Assembly: GCF_000419525.1 (NCBI RefSeq)
Contig: NZ_ATTE01000001.1
Location: forward strand, 2,996,501-3,060,500
DNA length: 64,000 bases
Direction of reading: 5' to 3'
Origin: Leucothrix mucor DSM 2157
GTDB taxonomy: Bacteria; Pseudomonadota; Gammaproteobacteria; Thiotrichales; Thiotrichaceae
Of this stretch, positions 1 through 64,000 are shown one piece after another. Numbering within the stretch: position 1 is the first letter of the stretch; each line of letters opens with the position of its first letter. The translations under genes and the position numbers were made by a program. The notes under the pieces are model-generated. The model did not search any database, was not told the DNA's origin, and worked only from the letters and a program-made list of their open reading frames with translations.

Positions 1-140
1 AAGATGTAAACGCACACCTGAAGGAAGGTCAAAAAGTACGTGTTAAGCTGCTAGAGATCGATCGTCAAGGTCGTATGCGCTTGAGCATGAAAGAAGCAAA
101 AGATGCTGATGCAGCGCCAGCTGAGACCGCTGCTGAGTAA
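1..140 (+). CDS. pnp: Polyribonucleotide nucleotidyltransferase, C-terminal end (partial)
   Basis: Only the last 46 codons, in the frame starting at base 3, lie in the window. They encode the end of an S1 RNA-binding domain, with the segments VKLLEIDRQGRMRLSMKEA and an Ala/Glu-rich tail. The pattern D-x-x-x-H-L-x-x-G followed by V-K-x-L-E-x-D-R-Q-G-R-x-R-L-S-x-K-E-A closely matches the C-terminus of PNPase, the 3'-5' phosphorolytic exoribonuclease of the RNA degradosome. Other S1 proteins such as RpsA end differently. A terminator follows at once, so this is the end of its transcription unit. The 5' part is outside the window. Confidence 0.9.
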   Translation, partial: DVNAHLKEGQKVRVKLLEIDRQGRMRLSMKEAKDADAAPAETAAE

Positions 141-183
141 GTTTTCACTACTTAGCACCTGTTCTCACTGAGCATCAGGAAAG

Positions 184-214
184 AAGGTCTCTTTAATCGG
201 AGGCCTTTTTTTTT
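184..214 (+). terminator. Rho-independent terminator after pnp
   Basis: An 8-bp stem, AAGGTCTC paired with GAGGCCTT (one G-U pair), closes an 8-base loop and runs into nine T residues. It lies 44 bases after the pnp stop codon and separates pnp from the downstream sigma-factor operon. Confidence 0.85.
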
Positions 215-309
215 GCATCCATAACGGATTAAACTACGTTAATACTAATAGATAGAACGTTCAGCGAAGGATTGGTTAATAATAGTAACCTCTCTGAAAC
301 TGATTAACC

Positions 310-864
310 ATGGACCTTCTGATGGAAGATAACTTTGCGGCATTACTAAGCCAATGTGCACGACAAGACCAAGCTGCTTTTAAAAAGCTGTATCAAGAAG
401 CATCGCCTAAGCTTTATAGCCTAGCTCTACGCTTGATGCAGAAGCCTGAACTAGCAGAAGACGTGCTACAGGAAGCCTTTATAAAGATCTGGCAAAAAGC
501 CGATAGTTATAATGCCCAAAAAGGTTTGGCCCTAACATGGATGGCAACCATTACCCGTAACAAAGCGCTGGATAAAATGCGCAGCCTGAAATTAAAATCG
601 GCTGAAACAGAAATCCAGTACGAAGGCCTCGACTTTGCTTCGGAAGACCTTGAGCCTGAGCATCAGGAAGGCTTAAGCCAAGAGATGCAACGGTTACGGG
701 AATGCCTGAAGCAGTTACAGCCATCGCAACGGGAATGTATTTTGCTGTCTTATTATTATGGCCATACCCATCAGGAGTTATCCGAAAAACTGAATACCCC
801 GCTCGGAACAGTTAAAGCCTGGATTCGAAGAGGGCTGGAGACACTAAAACCATGTCTGAGTTAA
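310..864 (+). CDS. ECF RNA polymerase sigma factor (SigK-like)
   Basis: This is a 184-residue extracytoplasmic-function sigma factor. Region 2 spans about residues 25-95 and contains LAEDVLQEAFIKIW and WMATITRNKALDKMR, typical for core binding and -10 recognition. Region 4 spans about 130-182 with the helix-turn-helix GHTHQELSEKLNTPLGTVKAW. The sigma gene overlaps the next gene by 13 bases, and that gene encodes an RskA-type membrane anti-sigma factor, so the pair is a classic sigma/anti-sigma unit. The start at 310 is the first ATG; a second in-frame ATG at 322 (MEDNFAAL) is possible because no strong ribosome-binding site distinguishes them. The signal it responds to is not visible. The third operon gene is a lipoprotein, which suggests an envelope role. 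Confidence 0.9.
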   Translation: MDLLMEDNFAALLSQCARQDQAAFKKLYQEASPKLYSLALRLMQKPELAEDVLQEAFIKIWQKADSYNAQKGLALTWMATITRNKALDKMRSLKLKSAETEIQYEGLDFASEDLEPEHQEGLSQEMQRLRECLKQLQPSQRECILLSYYYGHTHQELSEKLNTPLGTVKAWIRRGLETLKPCLS

Positions 865-1577
865 ACCGTTATCAGAATCCGGATGTATTCGAAAAACTTG
901 CCATGTCCTATGCTGCCGGAACACTGCATGGACGGGCGCGAACACGCTTCGAAGCGTTGATGGAGCAGCATTTTTATTTGCAAGCGACTGTCTCTGCTTA
1001 CGAAAGCAAATTTGGTAATTTGGTCGAGCTATTACCCAGCGAAAAACCATCTGACCGCGTTTGGAAAGAAATTGAAGCCAGCATTTTAAGCAGCTTACCC
1101 GCACAGGAAGCCTCTAAGGCCGAGCGTAGCAGTTGGTTTGGCTGGTTAAAGCAAGGCTATGCCTATGCCGCTTTAGCCGTCGTAGTCGCTATTTTGGTGG
1201 TGGTCAACCCACTTTCAACGGGCAGAGACGCGATTGCTTATGCTGCAGTTTTGGAAAGTGCTGATAACACGCCAATGGCGATTACCCGTATCACACAGGA
1301 CGACTTGACGTTATCAGTTGATCTGATGAAGGATATCCCGTTAGAAGACGGCGATGTACTGAAGCTGTGGTGCCGCTCTAAAACAGGTGGCAAACCGGTA
1401 TTTATGGGTGAGCTATCAAAAGGCTCTCGCACCTTGATTAAGATGGATAAAGCAGAGTTTGATCACCTGAAAATGGTTGGCTCGCTGGAAATCACATCTG
1501 AGTCTACCGTAAAAGCCAATGGCCCGCACACTGCGATCCTCAAAGGCAGCCTAACCACTGTCACGGAAAATAAATAA
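852..1577 (+). CDS. Membrane anti-sigma factor, RskA family
   Basis: This 241-residue protein has a cytoplasmic anti-sigma region at its N-terminus (around residues 18-37, YAAGTLHGRARTRFEALM, the usual 'Y-x-x-G-T-L-x-G-x-A-R-x-R-F-E' pattern). One membrane helix lies at about 102-119. The periplasmic domain ends in GPHTAILKGSLT, as in RskA. It should hold the upstream ECF sigma factor inactive at the membrane until a signal triggers release, often by regulated proteolysis. Its ATG lies inside the end of the sigma gene, with GGAG 11 bases upstream, which indicates translational coupling and matched stoichiometry. Confidence 0.88.
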   Translation: MSELNRYQNPDVFEKLAMSYAAGTLHGRARTRFEALMEQHFYLQATVSAYESKFGNLVELLPSEKPSDRVWKEIEASILSSLPAQEASKAERSSWFGWLKQGYAYAALAVVVAILVVVNPLSTGRDAIAYAAVLESADNTPMAITRITQDDLTLSVDLMKDIPLEDGDVLKLWCRSKTGGKPVFMGELSKGSRTLIKMDKAEFDHLKMVGSLEITSESTVKANGPHTAILKGSLTTVTENK

Positions 1578-1590
1578 CAGATTCCTTTTT

Positions 1591-2607
1591 ATGAGTCATT
1601 ACTTTTTAACATGCCTGAGACCTGTGCGCTCAGGCATGATTTTATTTAGCACCCTATTCTTACTGGCTTGCGGCACGGTCGCACACTCCACCTCCTATCG
1701 TGTTTCGATGGAGCCGGATGACCTGAAAAGCTCGCAGTATATGCAACTGAAGCTGGAAGGCAGCTTAGGTATTAGTGGCGCTAAGGTAAATGATTTAGAC
1801 GTGACTGAGTTATCCGACTTAGCTTGGGATGCCGATGAGAAGCTCCTATACGCAATTTCAGACCGTGGATACCTGTACACCATACGCTTGAGCATCAACA
1901 ATAACAAACTGACTAAAGCCGATATCATTTCTGCGACGACGCTTAAGGGTAAGAACAAGCAACCCGTTCGGGGACGTGATCAAGACTCCGAAGGCATGAC
2001 CATCAAAAATGCCAATAACGGACGTGCTGGCGATGCCGAGTTAATTATTTCGTTTGAAGGTAATAGCCGCTTAGTTCGCTACAACACCCGTGGTGATTAC
2101 TTAGGCGAACTCCCCTTACCCAAAAAACTCAGCAATCACCGTAACTTCCGCCACGGCAATAAAATGCTGGAGAGCCTGACAACGCATCCCAAATATGGCC
2201 TGGTTACCGCAGCTGAGTTACCGCTCAAAGCAAACCCAGAAAACCAACAAACACTGTATTCGCAACGTGGGCAAGAGTGGCACTTCCCTCGCCATAAGGC
2301 TGCAGAGAGCTCAGTGACTGCACTGGAAGTATTACCCAATGGTGACATATTAGTATTGGAGCGCGCCTTCTCCGGCATCTTTAGCCCGCTGGTGGTTAGC
2401 CTGCGGCAGGTGATGCTAAACCAATGCGATAAGTTCTCCCACTGCAAAACGCGCGACTTAGCGGTGTTTAATAGTGGTGAAGGTTGGAATATTGATAACT
2501 TTGAAGGCCTAACTCATTTAGGCGGCAATCGCTATTTGATGGTGTCGGATGACAACAAAAATCCATTACAGCAAACCTTGCTAGTGATGTTCGAAATCAC
2601 GCCTTAA
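1591..2607 (+). CDS. Esterase-like activity of phytase family lipoprotein
   Basis: This is a 338-residue secreted protein. The N-terminus carries a hydrophobic segment ending in a lipobox, LLAC, with Cys27 as the predicted lipid attachment site; an alternative start at Met16 would give a more compact signal peptide. The remainder looks like the beta-propeller 'phytase-like esterase' family (PF13449 type), with LSDLAWDADEKLLYAISDRGYLY near residue 75, RDQDSEGM near 130 and NFEGLTHLGGNRYLMVSDDN near the end. The real substrate of this family is poorly defined, so phytase activity should not be assumed. It begins 13 bases after the anti-sigma gene and is probably co-transcribed, making it the likely output or sensor-associated gene of the ECF system. 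Confidence 0.8.
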   Translation: MSHYFLTCLRPVRSGMILFSTLFLLACGTVAHSTSYRVSMEPDDLKSSQYMQLKLEGSLGISGAKVNDLDVTELSDLAWDADEKLLYAISDRGYLYTIRLSINNNKLTKADIISATTLKGKNKQPVRGRDQDSEGMTIKNANNGRAGDAELIISFEGNSRLVRYNTRGDYLGELPLPKKLSNHRNFRHGNKMLESLTTHPKYGLVTAAELPLKANPENQQTLYSQRGQEWHFPRHKAAESSVTALEVLPNGDILVLERAFSGIFSPLVVSLRQVMLNQCDKFSHCKTRDLAVFNSGEGWNIDNFEGLTHLGGNRYLMVSDDNKNPLQQTLLVMFEITP

Positions 2608-2614
2608 ATCGCGC

Positions 2615-3325
2615 TTACTCCTGAGGTGTAGCGCGAGCAATAGCCCAAACGCTCACTCGTGTAACGCCCGCAGCTTTTAATATTCGCGCCAGCTCATTCG
2701 TGGTTGCGGCCGTAGTAACCACATCATCCAGAATTGCGATGTGCGCCGGTAGCGAAGCTCCCTCCTTAACGGCAAACACATCCCGAATATTTTCTATACG
2801 CCGCTCAGCACTCAGCAAGCTTTGCGCTTGCGTACTTCGTGCACGTGTCACGGCTTTGACTAATGGAATATCCAGAGAACGTCGAAGCTCACGATAAATC
2901 TCAAGTGTTTGATTAAAGCCACGCTCACGCAACCGCGCATTATGCAAAGGCACGGGTAAGATGGCATCGGGTAGTGGAACGTTAGATTGTTTTAATTGTT
3001 GAGCCAGTAGGTAACCCAACACTTTGGCATAGCTAAGCTGATGCCCGAATTTCATGCGCTTGATTAGAAAATCAACCGGTGTGGCATAGTGTAAAACGCA
3101 TGTCACCGAATCACTGATTGGTGGGCCTCGCTGACATTTGGAGCAAACCGCTAACGCGGTATTATCCAAGGGTAAGCTGCAACGCTGACACGCGTGCAGC
3201 AACCATGGTAAATCTTGCTGGCAAGCAGTGCATAAAGAAACAGCCGCATCACTTACCGCATCGCACAGTACACAAGAGGGAGCAAACCAATGGGAAAGTC
3301 CCCGAATTAGCGCCCCCTGCTTCAT
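2615..3325 (-). CDS. comF: ComF family phosphoribosyltransferase-like protein
   Basis: This 236-residue protein has a zinc-ribbon-like N-terminus with four CxxC pairs (Cys18/21, 32/35, 46/49 and 61/64), followed by a type I phosphoribosyltransferase fold. The PRPP-binding signature IAILDDVVTTAAT lies near residues 195-207, and RERGFNQTLEI is the conserved ComF helix. ComF/GntX proteins support DNA uptake during natural transformation, and pilins are also present in this genome. The enzymatic activity of the fold is not established. The gene converges on the phytase-like gene with only seven bases between the stop codons and no terminator visible. Confidence 0.88.
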   Translation of the reverse strand: MKQGALIRGLSHWFAPSCVLCDAVSDAAVSLCTACQQDLPWLLHACQRCSLPLDNTALAVCSKCQRGPPISDSVTCVLHYATPVDFLIKRMKFGHQLSYAKVLGYLLAQQLKQSNVPLPDAILPVPLHNARLRERGFNQTLEIYRELRRSLDIPLVKAVTRARSTQAQSLLSAERRIENIRDVFAVKEGASLPAHIAILDDVVTTAATTNELARILKAAGVTRVSVWAIARATPQE

Positions 3326-3355
3326 AGTGCTACCTTATAAATGAACAAACTAAAA

Positions 3356-4777
3356 TTAGAAGCTCAGATTATAGATCATCATATGCACCGCAATACTGGC
3401 AACATAGCCAAGAGCAATGGCCCAAGCCCATTTTAGGTGAGACACAAAAGTATAAATACCACGCGCCTGCCCCATCAAAGCCACACCTGCAGCAGATCCA
3501 ACTGATAATAAGGAACCACCAACACCCGCCGTTAGCGTGACCAGCAACCACTGCCCCGTGCTCAGGTCAGGGTTCATACTCAGTACCGCAAACATCACCG
3601 GGATATTATCGACCACGGCAGACATTACGCCCACCAGAATATTAGCCGTTGTAGCACCTAAAACACCGTATAGCAGGCCAGATACCTGTGCCAGATAGCC
3701 AAGCGCACCCAGACCACCAACACACAAAATAACGCCATAGAAGAACATTAATGTGTCCCACTCCGAGCGCTGCAGTTGGTTGTAAATATCGAAGCGACCA
3801 ATGCGGTTATCTTCAACGGTAGATTTGTGCGTATTCTTCAAGTGATGTCCATACAGTTGTAGCAGACCCAGACCCGTCATCATGCCCAGCATTGGCGGCA
3901 AGTGGAATGTGTTGTGGAAAGTAACGGCAAGGAAGATAGTGAATACAAACAAGCCAAGGACCACAAACGCACCATACTTCAAACGAGTCGGCGTATCTTT
4001 AGGCGCTGGCTGAGCATTCGGCAGGAAGAACGACATAATCACTGCCGGAATCAACCAGTTCACTAATGCAGAAGGTAACAAGCCAAGGAATCCACCGAAG
4101 CTCACTTTACCTGCCTGCCAAACCATCAATGTGGTGATATCACCAAACGGGCTAAATGCACCACCGGCATTGGCTGCCACCACAATATTGATACAAGCTA
4201 ATACCACAAATTGTTTCACTTGAGGGTCTTCGTGAATTACAGCACGTCCGCCAGCGACCGAAATGACCACCGCCGCCATCAACAACGCCGTTGTTAGGTT
4301 ATCCGCTAATGGCGAAATCAGGAATGACATCAAACCCGTCACCCAGAAAATCATTTTCAGTGAATAGCCTTTAGCAACCAACCAGCCGCGCAATGCGTCA
4401 AAAATACCACGCTCTTCCATGGTGTTAATGTAGGTCATTGCCACCAGCAGGAATAACAACAAGTAGGCGTATTCCAGCATATTGTGAGCGAGGAACCCTT
4501 CAACATCCGCTGTGTGTCCGACATTGGCATAAGAGATCGACACGATCACCCAGATGATACCAGCCGCCACGATAACCGGTTTCGATTTTTTCAGGTGAAT
4601 AACATCTTCCAGTATCACGAAAATATAGGCAATCACAAATATTGCAACAGCGAGCCAGCCAAGTGTCGTAGCGGTCAGGTCTTGTGGCTGAACAGTCACT
4701 ACGCTAGAGGCATAAGCTGGCGAAAAAACTGCCAGCATAATCGCTAGGAGTATCGGGATTTTTGGAAGACTAAACAC
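3356..4777 (-). CDS. nhaD: Na+/H+ antiporter NhaD
   Basis: This protein belongs to the NhaD antiporter family of the ion-transporter superfamily and has about a dozen membrane helices, for example ADNLTTALLMAAVVISVAG and DNIPVMFAVLSMNPD. It exchanges cytoplasmic Na+ (or Li+) for external H+, a function common in marine and alkaliphilic bacteria. I chose the GTG at 4777 because it gives a proper signal-like N-terminus (MFSLPKIPILLAIMLAV, then SPAYA) with an AGAG element about 12 bases upstream. The longest open frame starts at 4852, but that extension has no ribosome-binding site and lies close to the divergent moaC. With this start the protein is 473 residues. Confidence 0.9.
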   Translation of the reverse strand: MFSLPKIPILLAIMLAVFSPAYASSVVTVQPQDLTATTLGWLAVAIFVIAYIFVILEDVIHLKKSKPVIVAAGIIWVIVSISYANVGHTADVEGFLAHNMLEYAYLLLFLLVAMTYINTMEERGIFDALRGWLVAKGYSLKMIFWVTGLMSFLISPLADNLTTALLMAAVVISVAGGRAVIHEDPQVKQFVVLACINIVVAANAGGAFSPFGDITTLMVWQAGKVSFGGFLGLLPSALVNWLIPAVIMSFFLPNAQPAPKDTPTRLKYGAFVVLGLFVFTIFLAVTFHNTFHLPPMLGMMTGLGLLQLYGHHLKNTHKSTVEDNRIGRFDIYNQLQRSEWDTLMFFYGVILCVGGLGALGYLAQVSGLLYGVLGATTANILVGVMSAVVDNIPVMFAVLSMNPDLSTGQWLLVTLTAGVGGSLLSVGSAAGVALMGQARGIYTFVSHLKWAWAIALGYVASIAVHMMIYNLSF

Positions 4778-4873
4778 GATAATATTCTCTGTTTGGGTTA
4801 TGCTTAACCATATGATTAAACGCAAAAGACGCGGATTGTAGCACGCACCCACACTGTTTGAGACTTTTTCAAT

Positions 4874-5350
4874 ATGGATAAACTAAGCCACTTTAATACT
4901 CAGGGCGAAGCCCACATGGTCGACGTCGGCGCAAAGTCAGTGACGCACCGCACTGCCGTGAGTATCGGGCGCATAGAAATGCTGGATAGCACACTGGAGC
5001 ACATTCGCTCTGGCAATAATAAAAAAGGTGATGTGTTAGGCGTGGCGCGTATCGCTGGCATTATGGGCGCCAAGCGCACTGCTGACTTAGTCCCTTTATG
5101 CCACCCACTCGCCTTAACTAAAGTTGAGATTGATTTGGTGACGCAGGATGAACCACCCGCCGTCATTTGCACCGCAACGGTTGAAACTCGCGGCCAGACT
5201 GGCGTGGAAATGGAAGCATTAAACGCAGTACAGATTACACTGTTAACGATTTACGATATGTGTAAAGCCGTGGACAAAGGAATGCGAATAGAAGGTGTGC
5301 AGCTATTGGAAAAGCGCGGTGGAAAATCCGGCACATGGCGTGCCGGATAA
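4874..5350 (+). CDS. moaC: Cyclic pyranopterin monophosphate synthase MoaC
   Basis: This 158-residue protein catalyses the rearrangement that yields cyclic pyranopterin monophosphate in molybdenum cofactor biosynthesis, acting on the MoaA product. The family core is clear: [20 protein letters not shown] followed by CHPL (Cys76-His77) and [20 protein letters not shown] and KRGGKSG at the C-terminus. It is standard length. It stands alone here: moaA, moaD and moaE are not in the window. It is transcribed divergently from nhaD and converges on minE with an 8-base gap. Confidence 0.96.
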
Positions 5351-5358
5351 ATAGAATC

Positions 5359-5631
5359 TTATTGCTTAACATCCGGTAGGGTGATGTTTAATTCCAATAC
5401 ATCGAAATCATCACCCTGTTCTACCTGGAAATTAACGTCCCGATCACTGACCGACACATATTTACGAATGACCTCAATAATCTCTTCGCGTAATTTAGGC
5501 AGATAATCCGGCCCCTTATGATTGCCCGCACCTTGTGCATGCTCGTGTGCAATCAGAATTTGCAGACGCTCTTTAGCCTGCTTCGCCGTATTTTTCTTGC
5601 GATCCTGACGAAATAAATCAAATAAACCCAT
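5359..5631 (-). CDS. minE: Cell division topological specificity factor MinE
   Basis: This 90-residue protein begins MGLFDLF with an excellent ribosome-binding site (AAGGAGGG, spacer about 4 bases), so the longer open frame reaching 5703 is not used. It stimulates the MinD ATPase and drives pole-to-pole Min oscillation so the division septum forms at mid-cell. The N-terminal membrane/MinD-interacting part includes KERLQILIAHEHAQG, and the C-terminal topological domain includes LREEIIEVIRKYV. It is the last gene of the minC-minD-minE operon, 10 bases after minD. Confidence 0.95.
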   Translation of the reverse strand: MGLFDLFRQDRKKNTAKQAKERLQILIAHEHAQGAGNHKGPDYLPKLREEIIEVIRKYVSVSDRDVNFQVEQGDDFDVLELNITLPDVKQ

Positions 5632-5641
5632 GCGACCCTCC

Positions 5642-6448
5642 TTAGCCGAACAGTTTCTTAAAGAAACCTTTCTTCTTAATATCCATGAATCGGTGCGGAA
5701 CATCCGCTCCTAAGAAGCGTTCGATCGCATCAGAGTACGCCATACCAGCCGTACTAGCTTGATCCAGAATAACCGGTGAGCCGCTATTTGAAGCCTGCAG
5801 CACGCTGCCAGACTCTGGAATAACGCCCAATAACGGGATCGATAAAATCTCAACAATATCGTCTACGCTCAACATATCGCCGCCTTCCACACGCTCCGGT
5901 GAATAGCGGGTGACCAGTAGATGTTCTTTAACTGTCTCACCTTGCTCTGCTTTACGCGAACGGCTTTGTAAAATACCTAAGATACGATCAGAGTCACGCA
6001 CTGAAGAGACTTCAGGGTTTGTCACAACAATCGCTTCATCAGCAAAATACAGCGCCATAAATGCGCCTTTCTCGATACCAGCCGGTGAATCACATACGAT
6101 GTACTCGAAGCCATCAGCTTTCAACTCTTCGATGACGGTCTCAACGCCTTCCTGACTCAGCGCATCTTTATCGCGTGTTTGAGAAGCAGGCAAGATATAC
6201 AGATTCTCAACCCGCTTATCTCTGATCATCGCCTGCTTAAGGGTCGCTTCACCATTGATCACATTGACAAAGTCGTAAACAACGCGGCGCTCAACACCCA
6301 TGATCAGGTCAAGATTACGCAAGCCTACGTCAAAGTCGATAACCGCTGTTTTATGCCCTTTGGCGGCCAAGCCCGTTGCGATCGCTGCGCTGCTAGTTGT
6401 TTTTCCTACACCCCCTTTACCGGAAGTGACAACAATTACCTTGCTCAA
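5642..6448 (-). CDS. minD: Septum site-determining ATPase MinD
   Basis: This 268-residue ParA/MinD-family ATPase has the deviant Walker A motif GKGGVGKTT at residues 10-18 (signature lysine Lys11), the switch region DFDVGLRNLDLIMG and the Walker B-like EYIVCDSPAG. The C-terminal amphipathic membrane-targeting helix is visible as KKKGFFKKLFG. With ATP bound it dimerises on the inner membrane, recruits MinC and is displaced by MinE. It lies between minC and minE in the usual order. Confidence 0.97.
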   Translation of the reverse strand: MSKVIVVTSGKGGVGKTTSSAAIATGLAAKGHKTAVIDFDVGLRNLDLIMGVERRVVYDFVNVINGEATLKQAMIRDKRVENLYILPASQTRDKDALSQEGVETVIEELKADGFEYIVCDSPAGIEKGAFMALYFADEAIVVTNPEVSSVRDSDRILGILQSRSRKAEQGETVKEHLLVTRYSPERVEGGDMLSVDDIVEILSIPLLGVIPESGSVLQASNSGSPVILDQASTAGMAYSDAIERFLGADVPHRFMDIKKKGFFKKLFG

Positions 6449-6545
6449 TATGCTCTCCTAATTATTTTGTAGCGCTGCGCATTTCTATCGCGCAAACACT
6501 CTTATTGCCAAAATATAATAACAAATAACGATTTTCGATTTAGCA

Positions 6546-7310
6546 CTATTCCAGTGCTTCAATTATTAACTTTTCTCCATCTAGGCGGATCATTGCCGGT
6601 TTTCCACGGAGATCTGTATCTCCCTCATCCAACAATTGATAGCGCCCTGCGATGGCGATTAGCTCAGCATCCAGCGAGCGGCAGAAGATACGTGCGGTGA
6701 CATCACCGTGCACACCCGCCAATACCCGACCACGCAATGCGCCATACACGTGGATTGAGCCACTGGCCATGACTTCAGACCCGGCACTGGTATGTGTCAG
6801 CAAAATAGCATCGCCATTTTCAGCAAATACCTGCTGCCCCGAACGCACCGGCTTTTCAATGATCTGACTAATGCGAGGCTCTTCGATCGCCTTTTCTTTA
6901 GCAGCCGCTTTTGCTGCAGTCGCCTCAGCGTCTTCAGTTGGTTCAACCGCTGGCGCTTTTTTAACGCCAGTACGCATGACCGACCATCCGGCTTTGGTCA
7001 CTTGCGCCTGCTGCTCTTCATCCATGCCACGAATACCCACTGGCACAAATGACAAGTCGCTAAGAAGTTTTTTTAACGCTTTCAGATCCAACTTATCCAG
7101 ATCTTCTGCGATATCGGCACAATCCACGACAACCGGGCTGTTCATGAAAAACGCGGGTACTTCGTCGCGTTTTTTCTCAACTTGTTTACCGATTTCAGCC
7201 AAATCTGTACTGTGTAGATGCAATACGTTAAGCATTGACATCTCACCTTTTAATTCCATCACTGCATCGCTCACACTGCGGTCCCTGTGCTCAGTTTCTT
7301 GATCCGCCAT
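6546..7310 (-). CDS. minC: Septum site-determining protein MinC
   Basis: MinC inhibits FtsZ polymerisation away from mid-cell after recruitment by MinD. The N-terminal FtsZ-interacting domain (LNVLHLHSTDLAEIG, PAFFMNSPVVVD) is joined by an Ala/Glu/Lys-rich linker (about residues 120-145) to the C-terminal beta-helix domain, which carries the hallmark SGSIHVYGALRGRVLAGVHG. The start at 7310 (MADQETEH) gives 254 residues. A shorter start at 7256 (MELKGEMS) resembles the E. coli N-terminus, and neither has a strong ribosome-binding site. The first gene of the operon, it is divergent from mfd with 66 bases between the starts. Confidence 0.93.
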   Translation of the reverse strand: MADQETEHRDRSVSDAVMELKGEMSMLNVLHLHSTDLAEIGKQVEKKRDEVPAFFMNSPVVVDCADIAEDLDKLDLKALKKLLSDLSFVPVGIRGMDEEQQAQVTKAGWSVMRTGVKKAPAVEPTEDAEATAAKAAAKEKAIEEPRISQIIEKPVRSGQQVFAENGDAILLTHTSAGSEVMASGSIHVYGALRGRVLAGVHGDVTARIFCRSLDAELIAIAGRYQLLDEGDTDLRGKPAMIRLDGEKLIIEALE

Positions 7311-7376
7311 AATAGCGCATTTAGCGTCGCAACTGACACTAAATCCGAGTACAATCCTCACTTTTCAGTCCCTGCT

Positions 7377-10300
7377 ATGTCGATTACGCAACTCAATCCG
7401 GTATACCCTTCAAAGTCCGCCAACAGCCTCCAATGGGGCCAGCTGCACGGTTCTGCTCAGGAATTACTGATCGCCAATGCGAGTCGTGAATTTCAGGGAT
7501 TAATCGTACTGGTTACGCCAGATACGCACAGCGCTTATCTCGCTCAGGCGCACATCCGTTTTTTCTCCGGCATTAAAGACATTCAGATATTTCCGGACTG
7601 GGAAACGCTACCTTACGATGTGTTTTCGCCGCATGAAGACCTTATTTCACAGCGCCTGAAAACCCTGCATCAATTACCCCGTACCGAACGCGGCGTGCTG
7701 ATTGTTCCGATTTCAACGCTGATGCAACGCCTGGCTCCGGTTGATTACGTCAATCAGCAATCCCTGATTCTAAAAACCGGCGATACGCTCAATATCGATA
7801 GCTTCCGTAAACAATTAGAATCGTCAGGTTATCGGCATGTGACGCAAGTCTATGAGCATGGTGAATACAGCAGCCGTGGCTCACTGATTGACCTCTACCC
7901 AATGGGTAGCGAAAAACCGATTCGAATTGATTTGCTCGATGATGAAATTGATACGCTGCGAACCTTCAATACCGAAGACCAGCGCACCATCGACCATCTA
8001 ACCTCGGTTGAGCTGCTGCCGGCACACGAATTTCCACTCAATGCCGAGGGTATTCGTACCTTCCGCACTAACTACAGCGAGCAGCTGGGTGGCAATCTTG
8101 CCCGCAGCCTGATCTACGACAATGTGACGCAGGGCAATCCACCGGCAGGTATTGAGTATTACCTCCCACTATTTTTCGATCACACCGCTACGCTGTTTGA
8201 TTATCTGCCGCAAAAAACACTGATGATACTCAGTGAAGAAGTCAAAGCCGCCGCCGAGCAAATCGAAAAAGTGATTGCCGAGCGCTACGAACAGCGCCGC
8301 CATGATATTGAACGCCCTATTCTACCGCCAGAGCGACTGTTTTTAAGTGCAGCTACCGTCTTTGACCAGTTGGAAAATCTACGCTGCATTGAAACCTCAC
8401 GCATTGAATTGCCAGCACCGGCTCATAACTACCCGATCCGCACCCTGCCTTCATTAATGATTCAGGGGCGCAGTGAAACACCGCTGATATTGCTGCATCA
8501 ATTTCTGAAAACGCATACCGGCCGCATTCTGTTTACTGCTGAATCCGCTGGTCGCCGTGAGAATCTGATTAGCCTGCTGCGTGAAAACCATTTCACGCCA
8601 GTCACTAGCAGCAGCTGGCAAGATTTTATTGATAGCGATGCGCCACTGGCTGTTACTACTGCCCCATTAGAAGAAGGCTTGTGGATTCGCGATGATAAGA
8701 ATCCGGCACTTTCTCTGGCGGTGATTCCAGAGTCCATGCTATTTGGGCAACAGGTTCAGCAAAAACGCCGTCGCCGCAAACCAACCCGCGATGCAGATGC
8801 CATTGTCCGCAACCTGACTGACCTCACCGAAGGCTCACCCGTGGTTCATGAAGAGCACGGTGTCGGCCGCTATGTGGGGATGCAAACGCTGGATGCCGGC
8901 GGCATTGTTCAAGAATTTATTACACTGGAGTATGCCGACAAGGCCAAACTCTATGTGCCGGTTGCCTCGCTGCATTTAATCAGCCGCTATACCGGTACCT
9001 CCGCCGATAAAGCGCCGTTGCACAAATTAGGCAATGATCTATGGGATAAGGCGCGTAAAAAAGCGGCCCAGAAAGCTCATGATATTGCAGCTGAATTATT
9101 AGAAATCCATGCCCATCGTGCTGCCCAAAAAGGCCATGCTTACACGCTCAATGAAATGGATTATCGCGCGTTCTCCGAAGCCTTTGGCTTTGAGGAAACA
9201 CCCGACCAAGCCACGACCATTGAAGCGGTCATTGCTGATCTTTGCGCGCCACGACCAATGGATCGCGTAGTGTGTGGTGATGTTGGCTTTGGTAAAACCG
9301 AAGTTGCTATGCGTGCCGCTTTTGTTGCAGCCAATGCCGGCAAACAGGTCGCGATGATTGCACCGACTACCCTGCTAGTTCAGCAACACACCCGTAACTT
9401 CCAGGATCGCTTTGCAGATTGGCCATTTGAGATTGCCTCATTGTCACGCTTTGGCACCACCAAAAGCACTCAGCAAACGCTGGAAGGCATTAGCAATGGC
9501 AAGATCGATATCATTATCGGCACCCATAAGCTTATCCAAGGCACAGTTGATTTTAAAAACCTCGGTTTGGTGATTGTCGATGAAGAGCATCGCTTCGGGG
9601 TGCGCCATAAAGAACAGCTGAAGAAAATGCGCGCCAATGTCGATATGCTGACTATGACGGCCACGCCAATTCCACGTACCTTGAATATGTCGCTATCCGG
9701 CCTGCGCGATCTGTCAATTATTGCCACGCCACCAGCAGCCCGTCATGCCATTAAGACCTTTATTAATGAGTGGGATAAAAACACCATCCAGGAAGCTTGT
9801 GCCCGTGAGTTATCGCGTGGTGGACAGGTGTACTTCCTGCACAATGAAGTCAAAAGTATCGGCAAAATTACTGATGATCTAAAAGCCATTCTGCCAGATG
9901 CTGATATTCGTTTCGCTCACGGACAAATGCCGGAACGCGAACTCGAAGACATCATGAAAGACTTCTACCACCAGCGATTCCAGATTCTGGTGGCAACCAC
10001 GATTATCGAAAGTGGTATCGACGTACCCACGGCGAATACCATTCTGATTAATCGGGCAGATAAGTTAGGACTGGCGCAGCTGCATCAGTTACGTGGCCGT
10101 GTGGGTCGTTCGCACCATAAAGCCTATGCTTACCTGATTGTGCCGAACCGCAAAAACTTGACGACGGACGCTAAAAAGCGCCTTGAAGCGTTGGAGTCTC
10201 TGGAAGACTTGGGCGTTGGTTTCACATTGGCCTCGCACGATTTAGAGATTCGTGGTGCGGGAGAATTACTGGGTGATGATCAAAGTGGTCAAATTCAGGA

Positions 10301-10841
10301 AATCGGCTTTACTATGTATAACGATTTGCTGGAGCGTGCAGTCAAAGCACTGAAAGCCGGTCGCTTGCCAGAACTTGAGTTTAATAACAGCACACGCACC
10401 ACGGTTGACCTTGGCGTGCCGGCTCTGATTCCAGCGGACTACTTGCCCGATGTGCATAATCGCCTGATTCTATATAAACGCATTGCCAGCGCAGATGATG
10501 CGGAAGCCTTGCGTGAACTGCGCGTAGAAATGATCGACCGCTTTGGCTTACTACCAGAAGCCTGTAATAACTTATTTGAAAATACGCGCCTAAAACAAAT
10601 CGCGCAGGAAATGGGTATTCGCAAGCTGGAGCTGGCTGCTGAAGGTGGCCGCATCGTGTTTAATGAAACACCCAATATCGACCCAATGAAACTGATTCAA
10701 CTGGTTCAGAAACGCCCTTGGGAGTTTAAACTCAACGGTCAGGATAAGATTAATTTCGAATATCCGGAGTCTAATGTTGAGCAGCGGATACAGTGGATTA
10801 AGCGCTTCTTTAATGACATCCGACCCGATGCCAGCGCCTGA
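7377..10841 (+). CDS. mfd: Transcription-repair coupling factor Mfd
   Basis: This 1154-residue DNA translocase displaces RNA polymerase stalled at lesions and recruits UvrA. It has an N-terminal UvrB-like region, the RNA polymerase-interaction domain around residues 480-560 (GSPVVHEEHGVGRYVGMQTL), then the superfamily 2 motor with Walker A GDVGFGKTE near residue 633, DEEH near 734 and TMTATPIPRTL. A C-terminal TRCF domain follows. The start at 7377 (MSITQLNP) matches family length. The open frame extends to 7287, but that would run into the divergent minC. The gene is single and monocistronic-looking. Confidence 0.97.
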   Translation: MSITQLNPVYPSKSANSLQWGQLHGSAQELLIANASREFQGLIVLVTPDTHSAYLAQAHIRFFSGIKDIQIFPDWETLPYDVFSPHEDLISQRLKTLHQLPRTERGVLIVPISTLMQRLAPVDYVNQQSLILKTGDTLNIDSFRKQLESSGYRHVTQVYEHGEYSSRGSLIDLYPMGSEKPIRIDLLDDEIDTLRTFNTEDQRTIDHLTSVELLPAHEFPLNAEGIRTFRTNYSEQLGGNLARSLIYDNVTQGNPPAGIEYYLPLFFDHTATLFDYLPQKTLMILSEEVKAAAEQIEKVIAERYEQRRHDIERPILPPERLFLSAATVFDQLENLRCIETSRIELPAPAHNYPIRTLPSLMIQGRSETPLILLHQFLKTHTGRILFTAESAGRRENLISLLRENHFTPVTSSSWQDFIDSDAPLAVTTAPLEEGLWIRDDKNPALSLAVIPESMLFGQQVQQKRRRRKPTRDADAIVRNLTDLTEGSPVVHEEHGVGRYVGMQTLDAGGIVQEFITLEYADKAKLYVPVASLHLISRYTGTSADKAPLHKLGNDLWDKARKKAAQKAHDIAAELLEIHAHRAAQKGHAYTLNEMDYRAFSEAFGFEETPDQATTIEAVIADLCAPRPMDRVVCGDVGFGKTEVAMRAAFVAANAGKQVAMIAPTTLLVQQHTRNFQDRFADWPFEIASLSRFGTTKSTQQTLEGISNGKIDIIIGTHKLIQGTVDFKNLGLVIVDEEHRFGVRHKEQLKKMRANVDMLTMTATPIPRTLNMSLSGLRDLSIIATPPAARHAIKTFINEWDKNTIQEACARELSRGGQVYFLHNEVKSIGKITDDLKAILPDADIRFAHGQMPERELEDIMKDFYHQRFQILVATTIIESGIDVPTANTILINRADKLGLAQLHQLRGRVGRSHHKAYAYLIVPNRKNLTTDAKKRLEALESLEDLGVGFTLASHDLEIRGAGELLGDDQSGQIQEIGFTMYNDLLERAVKALKAGRLPELEFNNSTRTTVDLGVPALIPADYLPDVHNRLILYKRIASADDAEALRELRVEMIDRFGLLPEACNNLFENTRLKQIAQEMGIRKLELAAEGGRIVFNETPNIDPMKLIQLVQKRPWEFKLNGQDKINFEYPESNVEQRIQWIKRFFNDIRPDASA

Positions 10842-10955
10842 ACCAGTCGTGGCATTTAAAATTAATCGAAAATAATTAAATCCGGCAAACGCTCCAGCTG
10901 CGTAGACCTCAGTGTAAGAGAAATACTGAAGTTACTTAACGTTAGGAGCATTTCC

Positions 10956-11378
10956 ATGATTAAGATGATCACATCAATTAGTTTAGCCGCTACTTTATTC
11001 ACATCAGCTGCGTTCGCTGGAAGCCATGCGATGGCACCAATGGCTGTTATGGGGCAAGATCAGGATGTCTCCGCAGGAACCGTCACTGCCACTAAAATCA
11101 TGGCTGAGAAAAATGGCTGGATGGTCGTGCACCGTACGGATGACACCATGAAGCCAGGTCCGGTAGTCGGTTACGCACCATTGAAGATGGGTGAGAACCA
11201 AGACGTGACCGCGATTTTGACACAGCCAATCCCTAAAGGTGAAAAGCTGATGTTGATGCTGCATGGCGAAGCCGGTGGCATGAAGACTGGCGTCTTTGAA
11301 TACACACTCGGCGCTAAAGAAGATGGCCCGGTGAAGGTTGATGGCCAACTGGTCATGATCGTAGTCAACACGCTATAA
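10956..11378 (+). CDS. Small secreted protein with a DUF7282-like domain
   Basis: This is a 140-residue protein with a Sec signal peptide (about residues 1-21, cleavage after AFA) and a good ribosome-binding site (TTAGGAG). The mature part reads as one domain: DQDVSAGTVTATKI, NGWMVVHRTDD, GPVVGYAPLKMGENQDV and ending VDGQLVMIVVNTL. This matches my memory of DUF7282, a periplasmic or extracellular domain often found beside cupredoxin or iron-related proteins. No catalytic residues are evident and the function is unknown. A terminator follows, so it is a separate unit just upstream of the iron/heme cluster. Confidence 0.65.
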   Translation: MIKMITSISLAATLFTSAAFAGSHAMAPMAVMGQDQDVSAGTVTATKIMAEKNGWMVVHRTDDTMKPGPVVGYAPLKMGENQDVTAILTQPIPKGEKLMLMLHGEAGGMKTGVFEYTLGAKEDGPVKVDGQLVMIVVNTL

Positions 11379-11385
11379 ATTAATG

Positions 11386-11419
11386 GGCACGCAGAGCATC
11401 AGGCTTTGCGTGCCTTTTT
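11386..11419 (+). terminator. Rho-independent terminator after the DUF7282-like gene
   Basis: GGCACGCA pairs perfectly with TGCGTGCC (8 bp, 13-base loop), followed by five T residues. It begins 8 bases after the stop codon. Confidence 0.88.
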
Positions 11420-11523
11420 AATCCCCGCTCCACTCCCATTGTCACAGCCTCCCCGCTTATCCTCATACCTTCCTCGTTAGTCTCCATAGCTAAGCCCAAC
11501 ACATAATTGCAAACAGGAATGAC

Positions 11524-11566
11524 TTGCATTCACATTTTTGATTCATTATCATCTTGCGAATGAGAA
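11524..11566 (+). promoter_or_regulatory. Candidate hemP promoter overlapped by a Fur-like site
   Basis: A possible -35 (TTGCAT, 11524-11529) and -10 (TATCAT, 11547-11552) are separated by 17 bases. Overlapping them, TGATTCATTATCA (11539-11551) has one arm, ATTATCA, identical to the Fur 7-1-7 half-site, while the other arm is degenerate. Iron control of hemP is usual in proteobacteria, which makes this plausible, but the match is partial. Confidence 0.4.
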
Positions 11567-11600
11567 CACTTCCTATTAACAACCTTTGCACGACATAACA

Positions 11601-11780
11601 ATGACTGAATCTACCTTGCGCAGTGTCGACCTGGCCGAAATTATGGCCGATAGCAAAAAGATCATCCTGAAACACGGGGAGAAGCCTTATTTGCTAAGCA
11701 TTACCCGTCGCGGCAAGCTCATTCTCACTGCAGCAGAGACAAACGATGAGAATGAAAACGCCAAAACCGACGCCCAATAA
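11601..11780 (+). CDS. hemP: Hemin uptake protein HemP
   Basis: This 59-residue protein contains the HemP core: a short segment around KKIILKHGEKPYLLSITRRG followed by KLILT, matching the family pattern 'I-x-H-x-G-x-x-Y-x-L-x-x-T-x-x-G-K-L-I-L-T-x'. HemP proteins are small cytoplasmic factors encoded with heme-uptake genes and in some bacteria act as positive regulators of the heme receptor gene. I prefer the ATG at 11601; an in-frame TTG at 11586 would add five residues. The usual partner genes (TonB-dependent receptor, hemin ABC transporter) are absent from this window, and instead an imelysin cluster begins 100 bases downstream. Confidence 0.82.
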   Translation: MTESTLRSVDLAEIMADSKKIILKHGEKPYLLSITRRGKLILTAAETNDENENAKTDAQ

Positions 11781-11879
11781 TCACTAACTCCCCCGGTCAG
11801 CTTTAGCCAGCTTGTATTTTCTAATCCAGCCAGCCCAAGCACCTGTTGCCCTCCTCTGAAAATGGACTGAAATATACCT

Positions 11880-13112
11880 ATGAAACTGACCCGAACGCTA
11901 CTGACCCAACTCACACTTTCAAGCGCCCTGATTTTTGGCGCAGGCAATGTCATGGCAGAAACGGCTACCCCGAAAGCAGCCATGAATACTTATGTCGAGA
12001 TCGCTTATGCGGCTTACTCCGACTCACTAAGCACGGCAAAAGCGCTGCAAACTGCGGTTAATGAATTTCTAAAAGTGCCATCTGAAGCAACACATAAAGC
12101 CGCAAAGCAAGCATGGCTGGCCGCTCGTGTTCCTTATGGACAAACTGAAGCATTCCGCTTTGCAAATCCAAATGTGGATGATTGGGAAGGCAAGGTTAAC
12201 GCATGGCCATTGGATGAAGGACTGATTGATTACGTCGGCACCACTTACGAACATGAAGACGGCAATACCTTTGGTGAAGCCAATATCATTGCAGGTGATC
12301 AGGAAATAACGACTGAATTGCTGGAGTCATTCCACGAAAAAGGTGGCTCTGAAGCCAATGTTGCAACAGGCTATCACGCCATTGAATTTTTATTGTGGGG
12401 TCAGGATTTAAATGCCAAGCCCGATGATGCAGGTACTCGCCCTTACACGGATTATGTCACCGGCAAAGATTGCACCAACGGTAACTGCGAGCGCCGCGGC
12501 CAATACCTGAAAGTTGCTACTGACTTATTGGTTAGCGATTTAGAAACCATGGTTGCTGATTGGAAACCAGGAAGCGATAACTACCGTAAAAGCTTTTTGG
12601 CACTGGAAGAAAATGAAGCCTTACGCCGCATGCTATTTGCATTGGGTAGCTTGAGCTTGGGTGAATTAGCGGGTGAACGCATCAATGTTGCACTACTAGC
12701 ACACTCTCAAGAAGATGAGCACTCTTGCTTTAGTGATAACACGCACACCGATATCGCTGAAAATGCACGTGGTATTCAGAACATCTTTACCGGCACCTAC
12801 ATTCGCAGCAATGGCGATAAAGTGACTGGCGTGAGCTTGGCCGATCTGGTTGCCGAAAAAGATATCGATCTAAGCAACTCTTTGACAACTAAGCTAGCGA
12901 ACTCTCAAAGCAAAGCAGAAGCGGTTGTTAAGGCTGCCGAAGCGGGTGAGCATTTTGACCAGCAAATCACACCGGATAATGAAGCTGGTAATACACGCGT
13001 TAAAGCAATCATCGATGCGCTACGCCTGCAAACAGGTGATATCGAAGCGTCTGCTAAGGCTTTGGGCATCGACAGCCTTAACCCTGAAACCAGTGATTCC
13101 TTCGGCGAATAA
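11880..13112 (+). CDS. Imelysin family periplasmic iron-regulated protein
   Basis: This 410-residue exported protein has a signal peptide at about residues 1-26 (cleavage near VMA-ET) and an imelysin/M75 domain. The family motif GxHxxE is intact as Gly164-Tyr-His166-Ala-Ile-Glu169. Imelysins (ICMP, IrpA, and the EfeO M75 domain) are iron-regulated envelope proteins thought to bind iron or heme. Two related helical bundles make up the fold. It is the first gene of a four-gene run with a di-heme oxidoreductase, a second imelysin and a DUF1513 protein. The order resembles Fur-regulated clusters in Pseudomonas. Confidence 0.88.
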   Translation: MKLTRTLLTQLTLSSALIFGAGNVMAETATPKAAMNTYVEIAYAAYSDSLSTAKALQTAVNEFLKVPSEATHKAAKQAWLAARVPYGQTEAFRFANPNVDDWEGKVNAWPLDEGLIDYVGTTYEHEDGNTFGEANIIAGDQEITTELLESFHEKGGSEANVATGYHAIEFLLWGQDLNAKPDDAGTRPYTDYVTGKDCTNGNCERRGQYLKVATDLLVSDLETMVADWKPGSDNYRKSFLALEENEALRRMLFALGSLSLGELAGERINVALLAHSQEDEHSCFSDNTHTDIAENARGIQNIFTGTYIRSNGDKVTGVSLADLVAEKDIDLSNSLTTKLANSQSKAEAVVKAAEAGEHFDQQITPDNEAGNTRVKAIIDALRLQTGDIEASAKALGIDSLNPETSDSFGE

Positions 13113-13115
13113 CGC

Positions 13116-14507
13116 ATGAAATATACACTTCTAGCCACGACGCTGGGCGCATTATTGCTCCCGGCACTAGCCAACAGTGAAACAGCCGTCAAGTCAGGCG
13201 GCGACACCACCGTTTTTGATAAAAGCCGCAATGCTTTTTCACTACCTGCTCGTAATCTAAGCATTTTACGACGTGATAATTTCTTTATCGGCAATGCCTT
13301 CTTTAAGCAGCCCTGGGTTGCTGCGCCGGCATCGACCAAGGCGCGGGATGGGCTGGGCCCATTATTTAATACCAATACCTGCCAAAGTTGCCATGTTAAA
13401 GATGGCCGAGGTCGCCCTCCATTAAATGACGCTGAAGACTTTTTATCGGCTCTGGTGCGATTAAGTATTCCAGCAACGACGGATGCTCATCAAGCGCAGC
13501 TTATTCAAAGTGGCGTAATTCCTGAGCCCACTTATGGTGATCAGTTACAACCTAGCGCCATTCCCGGCATTAAAGGTGAAGGTCGCCCTGCGATCAGCTA
13601 TGAGGAAATTACGGGTGAATTTACCGATGGCAGTCCTTACTCGCTGATCAAACCAACCCCTCGTATTGATGATCTGAATTATGGCGAGCTACACCCTGAC
13701 ACGCTAATGTCAGTCCGTGTCGCGCCACCAATGATTGGTCTTGGCTTGCTTGATGCCATCTCCGAAGCCGATATTCTGGCAAATGCTGATCCGGAAGATG
13801 CGGATAAAGACGGCATTTCTGGTCGCCCAAATCGGGTGTGGGATGTGCAGCTTAAACAAACGGTGCTAGGTCGCTTTGGTTGGAAAGCTAATCAACCCAA
13901 TGTTGCCCAACAAAGTGCGGGGGCTTTTCATGGCGATTTAGGGGTTAACTCTGAACTACACCCCGGACAAAACTGCACTGCCGCGCAAGTGGATTGCCAT
14001 AAAGCCATTGATGGCGGCACGCCGGAAATACCCGCTGAGATTCTGGATAAAGTTGTGTTTTACTCATCCACCCTAGCCGTACCCGCAAGACGCGGCACGA
14101 AAAATCCAGAAGTCACTCATGGGGAAGCACTATTTGCGCAAGCCAATTGCTCATCCTGCCATCAGCCTGAGTTTAAAACTGGAACGCACTCCAGCATTGC
14201 TGAATTATCCAATCAAACCATTACCCCTTACAGCGATTTACTGCTGCACGATATGGGTGAAGGCTTAGCGGATAATCGTCCGGACTTTCTGGCGAGCAGT
14301 CAAGAGTGGCGTACTCCTCCACTTTGGGGTATTGGTTTGACTAAAACTGTGAATGCACATACCCGTTTTTTACATGATGGGCGCGCTCGCAATTTAAGTG
14401 AAGCAATTCTCTGGCACGGTGGCGAAGCAGAAGCATCCAAGCAGCAATACCTTGAGATGCCTAAAGCTGACCGCGATGCACTGATTGCCTTTTTGAATTC
14501 TTTATAG
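13116..14507 (+). CDS. Di-heme oxidoreductase family protein (DUF1111, cytochrome c peroxidase-like)
   Basis: This 463-residue exported c-type cytochrome has a signal peptide of about 20 residues and two heme-attachment motifs, CQSCH at residues 89-93 and CSSCH at 345-349. It has the typical DUF1111 context (TNTCQSCHVKDGRG, DISLLHDMGEGLAD-like segment YSDLLLHDMGEGLADNRPD, and FLHDGRARNLSEAILWHGGE). The family is described as putative thiol or heme-peroxidase-like oxidoreductases. Its position between two imelysins, three bases after the first, suggests electron transfer tied to iron or heme handling in the periplasm. The redox partner is unknown. Confidence 0.87.
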   Translation: MKYTLLATTLGALLLPALANSETAVKSGGDTTVFDKSRNAFSLPARNLSILRRDNFFIGNAFFKQPWVAAPASTKARDGLGPLFNTNTCQSCHVKDGRGRPPLNDAEDFLSALVRLSIPATTDAHQAQLIQSGVIPEPTYGDQLQPSAIPGIKGEGRPAISYEEITGEFTDGSPYSLIKPTPRIDDLNYGELHPDTLMSVRVAPPMIGLGLLDAISEADILANADPEDADKDGISGRPNRVWDVQLKQTVLGRFGWKANQPNVAQQSAGAFHGDLGVNSELHPGQNCTAAQVDCHKAIDGGTPEIPAEILDKVVFYSSTLAVPARRGTKNPEVTHGEALFAQANCSSCHQPEFKTGTHSSIAELSNQTITPYSDLLLHDMGEGLADNRPDFLASSQEWRTPPLWGIGLTKTVNAHTRFLHDGRARNLSEAILWHGGEAEASKQQYLEMPKADRDALIAFLNSL

Positions 14508-14528
14508 CGGCCTTATGGTCGCTTTTTT
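14506..14528 (+). terminator. Terminator-like hairpin after the di-heme gene
   Basis: AGCGGCC pairs with GGTCGCT (7 bp with one G-U, loop TTAT) followed by six T residues; the hairpin begins within the stop codon. Because the second imelysin follows only 72 bases later on the same strand, it may act as a partial terminator or attenuator inside the cluster. Confidence 0.72.
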
Positions 14529-14579
14529 CCTTCTGATTGAATCCAATCCATTTAATCCAATTTAGCTTGCGGATAACTC

Positions 14580-15788
14580 ATGACACTTTTTTCGACGATG
14601 AACCGTGGTTTGCTACTGAGTGCATTACTGGTATCAGCCACGTATGCCAATACCGAATCAGCCACTAAGACTGATCCAGCGGCACAAGCAAACGCCACAT
14701 TAACTGAAGCTGCTGTAACACAGGCAGCTACACCTAGTGCGACTGAAGCTCAACCAGCCAGCCTTTCCAAAGCACAAATACAGCAATTACTTGCACAGTT
14801 GACTCAGCGAGTGATCTTGCCACTGTATGAGCAGGCCGACACTCAAGCGTTGGTAATGCAAAAACAACTAGAGGCTTTTTGCACTACGCCAAATACCGAC
14901 ACATTAAAAGCTGCCCGTAATAGCTGGATTGCCGCACTCGATGCTTGGCAACAAGTTGAGGTTGTTATGTTTGGCCCGGCGCTGGAAAAGCAGCGTGATT
15001 TACATATCTATTTTCGTCCGGTTAAGAAGCGTGTGATCAAGCTCCTGCTAAATCAGGAAACACCAATCACATTAGAAAACCTGGAGTTTGCAGGCGTTGG
15101 CGCACAGGGCTTTGCCACACTGGAGTACTTATTATTTGATCGTGATGTTAACGAAGCAGAGCTATTAAAACGCTTTACAGATGACACTCGTTATTGCGAA
15201 CACCTTAAAGGCACGACCAGCCTGTTAGTCCGAGATATTCAGGCAATTAACCAAGATTGGAAACAAGGCTACGCTGACTCAATGATTAAAGCCGGTAGTG
15301 CTGACGATGCTGTTTTTCCGAATGCCATGCAGCCACTTGAAACGGTACTGGGCAAGCTGGACCAAATTGCAGAAACGGTTCCGAACAAACTGAGCAATGC
15401 ACTGGCTTCTGGCAATTACCTTGCAGGCAAAGATCCAAAACGTGAAAAAGTGAATGCTCATAAACTGGAAGCATGGCGCAGTGGCCATACCCTGAACAAC
15501 CTACAAGACAATATCACCGGCATCAAAACCTTATTGGATGATGGTGGCTTTTTGGCGGCGCTTGAGTCTCAAGGACAAAAGCCCTTAGCCTCTCAAATCC
15601 GTAGTCAAATTGAGCTGGTGCAAGCCATTGAGTTTGCGAGTGATGACTTATTTCAGCAGCTGCAAGATAAGCAAACTCAAGCAGCTGATACGTTTTATGC
15701 TGAAAGCCTGAAGTTATCCCAGCTGATCAAACAGCTATCCAGCGCACTGGGCATTCAGCTCGGCTTTAATGATAGCGACGGTGATTAA
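14580..15788 (+). CDS. Second imelysin family protein, motif-degenerate
   Basis: This 402-residue exported protein has a signal peptide at about residues 1-23, then an Ala/Thr-rich stretch to about residue 60 that may be a linker. The imelysin fold follows. The family motif GxHxxE is altered: residues 177-182 read GFATLE, keeping the glycine and glutamate but with alanine where histidine is expected. It retains the surrounding LLFDRD pattern. It is therefore a diverged paralogue of the gene at 11880 and probably binds a ligand differently. It ends one base before the ATG of the DUF1513 gene. Confidence 0.85.
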   Translation: MTLFSTMNRGLLLSALLVSATYANTESATKTDPAAQANATLTEAAVTQAATPSATEAQPASLSKAQIQQLLAQLTQRVILPLYEQADTQALVMQKQLEAFCTTPNTDTLKAARNSWIAALDAWQQVEVVMFGPALEKQRDLHIYFRPVKKRVIKLLLNQETPITLENLEFAGVGAQGFATLEYLLFDRDVNEAELLKRFTDDTRYCEHLKGTTSLLVRDIQAINQDWKQGYADSMIKAGSADDAVFPNAMQPLETVLGKLDQIAETVPNKLSNALASGNYLAGKDPKREKVNAHKLEAWRSGHTLNNLQDNITGIKTLLDDGGFLAALESQGQKPLASQIRSQIELVQAIEFASDDLFQQLQDKQTQAADTFYAESLKLSQLIKQLSSALGIQLGFNDSDGD

Positions 15789-15789
15789 T

Positions 15790-16914
15790 ATGAAGCGGCG
15801 TGATTTTTTACAAGCAGGCTTGGCCACTTCGGTCAGCCTGCTTAGCGCTAAACTTTGGGCGGCATCGGAGTCTGCTCAGCAGCAAAACACTGCGCTCCAC
15901 AAAGTGCTCTACTCTGCCAGCACCAATAAGCAAGGTATTAACCAATTAAGCCAATGGTCACTGGATAGCAAACAAGCGCAACACTTTGCTATTCCTTTCC
16001 GCGCGCATGATGTGCTGCCAATGCCAGATCATCAGCATGTGATTGCCTTTGGGCGCCGACCAGAAATGCAGTGCGTGGTTGTGGATATTCAAAGCCAACA
16101 AAACACTCCAATACTCGCTATTGAAGGCCGTCATTTTTACGGCCATGGCTGTTTATCGGCAGATAATAGCACCCTGTTTACCACCGAAAATGAGTACGAC
16201 GAAGCCCGTGGCGTCATTGGTATTCGCGACGCTAAAACACTGCAAATGATTGGTGAATATGACACTTATGGCGTGGGCCCGCATGATATCCACCTGATGC
16301 CAGATGGCAAAACCTTAGTGGTTGCCAATGGCGGTATTGAAACCCATCCGGACTATGGTCGACGCAAACTCAATATTGATACCATGCAGCCTTCACTGGT
16401 TTATATCGATATTGAAAGCGGCCAGAAACTTGCAGAATACCGCTTGGATGATCACCAACTGAGTATTCGTCATTTGAGCGTGTCAGACAATGGTGATGTG
16501 GGTGTAGCGACACAGTTTCAGGGAGACCTGTACCGCAGGCGACCCACTGTGTTAGCGGCATGGCAGCCCTATGGTGGCGAACTTGAAGCACTACCCATTC
16601 CAGAGCAAACCACCAAGGCAATTCGCGGCTATATGGCGGATTTAGCCTTTGACCCGAAGCAGAACCTGCTGGCAGTGACTGCACCACAAGGCAATCAACT
16701 GACGCTATGGGACCTTAAAAGCAAACAACTGCTCAATACTTTAGCTATTCCAGAACCTAGCGGCATTAGCTATCTCGCTGAATCGGAGTGTTTTTTAGTG
16801 TCTAGCGCTAAGGGTGGGGTGTATGAAGTGCGTGCAAATCGGCAAAAGAATGAGATTAGCCAACACCTGATGCTTAGCGGTATTGCTTGGGATAACCACC
16901 TGCTAGTGGTCTGA
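15790..16914 (+). CDS. DUF1513 family protein with a Tat signal
   Basis: This is a 374-residue protein starting MKRRDFLQAGLATS, a twin-arginine signal peptide with the RR-x-F-L core, so it is exported folded. The body looks like a seven-bladed beta-propeller of the DUF1513 family (HDVLPMPDHQHVIAFGRRP, GVGPHDIHLMPDGKTLVVANGG). The open frame extends 7 codons upstream, but the Tat motif identifies the start at 15790. DUF1513 proteins are regularly encoded last in imelysin/di-heme clusters. No enzymatic activity is established. Confidence 0.87.
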   Translation: MKRRDFLQAGLATSVSLLSAKLWAASESAQQQNTALHKVLYSASTNKQGINQLSQWSLDSKQAQHFAIPFRAHDVLPMPDHQHVIAFGRRPEMQCVVVDIQSQQNTPILAIEGRHFYGHGCLSADNSTLFTTENEYDEARGVIGIRDAKTLQMIGEYDTYGVGPHDIHLMPDGKTLVVANGGIETHPDYGRRKLNIDTMQPSLVYIDIESGQKLAEYRLDDHQLSIRHLSVSDNGDVGVATQFQGDLYRRRPTVLAAWQPYGGELEALPIPEQTTKAIRGYMADLAFDPKQNLLAVTAPQGNQLTLWDLKSKQLLNTLAIPEPSGISYLAESECFLVSSAKGGVYEVRANRQKNEISQHLMLSGIAWDNHLLVV

Positions 16915-16940
16915 TCACACATTTACCTGCTTTATACGTA

Positions 16941-16976
16941 AAGGCTCCGAACAGGAAATTACCCAGTCGGAGCCTT
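16941..16976. terminator. Convergent bidirectional hairpin between the DUF1513 gene and rpiA
   Basis: A perfect 10-bp stem, AAGGCTCCGA paired with TCGGAGCCTT, with a 16-base loop lies midway between two converging genes. There is no long T tract on either side, but the position fits transcription termination for both. Confidence 0.7.
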
Positions 16977-17002
16977 CAAAACTGATCATACAGAACAGCG
17001 AA

Positions 17003-17665
17003 TTACGCAGGCATAACGATCTGCGCACCGCCAGGTGTTCCTAAAATCAATACATCAGCCGAACGCGCCGCAAACAAACCAACTGTTACCACACCAACGA
17101 TTTGGTTAATCTGTCTTTCCAGCTCTACCGGATCGACAATCGACAAACCGCTAACATCCAAAATAAAATTGCCATTATCGGTGGTGTAGCCTTGGCGTAA
17201 GCTTGGGTTTCCGCCCAACTTAACCATTTCACGCGCCACATAGCTTTGCGCCATTGGGATCACTTCAACTGGCAATGGGAATTCACCCAATACATCCACC
17301 AACTTGCTTTCATCAGCAATGCAAACAAACTTATCGCTAGCCGCCGCAACGATTTTCTCGCGGGTTAATGCCCCGCCGCCGCCTTTAATCAAGTTCAAAC
17401 GTGGGTCAGACTCATCCGCGCCATCGACATATAAAGACAAAGGCCCCGTCTGATTCAGCTCCATTACCTTAAACCCGTGACCTTTCAAACGCTCAGCTGT
17501 AGCAATGGAACTAGCCACCGTACCTGCCAGTGGAATTCTGCTTTCAGCCAGTAAATCGATAAAGTGATTGGCCGTTGAACCGGTTCCTACGCCGATTACT
17601 GTATTGTCTTCAACATATTTCAGTGCAGCAGCTGCGGCAGCGCGCTTCATTTCGTCTTGTGTCAT
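17003..17665 (-). CDS. rpiA: Ribose-5-phosphate isomerase A
   Basis: This 220-residue enzyme interconverts ribose-5-phosphate and ribulose-5-phosphate in the pentose phosphate pathway. The signatures are [15 protein letters not shown] (phosphate binding), DGADE and [14 protein letters not shown] (catalytic region). The start at 17665 (MTQDEMKRA) gives the family length; the open frame runs further upstream to 17797 but that would overlap the ilvA start. The gene is divergent from ilvA with a 100-base intergenic region. Confidence 0.97.
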
Positions 17666-17765
17666 GGCAATTAGCTTCTCAAATTCAAATATCAACATCA
17701 TACCGAATGATGCTACTCTATGGCACTCTTTACACACCAAAACAGAGCATCCAGCAGCCTTCCGC

Positions 17766-19274
17766 ATGAAAAACCAACTCATCGAAAAAATTCTCAAAGC
17801 GCGCGTCTATGATGTCGCCATCGAGAGCCCACTTGATCCAGCCCGCTCACTCTCTGCCCGTTTTGATAATACGATTTATCTGAAACGTGAAGACCTGCAG
17901 CCGGTTTTCTCTTTTAAGCTGCGTGGCGGCTTTAACTGCATGCAAAAATTATCGCCGGAAGCCAAAGCGCGTGGCGTGATTGCAGCCTCTGCAGGTAACC
18001 ATGCACAGGGCGTGGCATATGCCGGTCGACACTTAGGTATTCCGACGACGATTGTAATGCCAGTCATTACACCGGATATTAAAGTGAATGCGGTTCGCTC
18101 ATTTGGTGGTAATGCAGTTCTGCACGGCAACAATTTCGATGAAGCCTTTCAACACGCCATGAAACTGCGTGAAGAGCAAGGCCTGACCTTTGTCCACCCC
18201 TTTGATGATATGGAAGTGATTGCCGGACAAGGCACCATTGGTATGGAAATTTCCCGCCAACACCCTGAACACCTCGATGCGATCTTTATTTGCGTCGGTG
18301 GCGGTGGCTTGCTCGCCGGTATTGGTTCCTGGATAAAATTCCTTAGCCCTGAAACACTGATCATCGGCGTAGAGCACGAAGAAGCACCCAGCATGACGAC
18401 CGCCTTAGAGCGTAATGAGCGGGTTATGCTAGGACAAATCGGTACTTTCGCCGATGGTGCAGCGGTTAGACAAGCCGGTGAAAATACCTTTGCCATTGCC
18501 AAAGAAGTGGTCGATGAAATGATCACCGTCAGCACTGATGAAACCTGTGCGGCCATTAAAGATGTGTTTGAAGACACGCGTACCTTATTAGAACCCGCTG
18601 GCGCCTTAGGTGTAGCAGGTATGAAAAAGTACATGAAGCGCACCGGCTGCAAAGGTAAGAAATTTGTCGCCATTTGCAGTGGGGCGAATATTAACTTTGA
18701 TCGTCTACGCCATGTTGCCGAGCGCGCGGAGCTTGGTGAGCGCCGAGAAGCCCTATTCTCAGTGACCGTTCCTGAAGAACCCGGCAGCTTCCGCAGCTTC
18801 TGCAATGTCATTGGCAACCGAGCGATTACCGAATTCAATTACCGGTATGCGGATAGTGAACAAGCAGAAGTCTTTGTTGGCGCAAAAATAGCTAACGATG
18901 CTGAAAAAGACCAGTTGCTAAAGGCGTTACAAGGGTTAAACTACCCGGTATTGGATCTGACCGACAACGAGCTGGCGAAAGTGCATTTGCGCTTTATGGT
19001 TGGCGGTCATGCGCCAGACATTCATGATGAGCTGGTGTTCCGCTTCAATTTTCCGGAACGTCCAGGTGCCCTGCTACACTTTTTAAATAGTATGGGTCAC
19101 TGGAACATTAGCTTGTTCCACTACCGCAACCACGGCTCTGATTTTGGTCGGGTATTGGTGGGAATGCAGGTGCCGGATGCCGAGCGCGAAGAGTTCAACC
19201 AATTTTTGGATAAGCTGGGTTATGAATACTGTGAAGAAACTCAGAATCCTGTGTACCAGCACTTCCTAAGATAA
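17766..19274 (+). CDS. ilvA: Threonine ammonia-lyase, biosynthetic
   Basis: This 502-residue PLP enzyme deaminates threonine to 2-oxobutanoate, the first committed step of isoleucine synthesis. The PLP lysine is Lys51 in SFKLRGG, with [17 protein letters not shown] and the glycine-rich [10 protein letters not shown] phosphate cup. The C-terminal third carries two ACT-like regulatory domains, as in the isoleucine-inhibited biosynthetic enzyme rather than the short catabolic TdcB. The start at 17766 ([16 protein letters not shown]) matches family N-termini; the open frame extends to 17568 only through rpiA. Upstream is the divergent rpiA. Confidence 0.95.
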
Positions 19275-19297
19275 CACGAGATAAGCTTAAAATATGC

Positions 19298-19326
19298 TTG
19301 CTGTCTAGGCCCTGATTGGCTATGAT
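19298..19326 (+). promoter_or_regulatory. Likely sigma-70 promoter of rpmB-rpmG
   Basis: TTGCTG (19298-19303) and TATGAT (19321-19326) are separated by exactly 17 bases and lie about 80 bases before rpmB, giving a short leader. This is the only well-spaced -35/-10 pair I see in the gap after ilvA. Confidence 0.6.
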
Positions 19327-19405
19327 AGCCGGCTTTTCGATGGTCTGAAATTCTTTGGAATTCGGGGCATCAGTACTATAAGATTTCCTGATTCGGAGAA
19401 TAGTC

Positions 19406-19642
19406 ATGGCTAAAGTATGCCAGGTAACAGGTAAGCGCCCAGCTGTGGGTAACAACGTATCACACGCGAAGAACACAACACGTCGTCGTTTTCTTCCTAA
19501 TTTGCATAGCCACCGTTTTTGGGTTGAATCTGAAAACCGTTGGGTTAGACTGCGCCTTACCGCTAGCGGTATTCGTCTGATCGACAAGTTGGGTATTGAT
19601 GCTGTACTAGCTGACATGCGCAAGCGTGGCGAAAAAGTTTAA
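19406..19642 (+). CDS. rpmB: 50S ribosomal protein L28
   Basis: This 78-residue basic protein starts [12 protein letters not shown] and contains the L28 core [20 protein letters not shown] and a Lys/Arg-rich tail. It has a strong ribosome-binding site (CGGAG) upstream. It is the first of a two-gene operon with rpmG, the standard arrangement in gammaproteobacteria. Confidence 0.97.
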
Positions 19643-19666
19643 ACGGCACAGCCGAAGGAATTACTC

Positions 19667-19822
19667 ATGCGCGATAAAATCAAATTAGTTTCAAGTGCTG
19701 GTACCGGTTTTTACTACACCACTACTAAGAACAAACGTACAATGACTGAAAAATTGGAAATGAAGAAATTCGATCCAGTTGTTCGCAAACACGTTATGTT
19801 TAAAGAAGCGAAGATTAAGTAA
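19667..19822 (+). CDS. rpmG: 50S ribosomal protein L33
   Basis: This 51-residue protein reads [19 protein letters not shown] and ends KEAKIK. It has an AAGGAA ribosome-binding site. Family features are FYYTTTKN and a Lys-rich C-terminal half. It has no CxxC zinc pairs, so it is a zinc-free L33 (the C- paralogue type), usual in gammaproteobacteria. It is 24 bases after rpmB. Confidence 0.96.
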
Positions 19823-19850
19823 GTTTTACTCTTTTTGAGTAAACTTCGAA

Positions 19851-19877
19851 AGACCCGGCCATTGTGTCGGGTTTTTT
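19851..19877 (+). terminator. Rho-independent terminator after rpmG
   Basis: ACCCGG pairs with TCGGGT (one G-U) across an 8-base loop and is followed by seven T residues. Just upstream, at 19821-19847, a second imperfect hairpin (AAGTTTTACTC with GAGTAAACTT) may assist. Confidence 0.82.
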
Positions 19878-19976
19878 TATGTCTGAAATTCGCTTACACT
19901 GACCATAATTTTTAAACCGTACAAAACTTCCACACACGGGCTTAGCAAATAACTCAAACAATAAAGGGAACGGCGC

Positions 19977-20723
19977 ATGCAAACCGCTACGTCACTCATC
20001 AATGCCACCGGCTTAAAACGCTATTACGGAAAACAAGCTGCTGTTAGTAGCGTCGATATCCAACTGCAACGCGGCGAGATATTAGGACTGCTTGGCCCCA
20101 ATGGCGCAGGCAAGTCGACGATTTTGCAAATGCTGACGGGTACGCTGGCGACTCACGCTGGCGATATTCAAATTAATGGCATTGATCTAAAAGAGCAGCC
20201 ACTGCAGGCCCGCAAGCAAATCGGCTACTTACCTGAGAACCCTCCACTGTATCGGGATATGACGATTCAGGAGTACTTGAAGTACTGTGCGAAGTTGCAT
20301 GGCTTAAGTGGCACGGAACTCAAAACTGCCGTGGACTGGGCGATTGAGCACTGCGATCTGGAAACCATGAAACGCCGTCTGATCTCCAACTTATCAAAAG
20401 GCTACCAGCAGCGTGTTGGAATTGCCCAAGCCATTTTGCATAAACCGCCGCTCATTATTTTAGATGAACCTACGGTTGGATTGGACCCTGTACAGCTGGC
20501 ACAAATTCGCCAATTGATTCGAGAGCTTGGCGAGCAGCATGGCATTATCCTATCCACCCATATTTTGCAGGAAGTGGATGCAGTGTGTGATCGCGCTCAG
20601 ATTATTAATCATGGCCAAACCGTGCTGGATGAAACACTGGCCTCGCTGAAGTCACGTGATCAATCATTAGAGCAGTTCTTTAATCACCAACTGACCGGAG
20701 CCATCGATGCAAGTCATGTTTAA
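19977..20723 (+). CDS. ABC transporter ATP-binding protein, GldA/NosF type
   Basis: This 248-residue ATPase has Walker A GPNGAGKST near residue 42, the signature LSKGYQQRVGIAQ and Walker B LIILDEPTVGLD. The 'S-K-G-Y-x-Q-R' signature and the two partner genes place it with GldA-like exporters linked to ABC-2 permeases and GldG proteins. In Bacteroidetes that trio supports gliding; in proteobacteria the substrate is unknown. The next gene begins within its last codons (17-base overlap), so the operon is tightly coupled. Confidence 0.88.
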   Translation: MQTATSLINATGLKRYYGKQAAVSSVDIQLQRGEILGLLGPNGAGKSTILQMLTGTLATHAGDIQINGIDLKEQPLQARKQIGYLPENPPLYRDMTIQEYLKYCAKLHGLSGTELKTAVDWAIEHCDLETMKRRLISNLSKGYQQRVGIAQAILHKPPLIILDEPTVGLDPVQLAQIRQLIRELGEQHGIILSTHILQEVDAVCDRAQIINHGQTVLDETLASLKSRDQSLEQFFNHQLTGAIDASHV

Positions 20724-21465
20724 TATCGGACTGAGCGAGTTTCAGCGCTTATTCCGCACGCCACTGGCTTGGGTGTTACTGGCAGTACTGCAATTGATAT
20801 TGGGCTACTTGTTTTTAGTGCAGGTTGAGAATTACCTTAGCGTTATTCAACCCAAGATCATTGCTAGCCAAGCGCCTTATGGCGTTACGGATTTAGTGCT
20901 TAATCAGCTATTTACCTATGCTGGTATTCTGATGTTGGTGATTATGCCGCTGCTGACAATGCGCAGTTTTGCAGAAGAGCGCCAAAACAATACGCTGACC
21001 TTGTTACGCGCCGCCCCGATTTCATCCACCCAAATAGTAATGGGTAAGTTTCTAGCACTGGAATTACTGATTCTGTGCCTGATTGGCATGATTAGTTTAA
21101 TGCCATTGTCATTATTACTGGGGACTGCACTGGATATTGGGCAACTCTCAAGTGCAATCCTCGGGCTATTTTTACTACTGAGCTCGTTTGCGGCTGCGGG
21201 GATCTTTTTATCGTCATTGACCAAGCATCCGATGTTAGCTGCCCTACTCGGCTTTGCATTATTGCTAATTCTCGCATTGCTCTATCTGGCGGGTACCCGC
21301 ACCGGACAAAGCAGCGCGCTATTGGTCTACCTGTCTCACTTTGGGCATTACCTAAATTTTTTAAATGGCGTAATTGATAGCCGCGATGTGCTGTATTACG
21401 TGCTGTTTATTGCCGGATTTCTTGCACTAACCATCCGCAAGCTAGATAACGAGAGGTTGGGCTAA
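20707..21465 (+). CDS. ABC-2 type permease, GldF-like
   Basis: This 252-residue membrane protein has about six predicted helices and the ABC-2 hallmark region RSFAEERQNNTLTLLRAAPISSTQIVMGKFLA. GGAG lies six bases upstream of the ATG at 20707, supporting that start over the ATG at 20716. It should pair with the upstream ATPase. The next gene is a GldG-type protein, three bases downstream. The substrate is unknown. Confidence 0.85.
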   Translation: MQVMFNIGLSEFQRLFRTPLAWVLLAVLQLILGYLFLVQVENYLSVIQPKIIASQAPYGVTDLVLNQLFTYAGILMLVIMPLLTMRSFAEERQNNTLTLLRAAPISSTQIVMGKFLALELLILCLIGMISLMPLSLLLGTALDIGQLSSAILGLFLLLSSFAAAGIFLSSLTKHPMLAALLGFALLLILALLYLAGTRTGQSSALLVYLSHFGHYLNFLNGVIDSRDVLYYVLFIAGFLALTIRKLDNERLG

Positions 21466-21468
21466 GCG

Positions 21469-22830
21469 ATGACTACCAAACAAACCGCCGCCAGACATCT
21501 CAGTCAACTGGTCTTTTACATACTGCTGATTTGCGTGATTGGTTTAGCTGCATGGCTAAGCACCCGTTACTCACAAACTATTGATTTGTCATTCGGGCAA
21601 CGCAATACGCTGACCGAGCCAACGCAGCAACTCCTTAAGTCACTGGATGAGCCAGTTAATTTCATCGCTTATTTGTCCGATGATAAAACTGAGCTACAGG
21701 CAGGAATGCGCAAGCTGGTTGCTAAATATCAGCAGTTTAAACCTGATACCACGCTGGAAATTATTGACCCTAACCTAAACCCTGTCAGAGCTAAGGCAGA
21801 TAATGTGTTATCCGAAGGTCGCGTACTGATACAGCTAGGCGACCGCAGTGAGAAGCTAAGTTCGGTCGATGAAAGCACGGTCGCCAATACATTACAGCGC
21901 TTACTCAGAAATGTAGTGCCTCGCATTATCGTGCTGGAAGGCCACCAAGAACGCTCTCCTTTTGATGACACCAGTAGCGGCTTGAGCAAACTACGTGAGC
22001 GCTTAGCGGATCGCGGCTTTCGCTTACAGCCACATGCCATCTTAAAAACGCAATCCATTCCGGATGACAGTAGTTTTGTATTGATTGCATCGCCACGAAC
22101 ACCCTACCTGCCAACAGAAGCAGAAGTGATTAAGCAGTATCTGAAAGATGGTGGCAATCTATTATGGCTTACCGAACCAGATACGCTAGCGGGTTTAGAA
22201 CCTGTTTTAGAGCAGCTGGGCTTGAGAACACTTAAAGGTACGCTATTGGATGGCAACCAAGCTCTGCAGGATATGCTGGGCATTAAGCACCCTGCGGTAA
22301 TTCCGGTGATTCAATATGAACATCCCTTACTTAAGGATATGCAATCCCCAACCCTATTCCCATTTACCGGGGTGATAGAGGTAAACCCTGAGACAATCAC
22401 CAACTGGCAATATAGCCCGATGCTAATAACGGGTGAATCCAGCTGGTTGGAAAGTGGCGAGCTTACCGGAGAAGTCACCCCAGACTATGCCGCTGGTGAT
22501 AAACCTGGGCCATTGAGTATTGGTATGAGCTTGAGCCGCGAGGCTAATGATAAGCAACAGCGCGTGATTGTGCTGGGCGACAGCGACTTTATGCTGAATC
22601 AGTTTATTGGCGCAGGCAATGGCGGCAACCTTGAACTCAGTAATAAGCTGTTTGACTGGCTAAGCCAAAGTGATGATTTACTTAAAATTAAAACAGCTCG
22701 CGCTCCTGATACCGAGCTGAAGATGCCGGGTAACAGCCTGAATATTCTAGCAATAGTGTTTTTATTCGGACTGCCATTATTGCTAGTGATTATTGGCACA
22801 ATTCGTTGGTGGATTCGCCGCAGACGCTAG
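21469..22830 (+). CDS. GldG-family ABC-associated membrane protein
   Basis: This 453-residue protein has an N-terminal membrane helix (about residues 15-32), a large periplasmic region with the GldG/ABC-type uncharacterised-transport-system pattern (LDEPVNFIAYLSDD, LIASPRTPYLPTEAEVIKQYLKDGG, VIVLGDSDFM) and a C-terminal helix followed by IRWWIRRRR. It resembles the periplasmic partner of GldF permeases. Together with the preceding two genes it forms a complete three-gene exporter. Confidence 0.85.
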   Translation: MTTKQTAARHLSQLVFYILLICVIGLAAWLSTRYSQTIDLSFGQRNTLTEPTQQLLKSLDEPVNFIAYLSDDKTELQAGMRKLVAKYQQFKPDTTLEIIDPNLNPVRAKADNVLSEGRVLIQLGDRSEKLSSVDESTVANTLQRLLRNVVPRIIVLEGHQERSPFDDTSSGLSKLRERLADRGFRLQPHAILKTQSIPDDSSFVLIASPRTPYLPTEAEVIKQYLKDGGNLLWLTEPDTLAGLEPVLEQLGLRTLKGTLLDGNQALQDMLGIKHPAVIPVIQYEHPLLKDMQSPTLFPFTGVIEVNPETITNWQYSPMLITGESSWLESGELTGEVTPDYAAGDKPGPLSIGMSLSREANDKQQRVIVLGDSDFMLNQFIGAGNGGNLELSNKLFDWLSQSDDLLKIKTARAPDTELKMPGNSLNILAIVFLFGLPLLLVIIGTIRWWIRRRR

Positions 22831-22849
22831 ACAACTCTGATTTACTCCC

Positions 22850-22884
22850 ACAAAAAAGCCAGCTAATGATGCTGGCTTTTTTGT
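22850..22884. terminator. Bidirectional terminator between the GldG gene and argH
   Basis: A perfect 14-bp stem, ACAAAAAAGCCAGC with GCTGGCTTTTTTGT, loop TAATGAT, provides a U tract on both strands between convergent genes. Confidence 0.9.
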
Positions 22885-22955
22885 GTCGTTTATATCGATA
22901 GGTTGTAATGAGTCAGCGCCCGATTAAGCAGTGCTAACCCCATGCTTGATACCAA

Positions 22956-24374
22956 TTAACGTGTCACTAATACCGTTTTAGCGGCTGCCACCTGAAGTAA
23001 CACCTGCTCTGGCGCGGTGCCACCGACATGATTACGCGCGGCAACGGAGCCTTCCAGCGTTAGCACATCAAACACGTCATCGGTAATCGCACCAGAGAAC
23101 TGCTGCAACTCTTCCAGCGCCATTTCACTAAGGTCTTTACCAGTTTGCACGCCATGCGCCACAGCTTTACCAACCACCTCATGCGCATCACGGAACGGCA
23201 TACCTTTACAGACTAAGTAGTCTGCCAGATCCGTTGCCGTTGCGAAGCCTTGCATGGCTGCACGACGCATACTCTCAGGCTTAGTCTCTACATGCGGCAT
23301 CATATCCCCATAGGCACGCAGACAGCCTAACAGCGTATCAACTGTATCAAACAGCGGCTCTTTATCTTCTTGATTATCTTTATTGTAAGCCAATGGTTGG
23401 CTCTTCATCAAAGTCATCAAACTAAACAAGTGGCCATAGACGCGACCTGACTTTCCTCGAACCAGCTCTGGCACATCCGGGTTTTTCTTTTGCGGCATAA
23501 TGGAAGAGCCCGTGCAAAAACGATCCGGAAGGTTGATAAAATCAAACTGCGCAGAGGTCCAAAGTACGAGCTCTTCAGAGAAACGAGACAAGTGCATCAT
23601 GATCAAACTGGCGGCTGAGGTAAACTCAATCGCAAAATCACGATCACTTACACCATCTAGCGAGTTGCGTGATGGGCGATCAAAATGTAATAACTCGGCT
23701 GTAAAATCACGATCTATCGGATAACTGGTACCTGCCAGTGCCGCTGATCCAAGCGGCATAATGTTGATCCGTTTACGGCAATCCAACAGGCGCTCATAGT
23801 CGCGCTCCAGCATCTCATACCACGCCATCATGTGGTGGCCGAAAGTAATTGGCTGCGCCACTTGCAAATGTGTAAAACCAGGTAAAATTGTGTGCGCTTC
23901 CCGCTCAGCTAATTCCACCAATCCTTGCTGTAAACGAGTAATCTCTGAAACAATCAAATCAACCTGCTCGCGCAACCATAATCGAATGTCGGTTGCGATC
24001 TGATCATTTCTTGAGCGACCAGTGTGAAGCTTCTTACCGGCAATGCCTATGCGGTCGGTGAGGCGTGCTTCGATGTTCATGTGCACATCTTCCAGTGCTA
24101 CAGACCACTCTAATTCACCGGCAGCTGCTTGTACTTTAATCGCCGCCAAACCCTCTTGGATATCCGCTAATTCCTGATCATTCAGGATACCTACTTTATG
24201 CAACATTCGGGCATGTGCAACTGACCCTTCGATGTCTTGATCAGCCAACCGTTGGTCGAATAATATTGAGGCAGTAAAGGCTTCAACAAAGGCATCTGTA
24301 TCCTCTGCGAAACGACCGCCCCACAGTTTGTTTTCGGATGCTTTAGTGCTTGTTTCTAGGGTAGTTTTCGCCAT
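22956..24374 (-). CDS. argH: Argininosuccinate lyase
   Basis: This 472-residue enzyme cleaves argininosuccinate to arginine and fumarate. The fumarase/aspartase-superfamily signature [13 protein letters not shown] is visible, as are [11 protein letters not shown] at the N-terminus, [10 protein letters not shown] and [12 protein letters not shown]. The start at 24374 ([16 protein letters not shown]) fits family length; the open frame to 24503 lacks a ribosome-binding site. It is divergent from the AlgZ/AlgR genes, as in pseudomonads. Confidence 0.97.
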
Positions 24375-24531
24375 GGGTGTTAAGGTTCCAGCAAGTAAAA
24401 TGTAATTGCCCAGTTTAACATATTGTGGAACAATAGATAAGCGTTGAGTAAACAGCGACAGACGATCTAAAAATAACGATAAAACTATAGAGCGACTGAC
24501 CAACGCAACAAATTAGGCGACGACCTAACAA

Positions 24532-24553
24532 CCGTTTTAGTACGGTTTTAGTA
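24532..24553. repeat. Tandem direct repeat in the argH-algZ intergenic region
   Basis: CGTTTTAGTA (24533-24542) is followed directly by CGGTTTTAGTA (24543-24553), an 11-base near-duplicate in an AT-rich stretch about 110 bases before algZ. It could be a regulator site or an UP-like element. The 290-base gap (24375-24664) otherwise shows nothing I recognise. Confidence 0.4.
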
Positions 24554-24664
24554 AAATAAAAATAATAGACCACTGAGGAAGTTTTCTAGACTCTGGCCCT
24601 CCCAGATATCACTTGTAATAACAAGCGATACTGCAAGTTGCCTGATAAAGAAACAATAACATTA

Positions 24665-25717
24665 ATGTCAGCGACTGAAACCGACAACAAACAAAAAGGC
24701 TTTTTACCAAGCCTCTGCTCTGTGCGAGCGATCCTGCGCGTTGCCATAACGGCACAGGTGTTGGCAATGGTATTGGCGTTGGCCTCTGCTGCCGACACTT
24801 ATCAAGCCTCGCTCGTAAAAATGGCGCTTACCTCTGTATTTGTACAATGGGTTGCCATCAGCTCTGCGCTAACACTCTGCCTGTTACGTCGTTTTATACA
24901 GACCGCAGATGTGATCAAATCCAGTATTATCGCAACGGGTGTTGTGGTGTTTTTTACCATCTCAGCCTCAGTACTGACCATCATGGCGGACAGCTATGAC
25001 AAGGTTGGCGCGGTATTTTTCTGGGATACGCCATTCATCTTCCGCAATGTATTTATCAGCGCCGTCGTGACTACCCTGGCCCTACGTTACTTGTACGTAC
25101 AGAACGAGCGTGACGCGCACTTACTGGCCGACACTGGCGCTAAATATGACGCGCTGCAATCCAGAATGCGCCCGCACTTCTTATTCAATAGCTTAAACAG
25201 TATCGCGATGCTAGTGCATCAGGATGTGAATCAAGCCGAAGAGGCTATTCTAGATCTGGCCGATATTTTCCGTACGACATTGGATAAGCGTAACCGCATC
25301 CCATTGCGTGAAGAACTGGATGTGACCTTGCGCTACCTGCGTATGGAAGGTTTACGTTTAGGCAAGCGTCGTTTGAATATCGTGTGGGACATGGATCGAA
25401 ACACATTACCCTTTGATATGGAAATCCCACCGCTACTACTGCAACCCTTAGCCGAAAACGCCATTTACCATGGCATTCAACCCCGGGAAGAAGGCGGCAC
25501 CTTAGGCATTAGTTTGTATGATGCAGGTGACAAATTAGATGTTGTGATTACCAACCCAGTTCCACCGGAAGGCAATGAAACGCATCAAACGGGCAACAGT
25601 ATCGCCCAAGACAATCTCAAAAACCGCTTAAAGCTCGCTTATGGTGCTCGTGCAAACTTACAAATAAAAAAATCACGTCATCAATACCGCGTCTCATTCT
25701 CGATCCCGAAGGAGTAA
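24665..25717 (+). CDS. algZ: Sensor histidine kinase, AlgZ/FimS (LytS) type
   Basis: This 350-residue membrane sensor has four hydrophobic segments between about residues 25 and 145, then the LytS-type kinase core MRPHFLFNSLNSIAML with the phospho-accepting histidine, and the N-box LLLQPLAENAIYHGIQP. The usual 'GxGL' ATP-lid motif is replaced by SIAQDNLKNRL, as in the atypical AlgZ kinases. It is 5 bases upstream of algR. The ATG at 24665 is preferred over an upstream TTG at 24638. In Pseudomonas this pair governs type IV pili, alginate and other surface traits. Confidence 0.85.
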   Translation: MSATETDNKQKGFLPSLCSVRAILRVAITAQVLAMVLALASAADTYQASLVKMALTSVFVQWVAISSALTLCLLRRFIQTADVIKSSIIATGVVVFFTISASVLTIMADSYDKVGAVFFWDTPFIFRNVFISAVVTTLALRYLYVQNERDAHLLADTGAKYDALQSRMRPHFLFNSLNSIAMLVHQDVNQAEEAILDLADIFRTTLDKRNRIPLREELDVTLRYLRMEGLRLGKRRLNIVWDMDRNTLPFDMEIPPLLLQPLAENAIYHGIQPREEGGTLGISLYDAGDKLDVVITNPVPPEGNETHQTGNSIAQDNLKNRLKLAYGARANLQIKKSRHQYRVSFSIPKE

Positions 25718-25722
25718 TAATA

Positions 25723-26466
25723 ATGACAATGAATATACTCGTCGTTGATGACGAAGAACTTGCTCGTAAAAGAATACAAAGTCTGCTTGCTGAAAAATCA
25801 GACTATAACATCTGTGCTGAAGCCGAAAACGGGGCTGAAGCATTAATGATGGTGGAAAGGCATCAGCCGGACTTGATCCTGCTGGACATTACAATGCCCG
25901 TTATGGATGGCTTAGAAGTTGCTAAGCACCTTGCCGGAATGCCCAACCCACCAGCCGTCATATTCACCACAGCGTATGGAGAATATGCTTTAGAAGCCTT
26001 TTCAACCAAAGCCACAGGGTATCTCATGAAACCAATAAGACAAGAACAATTATTAAAAAGTCTGGAACAAGCCCGTTCATTAAACCGTGCACAACGCTCG
26101 GAAATGCTAGATAAGAATGATGAAAATACTGCGAACCGTAAGCACATTTGTGCACGTCGTCGCGGCAACCTGGAACTGATCCCCATCGAAGATGTGTATT
26201 ACTTCCAAGCCGATCAAAAATACGTGACGGTTCGCCACAAAGAAGGTGAAGTCATTATTGAAGAGTCACTGAAGTCATTAGAGAATGATTTATCAGAGCG
26301 CTTTATTCGTATTCACCGCAATGCGCTAGTCGCTAAGAGCCGCATCAGCGGTCTATCGAAGACATCAATTGGCCGCATTAAAGTCACTATCGATAAAATT
26401 GAAGATGAGCTGGAAGTCAGCCGTCGTCATGTTGCTGAGATTCGACGCTTTGTTCGTGAGCGTTAA
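25723..26466 (+). CDS. algR: LytTR-type response regulator AlgR
   Basis: This 247-residue regulator has a receiver domain with acidic pocket Asp9/Asp10 and phospho-acceptor Asp55 (LILLDITMPVMDG), then a LytTR DNA-binding domain from about residue 140 (KHICARRRGNLELIPIEDVYYFQ, KYVTVRHKEGEV, RIHRNALV). It pairs with the upstream kinase. Two pilin genes with a sigma-54 promoter are elsewhere in this window, a possible regulatory link but not shown here. Confidence 0.88.
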   Translation: MTMNILVVDDEELARKRIQSLLAEKSDYNICAEAENGAEALMMVERHQPDLILLDITMPVMDGLEVAKHLAGMPNPPAVIFTTAYGEYALEAFSTKATGYLMKPIRQEQLLKSLEQARSLNRAQRSEMLDKNDENTANRKHICARRRGNLELIPIEDVYYFQADQKYVTVRHKEGEVIIEESLKSLENDLSERFIRIHRNALVAKSRISGLSKTSIGRIKVTIDKIEDELEVSRRHVAEIRRFVRER

Positions 26467-26477
26467 TCCGTAACACC

Positions 26478-26548
26478 CCATTTGTTTAAATGGAACAACG
26501 GCCGCTGCGTGATATCCATACTTTCTATGGTATTCATCCAGCGGCCGT
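26478..26548 (+). terminator. Two tandem hairpins after algR
   Basis: CCATTT-GTTT-AAATGG (26478-26493) is followed by a long stem, ACGGCCGCTG with CAGCGGCCGT (26498-26507 and 26539-26548), enclosing a small inner CCATA/TATGG hairpin. There is no run of T after it, so it may work with Rho, stabilise the 3' end, or separate algZR from the next pair. Confidence 0.5.
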
Positions 26549-26620
26549 ATTAGTATTCAGGCACATTGCAGGACACCCTGTAACCTTGCACATGCGTTAA
26601 AACAACAAGCACTGGCAGGC

Positions 26621-27694
26621 ATGAGTACTCAAAAAATATTAGTTAAAGAAGAGCAATTACGACACTACCTGAAGCTTCATGGCAGTAGCTGTATGAGCTA
26701 TTCGACATTGCAACCGGAGCTCCGACATTTTGTGCTTGATGGCATTGGCTACATTGCCTACCTCCCCTTCAAGCATCTATTCTGGAGCCCCAGAGGGCAT
26801 CGCATAGTCATTGGCAACCCAGTGTGTGCTCCTGAACATTACAAAACAATCCTTGAGGCCTTCTTCAAAGAAAAAAACAAAGCCATTTTTGTACACATTT
26901 CCGAATCATTGGGTGAAGTTTTAACAAATATCGGTTATCAGGTGAACGGATTTGGGATTGAAACCGACCTACTGTGCAATAATTTTGAGCTAGGCGGTAA
27001 AGCCCGCGCTAAACTCAGGCAATGGCGTAACAAATGTGAACGCGAAGGCGTTACAGTAGTCGAAAAACCAATAGATTCATTTGAGGATCAGGCAGTAGTC
27101 CGAGCGATAAGCCAAGCATGGCTTGATGATAAAGGCACTCGGGAATACGGCATTTTATCACGCCCATTTTCATACGAAGCAGAAGAAGATGTTCGAAACT
27201 TCTGGGCGTATCAAGATGGCAAACTGATTGCTATGGCAGTCTTCGACCCTATTTATAAGAGCGGCAAGGTAATTGGCTATTACCACAATGTCGACAGAAT
27301 ATTACCCAGCGCTCCAAATGGCTGCGGAGCATTTATGATTTTAGAAGCAATGAAAGTATTTCAGCAGGAAGACAAAGAGCTTATCTCACTGGGTATGTCT
27401 CCGCTGTTTATGATTCAATCCAGCCCGAAGCACAACAAAAACCAGAAAACCCAACGAATTCTTAAATACACCTATTCAAACCTGAATTACATTTATCCTT
27501 TTCAAGGTAATGCCAGTCATAAGCAAAAATTCGCGGGCCGTCAAAAGCAGGTTTATATTTCATCGACCGAAGGCAATAATCTCTGGGAAGTCCTGGTTTT
27601 ACTAAAATCACTGGGCGCGCTAGAAATTAATCTCGATACCCTGAAAATATTTGGTCACATCATTCGTAGAAGTATGACATTGGTAAAAAAATAA
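26621..27694 (+). CDS. DUF2156 / phosphatidylglycerol lysyltransferase-like GNAT protein
   Basis: This 357-residue cytoplasmic protein matches the C-terminal catalytic domain of MprF-type lipid aminoacyltransferases (DUF2156, dual GNAT fold) but has no membrane flippase domain. Family features are GIGYIAYLPFKHLFWSPRGHRIVIGNP near residue 45 and KARAKLRQWRNKCEREGV near 130. In MprF this domain transfers an amino acid from charged tRNA to lipid; soluble relatives use other acceptors or act in amide-linked lipid synthesis, so the substrate is open. It ends two bases before the P450 start, which strongly suggests co-translation and a shared pathway. Confidence 0.75.
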   Translation: MSTQKILVKEEQLRHYLKLHGSSCMSYSTLQPELRHFVLDGIGYIAYLPFKHLFWSPRGHRIVIGNPVCAPEHYKTILEAFFKEKNKAIFVHISESLGEVLTNIGYQVNGFGIETDLLCNNFELGGKARAKLRQWRNKCEREGVTVVEKPIDSFEDQAVVRAISQAWLDDKGTREYGILSRPFSYEAEEDVRNFWAYQDGKLIAMAVFDPIYKSGKVIGYYHNVDRILPSAPNGCGAFMILEAMKVFQQEDKELISLGMSPLFMIQSSPKHNKNQKTQRILKYTYSNLNYIYPFQGNASHKQKFAGRQKQVYISSTEGNNLWEVLVLLKSLGALEINLDTLKIFGHIIRRSMTLVKK

Positions 27695-27696
27695 TA

Positions 27697-29070
27697 ATGC
27701 CTCATTTCATTCCGCCCTATCCTGAGCGCCATACCACTAAGCCTTCCGCCATTAAGGCGATCTTACAGGCCCGCAATGACTTACTCTCAATCTGGACTGA
27801 AGACTCCTTCCGATTCGAATTTATGTCTCAGCAGATATTGAAGCAGAAGATCTTTATTGCAAATGACCCTCGGTTAGTCAAAGACGTTTTCGTGACTAAG
27901 CACCACATTTACGAAAAGAAAAGCCCGCAGATGAAACGCGCACTGGAGCCGTTACTTGGCGATGGGCTCTTTATTAGCGACGGTGACACCTGGGCATCTC
28001 ATAGACAGATACAAGTACCATTGTTTCATACTGGCTTTGTGCAGAATTACAGTAAAATAATGGTCTCGACCATTACTGAAGTTGCGGATGAGTGGGCCCA
28101 ACAAGGCAATGGTAGCACCATTGATGTATTGCCAGAAATGGGACGTTTAACAGCGGAGATTATCTCCAGAACTTTATTCGGCGAAAATCTTGGCAAGGAA
28201 AAAGCGGCGACTGTGGTTAAAGCCTTTGCACAATACCAATCAGTCATCAAACAAACCCCTCTGAGCAGCTTCACCAATATCCCAAGCTGGATGGATAAGC
28301 TGAGCATTAAAAGTCATATTGCTTTACGTGCGGCAAAACGCATTCATGCGGTAGTTGATGAAATCATTGATAAGGCAGAAGAAAAAGAAAACCAGAACAC
28401 ACTGGTTGCCCATTTACTAGCAGCCAACAAAGATCGTGATCAAAAGAACGCATTAAGCCGTGAGCAGATTCGCAATGAAATCATTGTATTGTTTATGGCG
28501 GGTCATGAAACAACGGCAAACTCTTTAGCTTGGTGCTGGTATTTACTGTCACAAGCGCCGGATGTTGAAGCAAAACTGCATGCGGAATTGGATGCAGTAC
28601 TGGGTGATCGCATGCCTAGCTTTGCTGATGTCGCTAACTTACCTTATACCCGCGCCATTTTTGATGAAACTGTCAGGCTCTATCCTCCGGTTCCAGTACT
28701 CTCAAGACAAGCTTCTGAAGATGATACGATTCGCAAAAAGCATATCCCAAAAGGCTCTTTAATGCTGGTTGTGCCGTGGCTATTACATCGCCATAAAAAC
28801 CTATGGGATGAGCCTGATGCCTTTATTCCTGAGCGCTTTCTCGCCGATGCACTCAGAAAAATCAACAAGTTCGCCTACCTGCCATTTAGTGCCGGGCCGC
28901 GCGTTTGCCCTGGTAAAAACTTTGGTTTAGTGGAATCAGTGCTATCTATAGCCATTCTGGCACAGCGCTTCCGCCTCAAATTACCCAAAGGCACTAAAGT
29001 CACCCATGAGTGCCGACTGACCCTGCGTCCTAAAGGCAACTTGCCTATGCAAATGGAATTCCGCAAGTAA
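27697..29070 (+). CDS. Cytochrome P450
   Basis: This 457-residue soluble P450 has no membrane anchor. The C-helix WASHR is near residue 99, the I-helix oxygen-activation motif AGHETTANSL near 267, the K-helix ETVR near 324, and the heme-thiolate motif FSAGPRVCPGKNFG has Cys404. The long-chain fatty-acid or isoprenoid hydroxylase look (PxxF-x-P-E-R-F as DAFIPERF) is suggestive only. No ferredoxin or reductase gene is adjacent, so electrons must come from elsewhere. It starts two bases after the DUF2156 stop codon. Confidence 0.92.
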   Translation: MPHFIPPYPERHTTKPSAIKAILQARNDLLSIWTEDSFRFEFMSQQILKQKIFIANDPRLVKDVFVTKHHIYEKKSPQMKRALEPLLGDGLFISDGDTWASHRQIQVPLFHTGFVQNYSKIMVSTITEVADEWAQQGNGSTIDVLPEMGRLTAEIISRTLFGENLGKEKAATVVKAFAQYQSVIKQTPLSSFTNIPSWMDKLSIKSHIALRAAKRIHAVVDEIIDKAEEKENQNTLVAHLLAANKDRDQKNALSREQIRNEIIVLFMAGHETTANSLAWCWYLLSQAPDVEAKLHAELDAVLGDRMPSFADVANLPYTRAIFDETVRLYPPVPVLSRQASEDDTIRKKHIPKGSLMLVVPWLLHRHKNLWDEPDAFIPERFLADALRKINKFAYLPFSAGPRVCPGKNFGLVESVLSIAILAQRFRLKLPKGTKVTHECRLTLRPKGNLPMQMEFRK

Positions 29071-29138
29071 ATAGCCGCTAAGTGACACTAAACTCAGCTT
29101 ATGTTAGCCTGATCTTTTGATTAATTCGGCACAAAAGC

Positions 29139-29762
29139 ATGGCCAAACGTGTAAAAATTTGCGGCATTACCTCCACCACTGATGCACTCAATGCAGCCAA
29201 CGCGGGTGCAGATGCATTGGGTTTTGTTTTCTATGCCAAAAGCCCCCGCTACGTAACTCCTGAAAAGGCGGCTGAAATCTGTCAAGCACTTCCTCCGTTC
29301 GTTACCAGTGTTGGCTTATTTATGAATGCCGATGCCGAGCAAGTCCGCGCCACTCTGGATGCGGTAAGCCTCGACTTATTGCAGTTCCATGGTAGCGAGA
29401 CGCCGGAATTCTGCCGCAGCTTCGGCCGCCCCTATATCAAAGCACTCGGCATTCAAGGCTTGGTTGATTTTGCGGAACAAGCCGATCAATATCCGGATGC
29501 ATTGGGGATTCTGGTTGATAGCCATGCCTTAGGTAAAGCCGGCGGCACAGGGCAGACATTTGACTGGAAATTATTACCAAAAAACTATTCAAAACCGATT
29601 ATACTGGCGGGCGGATTAAATCCTGAGAACATTGCTGAAGCCGTCCGCGAGACCTCGGTCTACGCAGTTGACCTGAGTAGCGGTGTGGAATCTTCACCCG
29701 GCATCAAAAGCAAAGCTAAAATCGACGCATTAATGCGAGAGGTAAAACATGTTGAATCCTGA
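29139..29762 (+). CDS. trpF: Phosphoribosylanthranilate isomerase
   Basis: This 207-residue TIM-barrel enzyme carries out the Amadori rearrangement in tryptophan synthesis. Motifs are VKICGITS at the N-terminus (catalytic cysteine in the KICG motif), [20 protein letters not shown] and [12 protein letters not shown](I)K. The end overlaps trpB by 14 bases. It heads the trpF-trpB-trpA-accD-folC run. Confidence 0.96.
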
Positions 29763-30978
29763 AATAGATCTGAGTAACGTCGACTGGAATGCCATGCCTG
29801 ATCAGGCGGGCCATTTTGGTATTTACGGCGGCCGCTTTGCTGCAGAAACCCTGATGGAAGCCATCGAAGAATTAAGTGATGCTTATGCAAAACTTAAAGA
29901 TGATCCTGTTCTGTTAGCAACCATTGACCGCGATCTGGCTTTTTATGTCGGACGCCCTAGCCCGCTGTATCATGCAGAGCGATGGTCAAAGGAATTAGGT
30001 GGCGCACAGATCTATTTGAAACGTGAAGACCTGAACCACACGGGTGCGCACAAGATCAACAACACCATCGGACAAGTTCTGCTGGCTAAGCACATGGGTA
30101 AAACTCGCATTATTGCTGAGACCGGTGCTGGCCAACACGGTGTTGCAACTGCCACTATTTGTGCGCGCTTAGGTCTGGAATGTGTCGTGTATATGGGTGC
30201 GGTTGATATCGTTCGCCAAGCGCCAAACGTATTCCGCATGAAATTACTGGGTGCTGAAGTGCGCGCTGTTGAGTCTGGCTCTAAGACATTGAAAGATGCT
30301 TTGAACGAGGCCATGCGTGACTGGGTAACCAATGTTGACAACACCTTTTATTGTATCGGTACCGTTGCTGGCCCTGACCCTTACCCTAAAATGGTTCGTG
30401 ACTTCCAAGCCGTAATCGGCCGTGAAGCCAAAAAGCAATGTATTGAACAAACTGGCCGCTTACCCGATGCGCTAGTCGCCTGCGTCGGCGGTGGCTCAAA
30501 TGCCATCGGACTATTCCATGATTTCCTCGGTGATACCGACGTTGAAATCTACGGGGTAGAAGCAGCCGGTCGTGGTTTGAATACCCTTGAACACGCAGCA
30601 CCATTATGCAAAGGAAAGCCTGGCGTGCTGCATGGCAACCGCATGTATCTAATGGCGGACGAGGATGGTCAAATCGTTGAAACACATTCTATTTCAGCAG
30701 GCTTGGATTACCCTGGCGTTGGACCAGAGCATTGCTGGTTAAAAGACATTGGTCGTGCTAACTATGTTGGTGTAACAGATGATGAAGCGATGGCAGGCTT
30801 CCATGCACTAACTCGCATTGAAGGTATTATTCCAGCTCTGGAATCTAGCCATGCACTGGCTTATGCTATGAAACTAGCGCCGACCATGAGCCCAGATCAA
30901 ACCATCGTTGTCTCTCTCTCAGGACGTGGAGACAAAGACATTAATACCGTTGCTGCTTTAGAAGGATTAACATTATGA
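29749..30978 (+). CDS. trpB: Tryptophan synthase beta chain
   Basis: This 409-residue PLP enzyme joins indole and serine to tryptophan. The PLP lysine is Lys102 in [21 protein letters not shown] and [10 protein letters not shown] (phosphate cup) are present. It overlaps trpF by 14 bases and trpA by four bases (ATGA type), so the three genes are translationally coupled. Confidence 0.97.
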
Positions 30979-31784
30979 GCCGTATCAGTTCCACTATGGA
31001 TGCATTGAAAGCCACCGGCAAAACGGCTCTGGTTCCGTACATTACCGCTGGCGACTCGCACCCCGGACTCACTGTGCCACTGATGCACGCCATGGTAAAA
31101 TCGGGTGCCGATTTAATTGAGCTGGGTATTCCGTTTTCCGATCCGATGGCTGATGGCCCAACCATTCAGCTGGCTTGCGAGCGTGCGTTGAAGCATCACG
31201 TTGGCCTGCATGACGTGTTAGATATGGTTCGTGAGTTCCGTCAGCAAGATGACTCAACCCCAGTTATTCTGATGGGTTACCTGAATCCATTGGAAGCCAT
31301 GGGCTATGAAACCTTCGCAGAGTCAGCTAAGAGCGCTGGCGTTGATGGCATGCTGACGGTTGACCTGCCACCAGAAGAAGCACATGACTTATTAGTCTGC
31401 TTGAAAAAAGCCGAAATGGACGCCATATTCCTGCTTTCGCCCACTACGCGTAAGCACCGAATTCAACGAATAGTCGAAGCAGGCAGCGGATATCTGTATT
31501 ATGTATCGCTAAAGGGGGTTACCGGTTCCAATGCGCTGGATGTGAATGATGTTGATAAACACGTCCGGAATATTAAGGAATACTCGGATCTCCCCGTCGG
31601 CGTAGGCTTTGGAATTAAGGATGCGGCAACTGCTGCTGCAGTGTCCAAGGTCTCCGATGCAGTAATTGTCGGCAGTGTGTTGGTGAAAATGATCGAACAA
31701 AATCCTGATGATGATGCCTTAATCATCGCCAACACTAGCCAGATGCTGGCAGATATGCGACATGCTATGGACAACACACTATGA
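30975..31784 (+). CDS. trpA: Tryptophan synthase alpha chain
   Basis: This 269-residue TIM-barrel subunit releases indole from indole-3-glycerol phosphate. Motifs are [27 protein letters not shown] (catalytic glutamate and aspartate region) and [15 protein letters not shown]. Its last bases overlap the accD start by four. Confidence 0.97.
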
Positions 31785-32812
31785 GCTGGTTTGAAAAACT
31801 GCTGCCTTCACGAATTCGTACCGAAGGCTCAACCACCAAGAAAAAATCAATTCCGGAAGGACTGTGGCACCAATGCCCGTCTTGCAGCACCGTTCTGTAT
31901 CGTCAGGATTTGGAGCGCAATAATGATGTCTGCCCGAAATGTAATCATCATGTGCGTATCAATGCACGTCGCCGCCTAGATACCTTTTTAGATCCGGAAG
32001 GTCGCGAAGAAATCGCTGAAAATGTCGGCCCGATTGACATCCTGAAATTCAAAGACACCAAACGCTACAAAGACCGCCTTGCGGATGCTCAAAAGCAAAC
32101 CGGCGAGAAAGACGCGCTGATTGTAATGAAGGGTAAAGTCTTTGGTGTTCCCGTGGTGGTTGCTGCCTTTGATTTTGAATTCATGGGCGGATCCATGGGT
32201 TCAGTGGTTGGCGAGCGCTTTGTACAGGGTGTTAATGTCAGTTTGCGTGAGCGCATTCCATTTTTGGTATTTACTGCCAGTGGTGGTGCCCGCATGCAGG
32301 AAGCCTTGTTCTCCCTAATGCAAATGGCTAAAACCAGTGCGGCACTGACTCGCTTAGCCGCTCAGGAAATTCCTTATATTTCCGTACTGACCGACCCGAC
32401 CATGGGTGGTGTATCCGCTAGTTTTGCAATGCTTGGTGACGTTCAGATTGCTGAACCTAAAGCATTAATTGGTTTTGCTGGCCCGCGTGTTATCGAGCAG
32501 ACTGTTCGCGAAACCTTACCAGAAGGCTTCCAGCGCAGTGAGTTCCTGTTGGAAAAAGGTGCCATCGACCGCATTATTCATCGTAATCACCTGCGTCGTG
32601 AAATTGCTGATTTGCTGTGCATCTTGCAACACCGAGCCCGCCCAACTGAAATCGACCAAGATACGCCAGAGGAACCTATTCCACTGAAAGTACCTGCTGA
32701 AGGCGAAGTGCGACCTGAAATGATTGAGAAGTTGCCACCAGAAAGTGCTGATATTCTTGAGTCAGAGGTGCTTCCTGACTCTGTCGAAAAAGCGGCAAAA
32801 CCGATCGACTAA
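31781..32812 (+). CDS. accD: Acetyl-CoA carboxylase carboxyltransferase subunit beta
   Basis: This 343-residue subunit transfers the carboxyl group from biotin to acetyl-CoA in fatty-acid synthesis. A four-cysteine zinc ribbon (CPSC...CPKC) lies at about residues 30-57, followed by the carboxyltransferase crotonase fold ([42 protein letters not shown]). The last 50 residues form an acidic Pro/Glu-rich tail beyond the E. coli length. It overlaps trpA by four bases. Confidence 0.96.
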
Positions 32813-32836
32813 ACACTGTCGTTACAGGCAAAACTG

Positions 32837-34123
32837 ATGAAGCGAACCCTCGCAGAATGGCTTGAGTGGCAGGAGCAATTGCACCTGTCGAGTATTGATC
32901 TGGGTCTTGACCGCGTCGGCGAAGTCGCCAATCGACTGCAACTGACGTCATTGAGCATGCCGGTTATTACCGTAGCCGGCACCAATGGAAAAGGCTCTTG
33001 TGTAGCGATGCTGGACAGCATTTACCGCACAGCCAGCTACCAAACCGGTTGTTACACCTCCCCTCACCTGATTCACTATAACGAACGTATTTGTATTGGC
33101 GGCAAACCCGCTAGTGATGCGGATATTTGTGAAGCTTTCGTTGCAATTGATAAGGCACGTGACAGCATCAGCCTGACTTATTTTGAATTTGGCACCTTAG
33201 CCGCCGCTTACTTATTCCGAAAATATGCTGTGGATGTGGCTATTTTTGAAGTGGGCTTAGGTGGACGTTTGGATGCGGTCAATCTCTGGGATGCGGCTAT
33301 TGCCTTGATCAGCAATATTGATATCGATCATATTGACTGGCTGGGCGATGACCGTGAGCAAATTGGCATCGAGAAAGCCGGCATTATGCGCAATGGACAC
33401 CCGGTCATTTGCGGTGACCCAACACCAACTAATAGCATCAAACAAGAAGCTGATCGCATCGGTGCGAAACTACTCCAGTTAGGCAAGGATTTCTCATGGC
33501 AATCCAGCGATACCGCAGACAACCTGCCTGCACAATGGCTTTACCAGTTAAACGATGCTGATCCAATGGCTTTGCCACTCCCTGCACTACGCGGTCGATT
33601 TCAATTAAATAATGCCTCTGCCGTTGTTAGCTTAGTGCAAGCTTTCCAAAACACCTTAGCCGTTAGTGATGACGAAATTGCTCGTGGCCTACAATCGGCA
33701 AGTGTCATTGGTCGCTTGCAAAAGCTTGGCGAGTCCCCGGAAATTTTAGCTGACGTAGCTCACAATCCACAGTCTGCTGCGGCACTGGCTGACTTTCTGA
33801 CTGAGACACCGGCTCAAGGCAAAACCATTGCGCTGTTTTCAGCACTGGCTGATAAAGATTTGGCAGGCATCGTTGGACCATTGGCGGACAAGTTTGATAG
33901 TTGGCACTTGATTCCACTGGAAGGCCCCAGAGCTCGTACGCCACAACAACTCTCACAAAATCTTCGTGATTTAGGTATCACCGCCCCTATTGAGATTCAT
34001 AGCGATATAAATAGTACGTTAATTACGTTACAAAATATGCTGAATTATAAAGATAGGGTAGTCGCCTTTGGCTCTTTTCTGGTAGTATCCGGCGTTATGC
34101 ACAGCTTACGTGAAGCGGAATAA
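32837..34123 (+). CDS. folC: Bifunctional folylpolyglutamate / dihydrofolate synthase
   Basis: This 428-residue Mur-ligase-family enzyme adds glutamate to dihydropteroate and folates. The P-loop TVAGTNGKGSCVAML is at about residues 45-59, with YTSPHLIHYNERI, FEVGLGGRLDAVN and DVAHNPQSAAALA. It follows accD by 24 bases in the conserved accD-folC order. Confidence 0.96.
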   Translation: MKRTLAEWLEWQEQLHLSSIDLGLDRVGEVANRLQLTSLSMPVITVAGTNGKGSCVAMLDSIYRTASYQTGCYTSPHLIHYNERICIGGKPASDADICEAFVAIDKARDSISLTYFEFGTLAAAYLFRKYAVDVAIFEVGLGGRLDAVNLWDAAIALISNIDIDHIDWLGDDREQIGIEKAGIMRNGHPVICGDPTPTNSIKQEADRIGAKLLQLGKDFSWQSSDTADNLPAQWLYQLNDADPMALPLPALRGRFQLNNASAVVSLVQAFQNTLAVSDDEIARGLQSASVIGRLQKLGESPEILADVAHNPQSAAALADFLTETPAQGKTIALFSALADKDLAGIVGPLADKFDSWHLIPLEGPRARTPQQLSQNLRDLGITAPIEIHSDINSTLITLQNMLNYKDRVVAFGSFLVVSGVMHSLREAE

Positions 34124-34218
34124 TCTGACCTGAATGCACTTTTATTCAAGGGATTAGAGGATACTTCTGACTTTCTACTAACGGTTGCACTCGGGTATAA
34201 ACTAACAATTACAGGACA

Positions 34219-34263
34219 CATGAAAGCCAATGCACAGTTTGCATTTATATAGGGCTTTTCATG
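34219..34263 (+). other. Nested hairpin in the leader of the SPOR gene
   Basis: CATGAAAGCC can pair with GGGCTTTTCATG (one bulge), enclosing an inner AATGCA/TGCATT stem. No T run follows. It sits about 30 bases before the SPOR gene start and could be an mRNA structure or a relic terminator between folC and the next gene. Confidence 0.4.
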
Positions 34264-34291
34264 ATATACAGCTCAAAAAGGAAGCTTAGGT

Positions 34292-35320
34292 ATGAATAGG
34301 ACGACAGTTAAACGCGGTATTGGCGCAGTAATTCTTGCATTGATCGCTGCTGCGTTGCTTGGGTATCTGCTAAAGGATAAAGCAGCACAACGTAAAGACG
34401 TTGTTGAAATCGCCTTCCCTGGCGCTAGTGACGGTGAACAAACTGCCGGCAATAGTGATCGCCTTCCTGAGCTGACAACGGACAATAGTAGCGGCAACGT
34501 GGTTGCAACTGCTGGTGCGGATGCTAAAGCCGCTATCGAAAATACTAGCCAGTCAGTGGTTGACGGCGCTAGCGATGCAGCCGATAAAGTTGTAGCGTCT
34601 GCTGCGGCAACCGGTGCAGCGGTAGCAACAACCGCGACTGCAGCAACCGATGCGGCTAAAAGCGCAATCGACTTCAGCGTTCGCCCACCGGCAAAAGATA
34701 CCGAATATCTCGAGCTAGACTTAGTCAACAATGGCAACACTCAAACAGCACCGGCTTCTACTTCAGCAGCGACAAGCTCTGCAGCAGCTAGCAGTACAGA
34801 AGTTACCGTAGTTGAGCCAGCAGCACCAGCTCAGGGCAAAATTATTGCCAGCACTAAAGCCGCTGCCCCGGCACCTCAAGCACGCCTGATTGAAGAAAAA
34901 GCAGCGCCTAAAATCAGCTCTTCTTCAACCGCTCGAGTAATTACTAAGAGTCGTCCGGTTAGCACGCCAGCACCTACATCAACCGTTGTAGCCTCTGCTG
35001 AAGCAGAAGTGAAAGCACCTGTAGAAGCTGCTCCTGCGGCGGCACCAGCACCTGCCGTTACCAGAGAAGCAGCTAATGGCTATGCGATTCAGTTATTAGC
35101 AACATCGAGCCAAACACGTGCCAACGATCTGAAAAATGTAATGACTGGTGAAGGTTATCCAACTTATGTAACCAAAACCACACAGAATGGTAAGCAGTTA
35201 TTCAGAGTTAGAATTGGCCAATACAAAACACGCGCAGCTGCTGCAGCTATGCAGAATTCACTGAAGCGTCGTTACAAGAAAAACAGAAGCGTTACTAACA
35301 GCGCGATTGTTGCTCGCTAA
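34292..35320 (+). CDS. SPOR domain cell-division protein (DedD-like)
   Basis: This 342-residue inner-membrane protein has a short cytoplasmic N-terminus and one membrane helix at about residues 10-27, then about 225 residues of Ala/Thr/Ser/Pro-rich low-complexity linker. The C-terminal SPOR domain (about residues 265-340) includes GYAIQLLATSSQTRANDLKNV, which binds denuded septal peptidoglycan. DedD is encoded at this position between folC and cvpA in E. coli; here the linker is longer and the symbol is withheld because linker-rich SPOR proteins are hard to assign. It has a good AGGAAG ribosome-binding site. Confidence 0.87.
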   Translation: MNRTTVKRGIGAVILALIAAALLGYLLKDKAAQRKDVVEIAFPGASDGEQTAGNSDRLPELTTDNSSGNVVATAGADAKAAIENTSQSVVDGASDAADKVVASAAATGAAVATTATAATDAAKSAIDFSVRPPAKDTEYLELDLVNNGNTQTAPASTSAATSSAAASSTEVTVVEPAAPAQGKIIASTKAAAPAPQARLIEEKAAPKISSSSTARVITKSRPVSTPAPTSTVVASAEAEVKAPVEAAPAAAPAPAVTREAANGYAIQLLATSSQTRANDLKNVMTGEGYPTYVTKTTQNGKQLFRVRIGQYKTRAAAAAMQNSLKRRYKKNRSVTNSAIVAR

Positions 35321-35336
35321 TTTCACCAATCACACT

Positions 35337-35360
35337 TGGCCGCAAAAGGACTTGCGGCCA
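35337..35360 (+). other. Hairpin between the SPOR gene and cvpA
   Basis: A perfect 9-bp stem, TGGCCGCAA with TTGCGGCCA, loop of six bases, lies 36 bases before cvpA. No T tract follows. It probably modulates the messenger rather than ending transcription. Confidence 0.5.
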
Positions 35361-35395
35361 GTCACTCACGACAAGATAAGCGCAGGTATTTACAA

Positions 35396-35950
35396 ATGGA
35401 ATTAAACTTCATCGATATCGGTATCGTCATTTTTATCGTCATCACTGCGTTGGTTGGACTAGGCCGCGGTTTCATCTGGATGGCAATGTTTCTGGCCACT
35501 TGGGTTGGCGCCACCGTTCTGGCATTCCTCTATCATGATGAACTCATGACTGCACTCCCCTTTAAACTCTCTAGTGACGTGTTCCAAATGATCGTCGCTG
35601 GGTTGATTATTTTTCTGGGTGTGCTCTTCGTTGGAACCATGCTCAACTACCTGCTAAGCAAAGGCTTCCGTGCCATTGGCCTAGGTGGCGTTGACCGTGT
35701 ACTTGGTGTCGCACTAGGCCTTGCATTGAGTGGTCTGATTGTTTCGATCGCAGTTATGTTTGTCAGCCTAACCAAGTTTACTGAAGACCCAATGTGGCAG
35801 AGCTCAATGCTCGCACCTAAATTCATTAAAGCAGCCGAATGGATTCAAACTAATGCACCACCACAAATGACTGCATTACTTGAGCAAGCCGGCATCAGCA
35901 CTGATGAGCCAGATGAAAGTGAAGCGGCGATCAGCGCAACACCGAACTAA
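35396..35950 (+). CDS. cvpA: CvpA family membrane protein
   Basis: This 184-residue inner-membrane protein has about four helices and the N-terminal family pattern NFIDIGIVIFIVITALVGLG followed by RGF. E. coli CvpA is needed for colicin V production and sits just before purF, as here. Its molecular role is not settled. The ATG at 35396 follows an AGGTATTTACAA ribosome-binding region and is better than the TTG at 35336. It is 29 bases before purF. Confidence 0.9.
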   Translation: MELNFIDIGIVIFIVITALVGLGRGFIWMAMFLATWVGATVLAFLYHDELMTALPFKLSSDVFQMIVAGLIIFLGVLFVGTMLNYLLSKGFRAIGLGGVDRVLGVALGLALSGLIVSIAVMFVSLTKFTEDPMWQSSMLAPKFIKAAEWIQTNAPPQMTALLEQAGISTDEPDESEAAISATPN

Positions 35951-35979
35951 TTGTTTATTAAAACCTAGGTAAGCCCTAA

Positions 35980-37485
35980 ATGTGTGGAATAATCGGCATC
36001 GTTAGCCACGATGCGGTCAATCAGGAGTTGTATGACGGTTTGACCGTTTTACAACATCGTGGACAAGACGCCGCCGGCATCGTAACTAGTGACGGAAGGC
36101 ACTTGTTCCTTCGCCGTAAAAATGGACTGGTTAAAGATGCTTTTCGCACCAGTGCCCATATGCGCAAACTTAAAGGCAAAATGGGAATCGGCCACGTCCG
36201 TTACCCAACTGCCGGAAGCTCTTCTCAGTCAGAAGCTCAGCCCTTTTATGTCAACTCGCCCTACGGCATTTCATTGGCGCATAACGGCAACCTGACCAAC
36301 AGCGACACACTCAAACGTGAACTGTTTGAGCAAGACCGTCGCCAGATCAATACCGAATCTGACTCTGAAGTACTTCTCAATATCTTCGCACAAGAGCTAC
36401 ACCGCCAGAACTCCTACCGTGTTTGCCCTGAAGATATCTTTCAAGCTGTCGCCGGTGTTCACGATCGTTGTCGTGGCGCTTATGCGGTTGTTGCCATGGT
36501 GACACGCGATGGCGTGGTTGGTTTCCGCGACCCTCACGGCATTCGTCCGCTGACTTACGGAAGCCGCAAGACTAGCAAAGGCATCGACTACATGATCGCC
36601 TCTGAAAGTACTGCACTGGTGACCCAAGGTTATAAGATTGAGCGCGATATTGAGCCAGGCGAAGCCATTTACATCACGCATGATGGCAAAGTTCACACTA
36701 AGCAATGCGCGGCTAACCCGACTTACAACACCTGCTTATTTGAATACGTTTATTTCTCACGTCCTGACTCTGTGATCGACAATGTATTCGTTCACAAAGC
36801 TCGTATGCGTATGGGTTATAAACTGGCTGAAAAAATTCAGAATGAATGGAAAGATCACGATATCGATGTGATTATTCCTATTCCGGACACAAGCCGTACG
36901 TCAGCGCTGGAAATGGCGATGACTTTAGGCGTTAGCTTCCGCGAAGGCTTTATCAAGAACCGCTATATCGGTCGTACCTTTATTATGCCGGGCCAAAAGC
37001 AGCGTAAAAAATCTGTACGCCAAAAACTCAATCCGATCGATTTAGAGTTTAAAGGCAAGAACGTGATGCTGGTGGATGACTCGATTGTTCGCGGTACCAC
37101 TTCTAAAGAAATCGTGCAGATGGTTCGTGACTCTGGTGCCAAGAAAGTTTACTTCGCTTCAGCTTCGCCACCAGTACGTTTCCCGAATATCTACGGCATC
37201 GATATGCCTGCCGCTGATGAGCTAATTGCCCATAATCGCACCGAAGAAGAGATCGGTGAGTACATTGGAGTTGATCGGGTAATCTACCAAGAGCTACAAG
37301 ATCTGAAAGACTCAGTAACCGAAGGTAACCCTAAACTGGTTAATTTCGACTGCTCTGTTTTTAATGGTGAATACATCACTGGCGAAACTTCGGAGTACTT
37401 CGCAGCACTTCAAACCCGACGCGCTGACTCTTCTAAGAAGAAGAACAAGAAGCGCTCTGCCGTTGATATGAGCAACAGCCAGTAA
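35980..37485 (+). CDS. purF: Amidophosphoribosyltransferase
   Basis: This 501-residue enzyme starts purine synthesis by replacing the pyrophosphate of PRPP with ammonia from glutamine. The catalytic cysteine is Cys2, exposed after Met removal (MCGIIGIV). The glutaminase domain is followed by the PRPP domain with [14 protein letters not shown] near residues 363-376. I saw no obvious PurR operator in front of cvpA-purF. Confidence 0.97.
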
Positions 37486-37497
37486 TCATTTAGTATC

Positions 37498-38067
37498 ATG
37501 CCAATGCAGCCTGTTTTTTCCAAGCAACACAGCAATCGGGAATTAATTAACAGGCTGCAGACGGCTTACCCCTCCTTCTGCAACACTCTGCTTTTGATTA
37601 ATATTCAACAGCAACACCTCTACTACCTTAAAGACTTTCAGCTAATTTCCGAACATACCATCTCCAGTGCCAGCCTTGGCATCGGTCAGCAATCGGGAAG
37701 TAATCAGACACCGCTCGGTGCTCATCTTATTCTTGAAAAATTTGGGGATAATGCACCATTAGGTGCTATTTTTAGAGGTCGTCAAAATACAGGCGAAGTG
37801 GCCACCATCCTTACTGATAAAGATGCGCATAGTAACCAGGACAACATTACATCTCGCATCTTAAGGCTTGGCGGCTTAGAGGCAGGGATTAATCAGGGAG
37901 GAAATGTGGACAGCTATCAGCGTTATATCTATCTGCACGGAACAGATGAGGAAGGACTACTGGGTACACCCGCATCACACGGCTGTATCAGGCTAGCGAA
38001 TCAGGACATTATCGACCTGTATCCGCAACTACCTATTAATACGCTGGTTTATATTTACAAAAATTAA
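37498..38067 (+). CDS. L,D-transpeptidase (YkuD) family protein without a signal peptide
   Basis: This 189-residue protein contains the YkuD catalytic motif HG(TDEEGLLGTPA)SHGCIRL, with the nucleophilic cysteine near residue 163. These enzymes form 3-3 crosslinks or attach Braun lipoprotein to peptidoglycan, which requires export. Here no signal peptide or membrane helix is visible in the N-terminus (MPMQPVFSKQHSNRELINRL), which is odd for a periplasmic enzyme. It starts 12 bases after purF and may be co-transcribed. A start at the second methionine (37504) is also possible. Confidence 0.8.
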   Translation: MPMQPVFSKQHSNRELINRLQTAYPSFCNTLLLINIQQQHLYYLKDFQLISEHTISSASLGIGQQSGSNQTPLGAHLILEKFGDNAPLGAIFRGRQNTGEVATILTDKDAHSNQDNITSRILRLGGLEAGINQGGNVDSYQRYIYLHGTDEEGLLGTPASHGCIRLANQDIIDLYPQLPINTLVYIYKN

Positions 38068-38071
38068 AGCG

Positions 38072-38101
38072 ATACCAGCCCCTCAAATCAAGGGCTGGTA
38101 T
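38072..38101. terminator. Bidirectional terminator between the transpeptidase gene and the FAD/Fe-S gene
   Basis: A perfect 10-bp stem ATACCAGCCC with GGGCTGGTAT, a 10-base loop and short T-rich flanks lies between convergent genes. Confidence 0.82.
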
Positions 38102-38112
38102 TTCTCACTCAG

Positions 38113-41100
38113 TTACAGCAATACTTTCTCAATACCACCGTTAACCGCTTTCTTAACGAAGGTATCTGACCACTTATCACCCAGCATATTGTTGCACATC
38201 TCTACCACAATATAGTCGGTATCCATGCCGGTTGAGTCTGCGTAGCGAGATAGACCTTGCTGACAAGCCGGACAGTTAGTCAGGATCTTCACATTGCCAT
38301 TTTCAGCTTCATCTTTACCCGTAAACTTCTGAATGCCCTGCTTCAGGCTTTCTTCTTTACGGAAACGCAACTGACTAGCGATATCCGGACGGCTTACCGC
38401 AAAAGTACCTGCTTCACCACAACAACGATCGGTTAGCTCAACCTGCTGACCAACCAAAGTAGACGTCACCTGCACTGGGTTGTAGTGCTTAATCGGCGTA
38501 TGACATGGGTCGTGATACAAATATTTCACACCCTTCACGCCTTCCATCTTCATGCCTTTTTCCATTAGATATTCGTGAATATCCAATAAGCGACAACCGG
38601 GGAATATCTTCTCAAATTGGTACTTAAGCAGCTGATCCATACAGGTACCACAAGACACAATCACCGTCTTGATGTCCAGATAACTCAAAGCCTGCGCCAC
38701 ACGATGGAACAACACTCGGTTCTCTGTCGAGATTTCGGTACCCTTCTTAACATCACCACCAGAGGTTTGTGGATAACCACAACATAGGTAACCAGGCGGC
38801 AATACCGTCGTGGCTCCCACCTCATACAGCATCGTCAATGTCGCCATACCAATCTGCGAGAACAAACGCTCAGAACCGCAACCTGGGAAATAGAACACCG
38901 CATCACCCTTTGGTTTCGCTGGGTCGCGAATAATTGGCACCGTATTGCTATCTTCCAACCCTAAGGTTGCACGCGTAGTGCGCATTGGCACACCCGCAGG
39001 CAATGGTCGCTTCACAAACTGAACCACTTGCTCACGAATTACCGGCTTGCCGGTAGTCGCTGCAGGGATTTTATCTTCACCCAACAGTCCCATCCGCTTA
39101 AATAGCTTATGCCCAAAGCGCTGAGCTTTAAAGCCCGCCTGAATCATTCCGCCACGCATCAGCTTGATGGTGGTTGGGTCTTTAATATTCAGGAATGCCA
39201 TTGAGGCCATGGTCGTGATATTGGTACGCTTTTGCTTACGTTCACGCAAAATACTGCGCATCCGAACGGTAACATCACCAAAATCGATATTTACCGGGCA
39301 AGGCGTTAAGCACTTGTGGCAAACCGTACAATGATCAGCAACATCATTCATCTCTTCCCAATGTCGCATCGAAATGCCACGGCGCGTTTGCTCTTCATAC
39401 AGGAAGGCTTCAATCATCAAACCAGTTCCAAGAATCTTATTTCTAGGCGAGTACAAGAGATTCGCGCGTGGCACATGCGTGGTACATACCGGCTTACACT
39501 TACCGCAACGTAAGCAGTCCTTGATGTCATCGTTCAATGCACCAAGCTCATTGTGCTCAAGCAGCAACGCCTCACGACCAACCAAGCGTAGAGAAGGTGT
39601 ATAGGCATTCTCAAGGCCAGAACCTGGCATCAATTTGCCACGATTGAAGTGACCATTAGGATCAATACGGCCCTTATAATCTGCAAACGCAGTACTGATC
39701 GACTCATCCAGATACTGCATTTTGGTTAAGCCGATACCATGCTCACCGGAGATTACACCATCCAAAGACAGCGCCAACTCCATGACTTCATCAACAATCT
39801 TCTCCGCTTCCTGCATCATCTCATAATCGTTCGAGTTGACCGGAATATTGGTGTGCACGTTGCCATCACCCGCATGCATATGCAGAGCAATAAACAAACG
39901 GCTAGAGAGGATCTTTTTGTGAATTTTCAGGAGTGTGTCGCGTAATGGGCTTAACTCGTTACCGGCAAAGATTTCCTGAATCGGCAACTTCACTTCACGC
40001 TTGTAAGACACCACCAAATCACGACGCAGCAACAAATCAACAACGCGGTCATTAGGTCGCATCGCCGTTTTAGTCGCATCATCGTAATGCTCAGCAAGAC
40101 TAGTCGCGGGCTCATACATATTATCCAGCAGCTTCTGCCAGTAGCTACGCTTTACCGCAAGATATTCAGCGGCATGCTTCTTTTTATTGCGTAGGAATTC
40201 ATTACTTTCATCGCTTGATTCAAACTTAGGCTGGTTCTTAATTTCAGGGCTATCACCCGCCAGATTTTCCAGTACAGAATCAATCAGACGCAACTTGTTC
40301 ATGATTGACTGCTTGATGTTGATGCACTCAATCCCTTCACTGTAACGCGCCAGATTGTGCAGTGGAATAACAACGTCTTCATTGATTTTAAAGGCATTGG
40401 TATGCGCAGCAATGGCTGCAGTACGTGAACGATCTAACCAAAAACGACGACGTGCTTCAGGGCTTACCGCCGTAAAACCTTCCGCATTTCGCGCATTAGC
40501 AAGCTTAATCACCATGGACGCGGCTTCTGCAACCGCCTCTTCCTGATCACTAACGATGTCTGCCAGCAAAACCATTTTAGGCAAATTGCCACGCGCAGCT
40601 TTAGGCGTGTACTTTACCGCCCGCACATAGCGCTCATCCAAATGCTCAAGACCGGATAACAATACATTCGGATTGCCATCAAGATAGTTTTTTACCTCAA
40701 CAATCGCCGGTACCGCTTCATGCAAGTCCGTGCCGTAAAACTCCATACATACCGTACGGATATGATCTGGCATGCGATGCAGGACAAATTCTGCAGAAGT
40801 AATCAGGCCATCACAACCTTCTTTCTGAATACCCGGCAAACCGCCCAAAAACTTATTGGTAACGTCTTTACCTAAGCCTTCTTTACGGAAGAATTGGCCT
40901 TTAAAGCTCAGAATCTCTGGCTCACCTTTCGGTGTTTTACCATCGTGACCATAGCGGGTAACTTGGAACTCTACCGTTTCCTGATCATGAATTTTGCCCA
41001 TATTGTGGTTCAGGCGGACGACTTCCAACCACTCGGCATCTGGCGTGACCATTTTCCAGGAAACCAGATTATCCAGCGCAGTTCCCCACATCACGGCCTT

Positions 41101-41958
41101 CTTACCACCGGCATTCATGGCAACGTTACCACCAATGGTAGAAGCATCCTGCGAGGTAGGGTCAACTGCAAACACTAAGCCATGCATTTGTGCAGCATCA
41201 GAAACGCGTCGAGTCACAACACCAGCACCAGCACGAATCACCGAAACCGCACCGCCCGTCTCCGATACGCCTTCACGCTGCGTAATCATACTTAAGCTTT
41301 CCAGCTTCTCGGTATTGATCACGGCACTCATTGGATCAAGTGGAATCGCACCACCGGTATAACCGGTTCCGCCACCGCGAGGGATAACCGTTAACCCCAT
41401 CGCAATACAAGCTTCAACCAGTGCGGCAATTTCTTCTTCAGTGTCTGGAGTCAATACCACGAATGGCATCTCAACGCGCCAGTCGGTTGCATCCGTTACA
41501 TGCGAGACACGCGCCAGACCATCAAACATGATGTTGTCTTTACGCGTCAGGCTCTTAAAGATGGAGCGCGCTTTTTTACGCAAATCATGGTAATTACTAA
41601 ACCACTCGCGGAAGTTTTCAACCGAGCGACGACCATGGCTAACCAGCTCTTCAGCATCCTCATTACCATGCGCACGTTCTTGAATACTATCCAAGCGCTG
41701 AATCATGGTATCGATCAAGGATTTACGGCGATTCTGGTTTTCCAGCAGGTCATCCTGAATATACGGGTTACGAGTCACCACCCACATATCGCCTAGAATC
41801 TCTAGCAACATGTGCGAGGAAATCCCGGTATCCCGACGGGCACGAAGCTTTTCGACCAATTCCCAGGCACGCGACCCGAGTAAGCGAATAACTATTTCGC
41901 GGTCAGAAAAAGAAGTGTAGTTGTAAGGAATCTCACGATATGGGTTTGCAATGCTCAT
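38113..41958 (-). CDS. DUF3683-type FAD-linked oxidase / Fe-S oxidoreductase fusion
   Basis: This 1281-residue cytoplasmic enzyme fuses several modules. A DUF3683-like N-terminus ([19 protein letters not shown]) spans about 130 residues. An FAD-binding domain follows ([18 protein letters not shown] near residue 190) with an oxidase C-terminal domain carrying [14 protein letters not shown] and EHGIGLTK. The Fe-S module has CxxCxxCxxxC clusters at about residues 814-824 and 876-887. Two cysteine-rich CCG domains lie near 1024-1062 and 1140-1185 ([29 protein letters not shown]). This resembles D-lactate or glycolate dehydrogenases of the GlcD/GlcF or LldEFG/Ydi J type, but the substrate cannot be read from the sequence. 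Confidence 0.86.
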
Positions 41959-42143
41959 AGCTCTGTCAAATGATTACAGGGGCGCATATTGTACCCTGAT
42001 TAGGAACGGCTTAATATATAATAAGCTGATGGATACCTATGCTGTTAATCGCTTGTTATGGTTAAAAAAAATATAGCATAATCCCCACCGCTCGCAGTGT
42101 TTTTACCTTATTAACCCATCCTTTTTGATAGGCGGAATCATTC

Positions 42144-42881
42144 TTGAAACCTCTGATTATTGCGCACCGTGGTAACAATTTCTCATTTCCTGAAAACTCA
42201 TTAAACGGCTTACGCTCCAGTTTCGAGCTGGGCTGCATGGCTGTTGAATTCGATATTCAGATGATGGCTGATAAAAACTTAGTCATTCTGCATGACCCAA
42301 ATACCTTGAGAACCTCGGGACAAGATCACTCAATTTTTGAGCTGACTAAAGAGAAACTGAAAGACCTCAGTATTTATGATCCTAAGCGCTTAGGTGATAC
42401 ACACATTGGTACGCCGCTGAGTCTATTATCGGAGTTTTTTCCGATACTGGAAGAGTTCCCACAAGGGCATGCTTATGTCGAAGTGAAGTATGAGAGCTTA
42501 AAGCAATGGGGCCGTCAGGAGCTGCTGGACGAACTACTGCCAATGCTGACGCCTTACGCTAAGCAATGTACCGTTATTTCATTTGATATCAAAGTATTAG
42601 AAATGATTCGTGAGCAAAGCGGACTGAGTATTGGTTGGGTATTGAACGAACATGACGAGGCGACCAAGCAAACCGCTGAGATGGTAAAACCTGAGTATCT
42701 GATCATTGATCAAGCCGAAATGCCGTTGACTGAAGCGCCTTGGGCTGGCTCATGGAAGTGGATGGTTTACGGTGTTAAGTCTGCGGATCTGGCGTTTCAG
42801 CATTACGAGAATGGTGTTGAATACGTGGAAACCGACTTTCTACCAAGACTACTGGCTGACCCACGGCTTAAGCCGGAGTAA
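42144..42881 (+). CDS. Glycerophosphodiester phosphodiesterase (TTG start)
   Basis: This 245-residue TIM-barrel enzyme hydrolyses glycerophosphodiesters to glycerol-3-phosphate and an alcohol. The active-site sequence IAHRG(NN) with His8-Arg9 begins six residues after the start, then FPENSL(N) and EFDIQMMADKNLVILHDPN, which supply the metal ligands. The N-terminus must be the TTG at 42144, because no ATG precedes the catalytic motif; GGCGGA lies about nine bases upstream. There is no signal peptide, so it is cytoplasmic (UgpQ-like). Confidence 0.9.
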   Translation: MKPLIIAHRGNNFSFPENSLNGLRSSFELGCMAVEFDIQMMADKNLVILHDPNTLRTSGQDHSIFELTKEKLKDLSIYDPKRLGDTHIGTPLSLLSEFFPILEEFPQGHAYVEVKYESLKQWGRQELLDELLPMLTPYAKQCTVISFDIKVLEMIREQSGLSIGWVLNEHDEATKQTAEMVKPEYLIIDQAEMPLTEAPWAGSWKWMVYGVKSADLAFQHYENGVEYVETDFLPRLLADPRLKPE

Positions 42882-42892
42882 GCCAAGTCGCT

Positions 42893-43390
42893 TTACATAT
42901 CATCGAAACGATTGCTGGTCAGAAATAGCTTTATCATGCACCAATGATAAAGCGGCCAGACAATCAAGCTACCCAGCAATGACAACCAATACAGCCAAGC
43001 CGTTGGGCTATTGCCAGTAAAGCCCAGCACCCACAGATTGACCAGCATGTAGCTACCCAATGCCACTAACAATACTGTCAGCTGGTGCGAGAGTGTGTAT
43101 ACATTCACCCGCAAACGAAGCCGTAGCGTAATAAACACCACTAAGCTCAGCCCCAGTGCATGCTGCCCTAAGCTTGAGTTATACAATACATCCAGCAACA
43201 AACCTGCAAACCATGCCAATAAGATACTGACCTTGCGTGGCATGATCAGAGCCCAATGCACCAGCGCCAAAGCCGCCCATTCCGGACGCCATTTATGCAT
43301 GACATCAGACAGCGGTAGTAATGTCAACGCAAAGGCTAACAAAAAAGAGAGTAAGACTGCGCCGCGAAACCGTAGGATATAACTTTCCAT
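42893..43390 (-). CDS. mreD: Rod shape-determining protein MreD
   Basis: This 165-residue inner-membrane protein has five predicted helices and the MreD features (RPEWAALALVHWALIMPRKVS and LGQHALGLSLVVFITL). It belongs to the elongasome that couples MreB to peptidoglycan synthesis. It directly abuts mreC with no gap, the usual mreB-mreC-mreD order. Confidence 0.93.
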   Translation of the reverse strand: MESYILRFRGAVLLSFLLAFALTLLPLSDVMHKWRPEWAALALVHWALIMPRKVSILLAWFAGLLLDVLYNSSLGQHALGLSLVVFITLRLRLRVNVYTLSHQLTVLLVALGSYMLVNLWVLGFTGNSPTAWLYWLSLLGSLIVWPLYHWCMIKLFLTSNRFDDM

Positions 43391-44281
43391 TTAAGGCTTC
43401 TCCGCCGTAACCGTTGCTTCGCCAGAGGCTTCTGCGGCTCTTAATACTTTTAAGTGGTTAGAACGCCAGATTAGAATGACCTCACGGGTTTTACTAAAGT
43501 CGACCATGGTGCGTGCATTGACCCGCATAAAGGAATCACCGGGGTTATAAGCAACGGATTCCACCATTGCCACCGGAAAGTCTGCCGGAAATAGCTGCCC
43601 CAAACCTGAGCTGAAAAACACATCGCCCGATTTAATATCAACATTGGCTTCGATATTCTTTAATTCTAACTGATTGGTATTTCCAGAACCCACCGCAATG
43701 GCCCACAAGCCAGTTCGGCTGTTGCGTACCGGAATGGCGTGACGACTATCGGTCAACTGCAAAATCACAGCTGAGCTGGGTGCCACGTGAAACACTTGGC
43801 CGTAAATGCTGTTACCCGCTAATACGACCTGCCCACGATAAACGCCATCTTCTGCGCCTTTATCAATAGTGACTGTCTCGCGATGCGCATCACCAGAGAC
43901 CGATAAAATCTCAGCCAGCATAAAGCGTTCCTGAACAGCAGGCGTCGCATTGAGCTGTTGGCGAAAGCGGATATTTTCCTGAGCAATCGAGTGATATTTT
44001 TGATTTCTGGCGGCATAAATTCCCACCAGTGTATTGAGCTTACGATTCTCTTCTAACATCTGATGATGGTCTTTAAAGAAGTCCACCACATAAGCGCCCG
44101 TGCGATAGGGTACGTCGACCACTACCTGCACAGGATGCAATACCATACTCAGTGCGGTGCGAATCGGCGACAAGCGCGAGTCGCGATAATCCAGTACAAT
44201 CATGGCAATAGAAAGCATCACCGCCAGCATAAATTTAACTAGCAGTGAGCTTTCTAATCGATTTTCATATAAGTCGTCGAT
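43391..44281 (-). CDS. mreC: Rod shape-determining protein MreC (start uncertain, possible AUC start)
   Basis: The conserved body has a coiled coil (about residues 65-105) and the beta-rich domain with ILSVSGDAHRETVTIDKGAEDGVYRGQVVLAG. The first ATG in frame is 44230 (MLAVMLSIAMIVLDY), which would leave a membrane helix of only 13 hydrophobic residues. Reading further upstream gives DDLYENRLESSLLVKF, which completes a normal anchor, but this stretch has no ATG, GTG or TTG back to the mreB stop. The AUC codon at 44279-44281 has a GGAG ribosome-binding site nine bases upstream and would give 296 residues. I report the AUC start as most consistent with the family; the ATG start at 44230 is the alternative. 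See the findings. Confidence 0.85.
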   Translation of the reverse strand: MDDLYENRLESSLLVKFMLAVMLSIAMIVLDYRDSRLSPIRTALSMVLHPVQVVVDVPYRTGAYVVDFFKDHHQMLEENRKLNTLVGIYAARNQKYHSIAQENIRFRQQLNATPAVQERFMLAEILSVSGDAHRETVTIDKGAEDGVYRGQVVLAGNSIYGQVFHVAPSSAVILQLTDSRHAIPVRNSRTGLWAIAVGSGNTNQLELKNIEANVDIKSGDVFFSSGLGQLFPADFPVAMVESVAYNPGDSFMRVNARTMVDFSKTREVILIWRSNHLKVLRAAEASGEATVTAEKP

Positions 44282-44335
44282 GTCAGAAATCTCCGGTATA
44301 CCTAAAAAGCGTGATATCAGTGATACCGGTAAACA

Positions 44336-45472
<1,137 letters not shown>

Positions 45473-45635
45473 TTAAACCGCCAATGCCAGCACATTGGGC
45501 AACCGCTTGATCTTATTGTCAGTGTATCACCGAATTATAACTGGATATTTCTTTATCGTTAATGAATAGTTCGTGCTAAATTCACACATATTAATAAATT
45601 CCTTTGATTTCCGTCCGGCAAAGCCCAAAAACGTT

Positions 45636-46430
45636 ATGAATCCACTGCTTAACTACAAGACTTTCGGTGACCCCGAAAACAAATCCGCCATTATTTTGCT
45701 GCACGGCTTGTTAGGCTCAATGGAAAACTGGCGAAGTCAGGCACAGAAACTCTCCGATCATTATTTCGTCATAACGCCCGATTTACGCAATCACGGTCAA
45801 TCCCCTCACCTATCCGGTATGCGCTACAAAGATATGGCTGGTGATATTTTGGCATTGGCTGAGCACTTAGGGCTGGAACAGTTTGATCTACTTGGGCATT
45901 CCATGGGCGGCAAAGTGGCCATGTATCTGGCCTTACACCACCCTGAAACCATAAATCGACTAATCATTGTTGATATTGCACCCAAGTCCTATCCACTTTG
46001 GCACCTGACCGTATTTCGTGCACTGCTCGGTTTGCCGATTGATGAAATCACCTCTCGCAAGCAGGCGAATGATTTACTCGCAGAAGCCATTGAGTCTCCT
46101 GCTGAGCGCGCCTTTTTGCTGAAAAACATGCAAACCAGCGATGATGGCGGCTATGAGTGGCGTTGCAATTTGCCCGAAATTACTCGCACTTATTTGAATA
46201 TCGCTAACTTTAATCCGGCGGCTGATGCAGTTTTTGATAAGCCTTGTATTTTTATTAAAGGCGCACTCTCGCATTACATTGATGCGGACGCGGATTACGA
46301 CTGCATTCTGCCGCTATTTCCACAAGCCCGGATTCATACACAAGATGGCGCAGGGCATTTGCCACACGTGGAAACACCCGCACCTTTCTTTGCAATGATT
46401 AGTGAATTTCTGTCTTTAGCCGCTGAATAA
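45636..46430 (+). CDS. Alpha/beta hydrolase, YbfF-type esterase
   Basis: This 264-residue hydrolase has the oxyanion region LLHGLLGSMENWR, the nucleophile elbow GHSMGGK with Ser89, and a C-terminal DGAGHLPHVETP with the catalytic histidine. It most resembles the YbfF acyl-CoA/short-chain esterases (LRNHGQSPH, PDLRNHG). The open frame begins with a GTG at 45573, but the ATG at 45636 gives family length. Its physiological substrate is unknown. Confidence 0.85.
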   Translation: MNPLLNYKTFGDPENKSAIILLHGLLGSMENWRSQAQKLSDHYFVITPDLRNHGQSPHLSGMRYKDMAGDILALAEHLGLEQFDLLGHSMGGKVAMYLALHHPETINRLIIVDIAPKSYPLWHLTVFRALLGLPIDEITSRKQANDLLAEAIESPAERAFLLKNMQTSDDGGYEWRCNLPEITRTYLNIANFNPAADAVFDKPCIFIKGALSHYIDADADYDCILPLFPQARIHTQDGAGHLPHVETPAPFFAMISEFLSLAAE

Positions 46431-46476
46431 GCGGTTTTAGCAAAACGGCGTTTCGTCTGAAACTACCGTCTATGCC

Positions 46477-46504
46477 TTGTTAAGCGACCCCACATAGGCA
46501 TAAT
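46477..46504 (+). promoter_or_regulatory. Candidate promoter of mltA
   Basis: TTGTTA (46477-46482) and CATAAT (46499-46504) are separated by 16 bases about 45 bases before mltA. A GTTTC/GAAAC hairpin (46450-46463) between the preceding esterase gene and this promoter may be the end of the previous message. Confidence 0.42.
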
Positions 46505-46547
46505 TGGGAGCATACCCCAAAATAAAAAAAACAATAAAGAGTGTGCT

Positions 46548-47726
46548 ATGAGATTTCCACGACGATCTAAAATAGTTCTGGTCACTGCTTCGATTCTGAT
46601 GTTATCAGCCTCTTTGAATGCCAGTGAATTTCCAACGTATCTTGGCGACCCTTATGCGGCGAATGACCGCTATATGCAGTCTAGCTTTGGCCCTGAAGAT
46701 CAAATGGACTCCTACAGCGCGCCGGAACCAAGCATGCCTTTAGTGCTACGCAGAGGGCTCAGCCAAGCGGCTAGCTATTTGCGCAAGCAGAATCCTAACC
46801 TAACCGTTGCTAAGCTTGGCGCCAATATTCCTAATCGAGTGCTCGCTCAAACACTGAACCACCTGCTTAATTGGAACGGCACGATCGAACCGGATTCCCT
46901 TCATCAGGAGTTTGACTTAGTCGCCATTTCCAATCATGCCAACACCACCAGCAAATTTACGGGCTATTACACACCGATTATTCAGGCCAGTGCCAAGCCC
47001 AGTGCACAGTTTCGCTATCCGATCTATCGCTCACCAATGGCCGGTAGCCTTCGCCTACTCAATCGTGAAGCAATCACTCGGGGCGCACTGAAAAACAAAC
47101 GACTGGAAATTGCATGGACTAATGATCCGGTCGGTTTGTTTTATATGCAAATCCAAGGCTCTGGCATTTTGCAATATTCTGATGGCCGCCGCACTGCCCT
47201 GCACTTTGATGGCTCTAACGAAAAACCTTATCGCAGCATTGCGCGTTATATGCAGCAAAAAGGCTACCTTAAAGGCAATCTCGGGCGTGAGAAAATCCAG
47301 CAATGGCTGCACGCCAACCCTAGCCACTTAAAGCAAGTATTGAATTCCAACCCACGCTATGTGTTTTTCCGCCCTGAAGCCAAAGGTGTGCTAACCGCAT
47401 CTGGCTTGCCTATTATTCCGGGTCATTCGATTGCAGTTGATACTAACTACATTCCCTTTGGTTCAGTTGTATTGGCAGAAGTACCCATTATCAATAGCCG
47501 TGGACAACGCCAAGGTGCTGAGTGGAAATTACTTTTGCCTCAAGATCGCGGTGCTGCCATCAAAGGCCCTGGCAGAATGGATATTTATACGGGTAAAGGT
47601 GAAGATGCCAGACAGATCGCCAATCAGCTAACTGGCCAAGGCCGAGCTTATATGTTGGTCAAGCGCGGCCAAACTCGATTGAGCCAAGGTCAGGCTCGCT
47701 CGCTAAACCTCGCTTCCGCACAATAA
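46548..47726 (+). CDS. mltA: Membrane-bound lytic murein transglycosylase A
   Basis: This 392-residue exported enzyme cleaves peptidoglycan glycan strands with formation of 1,6-anhydromuramic acid. After a signal peptide (about residues 1-24) come the MltA domain (FTGYYTPIIQAS, VGLFYMQIQGSGIL) and the C-terminal 3D domain containing the DRGAAIKGPGRMDIYTG active-site segment with its aspartates. I do not see a clear lipobox, unlike the E. coli lipoprotein. Confidence 0.93.
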   Translation: MRFPRRSKIVLVTASILMLSASLNASEFPTYLGDPYAANDRYMQSSFGPEDQMDSYSAPEPSMPLVLRRGLSQAASYLRKQNPNLTVAKLGANIPNRVLAQTLNHLLNWNGTIEPDSLHQEFDLVAISNHANTTSKFTGYYTPIIQASAKPSAQFRYPIYRSPMAGSLRLLNREAITRGALKNKRLEIAWTNDPVGLFYMQIQGSGILQYSDGRRTALHFDGSNEKPYRSIARYMQQKGYLKGNLGREKIQQWLHANPSHLKQVLNSNPRYVFFRPEAKGVLTASGLPIIPGHSIAVDTNYIPFGSVVLAEVPIINSRGQRQGAEWKLLLPQDRGAAIKGPGRMDIYTGKGEDARQIANQLTGQGRAYMLVKRGQTRLSQGQARSLNLASAQ

Positions 47727-47728
47727 AT

Positions 47729-47782
47729 TCATCGTTCAGCGGACCGGTTGAGAATTGAAACCCGACCGCTGAACACCGATGA
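47729..47782 (+). terminator. Large hairpin after mltA
   Basis: TCATCG-GTTCAGCGG-like arms (47729-47742) pair with CCGCTGAAC and CGATGA (47766-47782), giving two stacked stems over a 23-base loop. No T run follows, so it may be a Rho-assisted end or an mRNA stabiliser. Confidence 0.45.
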
Positions 47783-47805
47783 CTTTGCCAAACAATTATC
47801 GTACG

Positions 47806-47834
47806 TTATAAATTCAGCTTGACGGTGTTATACT
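47806..47834 (+). promoter_or_regulatory. Weak candidate promoter for the coiled-coil gene
   Basis: TTATAA (47806-47811) and TATACT (47829-47834) are separated by 17 bases, 70 bases before the GTG start at 47904. The -35 is poor. Confidence 0.3.
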
Positions 47835-47903
47835 AATTTCGTTTTAACACCTGTCTCAAACACGGTGCCGTATTGCTGACAATACTTAGAGAGAATTTAT
47901 AGC

Positions 47904-49118
47904 GTGAACCTAGTCAAACCATTCTGCCCTGCCCCACGTACGCTGATTAGTAGCGCTGCGTTGATGTTGTCTTGCGGCAGCTTACAGGCTGCAGAGACGG
48001 CGGTTTCTCTGAATTCTAATGTGGGTATTGCGGTTGCTGCTATTTCTGGCGCAGCGCTAGTGACGGCTATCTGGGCCATGTTGCTTGGTCGGCAGTCGAT
48101 GAAAAAAGACCGCGACTTTGTTACCACCCTGAAGAAAAATATTGTGCGTGATCAGCGAAGCATTGATAAAGCCATGCGCATGATTCAGACCAGCGAAGAG
48201 CGCGCTGCTAAAGTAGTCGATAAACTGGTCTATCAAAACAATGCACTCACAAGTAAGCAGCATCAAGCATGGATGAGTGCTGAAAAAATTCAGGATTTAT
48301 CGGAGCATGCTGAAGAAATCGAAGCTGATTTACAGCGTCGTAGTGAAGCCTTAGAGCGACGCATTGAGCAGGCTCAGCATGTGTGGAATGAGCGCCTGAA
48401 TGAAACGGAAAGTACGGTGCTGAGAGTTGAGCAAGAGTTACGGGATGGTTTAAACCACCTTGAAACCGGCATTAAGCGCGTTCAGCAACAAGATGCACAC
48501 TCTTATCAACTAGCTCAGCACATTACGGCTCAACATAATCTCCAACTGCAAAATCTGGAAATGAATAATGAGCTTTCAGAACGTGTGCGGAATAATCTGA
48601 ATACCACCCTGAAAGAATCCACTCACCTGCTCGACCATTTGCGGGAGCATCAAGGCAAAGCTGAAGATGCCTACCAGAAGTACATGGGTAGTATTGAACA
48701 GTACGAAGATGACTTGTTTACTGAGTATGACAGCGCTTATCAGAATGCGGATATGGCACGTCAGGAGTTGGATGCCAATATCGATGAAAGCCGCCTGCAC
48801 TTAGAAACAATACGCCGCTATGAAACACAAAGCCGCCATATTAAAGAACAAACTGAGAATAATCTGAAACAGCTGGATGTTAAAACGATTAACCAGCTTG
48901 CAGATACCCTCGATACCACGCAAAAAACATTCCAGTCGCTGAGTAATAAAGTCGCTGAAGCGCATCAGGCATTGAATAAACTCAATCGCATGGACTTGAA
49001 TCAGACCGGTGAAAACCAAGGTACTGAGCGCCACTTTATGCAAAAAGCGGTGGGTGACACCAATACCTTGATTCCGTTCTTCAGTAGTCGCAAACCTAAA
49101 GAGACAGATAAGAGCTGA
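47904..49118 (+). CDS. Unrecognised membrane coiled-coil protein
   Basis: I do not recognise this 404-residue protein. It starts with GTG preceded by AGAGAG. The first 30 residues look like a signal peptide (ISSAALMLSCGSLQAAE, cleavage near QAA-ET), followed by a second hydrophobic helix at about residues 38-61 ending in a positive patch (GRQSMKKDRD). From about 70 to 365 it is nearly all charged/Leu heptad coiled coil (RRSEALERRIEQAQHVWNER, ETQSRHIKEQTENNLKQLD). It lacks the conserved signalling hairpin of chemotaxis receptors and any kinase motif. Topology suggests a cytoplasmic or periplasmic rod anchored in the inner membrane. It converges on the ABC exporter. Confidence 0.6.
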   Translation: MNLVKPFCPAPRTLISSAALMLSCGSLQAAETAVSLNSNVGIAVAAISGAALVTAIWAMLLGRQSMKKDRDFVTTLKKNIVRDQRSIDKAMRMIQTSEERAAKVVDKLVYQNNALTSKQHQAWMSAEKIQDLSEHAEEIEADLQRRSEALERRIEQAQHVWNERLNETESTVLRVEQELRDGLNHLETGIKRVQQQDAHSYQLAQHITAQHNLQLQNLEMNNELSERVRNNLNTTLKESTHLLDHLREHQGKAEDAYQKYMGSIEQYEDDLFTEYDSAYQNADMARQELDANIDESRLHLETIRRYETQSRHIKEQTENNLKQLDVKTINQLADTLDTTQKTFQSLSNKVAEAHQALNKLNRMDLNQTGENQGTERHFMQKAVGDTNTLIPFFSSRKPKETDKS

Positions 49119-49158
49119 GCAATGGCATATTGCTACGCCGTTAGCTCAAGCACCCTGT

Positions 49159-50937
49159 TTACTCATTCGTTTCCAACTGTAAATCCCACATACGACGATA
49201 CTCGCCATTCTTTTGTAATAACTCGCTGTGCGATCCTCGCTCAATCACTTTGCCCTGCGCCATCACTAAAATCTGATTCGCATCAGTAATCGTTGATAGA
49301 CGATGAGCAACTACTAAGGTTGTTGTGGTCGCGGAAATTTGTCTTAGAGTACGCTGAATGGCTTGCTCAGTAGCACTATCTAATGATGAGGTGGCTTCAT
49401 CAAATACCAAAATCGCTGGCCGCTTTAGAATGGCTCGCGCAATCGCCACCCGCTGCTTTTCACCACCTGATAATTTCAGGCCGCGCTCACCTACTTTGGT
49501 TTCCCACTTTTCTGGCAAGCTCTCAATAAAGTCGTGAATATGTGCCATTTTTGCCGCTTCATGTACTTGCTCATCCGTAGCTTGTGGGTTGCCGTACTGG
49601 ATATTGTAAAAAATCGTATCGTTAAACAGCACGGTATCCTGCGGCACAATCCCAATCGCCTTGCGCAAACTACTTTGTGAGACTTCCTGCACATTTTGGC
49701 CATCGATAAGAATACCGCCATCATTCACATCGTAAAAACGGAATAATAAACGCGCCAAGGTCGATTTACCTGCGCCACTGTGACCAACTACAGCAACTGT
49801 TTCACCAGCCGGCACACTGAAATCTACACCCTTCAGTATTTCCCGATCATCCTGGTAGCCGAAATGCACATTTTCAAAACGCACTTCGCCTTTGCTGACT
49901 TGCAGATCTTTTGCATCCGTCTGATCCTGAATTTCAGGTTCGCGAGATAGCAGCTTAAAGACCAGATCCATATCTGCCAGCGTGTATTTAAACTGTCGGT
50001 AGATCATGCCCAGCGCGCCAAGCGGAATAAACAACTGCAGCATAAAGGCATTCACCATAACCAAGTCACCAATGCTCATGCGCGCATTCACCACTTCTTG
50101 CGCGGCAAAAATCATAATAATCGTGACGCCAATCGCAATAATTGCACTCTGGCCAAAGTTAAGTGCTGACATGGAGTTCTGGCTTTTTACGGCAACCTCT
50201 TCCCATTCAGAAAGTGTTTGATCGTAACGGCGCAGCTCAAGCTGTTCATTATTAAAGTACTTTACCGTTTCATAGTTGATGAGGCTGTCAAAAGCCTGAG
50301 TATTACCTTCTGAATCCAAACGATTCATATTGTGACGATAGTTGATTCGCCAGTTACTGATGGCAATCGTAAACAAAACGTACACGACAATTGTGCCAAA
50401 GGTAATTAAGGCAAAAATGCCGTCATAGTTTTTGAGCAATACAACGGCGACCAGCGTGAACTCTACGAAGATGGGAATAAAACTGAACACCAGAAAATTC
50501 ATCATGGTGCTGACCGAGCGTGTACCACGCTCTAAGTCCCGGCTTATTGCGCCGGTTTTGCGCTCCAAATGAAAACGTAAGGAAAGATTATGAAGATGTT
50601 CAAGCACCTGATTCGAGAGTGTGCGCATGGCATGGTAACGCACGCGGGCAAATACACTGTCGCGTAACTCACTAAACAGAGAGTTGGCGAGTTTAAGTGC
50701 GCCATAGGCTAGTAATAAACTAACGGGAAGAACTAAAAGCTGGGTGCTTTTATCAAAGTAATCAACAATATCTCGCAGAATAAGCGGTATTCCAATATTC
50801 GCCCACTTCGCAACAATCAAACACAGCAAAGCGAAGATGGCACGCCCACGATAGGCTTTCAGGTAGCCAGCGACACGTCGCAGGTTCAACAAATCATCAC
50901 GGTCGTGATGCTCTAAACTGTCGCGTTTTACAATCAT
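49159..50937 (-). CDS. ABC exporter, ATM1/ABCB family (half-transporter)
   Basis: This 592-residue half-transporter has six membrane helices (to about residue 320) and an ATPase with Walker A GHSGAGKST near residue 380, signature LSGGEKQRVAIARAIL and Walker B ILVFDEATSSLD. The segment YETVKYFNNEQLELRRYD is the hallmark of the Atm1/ABCB7/bacterial Atm1-like group, which exports glutathione-linked sulfur or metal species. The ATG at 50937 touches the U tract of a terminator whose stem includes an AAGGGG ribosome-binding site, an unusual arrangement (see findings). It lies downstream of ppk2 on the same strand. Confidence 0.88.
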   Translation of the reverse strand: MIVKRDSLEHHDRDDLLNLRRVAGYLKAYRGRAIFALLCLIVAKWANIGIPLILRDIVDYFDKSTQLLVLPVSLLLAYGALKLANSLFSELRDSVFARVRYHAMRTLSNQVLEHLHNLSLRFHLERKTGAISRDLERGTRSVSTMMNFLVFSFIPIFVEFTLVAVVLLKNYDGIFALITFGTIVVYVLFTIAISNWRINYRHNMNRLDSEGNTQAFDSLINYETVKYFNNEQLELRRYDQTLSEWEEVAVKSQNSMSALNFGQSAIIAIGVTIIMIFAAQEVVNARMSIGDLVMVNAFMLQLFIPLGALGMIYRQFKYTLADMDLVFKLLSREPEIQDQTDAKDLQVSKGEVRFENVHFGYQDDREILKGVDFSVPAGETVAVVGHSGAGKSTLARLLFRFYDVNDGGILIDGQNVQEVSQSSLRKAIGIVPQDTVLFNDTIFYNIQYGNPQATDEQVHEAAKMAHIHDFIESLPEKWETKVGERGLKLSGGEKQRVAIARAILKRPAILVFDEATSSLDSATEQAIQRTLRQISATTTTLVVAHRLSTITDANQILVMAQGKVIERGSHSELLQKNGEYRRMWDLQLETNE

Positions 50938-50962
50938 AAAAAAGCCCCTTCTGAGAGGGGCT
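50938..50962 (-). terminator. Terminator after ppk2 that abuts the ABC exporter start
   Basis: Reading the minus strand, AGCCCC pairs with GGGGCT (6 bp, 8-base loop) and runs into six T residues followed immediately by the ATG of the ABC gene at 50937. The 3' arm contains AAGGGG, positioned as a ribosome-binding site seven bases before that ATG. Confidence 0.78.
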
Positions 50963-51002
50963 AATGATAGTGTATTTTTAAAGCGGGCGTTGTATTTAAC
51001 GC

Positions 51003-51959
51003 TTACAACGCGGCAGGCTCACCCTTGTACAGATTAGCAACCGAACCCACCACTAACTCATCTGGTGAGTAAACCACTGAGGTATCTTTATTTGGGTAGT
51101 CCAAACGGTTCAGGAAGTAGCGCATACAATTAATCCGCGCGCGCTTTTTATCATCAGACTTTACAACAGTCCATGGCGCATCGGCGGTGTCGGTATTGAA
51201 GTACATGGAACGACGAGCGTCAGTGTAATCATCCCAGCGATCCAGTGACGCCACATCAATCGGGCTCAGTTTCCACTGCTTGAGTGGATCATGCTTACGC
51301 ATTTGGAAGCGACGCAGCTGCTCCTGACGAGTCACTGAGAACCAAAACTTAAATAAAATCGTATTGGAATTCACCAGCATACGCTCGAAAACAGGGGCTT
51401 GGCGCATGAATTCCAAATGGTCGCGGTCAGAACAAAAGCCCATCACCTTCTCAACGCCGGCACGGTTATACCAAGAGCGGTCAAACATCAAAATCTCGCC
51501 AGCAGATGGCAGGTGCTGGATATAACGCTGGAAATACCACTGCCCCAACTCGCGTTCGCTTGGCTTTTCCAAAGCTACCACTCGTGCAATACGAGGGTTT
51601 AAGTGCTCGGTGAAACGCTTAATGGTCCCCCCTTTTCCGGCAGCATCACGCCCTTCAAAGATAATGACAATCTTCTGGCCTTCTTCTTTAGCCCATTTTT
51701 GTACTTTCAGCAGTTCAATTTGAAGCAGGTATTTTTCGCGCTCGTACTCGGCCAGCTTCATTTTTTCAGGATAGGGATATTGCTTATTGGCATGCGTGAT
51801 CTTCAGCAAATCTTTGCCTGACATGCGCACTTGGCCGCTCATCACATACTCGGCATTAGTAAGGTCCGGCAACATCGCCCGCGCTTCTTCCTGGGTCATT
51901 ACTTTTTTAACCGTCGGCGTAATAACTGGCCCGGCAACACTTTCTAACTCTTCAGACAT
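51003..51959 (-). CDS. ppk2: Polyphosphate kinase 2 family protein
   Basis: This 318-residue enzyme has the P-loop GRDAAGKGG near residue 107 in IIFEGRDAAGKGGTIKR, and the catalytic and lid segments EKPSERELGQWYFQRYI and FDRSWYNRAGVE. PPK2 enzymes use polyphosphate to phosphorylate nucleoside mono- or diphosphates, linking phosphate stores to nucleotide energy. Single-domain length suggests class I (NDP) or II; this cannot be decided by eye. The Pho regulon is encoded about 2 kb away. Confidence 0.9.
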   Translation of the reverse strand: MSEELESVAGPVITPTVKKVMTQEEARAMLPDLTNAEYVMSGQVRMSGKDLLKITHANKQYPYPEKMKLAEYEREKYLLQIELLKVQKWAKEEGQKIVIIFEGRDAAGKGGTIKRFTEHLNPRIARVVALEKPSERELGQWYFQRYIQHLPSAGEILMFDRSWYNRAGVEKVMGFCSDRDHLEFMRQAPVFERMLVNSNTILFKFWFSVTRQEQLRRFQMRKHDPLKQWKLSPIDVASLDRWDDYTDARRSMYFNTDTADAPWTVVKSDDKKRARINCMRYFLNRLDYPNKDTSVVYSPDELVVGSVANLYKGEPAAL

Positions 51960-52070
51960 GGCTTAATAACCTGACAAATAAAGTCGAAATTAACAAATCA
52001 ATTATCAACATACAAGCAGGATACCGTTTTTTGTCAATACCAAACAATACTCATTAGTTTCGCCATATAA

Positions 52071-52088
52071 ATGTCATTTTACTGTGAT
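52071..52088 (+). promoter_or_regulatory. Pho-box-like repeat between ppk2 and rluB
   Basis: ATGTCAT-TTTA-CTGTGAT matches the Pho-box direct repeat (CTGTCAT, four-base spacer) at 12 of 14 positions. It reads in the rluB direction, 68 bases before its start, and lies 112 bases from the ppk2 start on the other strand. A chance match somewhere in the window is not improbable, so confidence is limited. Confidence 0.35.
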
Positions 52089-52155
52089 ATACGCTTATAT
52101 GAACGATGGCTCTATGGGATAATAGAGCACGATTTTTATTAGTGGAACACTCACC

Positions 52156-52980
52156 ATGGCTGAACGAATTCAGAAAATGCTATCACGCGCGGGCTACGGC
52201 TCACGGCGTGAAATCGAACGCTGGGTTGAAGCAGGCGAGGTGATCGTGAATGGCCACCCTGCATCGCCCGGTCAAGCGATAGAGGAAACCGATCAGGTTA
52301 TTTTGCGCGGCCAGCGCTTACGGATTAGCACCCGACTAAAAGCTGACTCGCAGACGATGATTTATCATAAGCAGTCTGGCGAAGTCTCTACCACGACTGA
52401 TCCGGAAGGCCGCCCAACTGTATTTAAGAACCTGCCAAATCCGCACAGTGGTCGCTGGATTCAGGTAGGTCGCTTGGATATCAATACGGACGGTTTATTA
52501 CTGTTCACCACCGATGGCGAGTTGGCTAACCGCCTAATGCACCCGTCGTATCAGATTGAGCGTGAATACGCAGTGCGTGTCATGGGTACTGTGACTGAGG
52601 AAATTCTTCAGGTACTTAAAGCGGGTGTGATTCTGGAAGATGGCCCTGCAAAGTTTGAACGCATTAAGTTTGCTGGTGGTGAAGGCCTTAATCAGTGGTA
52701 TCACGTAGTACTACATGAAGGACGTAATCGCGAAGTGCGTCGCTTATGGGAGAGTGTAGGCCTTAAGGTAAGCCGCTTGATACGGATTCGCTATGGCTCG
52801 ATTACCCTGCCGCGCTACTTGCGAGGTGGTCATCATGAGATCTTGGACGTTAAAGCGCTGCGCTCACTCTATAAGAATGTTGATTTGCCATTTGATGAGC
52901 CAACACCTCCGAAGAAAAGCCAAGCCGCGCCAAGTAAACGCCAAGCAGTTAAAGGCGGAAAGCCAAACAAGCGCCGTTAA
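52156..52980 (+). CDS. rluB: 23S rRNA pseudouridine synthase RluB
   Basis: This 274-residue enzyme isomerises a uridine in helix 80 of 23S rRNA (U2605 in E. coli). It has an N-terminal S4 domain (AERIQKMLSRAGYGSRREIERW) and the RsuA-family active site VGRLDINTDGLLLFT with Asp108. A basic tail (GGKPNKRR) ends the protein, as in RluB rather than the smaller RluE. Confidence 0.93.
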   Translation: MAERIQKMLSRAGYGSRREIERWVEAGEVIVNGHPASPGQAIEETDQVILRGQRLRISTRLKADSQTMIYHKQSGEVSTTTDPEGRPTVFKNLPNPHSGRWIQVGRLDINTDGLLLFTTDGELANRLMHPSYQIEREYAVRVMGTVTEEILQVLKAGVILEDGPAKFERIKFAGGEGLNQWYHVVLHEGRNREVRRLWESVGLKVSRLIRIRYGSITLPRYLRGGHHEILDVKALRSLYKNVDLPFDEPTPPKKSQAAPSKRQAVKGGKPNKRR

Positions 52981-53005
52981 TTGCTAAAACACCTCGTTAT
53001 TCTTA

Positions 53006-53043
53006 AAAATCCGCTTCTGGCACCCGCCTTGAGCGGATTTTTT
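53006..53043 (+). terminator. Terminator after rluB
   Basis: AAATCCGCT pairs with AGCGGATTT (9 bp, 16-base loop) and is followed by T residues, 26 bases after the stop codon. Confidence 0.82.
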
Positions 53044-53079
53044 GGTTCTGGCCAGCCAGTTTTGGTAATTTTCTAAAAA

Positions 53080-53140
53080 CTGTCACCTCATGTGACGTTT
53101 GACTGTTCCATCCTGACATTAGAATGGGCAAAAAGTGACA
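53080..53140 (+). promoter_or_regulatory. Cluster of TGTC/GACA elements upstream of pilA
   Basis: TGTCAC (53081-53086) and GTGAC (53092-53096) form an inverted pair, and TGACA recurs at 53114-53118 and 53136-53140. The elements lie about 100-160 bases upstream of the sigma-54 promoter, where enhancer-binding proteins such as PilR bind in Pseudomonas (its published sites contain TGTC). The whole 337-base gap 52981-53317 holds the rluB terminator, this cluster and the promoter. Confidence 0.45.
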
Positions 53141-53239
53141 TTTTTTCAGTAAATTCAATATTTTACGTGCCAATTAAACTCCAATAAAAAACTATTAAGC
53201 TGATTCTTTTCAATAACTTAAACCCATTAAGCTCAAGTT

Positions 53240-53255
53240 TGGCATGGCCTGTGCA
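53240..53255 (+). promoter_or_regulatory. Sigma-54 (-24/-12) promoter of pilA
   Basis: TGGCAT (53240-53245) and GTGCA (53251-53255) give the GG-N10-GC spacing required by sigma-54 (consensus TGGCAC-N5-TTGCA). The predicted transcript starts about 50 bases before the pilin ATG. Pilin genes in many gammaproteobacteria use this promoter type with the PilR activator; no pilS/pilR gene is in this window. Confidence 0.78.
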
Positions 53256-53317
53256 ATATACTTTTCAGTTACAACATTAACCCATAAGAAAAACAACATA
53301 AAAAGAGAGTAATAAAA

Positions 53318-53797
53318 ATGAAAAAGCAACTCCAGAAAGGTTTCACCCTGATCGAATTAATGATCGTAGTAGCAATCATCGGTATCTTGGCTTCTATTGC
53401 GCTGCCGGCTTATCAGGATTACACGATTCGCGCCCGCGTCTCTGAGGGAATGACACTATCTTCTGCATTAAAAACATCAATTGTTGAAGCGTTTAACTCA
53501 CAAGGACCTCGTGATATGGGCTGTATCCAAGATGGCACAGGCTGTGATGAAATTAACGCTTCACCAATTTTATCAACTAAGAATGTTTCTAAAATTGAAT
53601 CGAACGCGGCGGGTGTCATTACCATCACTTATGATGGAAGTGTAAACAATGGCGGCACCTTAACCCTAACACCAACTGATGGTACTGGCACGGCATTAGC
53701 ACTTAATCTAAACGCAAGCGGTGGTACTCCTTTCCAGTATGTTTGTGCCGCAGGCACTTTAATTTCAAAATATGTTCCAGCAACATGTAAGCCATAA
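53318..53797 (+). CDS. pilA: Type IV major pilin-like protein
   Basis: This 159-residue prepilin has the class III leader MKKQLQKG, cleaved by PilD before Phe9, with the methylated N-terminus [20 protein letters not shown] and the essential glutamate (mature position 5). The C-terminus has a disulfide D-loop (Cys near residues 142 and 157, ending ATCKP), plus another pair at CIQDGTGC. Fibre formation would support twitching, adhesion and DNA uptake. It has a strong AGAGAG ribosome-binding site and is followed by a terminator. Confidence 0.93.
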
Positions 53798-53806
53798 TTA
53801 ATTTTT

Positions 53807-53836
53807 AAGAGTAGAGCGAAAGCTCTACTCTTTTTA
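53807..53836 (+). terminator. Strong terminator between the two pilin genes
   Basis: AGAGTAGAGC pairs perfectly with GCTCTACTCT across a GAAA tetraloop (GNRA type) and is followed by a T-rich tract. The second pilin starts 13 bases after it, with no separate promoter visible, so its expression likely depends on read-through. Confidence 0.9.
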
Positions 53837-53848
53837 CTTTGAGTATTT

Positions 53849-54271
53849 ATGACTTCTCAAGCCAAATCAAATTTTGGATTTACCTTAATTGAGTTAATCA
53901 TGGTAATAGCCATAATAGGAATTCTTGCATCAATCGCACTTCCAACCTACCAAACATACGTTAAGAGATCCTATGTCGCTAATGGGCTTCATTTTTCTGG
54001 CAGGGTTAAATTCGCAGTTTATGAGTTCTACACCAACAACGGTAATTGGCCAATCGATAACGCCGCTGCCGAACTATTAGATCCAAATGAGTATCAAAGC
54101 CAAGAAATTAAATCCATTTCAGTTGACGCAGGTACCATCACAATCACCTATAATTCAAAAGTAATAAATGACTCAACAATCACTTTGATGCCAACGTTTA
54201 ATAACGGCTACAGCTGGGACTGTACTGGCGGAACAATACCAAACAACATCAGACCACCAAGCTGTAGATAA
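53849..54271 (+). CDS. Second type IV pilin (minor or accessory)
   Basis: This 140-residue prepilin reads MTSQAKSNFG before the cleavage site, then [24 protein letters not shown], giving a ten-residue leader. The C-terminal D-loop pair is DCTGGTIPNNIRPPSC. It is shorter than the first pilin and only the N-terminal helix is similar, so it is a paralogue with a different head domain. It follows the pilA terminator closely, so it should be expressed at a lower level. Confidence 0.88.
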   Translation: MTSQAKSNFGFTLIELIMVIAIIGILASIALPTYQTYVKRSYVANGLHFSGRVKFAVYEFYTNNGNWPIDNAAAELLDPNEYQSQEIKSISVDAGTITITYNSKVINDSTITLMPTFNNGYSWDCTGGTIPNNIRPPSCR

Positions 54272-54349
54272 AAATCAAAGCCTAGTTTTCTCTAAACTAC
54301 TAAAAGCCTGCTAGCATACCACCCTGTTATTACAAACTCCTTGGTAGCA

Positions 54350-55060
54350 ATGAAAATGGCTAGTTTAAATACACAAAAAACCAAACACATCCTCTGCGTA
54401 GAAGATGAACCCGCAATCCGTGACATGATCCGTTTCTCCCTGGAACGCGAAGGCTACACCGTTCACGATGCCGAAAGCGCTCAACAATTATCCGAGCAAC
54501 TCGTCGAACAGCGCCCCGATCTAATCCTAATCGACTGGATGCTCCCAGACGGCAATGGTCCACAGTTAGTCAAACAACTCCGCCGCGACCCATTCACGCG
54601 CGATATCCCTATCATTATGCTAACGGCCCGCGCCGAAGAGCAAGATATGATTCAAGGGCTAGAGTCCGGTGCCGACGACTACATCAGCAAACCCGTTTCC
54701 CTAAAATCCTTGAATGCCCGCATTAAAGCCCTACTCCGTCGCAGCGATGCGTTTAGCGAAGATGACAAACTCTCCTATCAAAACCTTGAGCTAAACCTCG
54801 CCGATCAAAGCCTCTCTATCGGTGGCAATAAAGTCAATATCGGCACCACCGAACTCAAACTCTTAAAATTCTTAATGCAAAACCCTGAGCGCATTTTCAG
54901 CCGCGTGCAATTACTGGATCATGTTTGGGGCCAAAACACCTTTATTGAAGAGCGTACTGTCGATGTTCATATATTACGCTTACGCAAACTCTTAAAAACC
55001 AATGCAGCGGATCACTTAGTCCAAACCGTTAGAGGTAGCGGCTACAAACTTTCTGCCTGA
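54350..55060 (+). CDS. OmpR/PhoB-type response regulator, PhoB paralogue
   Basis: This 236-residue regulator has a receiver domain with phospho-acceptor Asp62 (LILIDWMLPDGNG) and a winged-helix C-terminus (VQLLDHVWGQNTFIEERTVDVHILRLRKLL, VQTVRGSGYKLS). It closely resembles PhoB, yet the phoB next to phoR lies at 61067. It begins with adjacent ATGs at 54350 and 54356. No kinase gene follows; the next gene is pstS. No Pho box precedes it. It may be a second PhoR target or a divergent regulator of pst or pili. Confidence 0.88.
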   Translation: MKMASLNTQKTKHILCVEDEPAIRDMIRFSLEREGYTVHDAESAQQLSEQLVEQRPDLILIDWMLPDGNGPQLVKQLRRDPFTRDIPIIMLTARAEEQDMIQGLESGADDYISKPVSLKSLNARIKALLRRSDAFSEDDKLSYQNLELNLADQSLSIGGNKVNIGTTELKLLKFLMQNPERIFSRVQLLDHVWGQNTFIEERTVDVHILRLRKLLKTNAADHLVQTVRGSGYKLSA

Positions 55061-55078
55061 TCGTATTTATTTACGGAT

Positions 55079-55112
55079 CTGTCATAAACCTGTCATATAC
55101 GCCCCCTATAGT
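55079..55112 (+). promoter_or_regulatory. Perfect Pho box and -10 of pstS
   Basis: CTGTCATAAACCTGTCAT (55079-55096) matches the PhoB box at all 14 conserved positions. A -10 element TATAGT lies at 55107-55112, exactly ten bases downstream, as in E. coli Pho promoters where the box replaces the -35. Confidence 0.93.
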
Positions 55113-55151
55113 GCGCTCCATCTTAGACAACTATGACGGAGAGACACTGAA

Positions 55152-56183
55152 ATGAAAAAATTACCACTACTGGTAGCTGCTGGTCTTGTTGCAACTGCTT
55201 CTGCAGCGTCAGCACGTGATTACATCGAAATTGTTGGCTCTTCAACAGTTTACCCATTCACTACCGTTGTTGCTGAAACCTTCGGCAACAAGACTAAATT
55301 CAAGACTCCTAAGATCGAATCAACCGGTACTGGCGGCGGCATGAAGCTGTTCTGCTCAGGCACTGGCATTGATACTCCAGACATCACTAACGCTTCACGC
55401 CGCATGAAAAGCAGCGAGTTTGAAGATTGCCAAAAGAATGGCGTTAAGGACATCGTTGAAGTACAGGTTGGTTTTGACGGAATCGCCATTGCTAACTCGA
55501 AAGAAGCGGATCAAATGGAGCTGACTCGTAAAGATTTATTCCTAGCATTAGCTAAATCTGTTCCAGGTAAAACCCCAGGCGAGTTAATTCCTAACCCATA
55601 CCAAACTTGGCAAGATGTTAACCCAGCACTTCCTGCAACGAAGATCGAAGTGTTAGGTCCTCCACCAACGTCTGGTACACGTGATGCTTTTGCTGAATTG
55701 GCAATGGAAGGCGGCTGTAAAGCAATCCCTGAAATCGCAGCACTGAAAAAGACGAATGGCTCTTTGTATAAAGAAGTTTGTCACTCAGTACGTGAAGATG
55801 GCGCATACATCGAAGCCGGCGAAAACGACAACCTGATCGTTCAAAAGCTCGAGAAGAACCCTAAGGCACTGGGTGTATTCGGCTTCAGCTTCCTTGATCA
55901 AAATGCGGACAAAGTACAAGGTTCAAAAATTGATGGTGTTGAGTTGTCATTCGATTCAATCGCTGACGGTAACTACCCAGTATCACGTCCTTTGTACTTC
56001 TATGTGAAGTCTAGCCACGTTGGCAAGATTCCTGGTATCAAAGAATTCTTGGCTGAGTTTGTAACAGAAGATGCATTCGGTGAAGAAGGCTACCTGACTG
56101 AAAAAGGTCTGATCCCAATGCCTGAAGAGAACCGTAAGTCTTTCCGTCAAGCGGCAACTGAGCTGAAGTCTTTATCTTTATAA
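55152..56183 (+). CDS. pstS: Phosphate ABC transporter substrate-binding protein PstS
   Basis: This 343-residue periplasmic protein has a signal peptide (residues 1-21) and binds phosphate for the PstCAB importer. Motifs are EIVGSSTVYPFTT near the mature start, ESTGTGGGMKLFC, ITNASRRMK and PPPTSGTRDAFAEL, which form the phosphate pocket. Its ribosome-binding site is GGAGAG. It is preceded by the Pho box and separated from pstC by 212 bases containing a large hairpin. Confidence 0.95.
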   Translation: MKKLPLLVAAGLVATASAASARDYIEIVGSSTVYPFTTVVAETFGNKTKFKTPKIESTGTGGGMKLFCSGTGIDTPDITNASRRMKSSEFEDCQKNGVKDIVEVQVGFDGIAIANSKEADQMELTRKDLFLALAKSVPGKTPGELIPNPYQTWQDVNPALPATKIEVLGPPPTSGTRDAFAELAMEGGCKAIPEIAALKKTNGSLYKEVCHSVREDGAYIEAGENDNLIVQKLEKNPKALGVFGFSFLDQNADKVQGSKIDGVELSFDSIADGNYPVSRPLYFYVKSSHVGKIPGIKEFLAEFVTEDAFGEEGYLTEKGLIPMPEENRKSFRQAATELKSLSL

Positions 56184-56212
56184 TTTAGGACAACTCAGTT
56201 TTTTGTCTCTTT

Positions 56213-56248
56213 GCGCCCTGCTCTGGCACTTTATTCAGAGTGGGGCGC
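56213..56248 (+). other. Hairpin between pstS and pstC
   Basis: GCGCCCTGCTCTG (56213-56225) pairs with CAGAGTGGGGCGC (56236-56248), 13 bp with two G-U wobbles. No T run follows. It likely stabilises the 3' end of the pstS message or limits read-through, giving more binding protein than permease. Confidence 0.6.
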
Positions 56249-56366
56249 TTAGCTTCAAACGGGTTTATTCCGGACTGAGCCAACGAATGCCACATAACAA
56301 TAATATCAGTGCATAGATGGCTCAGACCCGAGTAAACCTTCGCAGATTAATTTGCACCAAATAGCA

Positions 56367-56388
56367 TATAATCCCCGCTCGATCGGGG
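56367..56388 (+). promoter_or_regulatory. Possible -10 element and hairpin just before pstC
   Basis: TATAAT (56367-56372) is followed by CCCCG-CTCGAT-CGGGG (56373-56388), a 5-bp hairpin ending seven bases before the pstC ATG. No -35 is at normal distance. It could be an internal promoter or an mRNA structure controlling pstC translation. Confidence 0.3.
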
Positions 56389-56395
56389 CTTTAGG

Positions 56396-57796
56396 ATGTC
56401 AGGTATGTCATTAAACACCATTTTAATTACGCTGCTAGCATTGCTGCTATTCAGCTACTTTATCGGCAGGAGCCGCTCTATTGCGGTGGCGGGTAAGCCA
56501 GTCAACGGGCGACGCGCACTGCACTCCCTCCCCTCTTATTACGGTTATATGGTCGCTATTTGGGCTGCCATTCCTGCCATTATCATTTTACTATTGTGGA
56601 CGGCATTTGACGCCAAGTTAGTATCCAGCCTGACCTTCTCATCGTTGCCAGCCGAGCTACAAGCCAAAGGCTCTGCGCAATTAGGCTTAATACTCAACGA
56701 AGTAAAATACCTAGCTGCTGCCGGCAACCTTGATCAGATTACAGATCCGGTCAAGCTAGCCGCTGCCGAGCGCTATCAAAGCCTGCAAAATATTAGCGCA
56801 ATGGCCAAAACGGTTGTGGTGCTAGCAGCTGCCATTATCGGTCTGATGCTGGGTTTACGCTTAGTCAAACCAGAAACGCGTGCCCGAAATAAAGTGGAAA
56901 GCGTGATTCGCGGAATGATGATTCTCTGCGCGTCAATTGCCATACTCACCACGCTGGGGATTGTATTCTCGGTGATGTTTGAATCGATTCTGTTCTTTAA
57001 ATCAGTCTCGATTACCGACTTCTTATTTGGCACACACTGGAGCCCGCAAACGGCAATCCGCAGCGATCAATCCGGTAGCTCTGGCTCATTTGGAGCCGTG
57101 CCGCTATTTGTTGGTACCTTGCTGATCTCTTTAATTGCATTGATTATTGCCGTACCACTCGGTTTGATGTCTGCAATTTACTTATCCGAATATGCCAGCC
57201 CAAGATTTCGCTCTTTTGCCAAGCCAACATTGGAAATCCTAGCGGGTATCCCAACGGTAGTTTATGGCTTCTTTGCGGCACTAACCGTTGCACCGTTTAT
57301 ACGAGATGTTGGTGAGTCACTTGGGTTAACGGTGGCCTCTGAAAGTGCGCTGGCGGCAGGCTTAGTGATGGGTATTATGATTATCCCGTTTGTATCCTCA
57401 CTCTCAGATGACGTTATCAACGCGGTTCCACAATCTCTGCGCGATGGCTCCTACGGTATGGGGGCAACCCGCTCCGAAACAATCAAGCAAGTGGTCATCC
57501 CTGCCGCGCTTCCGGGTATTGTTGGTGGCGTATTATTGGCTGCATCCCGCGCCATTGGTGAAACCATGATCGTGGTTATGGCTGCCGGGCTCTCCGCCAA
57601 CCTAACCTTCAATCCTCTCGAAGCGGTTACCACCGTGACGGTACAAATCGTAACGCTATTGACCGGCGACCAGGAGTTCGACAGCCCTAAAACACTGGCC
57701 GCATTTGCGCTGGGTCTGGGACTGTTCCTGATCACTTTATTACTTAACATTATCGCGCTGCATGTCATCCGCAGATACCGCGAACAATACGACTAA
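56396..57796 (+). CDS. pstC: Phosphate ABC transporter permease PstC
   Basis: This 466-residue permease has the ABC-type channel domain in its C-terminal half (GVLLIS..., LEILAGIPTVVYGFFAALT, DAVPQSLRDGSYGMGATRSET and the EAA loop AALPGIVGGVLLAASRAIGETM). The N-terminal 190 residues add extra membrane helices and a loop (PVKLAAAERYQSLQNIS) not present in the 319-residue E. coli protein. It pairs with PstA. Confidence 0.95.
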   Translation: MSGMSLNTILITLLALLLFSYFIGRSRSIAVAGKPVNGRRALHSLPSYYGYMVAIWAAIPAIIILLLWTAFDAKLVSSLTFSSLPAELQAKGSAQLGLILNEVKYLAAAGNLDQITDPVKLAAAERYQSLQNISAMAKTVVVLAAAIIGLMLGLRLVKPETRARNKVESVIRGMMILCASIAILTTLGIVFSVMFESILFFKSVSITDFLFGTHWSPQTAIRSDQSGSSGSFGAVPLFVGTLLISLIALIIAVPLGLMSAIYLSEYASPRFRSFAKPTLEILAGIPTVVYGFFAALTVAPFIRDVGESLGLTVASESALAAGLVMGIMIIPFVSSLSDDVINAVPQSLRDGSYGMGATRSETIKQVVIPAALPGIVGGVLLAASRAIGETMIVVMAAGLSANLTFNPLEAVTTVTVQIVTLLTGDQEFDSPKTLAAFALGLGLFLITLLLNIIALHVIRRYREQYD

Positions 57797-57811
57797 ACCC
57801 GGGATATATTC

Positions 57812-59092
57812 ATGAGAACCAGTACCCAAATCGTTGAAGCCGGTCTAAAGAAGCGTTATGCCAAGGAAAAGCGATTCCGATTTTTCGGTTTAGTCTCGAT
57901 CCTGATTAGCTTTCTTTTTCTGATCGTATTGCTGACCGATATCATTTCCAAAGGCTTGCCCGCATTTGAGCAAAGCTATATAAAAATCAGCGTGACGTTG
58001 GATACCGACGCGCTTGGCGTAACGGCTAATTCAACGCCCGATGAGCTATACAGTGCCAACTACTCCACTGTGATTAAAAACGCCTTAAAGGAGAAGTTTC
58101 CGGGCGTTACCGGCCGTAAGCAAAAGCGTGAGCTGAATAATTTAATCAGTAAGTCGGCGGCTTATGAGCTGCGTGATGCGGTAATTGAAGACCCGACGCT
58201 ACTCGGCACCACCAATGACTATTGGTTTCTGGCCAAGGATGATGTCGATGTCTTTATGAAAGGCAAGATTGACCGCTCTCTGCCAGAGGGTGACCGTCGC
58301 TTAAAAGACTTCCAACTGGAGTGGATCGATACCCTACTAGCCGAAGATCGTTTAGAAAAACGCTTTAACACGGTGCTATTTACCGAAGCAGATTCACGTG
58401 AACCAGAGCAAGCTGGTATTCGTGGCGCATTGATGGGATCGCTGTACACCATGCTGATCACTATGTTCCTGTCATTCCCAATTGGTGTGGCAGCAGCAAC
58501 TTACCTTGAGGAATTTGCCCCGCAGAATAACCGCTGGGTAGATATGATCGAGATCAACATTAATAACTTGGCGGCAGTACCCTCTATTGTGTTCGGCTTG
58601 CTAGGCTTGGCGGTGTATATCAACTTCTTTGGTGTGCCACGCTCGACCCCATTAATTGGTGGCTTGGTACTGACTTTAATGACCTTGCCGACCATTATTA
58701 TTGCCAGCCGCGCTGCAATCAAAGCCGTCCCACCATCCATTAGAGAAGCGGCACTGGGCTTGGGTGCATCCAAAGTACAAACGGTTTATCAACACGTACT
58801 GCCAATGGCAATGCCTGGTATTTTAACCGGAACCATTATCGGTATGGCGCAGGCATTGGGTGAGACCGCCCCACTGCTAATGATCGGAATGATCGCCTTT
58901 GTATCGGACGTTCCACAAGGCATTATGGACCCATCAACGGTTATGCCAGTGCAGATTTATCTGTGGTCAGACAGCCCGGAGCGTGCCTTTACCGAGCGTA
59001 CCTCCGCCGCTATCATGGTGCTGTTAGCCTTCCTGATCACCATGAATATGATTGCAATCTTCTTGCGCAAACGATTCGAGCACCGCTGGTAA
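57812..59092 (+). CDS. pstA: Phosphate ABC transporter permease PstA
   Basis: This 426-residue permease has the transport domain with GSLYTMLITMFLSFPIGVAAATYLEEF, NLAAVPSIVFGLLGLAVYINFFG and the EAA motif near the C-terminus (VLPMAMPGILTGTIIGMAQALGETA). About 130 residues between the first helix and the core form an extracytoplasmic or cytoplasmic insertion (DELYSANYSTVIKNALKEKF, ending FNTVLFTEADSREPEQ). E. coli PstA has 296 residues. A short open frame separates it from pstB. Confidence 0.94.
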   Translation: MRTSTQIVEAGLKKRYAKEKRFRFFGLVSILISFLFLIVLLTDIISKGLPAFEQSYIKISVTLDTDALGVTANSTPDELYSANYSTVIKNALKEKFPGVTGRKQKRELNNLISKSAAYELRDAVIEDPTLLGTTNDYWFLAKDDVDVFMKGKIDRSLPEGDRRLKDFQLEWIDTLLAEDRLEKRFNTVLFTEADSREPEQAGIRGALMGSLYTMLITMFLSFPIGVAAATYLEEFAPQNNRWVDMIEININNLAAVPSIVFGLLGLAVYINFFGVPRSTPLIGGLVLTLMTLPTIIIASRAAIKAVPPSIREAALGLGASKVQTVYQHVLPMAMPGILTGTIIGMAQALGETAPLLMIGMIAFVSDVPQGIMDPSTVMPVQIYLWSDSPERAFTERTSAAIMVLLAFLITMNMIAIFLRKRFEHRW

Positions 59093-59097
59093 GTACC

Positions 59098-59154
59098 ATG
59101 CAATACTTGAATAAGGCACAACTACTCAATATGACTACGGCAGGAATTTTCTGA
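59098..59154 (+). CDS. Possible 18-residue ORF between pstA and pstB
   Basis: ATG at 59098 starts an open frame encoding [18 protein letters not shown] that ends two bases before the pstB ATG. Spacing to pstB suggests coupling rather than a functional peptide. The ribosome-binding site is weak and I would not count it as a gene without ribosome profiling. Confidence 0.25.
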
Positions 59155-59156
59155 CA

Positions 59157-60005
59157 ATGAGCAATGACCCAAACACCACTAAAAACCGCGACGAATTTGA
59201 CGTTGAGATCCTGAATACTGTGGGTAAGCCACTGTTGGATAATCCTGAAAAAATCAAAATGGCCACTCGTAACTGCGATGTTTTTTACGGCGACAAGCAG
59301 GCAATCTTTGGCGTCGACCTGGATATCGGTAAAAACGAGATTATTGCCATGATCGGGCCTTCCGGTTGCGGTAAATCTACCTACCTACGTGCGTTAAATC
59401 GCATGAATGACACCATCGATATTTGCAGTGTAAAAGGTAGCCTGACCTTAGATGGTCAGGATATTTACGATAAAAAACAAGATCCTGTATTGCTACGGGC
59501 GCGGGTTGGTATGGTGTTTCAAAAACCAAACCCCTTCCCTAAGTCGATCTACGATAACGTAGCCTATGGCGCTCGCTTGCATGGTTTAACCACCAATAAA
59601 TCTGAATTAGATGATTTGGTTGAAGCTAGTTTGACCAAAGCCGGTTTGTTTAAAGAAGTGAAAGATAGCCTGCAAAAACCTGGTACTGGTTTATCCGGTG
59701 GTCAGCAGCAGCGCTTGTGTATTGCACGCACCATTGCGGTTGACCCTGAAGTCATTTTGATGGATGAACCGACCTCCGCACTGGACCCGATTGCCACCGC
59801 GATTATCGAAGAGTTAATGGATGATTTACGTCATAACTACACCATTGCAATCGTAACTCACTCCATGCAACAGGCGGCTCGTATTTCACAGCGCACCGCC
59901 TATTTCCACCTAGGTAAACTGGTGGAAGTGAATAAGACGAACACGGTGTTTACCAACCCTGAACATAAATTAACTGAAAATTATATCACTGGCCGATTCG
60001 GCTAA
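59157..60005 (+). CDS. pstB: Phosphate ABC transporter ATP-binding protein PstB
   Basis: This 282-residue ATPase has Walker [10 protein letters not shown] near residue 65, the PstB signature [21 protein letters not shown] and Walker [14 protein letters not shown]. It energises the PstSCAB phosphate importer and, with PhoU, signals phosphate status to PhoR. It is 65 bases after pstA. Confidence 0.96.
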
Positions 60006-60021
60006 CAGAGGGCTAAGTATT

Positions 60022-60789
60022 ATGGAAACCGGAGATCATATTCTTCAATCCTACGATCAGGAACTTGAAGATATTCGCAGTAAAGCGATGACCATGGGCG
60101 GCATGGTTGAGAAGCAAGTTCGCTGCGCACTGCAAGCCGTGCTTGAGCGCGATGTTGAGCTGGGTGAACTTGTTGCCGCGTCCGATGGTGACATCAACGA
60201 TTTGGAAGTGGATATTGATGAAGAGTGCGCGGGTATTATTGCGCGTCGCCAACCGGCAGCAGGTGATTTACGCTTACTGCTGAGCATCATCAAAGTCACT
60301 ACCGACCTTGAGCGTATTGGGGATGAAGCCGAGCAAATTGGTTTATATGCCTCACAGCTGGGTAATCAAGTCTCCAACCAAGGCATGAGCGCCCAATTAC
60401 GTCATTTAGGTGAATTGGCGCACAGCTTGTTAAAGCTGGCACTCGACTCCTTTGCCCGCATGGATGACCTGCAAGCGATTGATGTGGTTAAGAAAAGCCG
60501 CCGCATTAGTAAAGAGTTTGATGATTTATCACGCGTACTCATCACCCACATGATGGACGATACCCGCAACATCAAAAACGCCCTACGCGTTATCTGGTGT
60601 GCGCGTGCTTTTGAGCGCATTGGTAATCACTCCACCAATATCTGTGAGTTCGTTATTTACCGCGTAAAGGGTAAAGACATCCGCCACACTAATCTAAAGA
60701 AAGTGCGTAAGAAGTTATACCCTGAAACACTTAAGGCTGAAGATAGAGCGGAAAACCTAGCTGGTTCAAAAACAAGCTCTTCAAACTAA
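60022..60789 (+). CDS. phoU: Phosphate signalling regulator PhoU
   Basis: This 255-residue all-helical protein is built from two PhoU three-helix repeats, with metal-contacting acidic residues in the DLERIGDEAEQIG and AFERIGNHSTNICEFVIY segments. It links the Pst transporter to PhoR and limits PhoB activation at high phosphate. It has a 16-base gap after pstB. Confidence 0.96.
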   Translation: METGDHILQSYDQELEDIRSKAMTMGGMVEKQVRCALQAVLERDVELGELVAASDGDINDLEVDIDEECAGIIARRQPAAGDLRLLLSIIKVTTDLERIGDEAEQIGLYASQLGNQVSNQGMSAQLRHLGELAHSLLKLALDSFARMDDLQAIDVVKKSRRISKEFDDLSRVLITHMMDDTRNIKNALRVIWCARAFERIGNHSTNICEFVIYRVKGKDIRHTNLKKVRKKLYPETLKAEDRAENLAGSKTSSSN

Positions 60790-60817
60790 GCCACGTACTT
60801 AATAGCGAAAATGACGA

Positions 60818-60850
60818 TGCCCTGCCTGTTCACCAGCGCAGGGCAATTTT
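60818..60850 (+). terminator. Terminator after phoU
   Basis: TGCCCTGC pairs with GCAGGGCA (8 bp, 12-base loop), then ATTTTC. It ends the pst-phoU unit; the remaining gap to phoB (to 61066) carries only a candidate Pho box. Confidence 0.75.
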
Positions 60851-60994
60851 CATCCAGCAGCGTGATGGCCCTACCTCTCATTTGAGAAAGTCGGCAATCA
60901 ATCATCTGTGGCAGTCCGTAACGGCTTATTGAGGGCTTCTCCAAGGGTATATTTCTTCAAGCAAATCGAATAGAAAATGGTGTTACTAACCGCT

Positions 60995-61028
60995 TTGTCA
61001 CACTGCTGACATATAGCTTTGATTTAAT
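60995..61028 (+). promoter_or_regulatory. Degenerate Pho box and -10 before phoB
   Basis: TTGTCAC-ACTG-CTGACAT matches 11 of 14 Pho-box positions with the correct four-base spacer. TTTAAT (61023-61028) is ten bases downstream and fits a -10 element. phoB autoregulation is common in this family. Confidence 0.6.
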
Positions 61029-61066
61029 GGCTGAATCTAAAAAAATCCCAGTGGCAATAGGTAATT

Positions 61067-61756
61067 ATGGAAACCATTTTATTAGTTGAAGACGAGCAAC
61101 CCATTCGCCAAATGTTAGGCTTTGCCCTATCGCGCGCTGGCTATCGAACCCTTGAAGCCGGTGATGCACGCCAGGCTCAGAGTACACTTAGCGAAGCGCA
61201 ACCAGATCTGATTTTAATGGATTGGATGCTACCGGATGCCACGGGGATTGAACTGATTCGTCACCTAAAGCGGGATAGCTTTACCAGCGATATCCCTGTT
61301 ATCATGCTTACCGCAAAATCCACAGAACAAGACAAAATCACCGGCCTAAATTCAGGGGCAGATGACTATGTCAGCAAGCCATTTTCACCCCGGGAACTCA
61401 TCGCACGAGTACAGGCTGTATTGCGCCGCAACAGCTCTAAACAAGCTAGCGAAGAAATTCTGCATGCGCGTCAATTGCGACTCAATAAAGCCAGCCACCG
61501 TGTCACCGTGGATGATAATACGCTTGATCTTGGCCCCACGGAGTTTCGCTTGCTCAGCTTTCTGATGGAAAATCCGAACCGTGTTTATAGCCGTGGCACC
61601 TTGTTAGATCATGTCTGGGGACGAAATACCTATGTCGAAGAACGCACCGTCGATGTCCATATTCTGCGCCTGCGCAAATCACTTGCGCCATGGCGCTATG
61701 ATCAACTTATCCAAACCGTGCGAGGAGTTGGCTATCGCTTCTCACCTAGCGAGTAA
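61067..61756 (+). CDS. phoB: Phosphate regulon response regulator PhoB
   Basis: This 229-residue regulator has the receiver domain (acidic Glu8-Asp9, phospho-acceptor Asp52 in LILMDWMLPD) and winged-helix DNA-binding domain (LDHVWGRNTYVEERTVDVHILRLRKSL, QTVRGVGYRFS). It is nine bases upstream of phoR. It activates pst, phoBR and other phosphate genes by binding Pho boxes. Its close paralogue lies at 54350. Confidence 0.95.
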   Translation: METILLVEDEQPIRQMLGFALSRAGYRTLEAGDARQAQSTLSEAQPDLILMDWMLPDATGIELIRHLKRDSFTSDIPVIMLTAKSTEQDKITGLNSGADDYVSKPFSPRELIARVQAVLRRNSSKQASEEILHARQLRLNKASHRVTVDDNTLDLGPTEFRLLSFLMENPNRVYSRGTLLDHVWGRNTYVEERTVDVHILRLRKSLAPWRYDQLIQTVRGVGYRFSPSE

Positions 61757-61765
61757 TCCGAAGTA

Positions 61766-63121
61766 ATGACTTGGAAATATTATTTAAGCGAGGTATTGGC
61801 TCACGAAATCCGCGTGCTGATGTATATCGGAATTGCTTGTTTATTGCTGGCGACTACCGGAGTTTCGTGGGTCGGATTAGTCATCTTGGCGCTGACGTCT
61901 TTTACGCTGTATCACCTATGGCAAGGTAAGTTACTGCTGGAATGGGTATCGATCGATCATCGTGAAGCACCGCCCGATGAGGTTCGTGGTATCTGGAATC
62001 TGCTCGCTACACGGATGCATAAAACTAATAAAGCGCATCGCCAACAGGATGCCAAGTCGCGCCAATTAATTAATCAATTCATTAAAGTCAGTATGGCCAT
62101 GCCTGACGGAATTGTGATCGTCGATGACAAGGGCAGAATTGAGTGGTTTAACGAAACAGCGATTCGCTTATTGGGCCTGCGAAAAGTGCAAGATCGTGGC
62201 AGCCACATCATTAACTTAATCCGCGACCCTGCTTTTATTGCATTTATCGACAAAGATAATACCAGCGAAAGCCTGCGCATGGATTCCTCTGTCGACCCCG
62301 ATGTGAAGCTTGATCTTCGACTCACCCGTTATAATGACAAGCGTCTATTAATCATTCAGGATTTCAGTGCTTTAGATCATATGGAACAAGTGCGCAAAGA
62401 CTTTGTCGCCAATGTGTCCCATGAACTGCGCACACCACTGAGTGTGATTGCCGGCTATCTTGAAACCTTAAATGATGAAGAGGCCCCTGAGTTGGAGCCT
62501 TACCAACCGATATTCTGGCAGATGAAAGATCAATCTGATCGCATGACGCGCTTGGTTGAAGACTTGCTCATTCTGTCAAATCTGGAAAGTAATCAAACCA
62601 TTAGTAACCGCACGCCTGTCGATGTTCCGGGCATGTTAAAAGGCATCTGTGATGACGCCATTATTCTAAGCGGCTCAAAAAATCACGACATTCATTTAGA
62701 AGTGAGCAGCGACAAATTCTTAAGCGGTAATCCGAGTGAGTTGCATGGCGTGTTTTCTAATCTGGTCTCCAATGCGGTTAATTACACTCCCGAGCTGGGT
62801 GCGATTTATATTCGCTGGTATTCCAGTGGAGGCAAACTCATTATGGAAGTCAGCGATACCGGAATTGGTATTGAGCCGCAGCATATTAATCGCCTGACGG
62901 AACGCTTTTACCGCGCCGATAAAGGCCGCTCACGGAGCGTTGGTGGCACTGGACTAGGTTTAGCCATCGCCAAACACGCACTGCAACGCCACGATGGTGT
63001 GTTGAAGATTAGCAGCGTACCCGGCCAAGGCAGCACCTTTAAATGTATTTTCCCTCCGGAGCGCGCACTGGATAATACTTTCAATTCATCCTCCGCTGAC
63101 TCTATACTGGAGGACGATTAA
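61766..63121 (+). CDS. phoR: Phosphate regulon sensor histidine kinase PhoR
   Basis: This 451-residue inner-membrane kinase has two N-terminal helices (about residues 15-52) with almost no periplasmic loop, a cytoplasmic PAS domain (IVIVDDKGRIEWFNETAIRLLG) and the kinase core. The phospho-accepting histidine is His219 in FVANVSHELRTPLSV; ATP-binding motifs are LVSNAVNYTP, DTGIGIEP and GGTGLGLAIAKHAL. It phosphorylates or dephosphorylates PhoB according to Pst-PhoU signals. The neighbouring PhoB paralogue could be a second target. Confidence 0.95.
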   Translation: MTWKYYLSEVLAHEIRVLMYIGIACLLLATTGVSWVGLVILALTSFTLYHLWQGKLLLEWVSIDHREAPPDEVRGIWNLLATRMHKTNKAHRQQDAKSRQLINQFIKVSMAMPDGIVIVDDKGRIEWFNETAIRLLGLRKVQDRGSHIINLIRDPAFIAFIDKDNTSESLRMDSSVDPDVKLDLRLTRYNDKRLLIIQDFSALDHMEQVRKDFVANVSHELRTPLSVIAGYLETLNDEEAPELEPYQPIFWQMKDQSDRMTRLVEDLLILSNLESNQTISNRTPVDVPGMLKGICDDAIILSGSKNHDIHLEVSSDKFLSGNPSELHGVFSNLVSNAVNYTPELGAIYIRWYSSGGKLIMEVSDTGIGIEPQHINRLTERFYRADKGRSRSVGGTGLGLAIAKHALQRHDGVLKISSVPGQGSTFKCIFPPERALDNTFNSSSADSILEDD

Positions 63122-63141
63122 TACTATTTTGAGGCGCCCCA

Positions 63142-64000
63142 ATGATAGCCATTGCACCCGGTTCAGCTCTCCACCAAGACATGATTACCTGGCGTCATTG
63201 GCTACATCAGCACCCCGAACTGTGTTTTGAAGAGTTTAAAACCAGTGACTACATTGCCAGTGTGCTGGAGTCGCTGGAGATACCCATTCACCGCGGTTTA
63301 GGTGGCACCGGTATTGTTGCCACTATAACCGGCCAAGGCTCCGGCCCCAGTATTGGTTTGCGCGCCGATATCGACGCCCTCCCCGTCACTGAGCTCAATG
63401 ACATCCCCTACAAATCGCAACACCCCGGAAAAATGCACGCCTGCGGTCATGATGGCCACTCCACTATGCTGCTTGGCGCTGCCGCTTATCTTAAACAGAA
63501 CAACCAATTTAACGGAACCGTTCACTGCATTTTCCAGCCTGCTGAAGAAGGTGATGCGGGAGCACTCCAGATGATTGAGGAAGGGCTGTTTGATTTATTC
63601 CCCTGTCAGGAAATTTACGGCATGCACAACTGGCCGGGCTTAGAAGCGGGTCAATTTGCGGTACACGATAGTGCGGTGATGGCAGGCGTGGAAACGCTTA
63701 ATATCAGCATTCATGGCAAAGGTGGTCATGCTGCTATGCCACACAAAACTATTGATCCTGTGGTTATCAGTGCGCAAATCATTACGGCATTGCAGAGCAT
63801 TGTGTCGCGTAATATCGCACCAGTAGATTCGGCGGTAATCAGCATTACTCAAGTCAATGCAGGTCATGCGCATAATGTGATTCCGGATACCGTGAATATG
63901 GCTGGTACCATGCGCTACTTTGATCCCCTCACCCGCCCGCTGGTATTAGATCGAATTAAAACGCTGGTAGAAGGGATTAGTGCGAGCTATGGCGCAACTG
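63142..64000 (+). CDS. M20 family amidohydrolase / hippurate hydrolase-like (partial, cut by window end)
   Basis: The open frame from ATG 63142 runs off the window after 286 codons. It matches M20D metallopeptidases: residues GLRADIDALPV, the zinc-binding HACGHDGHS and EEGDAGA, and the dimerisation region KGGHAAMP. These enzymes remove N-acyl groups from amino acids (hippuricase, IAA-amino-acid hydrolase and similar). The substrate cannot be assigned. It follows phoR by 20 bases, and may or may not share its transcript. Confidence 0.9.
   Translation, partial: MIAIAPGSALHQDMITWRHWLHQHPELCFEEFKTSDYIASVLESLEIPIHRGLGGTGIVATITGQGSGPSIGLRADIDALPVTELNDIPYKSQHPGKMHACGHDGHSTMLLGAAAYLKQNNQFNGTVHCIFQPAEEGDAGALQMIEEGLFDLFPCQEIYGMHNWPGLEAGQFAVHDSAVMAGVETLNISIHGKGGHAAMPHKTIDPVVISAQIITALQSIVSRNIAPVDSAVISITQVNAGHAHNVIPDTVNMAGTMRYFDPLTRPLVLDRIKTLVEGISASYGAT

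Follow-up and report, generated by a model that had tools for sequence, protein, structure and literature searches.

A DUF2156–cytochrome P450 gene pair in Leucothrix mucor: candidate tailoring enzymes of a dispersed lipid pathway

A DUF2156 gene and a P450 gene downstream of a hairpin

Within the 64,000-nucleotide stretch of DNA that was analyzed (the window), from the filamentous marine bacterium Leucothrix mucor DSM 2157, a gene for a DUF2156 protein is followed by a cytochrome P450 gene and preceded by a hairpin. These features, and the codons discussed below, are positioned as follows:

26498-26556, + strand: hairpin with stem ACGGCCGCTG/CAGCGGCCGT, then conserved TATTAGTAT, located after the LytTR regulator gene and ahead of the DUF2156 gene
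26621-27694, + strand: DUF2156 (LPG_synthase_C) gene, 357 aa, ATG start
27110-27112, + strand: S164 codon of the DUF2156 gene
27296-27298, + strand: R226 codon of the DUF2156 gene
27697-29070, + strand: cytochrome P450 gene, 457 aa, ATG start
28906-28908, + strand: haem-ligand Cys404 codon of the P450 gene

Two bases separate the DUF2156 stop codon from the P450 ATG, in agreement with the original prediction, and LPG_synthase_C (3.2e-43) and p450 (3e-89) are the sole Pfam matches of the two proteins. The same prediction regarded this coupling as near-obligate; the three Leucothrix copies are indeed tightly spaced (gaps of 2, 0 and -4 nt), but the family as a whole shows no such constraint: the spacing of adjacent copies, taken as first-start-codon ORFs, ranges from overlaps to gaps of 517 nt, and 10 of the 28 genomes with both genes have them apart. 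The 5′ flank comprises argH, a histidine kinase gene and the LytTR regulator gene, and the 3′ flank trpF, trpB, trpA, accD and folC, the last three called by eye from their translations. No redox partner for the P450 was found among the ten window genes that were annotated, and a promoter and terminator scan returned 2 promoter-like sites (5.1 in shuffles) and 4 terminator-like sites (2.7 in shuffles, s.d. 1.5), which are not notable.

Folding of positions 26467-26620 gave a z-score of -4.56, with 0 of 200 shuffles as stable. The hairpin is common to three Leucothrix species, with 21 consensus pairs, 8 of which carry double-sided (compensatory) changes among the three sequences, and the TATTAGTAT that follows it is invariant. 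A 14-base motif, GGCCRTATTAGTAT, was present at 11 of 272 loci, all of them copies of a single site upstream of DUF2156 in these three species. Rfam yielded one match, far below its cut-off; the hairpin could act as a leader element or, alternatively, as the LytTR regulator gene's terminator.

The PF09924 match (LPG_synthase_C, formerly DUF2156) spans residues 19-313 of the DUF2156 protein, and no other Pfam family was matched at 0.001; the protein is thus a stand-alone synthase-type domain. The N-terminal flippase domain of MprF is absent, and the NCBIfam MprF profile scores 94.5 bits against a cut-off of 600, covering profile positions 570-835 of 841. For the AlphaFold model (pLDDT 84.7), the closest fold is the MprF soluble domain 6lv0 (VIA-align Z 30.6, 2.8 Å over 307 residues). 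MprF synthase domains (Z 23-31) rank ahead of Sbb17, an aa-tRNA-dependent peptide synthase (19.9), 2hqy, a Bacteroides protein without assigned function (19.8), and FemX (about 18). With PF09924 alone in 357 aa and a fold nearest to MprF synthase domains, the early description of the protein as a stand-alone MprF-type C-terminal domain is borne out.

A profile alignment to 4v36, with the numbering mapped as chain index + 515, pairs two residues with S684 and R742 of the B. licheniformis L-PGS: S164, invariant in all 29 aligned Thiotrichaceae homologues, and R226, kept in 27 of 29 (L014 and L058 have Q), respectively. Both L-PGS residues are named in the description of its lysine-tRNA ligand pocket, in the portion of the source drawn on here (PMC11630815). 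Because of the fold ranking and this alignment, aminoacyl-tRNA dependence is the better guess, and we regard the protein, from its modeled structure, as a putative aminoacyl-tRNA-dependent aminoacyltransferase with an MprF synthase-domain fold and no flippase. We consider it quite improbable that the protein is instead an N-acyltransferase, ceramide-synthase-like and supplied by acyl-CoA or acyl-ACP, acting on a sphingoid base to give a ceramide that the P450 then hydroxylates. A tandem GNAT fold is common to acyl-CoA enzymes such as mycothiol synthase, and Caulobacter bCerS N-acylates a sphingoid base according to the excerpted account (PMC11087976); yet such acyl-CoA tandem GNATs reach only Z 13.2 against the model, aminoacyl-PG synthases, MprF and an AspRS-DUF2156 fusion make up most of the closest structures and PDB sequence matches, and the equivalents of the two L-PGS ligand-pocket residues are kept in 29 of 29 and 27 of 29 homologues.

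The structure predicted for the P450 has a pLDDT of 76.3. The protein retains an intact I-helix AGHETT, ExxR (E324/R327) and haem-ligand Cys404, and these residues do not vary among the 26 aligned homologues (26 of 26). Its closest relatives of solved structure are LUTEIN DEFICIENT 5 and carotene epsilon-monooxygenase, both CYP97 types, together with CYP102 types and CYP4B1. With solved relatives of the CYP97, CYP102 and CYP4 types, the fatty-acid-hydroxylase look first ascribed to this protein is fair as a lead only.

Shared presence and shifting linkage in Thiotrichaceae

The presence of both genes was scored in 63 Thiotrichaceae genomes. For DUF2156, matches above about 300 bits and fragments in G029 and G057 were accepted, and MprF-like matches in G025, G030 and G076 were dropped; P450 matches of at least 54% identity were accepted together with the G005 fragment, and the G026 P450 was counted though interrupted by a stop. 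On this scoring, DUF2156 occurs in 31 genomes and the P450 in 32, with both in 28 and neither in 28, such that the two are jointly present or jointly absent in 56 of 63. The 46 good-quality genomes divide into 22 with both, 0 with DUF2156 only, 2 with P450 only (G018, G058) and 22 with neither (Fisher 3.5e-11, with shared ancestry not corrected for). Searching with the DUF2156 protein brought up named relatives in Leucothrix arctica and L. pacifica, plus seven records labelled Thiothrix or Thiotrichaceae.

Among the exceptions, G018 has the P450 alone. G058, G063 and G005 (the G005 P450 being a fragment) have the P450 together with the PKS and the alpha-oxoamine synthase (AOS) described below and no DUF2156 match, while three Thiothrix-clade MAGs, G069, G071 and G073 (67-81% complete), have DUF2156 and no P450; incompleteness may explain these.

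Linkage is more variable than presence. Among the 28 genomes with both genes, the pair is adjacent in 17 (3 Leucothrix, 5 g5, 3 g3 and 6 g8), apart in 10, and represented by fragments only in G057. The genes are apart in G011, G022, G028, G033, G070 (g6, the genus of Thiothrix eikelboomii), G035, and the g5 genomes G032, G059, G060 and G061. Separate occurrence in relatives, which the original prediction had counted against itself, was thus encountered for linkage and hardly at all for presence: the shared presence of DUF2156 and P450 outlasts their physical linkage.

These distributions bear on the view, in our judgement very improbable, that the two genes are neighbours without any relation, set in a housekeeping region and co-occurring by shared ancestry only. 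The flanks (argH, trpFBA, accD, folC) are housekeeping genes, as that view would have it, and most linkage falls within genera; against this, the pair is adjacent in four genera amid different surroundings, and the concordance for presence includes the 10 genomes in which the genes are apart. Distance correlations (mirror-tree) over all pairs were 0.84 for DUF2156-P450, 0.73 for DUF2156-AOS and 0.83 for P450-AOS; between genera they were -0.07, 0.27 and 0.02, respectively, none above 0.27, and the mirror-tree analysis therefore provides no support beyond within-genus descent. In the gene trees, DUF2156 and P450 of G035 each group with G015 (support 0.92 and 0.96), and the AOS of G035 does not. 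Overall, we consider the reality of the pair and its functional linkage to be well supported.

A PKS-AOS cluster beside the pair or far from it

Downstream of the pair in genus g5 is a gene for a ~2630-aa protein with Pfam matches to KS, AT, DH, ER, KR and ACP and a weak methyltransferase match. This protein is a highly reducing (HR) type I PKS, in which a thioesterase match is absent. The genome to which the window belongs encodes a homologue, ~2.6 Mb from the window (C1:394226-403103 for the two genes together):

C1:394226-395578: AOS gene, adjoining the PKS gene
C1:395625-403103: PKS gene, homologue of the g5 PKS

Aligned to its g5 homologue, the L. mucor PKS keeps the KS, AT, DH, ER, KR and ACP motif regions and has an eroded methyltransferase site. 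The AOS, an aminotransferase class I/II protein, is encoded directly downstream of the PKS in both g5 and L. mucor; its best match is the serine palmitoyltransferase 3a2b (6e-63), presumably from Sphingobacterium, with 8-amino-7-oxononanoate synthase/2-amino-3-ketobutyrate CoA ligase close behind (4e-61). Also encoded at the L. mucor locus are an SDR, two Capsule_synth proteins, and one protein each of the formyltransferase-like and sulfatase-superfamily kinds; the same layout is seen in Thiothrix-group genomes as well as in G006 and G035.

PKS matches of about 47% identity or more were scored as present, with G068 (41%) and weaker matches in G066, G012, G017 and G030 dropped; for the AOS, matches above 500 bits were scored and G068 (46%) was dropped. 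At most 5 PKS candidates were scored per genome, which makes PKS absence less certain than AOS absence. The PKS was scored in 27 and the AOS in 25 of the 63 genomes. The 46 good-quality genomes comprise 17 with both DUF2156 and AOS, 5 with DUF2156 only, 1 with AOS only and 23 with neither. In 11 of 12 g5 genomes the PKS adjoins, or lies no more than 1.4 kb from, the P450 (9) or DUF2156 (2); the full order DUF2156-P450-PKS is present in 5, a small ORF lies between P450 and PKS in G032 and G059, and in G060 and G061 the PKS is near DUF2156 with the P450 elsewhere. The cluster lies away from the pair in Leucothrix and Thiothrix. Within g2 (16 genomes), G035 alone has DUF2156, P450, PKS and AOS, spread over three places; by the scoring criteria, the remaining 15 have none of them. 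The genes, their domains, their co-occurrence and these shuffled linkages are directly observed.

The pair also persists where the cluster is lacking. It is present without PKS and AOS in L. pacifica (G003, 100% complete) and without a close PKS-AOS in the g8 genomes G013, G029, G034 and G066 (good quality) and G065, and in G068 (g8) it is accompanied only by a 46% AOS and diverged PKS pieces. Because L. pacifica and g8 keep the pair in this way, the PKS-AOS product cannot be its sole substrate. The same genomes are what one would expect if the pair formed a module of its own that aminoacylates and hydroxylates a general lipid or some other long-chain amine, with the PKS-AOS association secondary, and MprF relatives act on PG or Glc-DAG in the portion of the literature account used here (PMC11630815). 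We nonetheless judge such a module unlikely: in g5 both genes are linked to the PKS, separately as well as jointly, and the only g2 genome with the pair also has PKS-AOS.

Since both genes adjoin the HR-PKS/AOS cluster in a sister genus and the same cluster is found elsewhere in the window's genome, a PKS-made product is favoured. The original prediction had suggested that the two enzymes could together make a product such as a modified membrane lipid; co-occurrence supports a shared lipid pathway (22 of 22 DUF2156-bearing good-quality genomes have the P450), and in the PKS/AOS context a sphingoid or long-chain amine of PKS origin is a likelier product than an ordinary membrane phospholipid.

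GldA/F/G-like genes for an ABC transporter (window 19977-22830) are near the pair in Leucothrix and adjoin the PKS cluster in Thiothrix, hence an initial suspicion of a link. The transporter was rejected as a pathway part because its gldG homologue is so widespread, being found in 58 of 63 Thiotrichaceae genomes, including 26 of the 28 with neither gene of the pair.

Outside the family, cluster and pair part company. Across a class sample of 369 genomes, only two, both Thiotrichaceae, were retrieved with the DUF2156 profile at 1e-30, and AOS relatives at 1e-85 came from 12 genomes, 10 of them non-Thiotrichaceae. An HR-PKS homologue adjoins the AOS in 8 of these 10, and at least one of the SDR, sulfatase-superfamily, KpsC- or KpsS-like genes is near in 7 of the 8 loci. 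None of the 10 genomes has a match to DUF2156 (1e-30) or P450 (1e-80). The pair is therefore not needed for the core pathway; in the sampled genomes it is a Thiotrichaceae-specific addition to a wider cluster type. The P450 itself was matched at 1e-80 in 7 genomes of this sample beyond Thiotrichaceae, and no DUF2156 match is near it in four of them, G180, G148 (a 3-kb contig), G285 and G319. A more distant P450 (33%, 5.1e-48) lies ~7 kb from an AOS-like gene in G039.

The DUF2156 subfamily is rare outside Thiotrichaceae in the samples searched: at 1e-25, a 398-genome phylum sample gave 12 genomes, L. mucor included. The best outside match (2.3e-101, 40% identity to the window protein) is in G471, from another gammaproteobacterial family, where the gene appears to share an operon with those for a PigE-like class III aminotransferase, a predicted metal-dependent hydrolase and two fatty-acid desaturases; Asn occupies the S164 position and R226 is kept. 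This is thus a second case of a DUF2156 protein of the subfamily whose neighbours could form a long-chain amine and oxidise it, and the context again suggests such an amine. The neighbours in G550 and G585 (methyltransferase, nudC-like and murI-like, by eye) suggest nothing. Eight matches in g375 fall at about 1e-41 to 1e-47; among five of its regions (G684, G468, G488, G535 and G608), the match was recovered in one, the gene calls being longest-ORF calls, which are unreliable in high-GC DNA.

A proposed pathway and its relatives

We propose, with a probability of roughly 45%, that the pair supplies tailoring enzymes to a genomically dispersed lipid pathway, in which a PKS-AOS product would be hydroxylated by the P450 and aminoacylated by the DUF2156 protein. 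An HR iterative type I PKS would build a long acyl chain, which the adjacent AOS would release by condensation with an amino acid, probably serine, to give a 3-keto sphingoid base; the SDR would probably reduce the ketone. The P450 would then hydroxylate the chain, the DUF2156 protein would attach an aminoacyl-tRNA-derived amino acid to a hydroxyl or the amine of the product, and a phosphoglycerol-type headgroup could come from the sulfatase-superfamily enzyme encoded next to the PKS. The link between the pair and the PKS-AOS product we infer from genome context, and each chemical step assigned to the pair is likewise an inference; the assignment to a PKS-AOS long-chain amine is held with moderate confidence. 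The complete scheme, in which Thiotrichaceae make an aminoacylated, hydroxylated sphingoid lipid from a PKS- and AOS-derived base, a P450-borne hydroxyl and a tRNA-borne amino acid added by a stand-alone MprF-type enzyme, all encoded by genes dispersed over the chromosome, is tentative and rather doubtful as a whole.

Several known systems share features with this proposal. The DUF2156 protein shares the synthase-domain fold and two ligand-pocket residues with MprF and the aminoacyl-PG synthases (PF09924), from which it differs in the missing flippase, in an identity of ~18-20% to solved members, and in its linkage to a P450 and a PKS. It has its DUF2156 domain in common with the AspRS-DUF2156 fusion 9w9e (profile match 1.7e-7), titled Aspartate--tRNA ligase, which we take to be ergosteryl-aspartate synthase, an enzyme whose DUF2156 domain presumably aminoacylates a non-phospholipid hydroxyl; unlike that eukaryotic enzyme, which is fused to a tRNA synthetase, the window protein is a separate bacterial one. 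Fumonisin-type logic proceeds through PKS, AOS, ketoreductase, P450 and esterification, and the order of enzyme classes proposed here is the same, a likeness of enzyme class alone; here the setting is bacterial and the transferase would be the DUF2156 protein. DUF2156 also occurs together with polyketide assembly and a PLP enzyme in trans-AT PKS lines, for example Streptomyces atroolivaceus Q8GGP2, where, in the portion of the source used, it is embedded as a domain, unlike the stand-alone window protein (PMC3870968).

The nearest parallel, likened by description, is SgaABC of Pseudomonas fluorescens MYb115, which combines a single-module iterative type I PKS, an adjacent SPT-type AOS and an SDR. 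In the parts of that account drawn on here, the iterative PKS and the AOS make C24-C28 sphinganines, for which SgaA and SgaB are needed, SgaC is an SDR and the proposed reductase, and phosphoglycerol sphingolipids are proposed from mass data (PMC12134224). Where SgaABC has a proposed phosphoglycerol headgroup, Thiotrichaceae encode a sulfatase-superfamily enzyme; they differ further in adding DUF2156, P450 and formyltransferase-like genes, often scattered. As far as the excerpted account goes, it includes no DUF2156 step, and its main text makes no mention of P450, Thiothrix or Leucothrix (PMC12134224). By this analogy, the Thiotrichaceae set is best seen as a putative variant of the SgaABC pathway with two extra tailoring enzymes. 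Open-licence literature, searched by title and abstract start, yielded nothing on a DUF2156-P450/PKS-AOS pathway in Thiothrix, Leucothrix or an MprF-sphingolipid context.

If the proposal is true, it would describe a class of sphingolipid modification not met in the open-licence literature searched and a bacterial parallel to fungal sphinganine-analogue logic, and the DUF2156 family would gain a new acceptor class. It would also offer a candidate route to amino-acid-bearing sphingolipids; lysine-ceramides have been found in the Black Sea, and their authors hypothesise, in the portion of the report used, that Spt uses lysine (PMC11334938). More generally, the case shows that a biosynthetic pathway can be recovered from phyletic co-occurrence even when its genes are unclustered in the organism at hand. 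In L. mucor, the pair probably carries out late steps toward a sphingolipid-like molecule, with the main genes for its assembly millions of bases distant; a recently found bacterial lipid pathway may thereby gain a new branch, and the proposal, if true, predicts sphingolipids in Leucothrix and Thiothrix.

Upstream hairpin and a second PF09924 protein

A covarying hairpin together with TATTAGTAT lies upstream of the DUF2156-P450 pair at window positions 26498-26556, between the LytTR regulator gene and the DUF2156 gene, and is kept in three Leucothrix species; compared with Rfam, this region matched no family at or above its cut-off. Away from the window, the L. mucor genome (G000) carries another PF09924 protein, more typical than the window DUF2156:

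G000:C1:3851395-3852252 (L001), second PF09924 protein, 317.5 bits

P450 variants and neighbours

The P450 gene of G026 is broken by a stop codon, yet PKS pieces, the AOS gene and DUF2156 are all present in that genome. At G039:C19 (L235), from another gammaproteobacterial family, ~7 kb separates an AOS-like gene from a distant P450. The g6 P450 also has neighbours of note. Small proteins are encoded 3' of this gene in two g6 genomes; the one in L092 is Cys-rich, and by eye these proteins could bind iron or zinc.

L043 (G026:C143:37235-38601), P450 with internal stop codon
L086 gene 10, small protein, 103 aa
L092 gene 12, small protein, 85 aa

Genes adjoining the PKS-AOS loci

Window 19977-22830, GldA/GldF/GldG-like ABC transporter genes
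L195:15208-15783, (-), chorismate-lyase-like protein (Rv2949c-like), PF01947
L126:369-3434, (-), G000, KpsC-like protein with two Capsule_synth domains and a region resembling GT29 sialyltransferases

In Thiothrix, as in G035, GldA/GldF/GldG-like genes stand next to PKS-AOS; a gldG homologue occurs in 58 of the 63 Thiotrichaceae genomes, and the transporter is thus near family-wide. In genus g5, the PKS, AOS and formyltransferase genes are followed by the chorismate-lyase-like gene (L195; look-alikes in L197-L199), which could point to an aromatic starter or substituent there. The KpsC-like gene adjoins PKS-AOS in G000, and KpsC/KpsS-like genes lie near some AOS-PKS loci of other families too, which gives a hint of some connection with a capsule or glycolipid.
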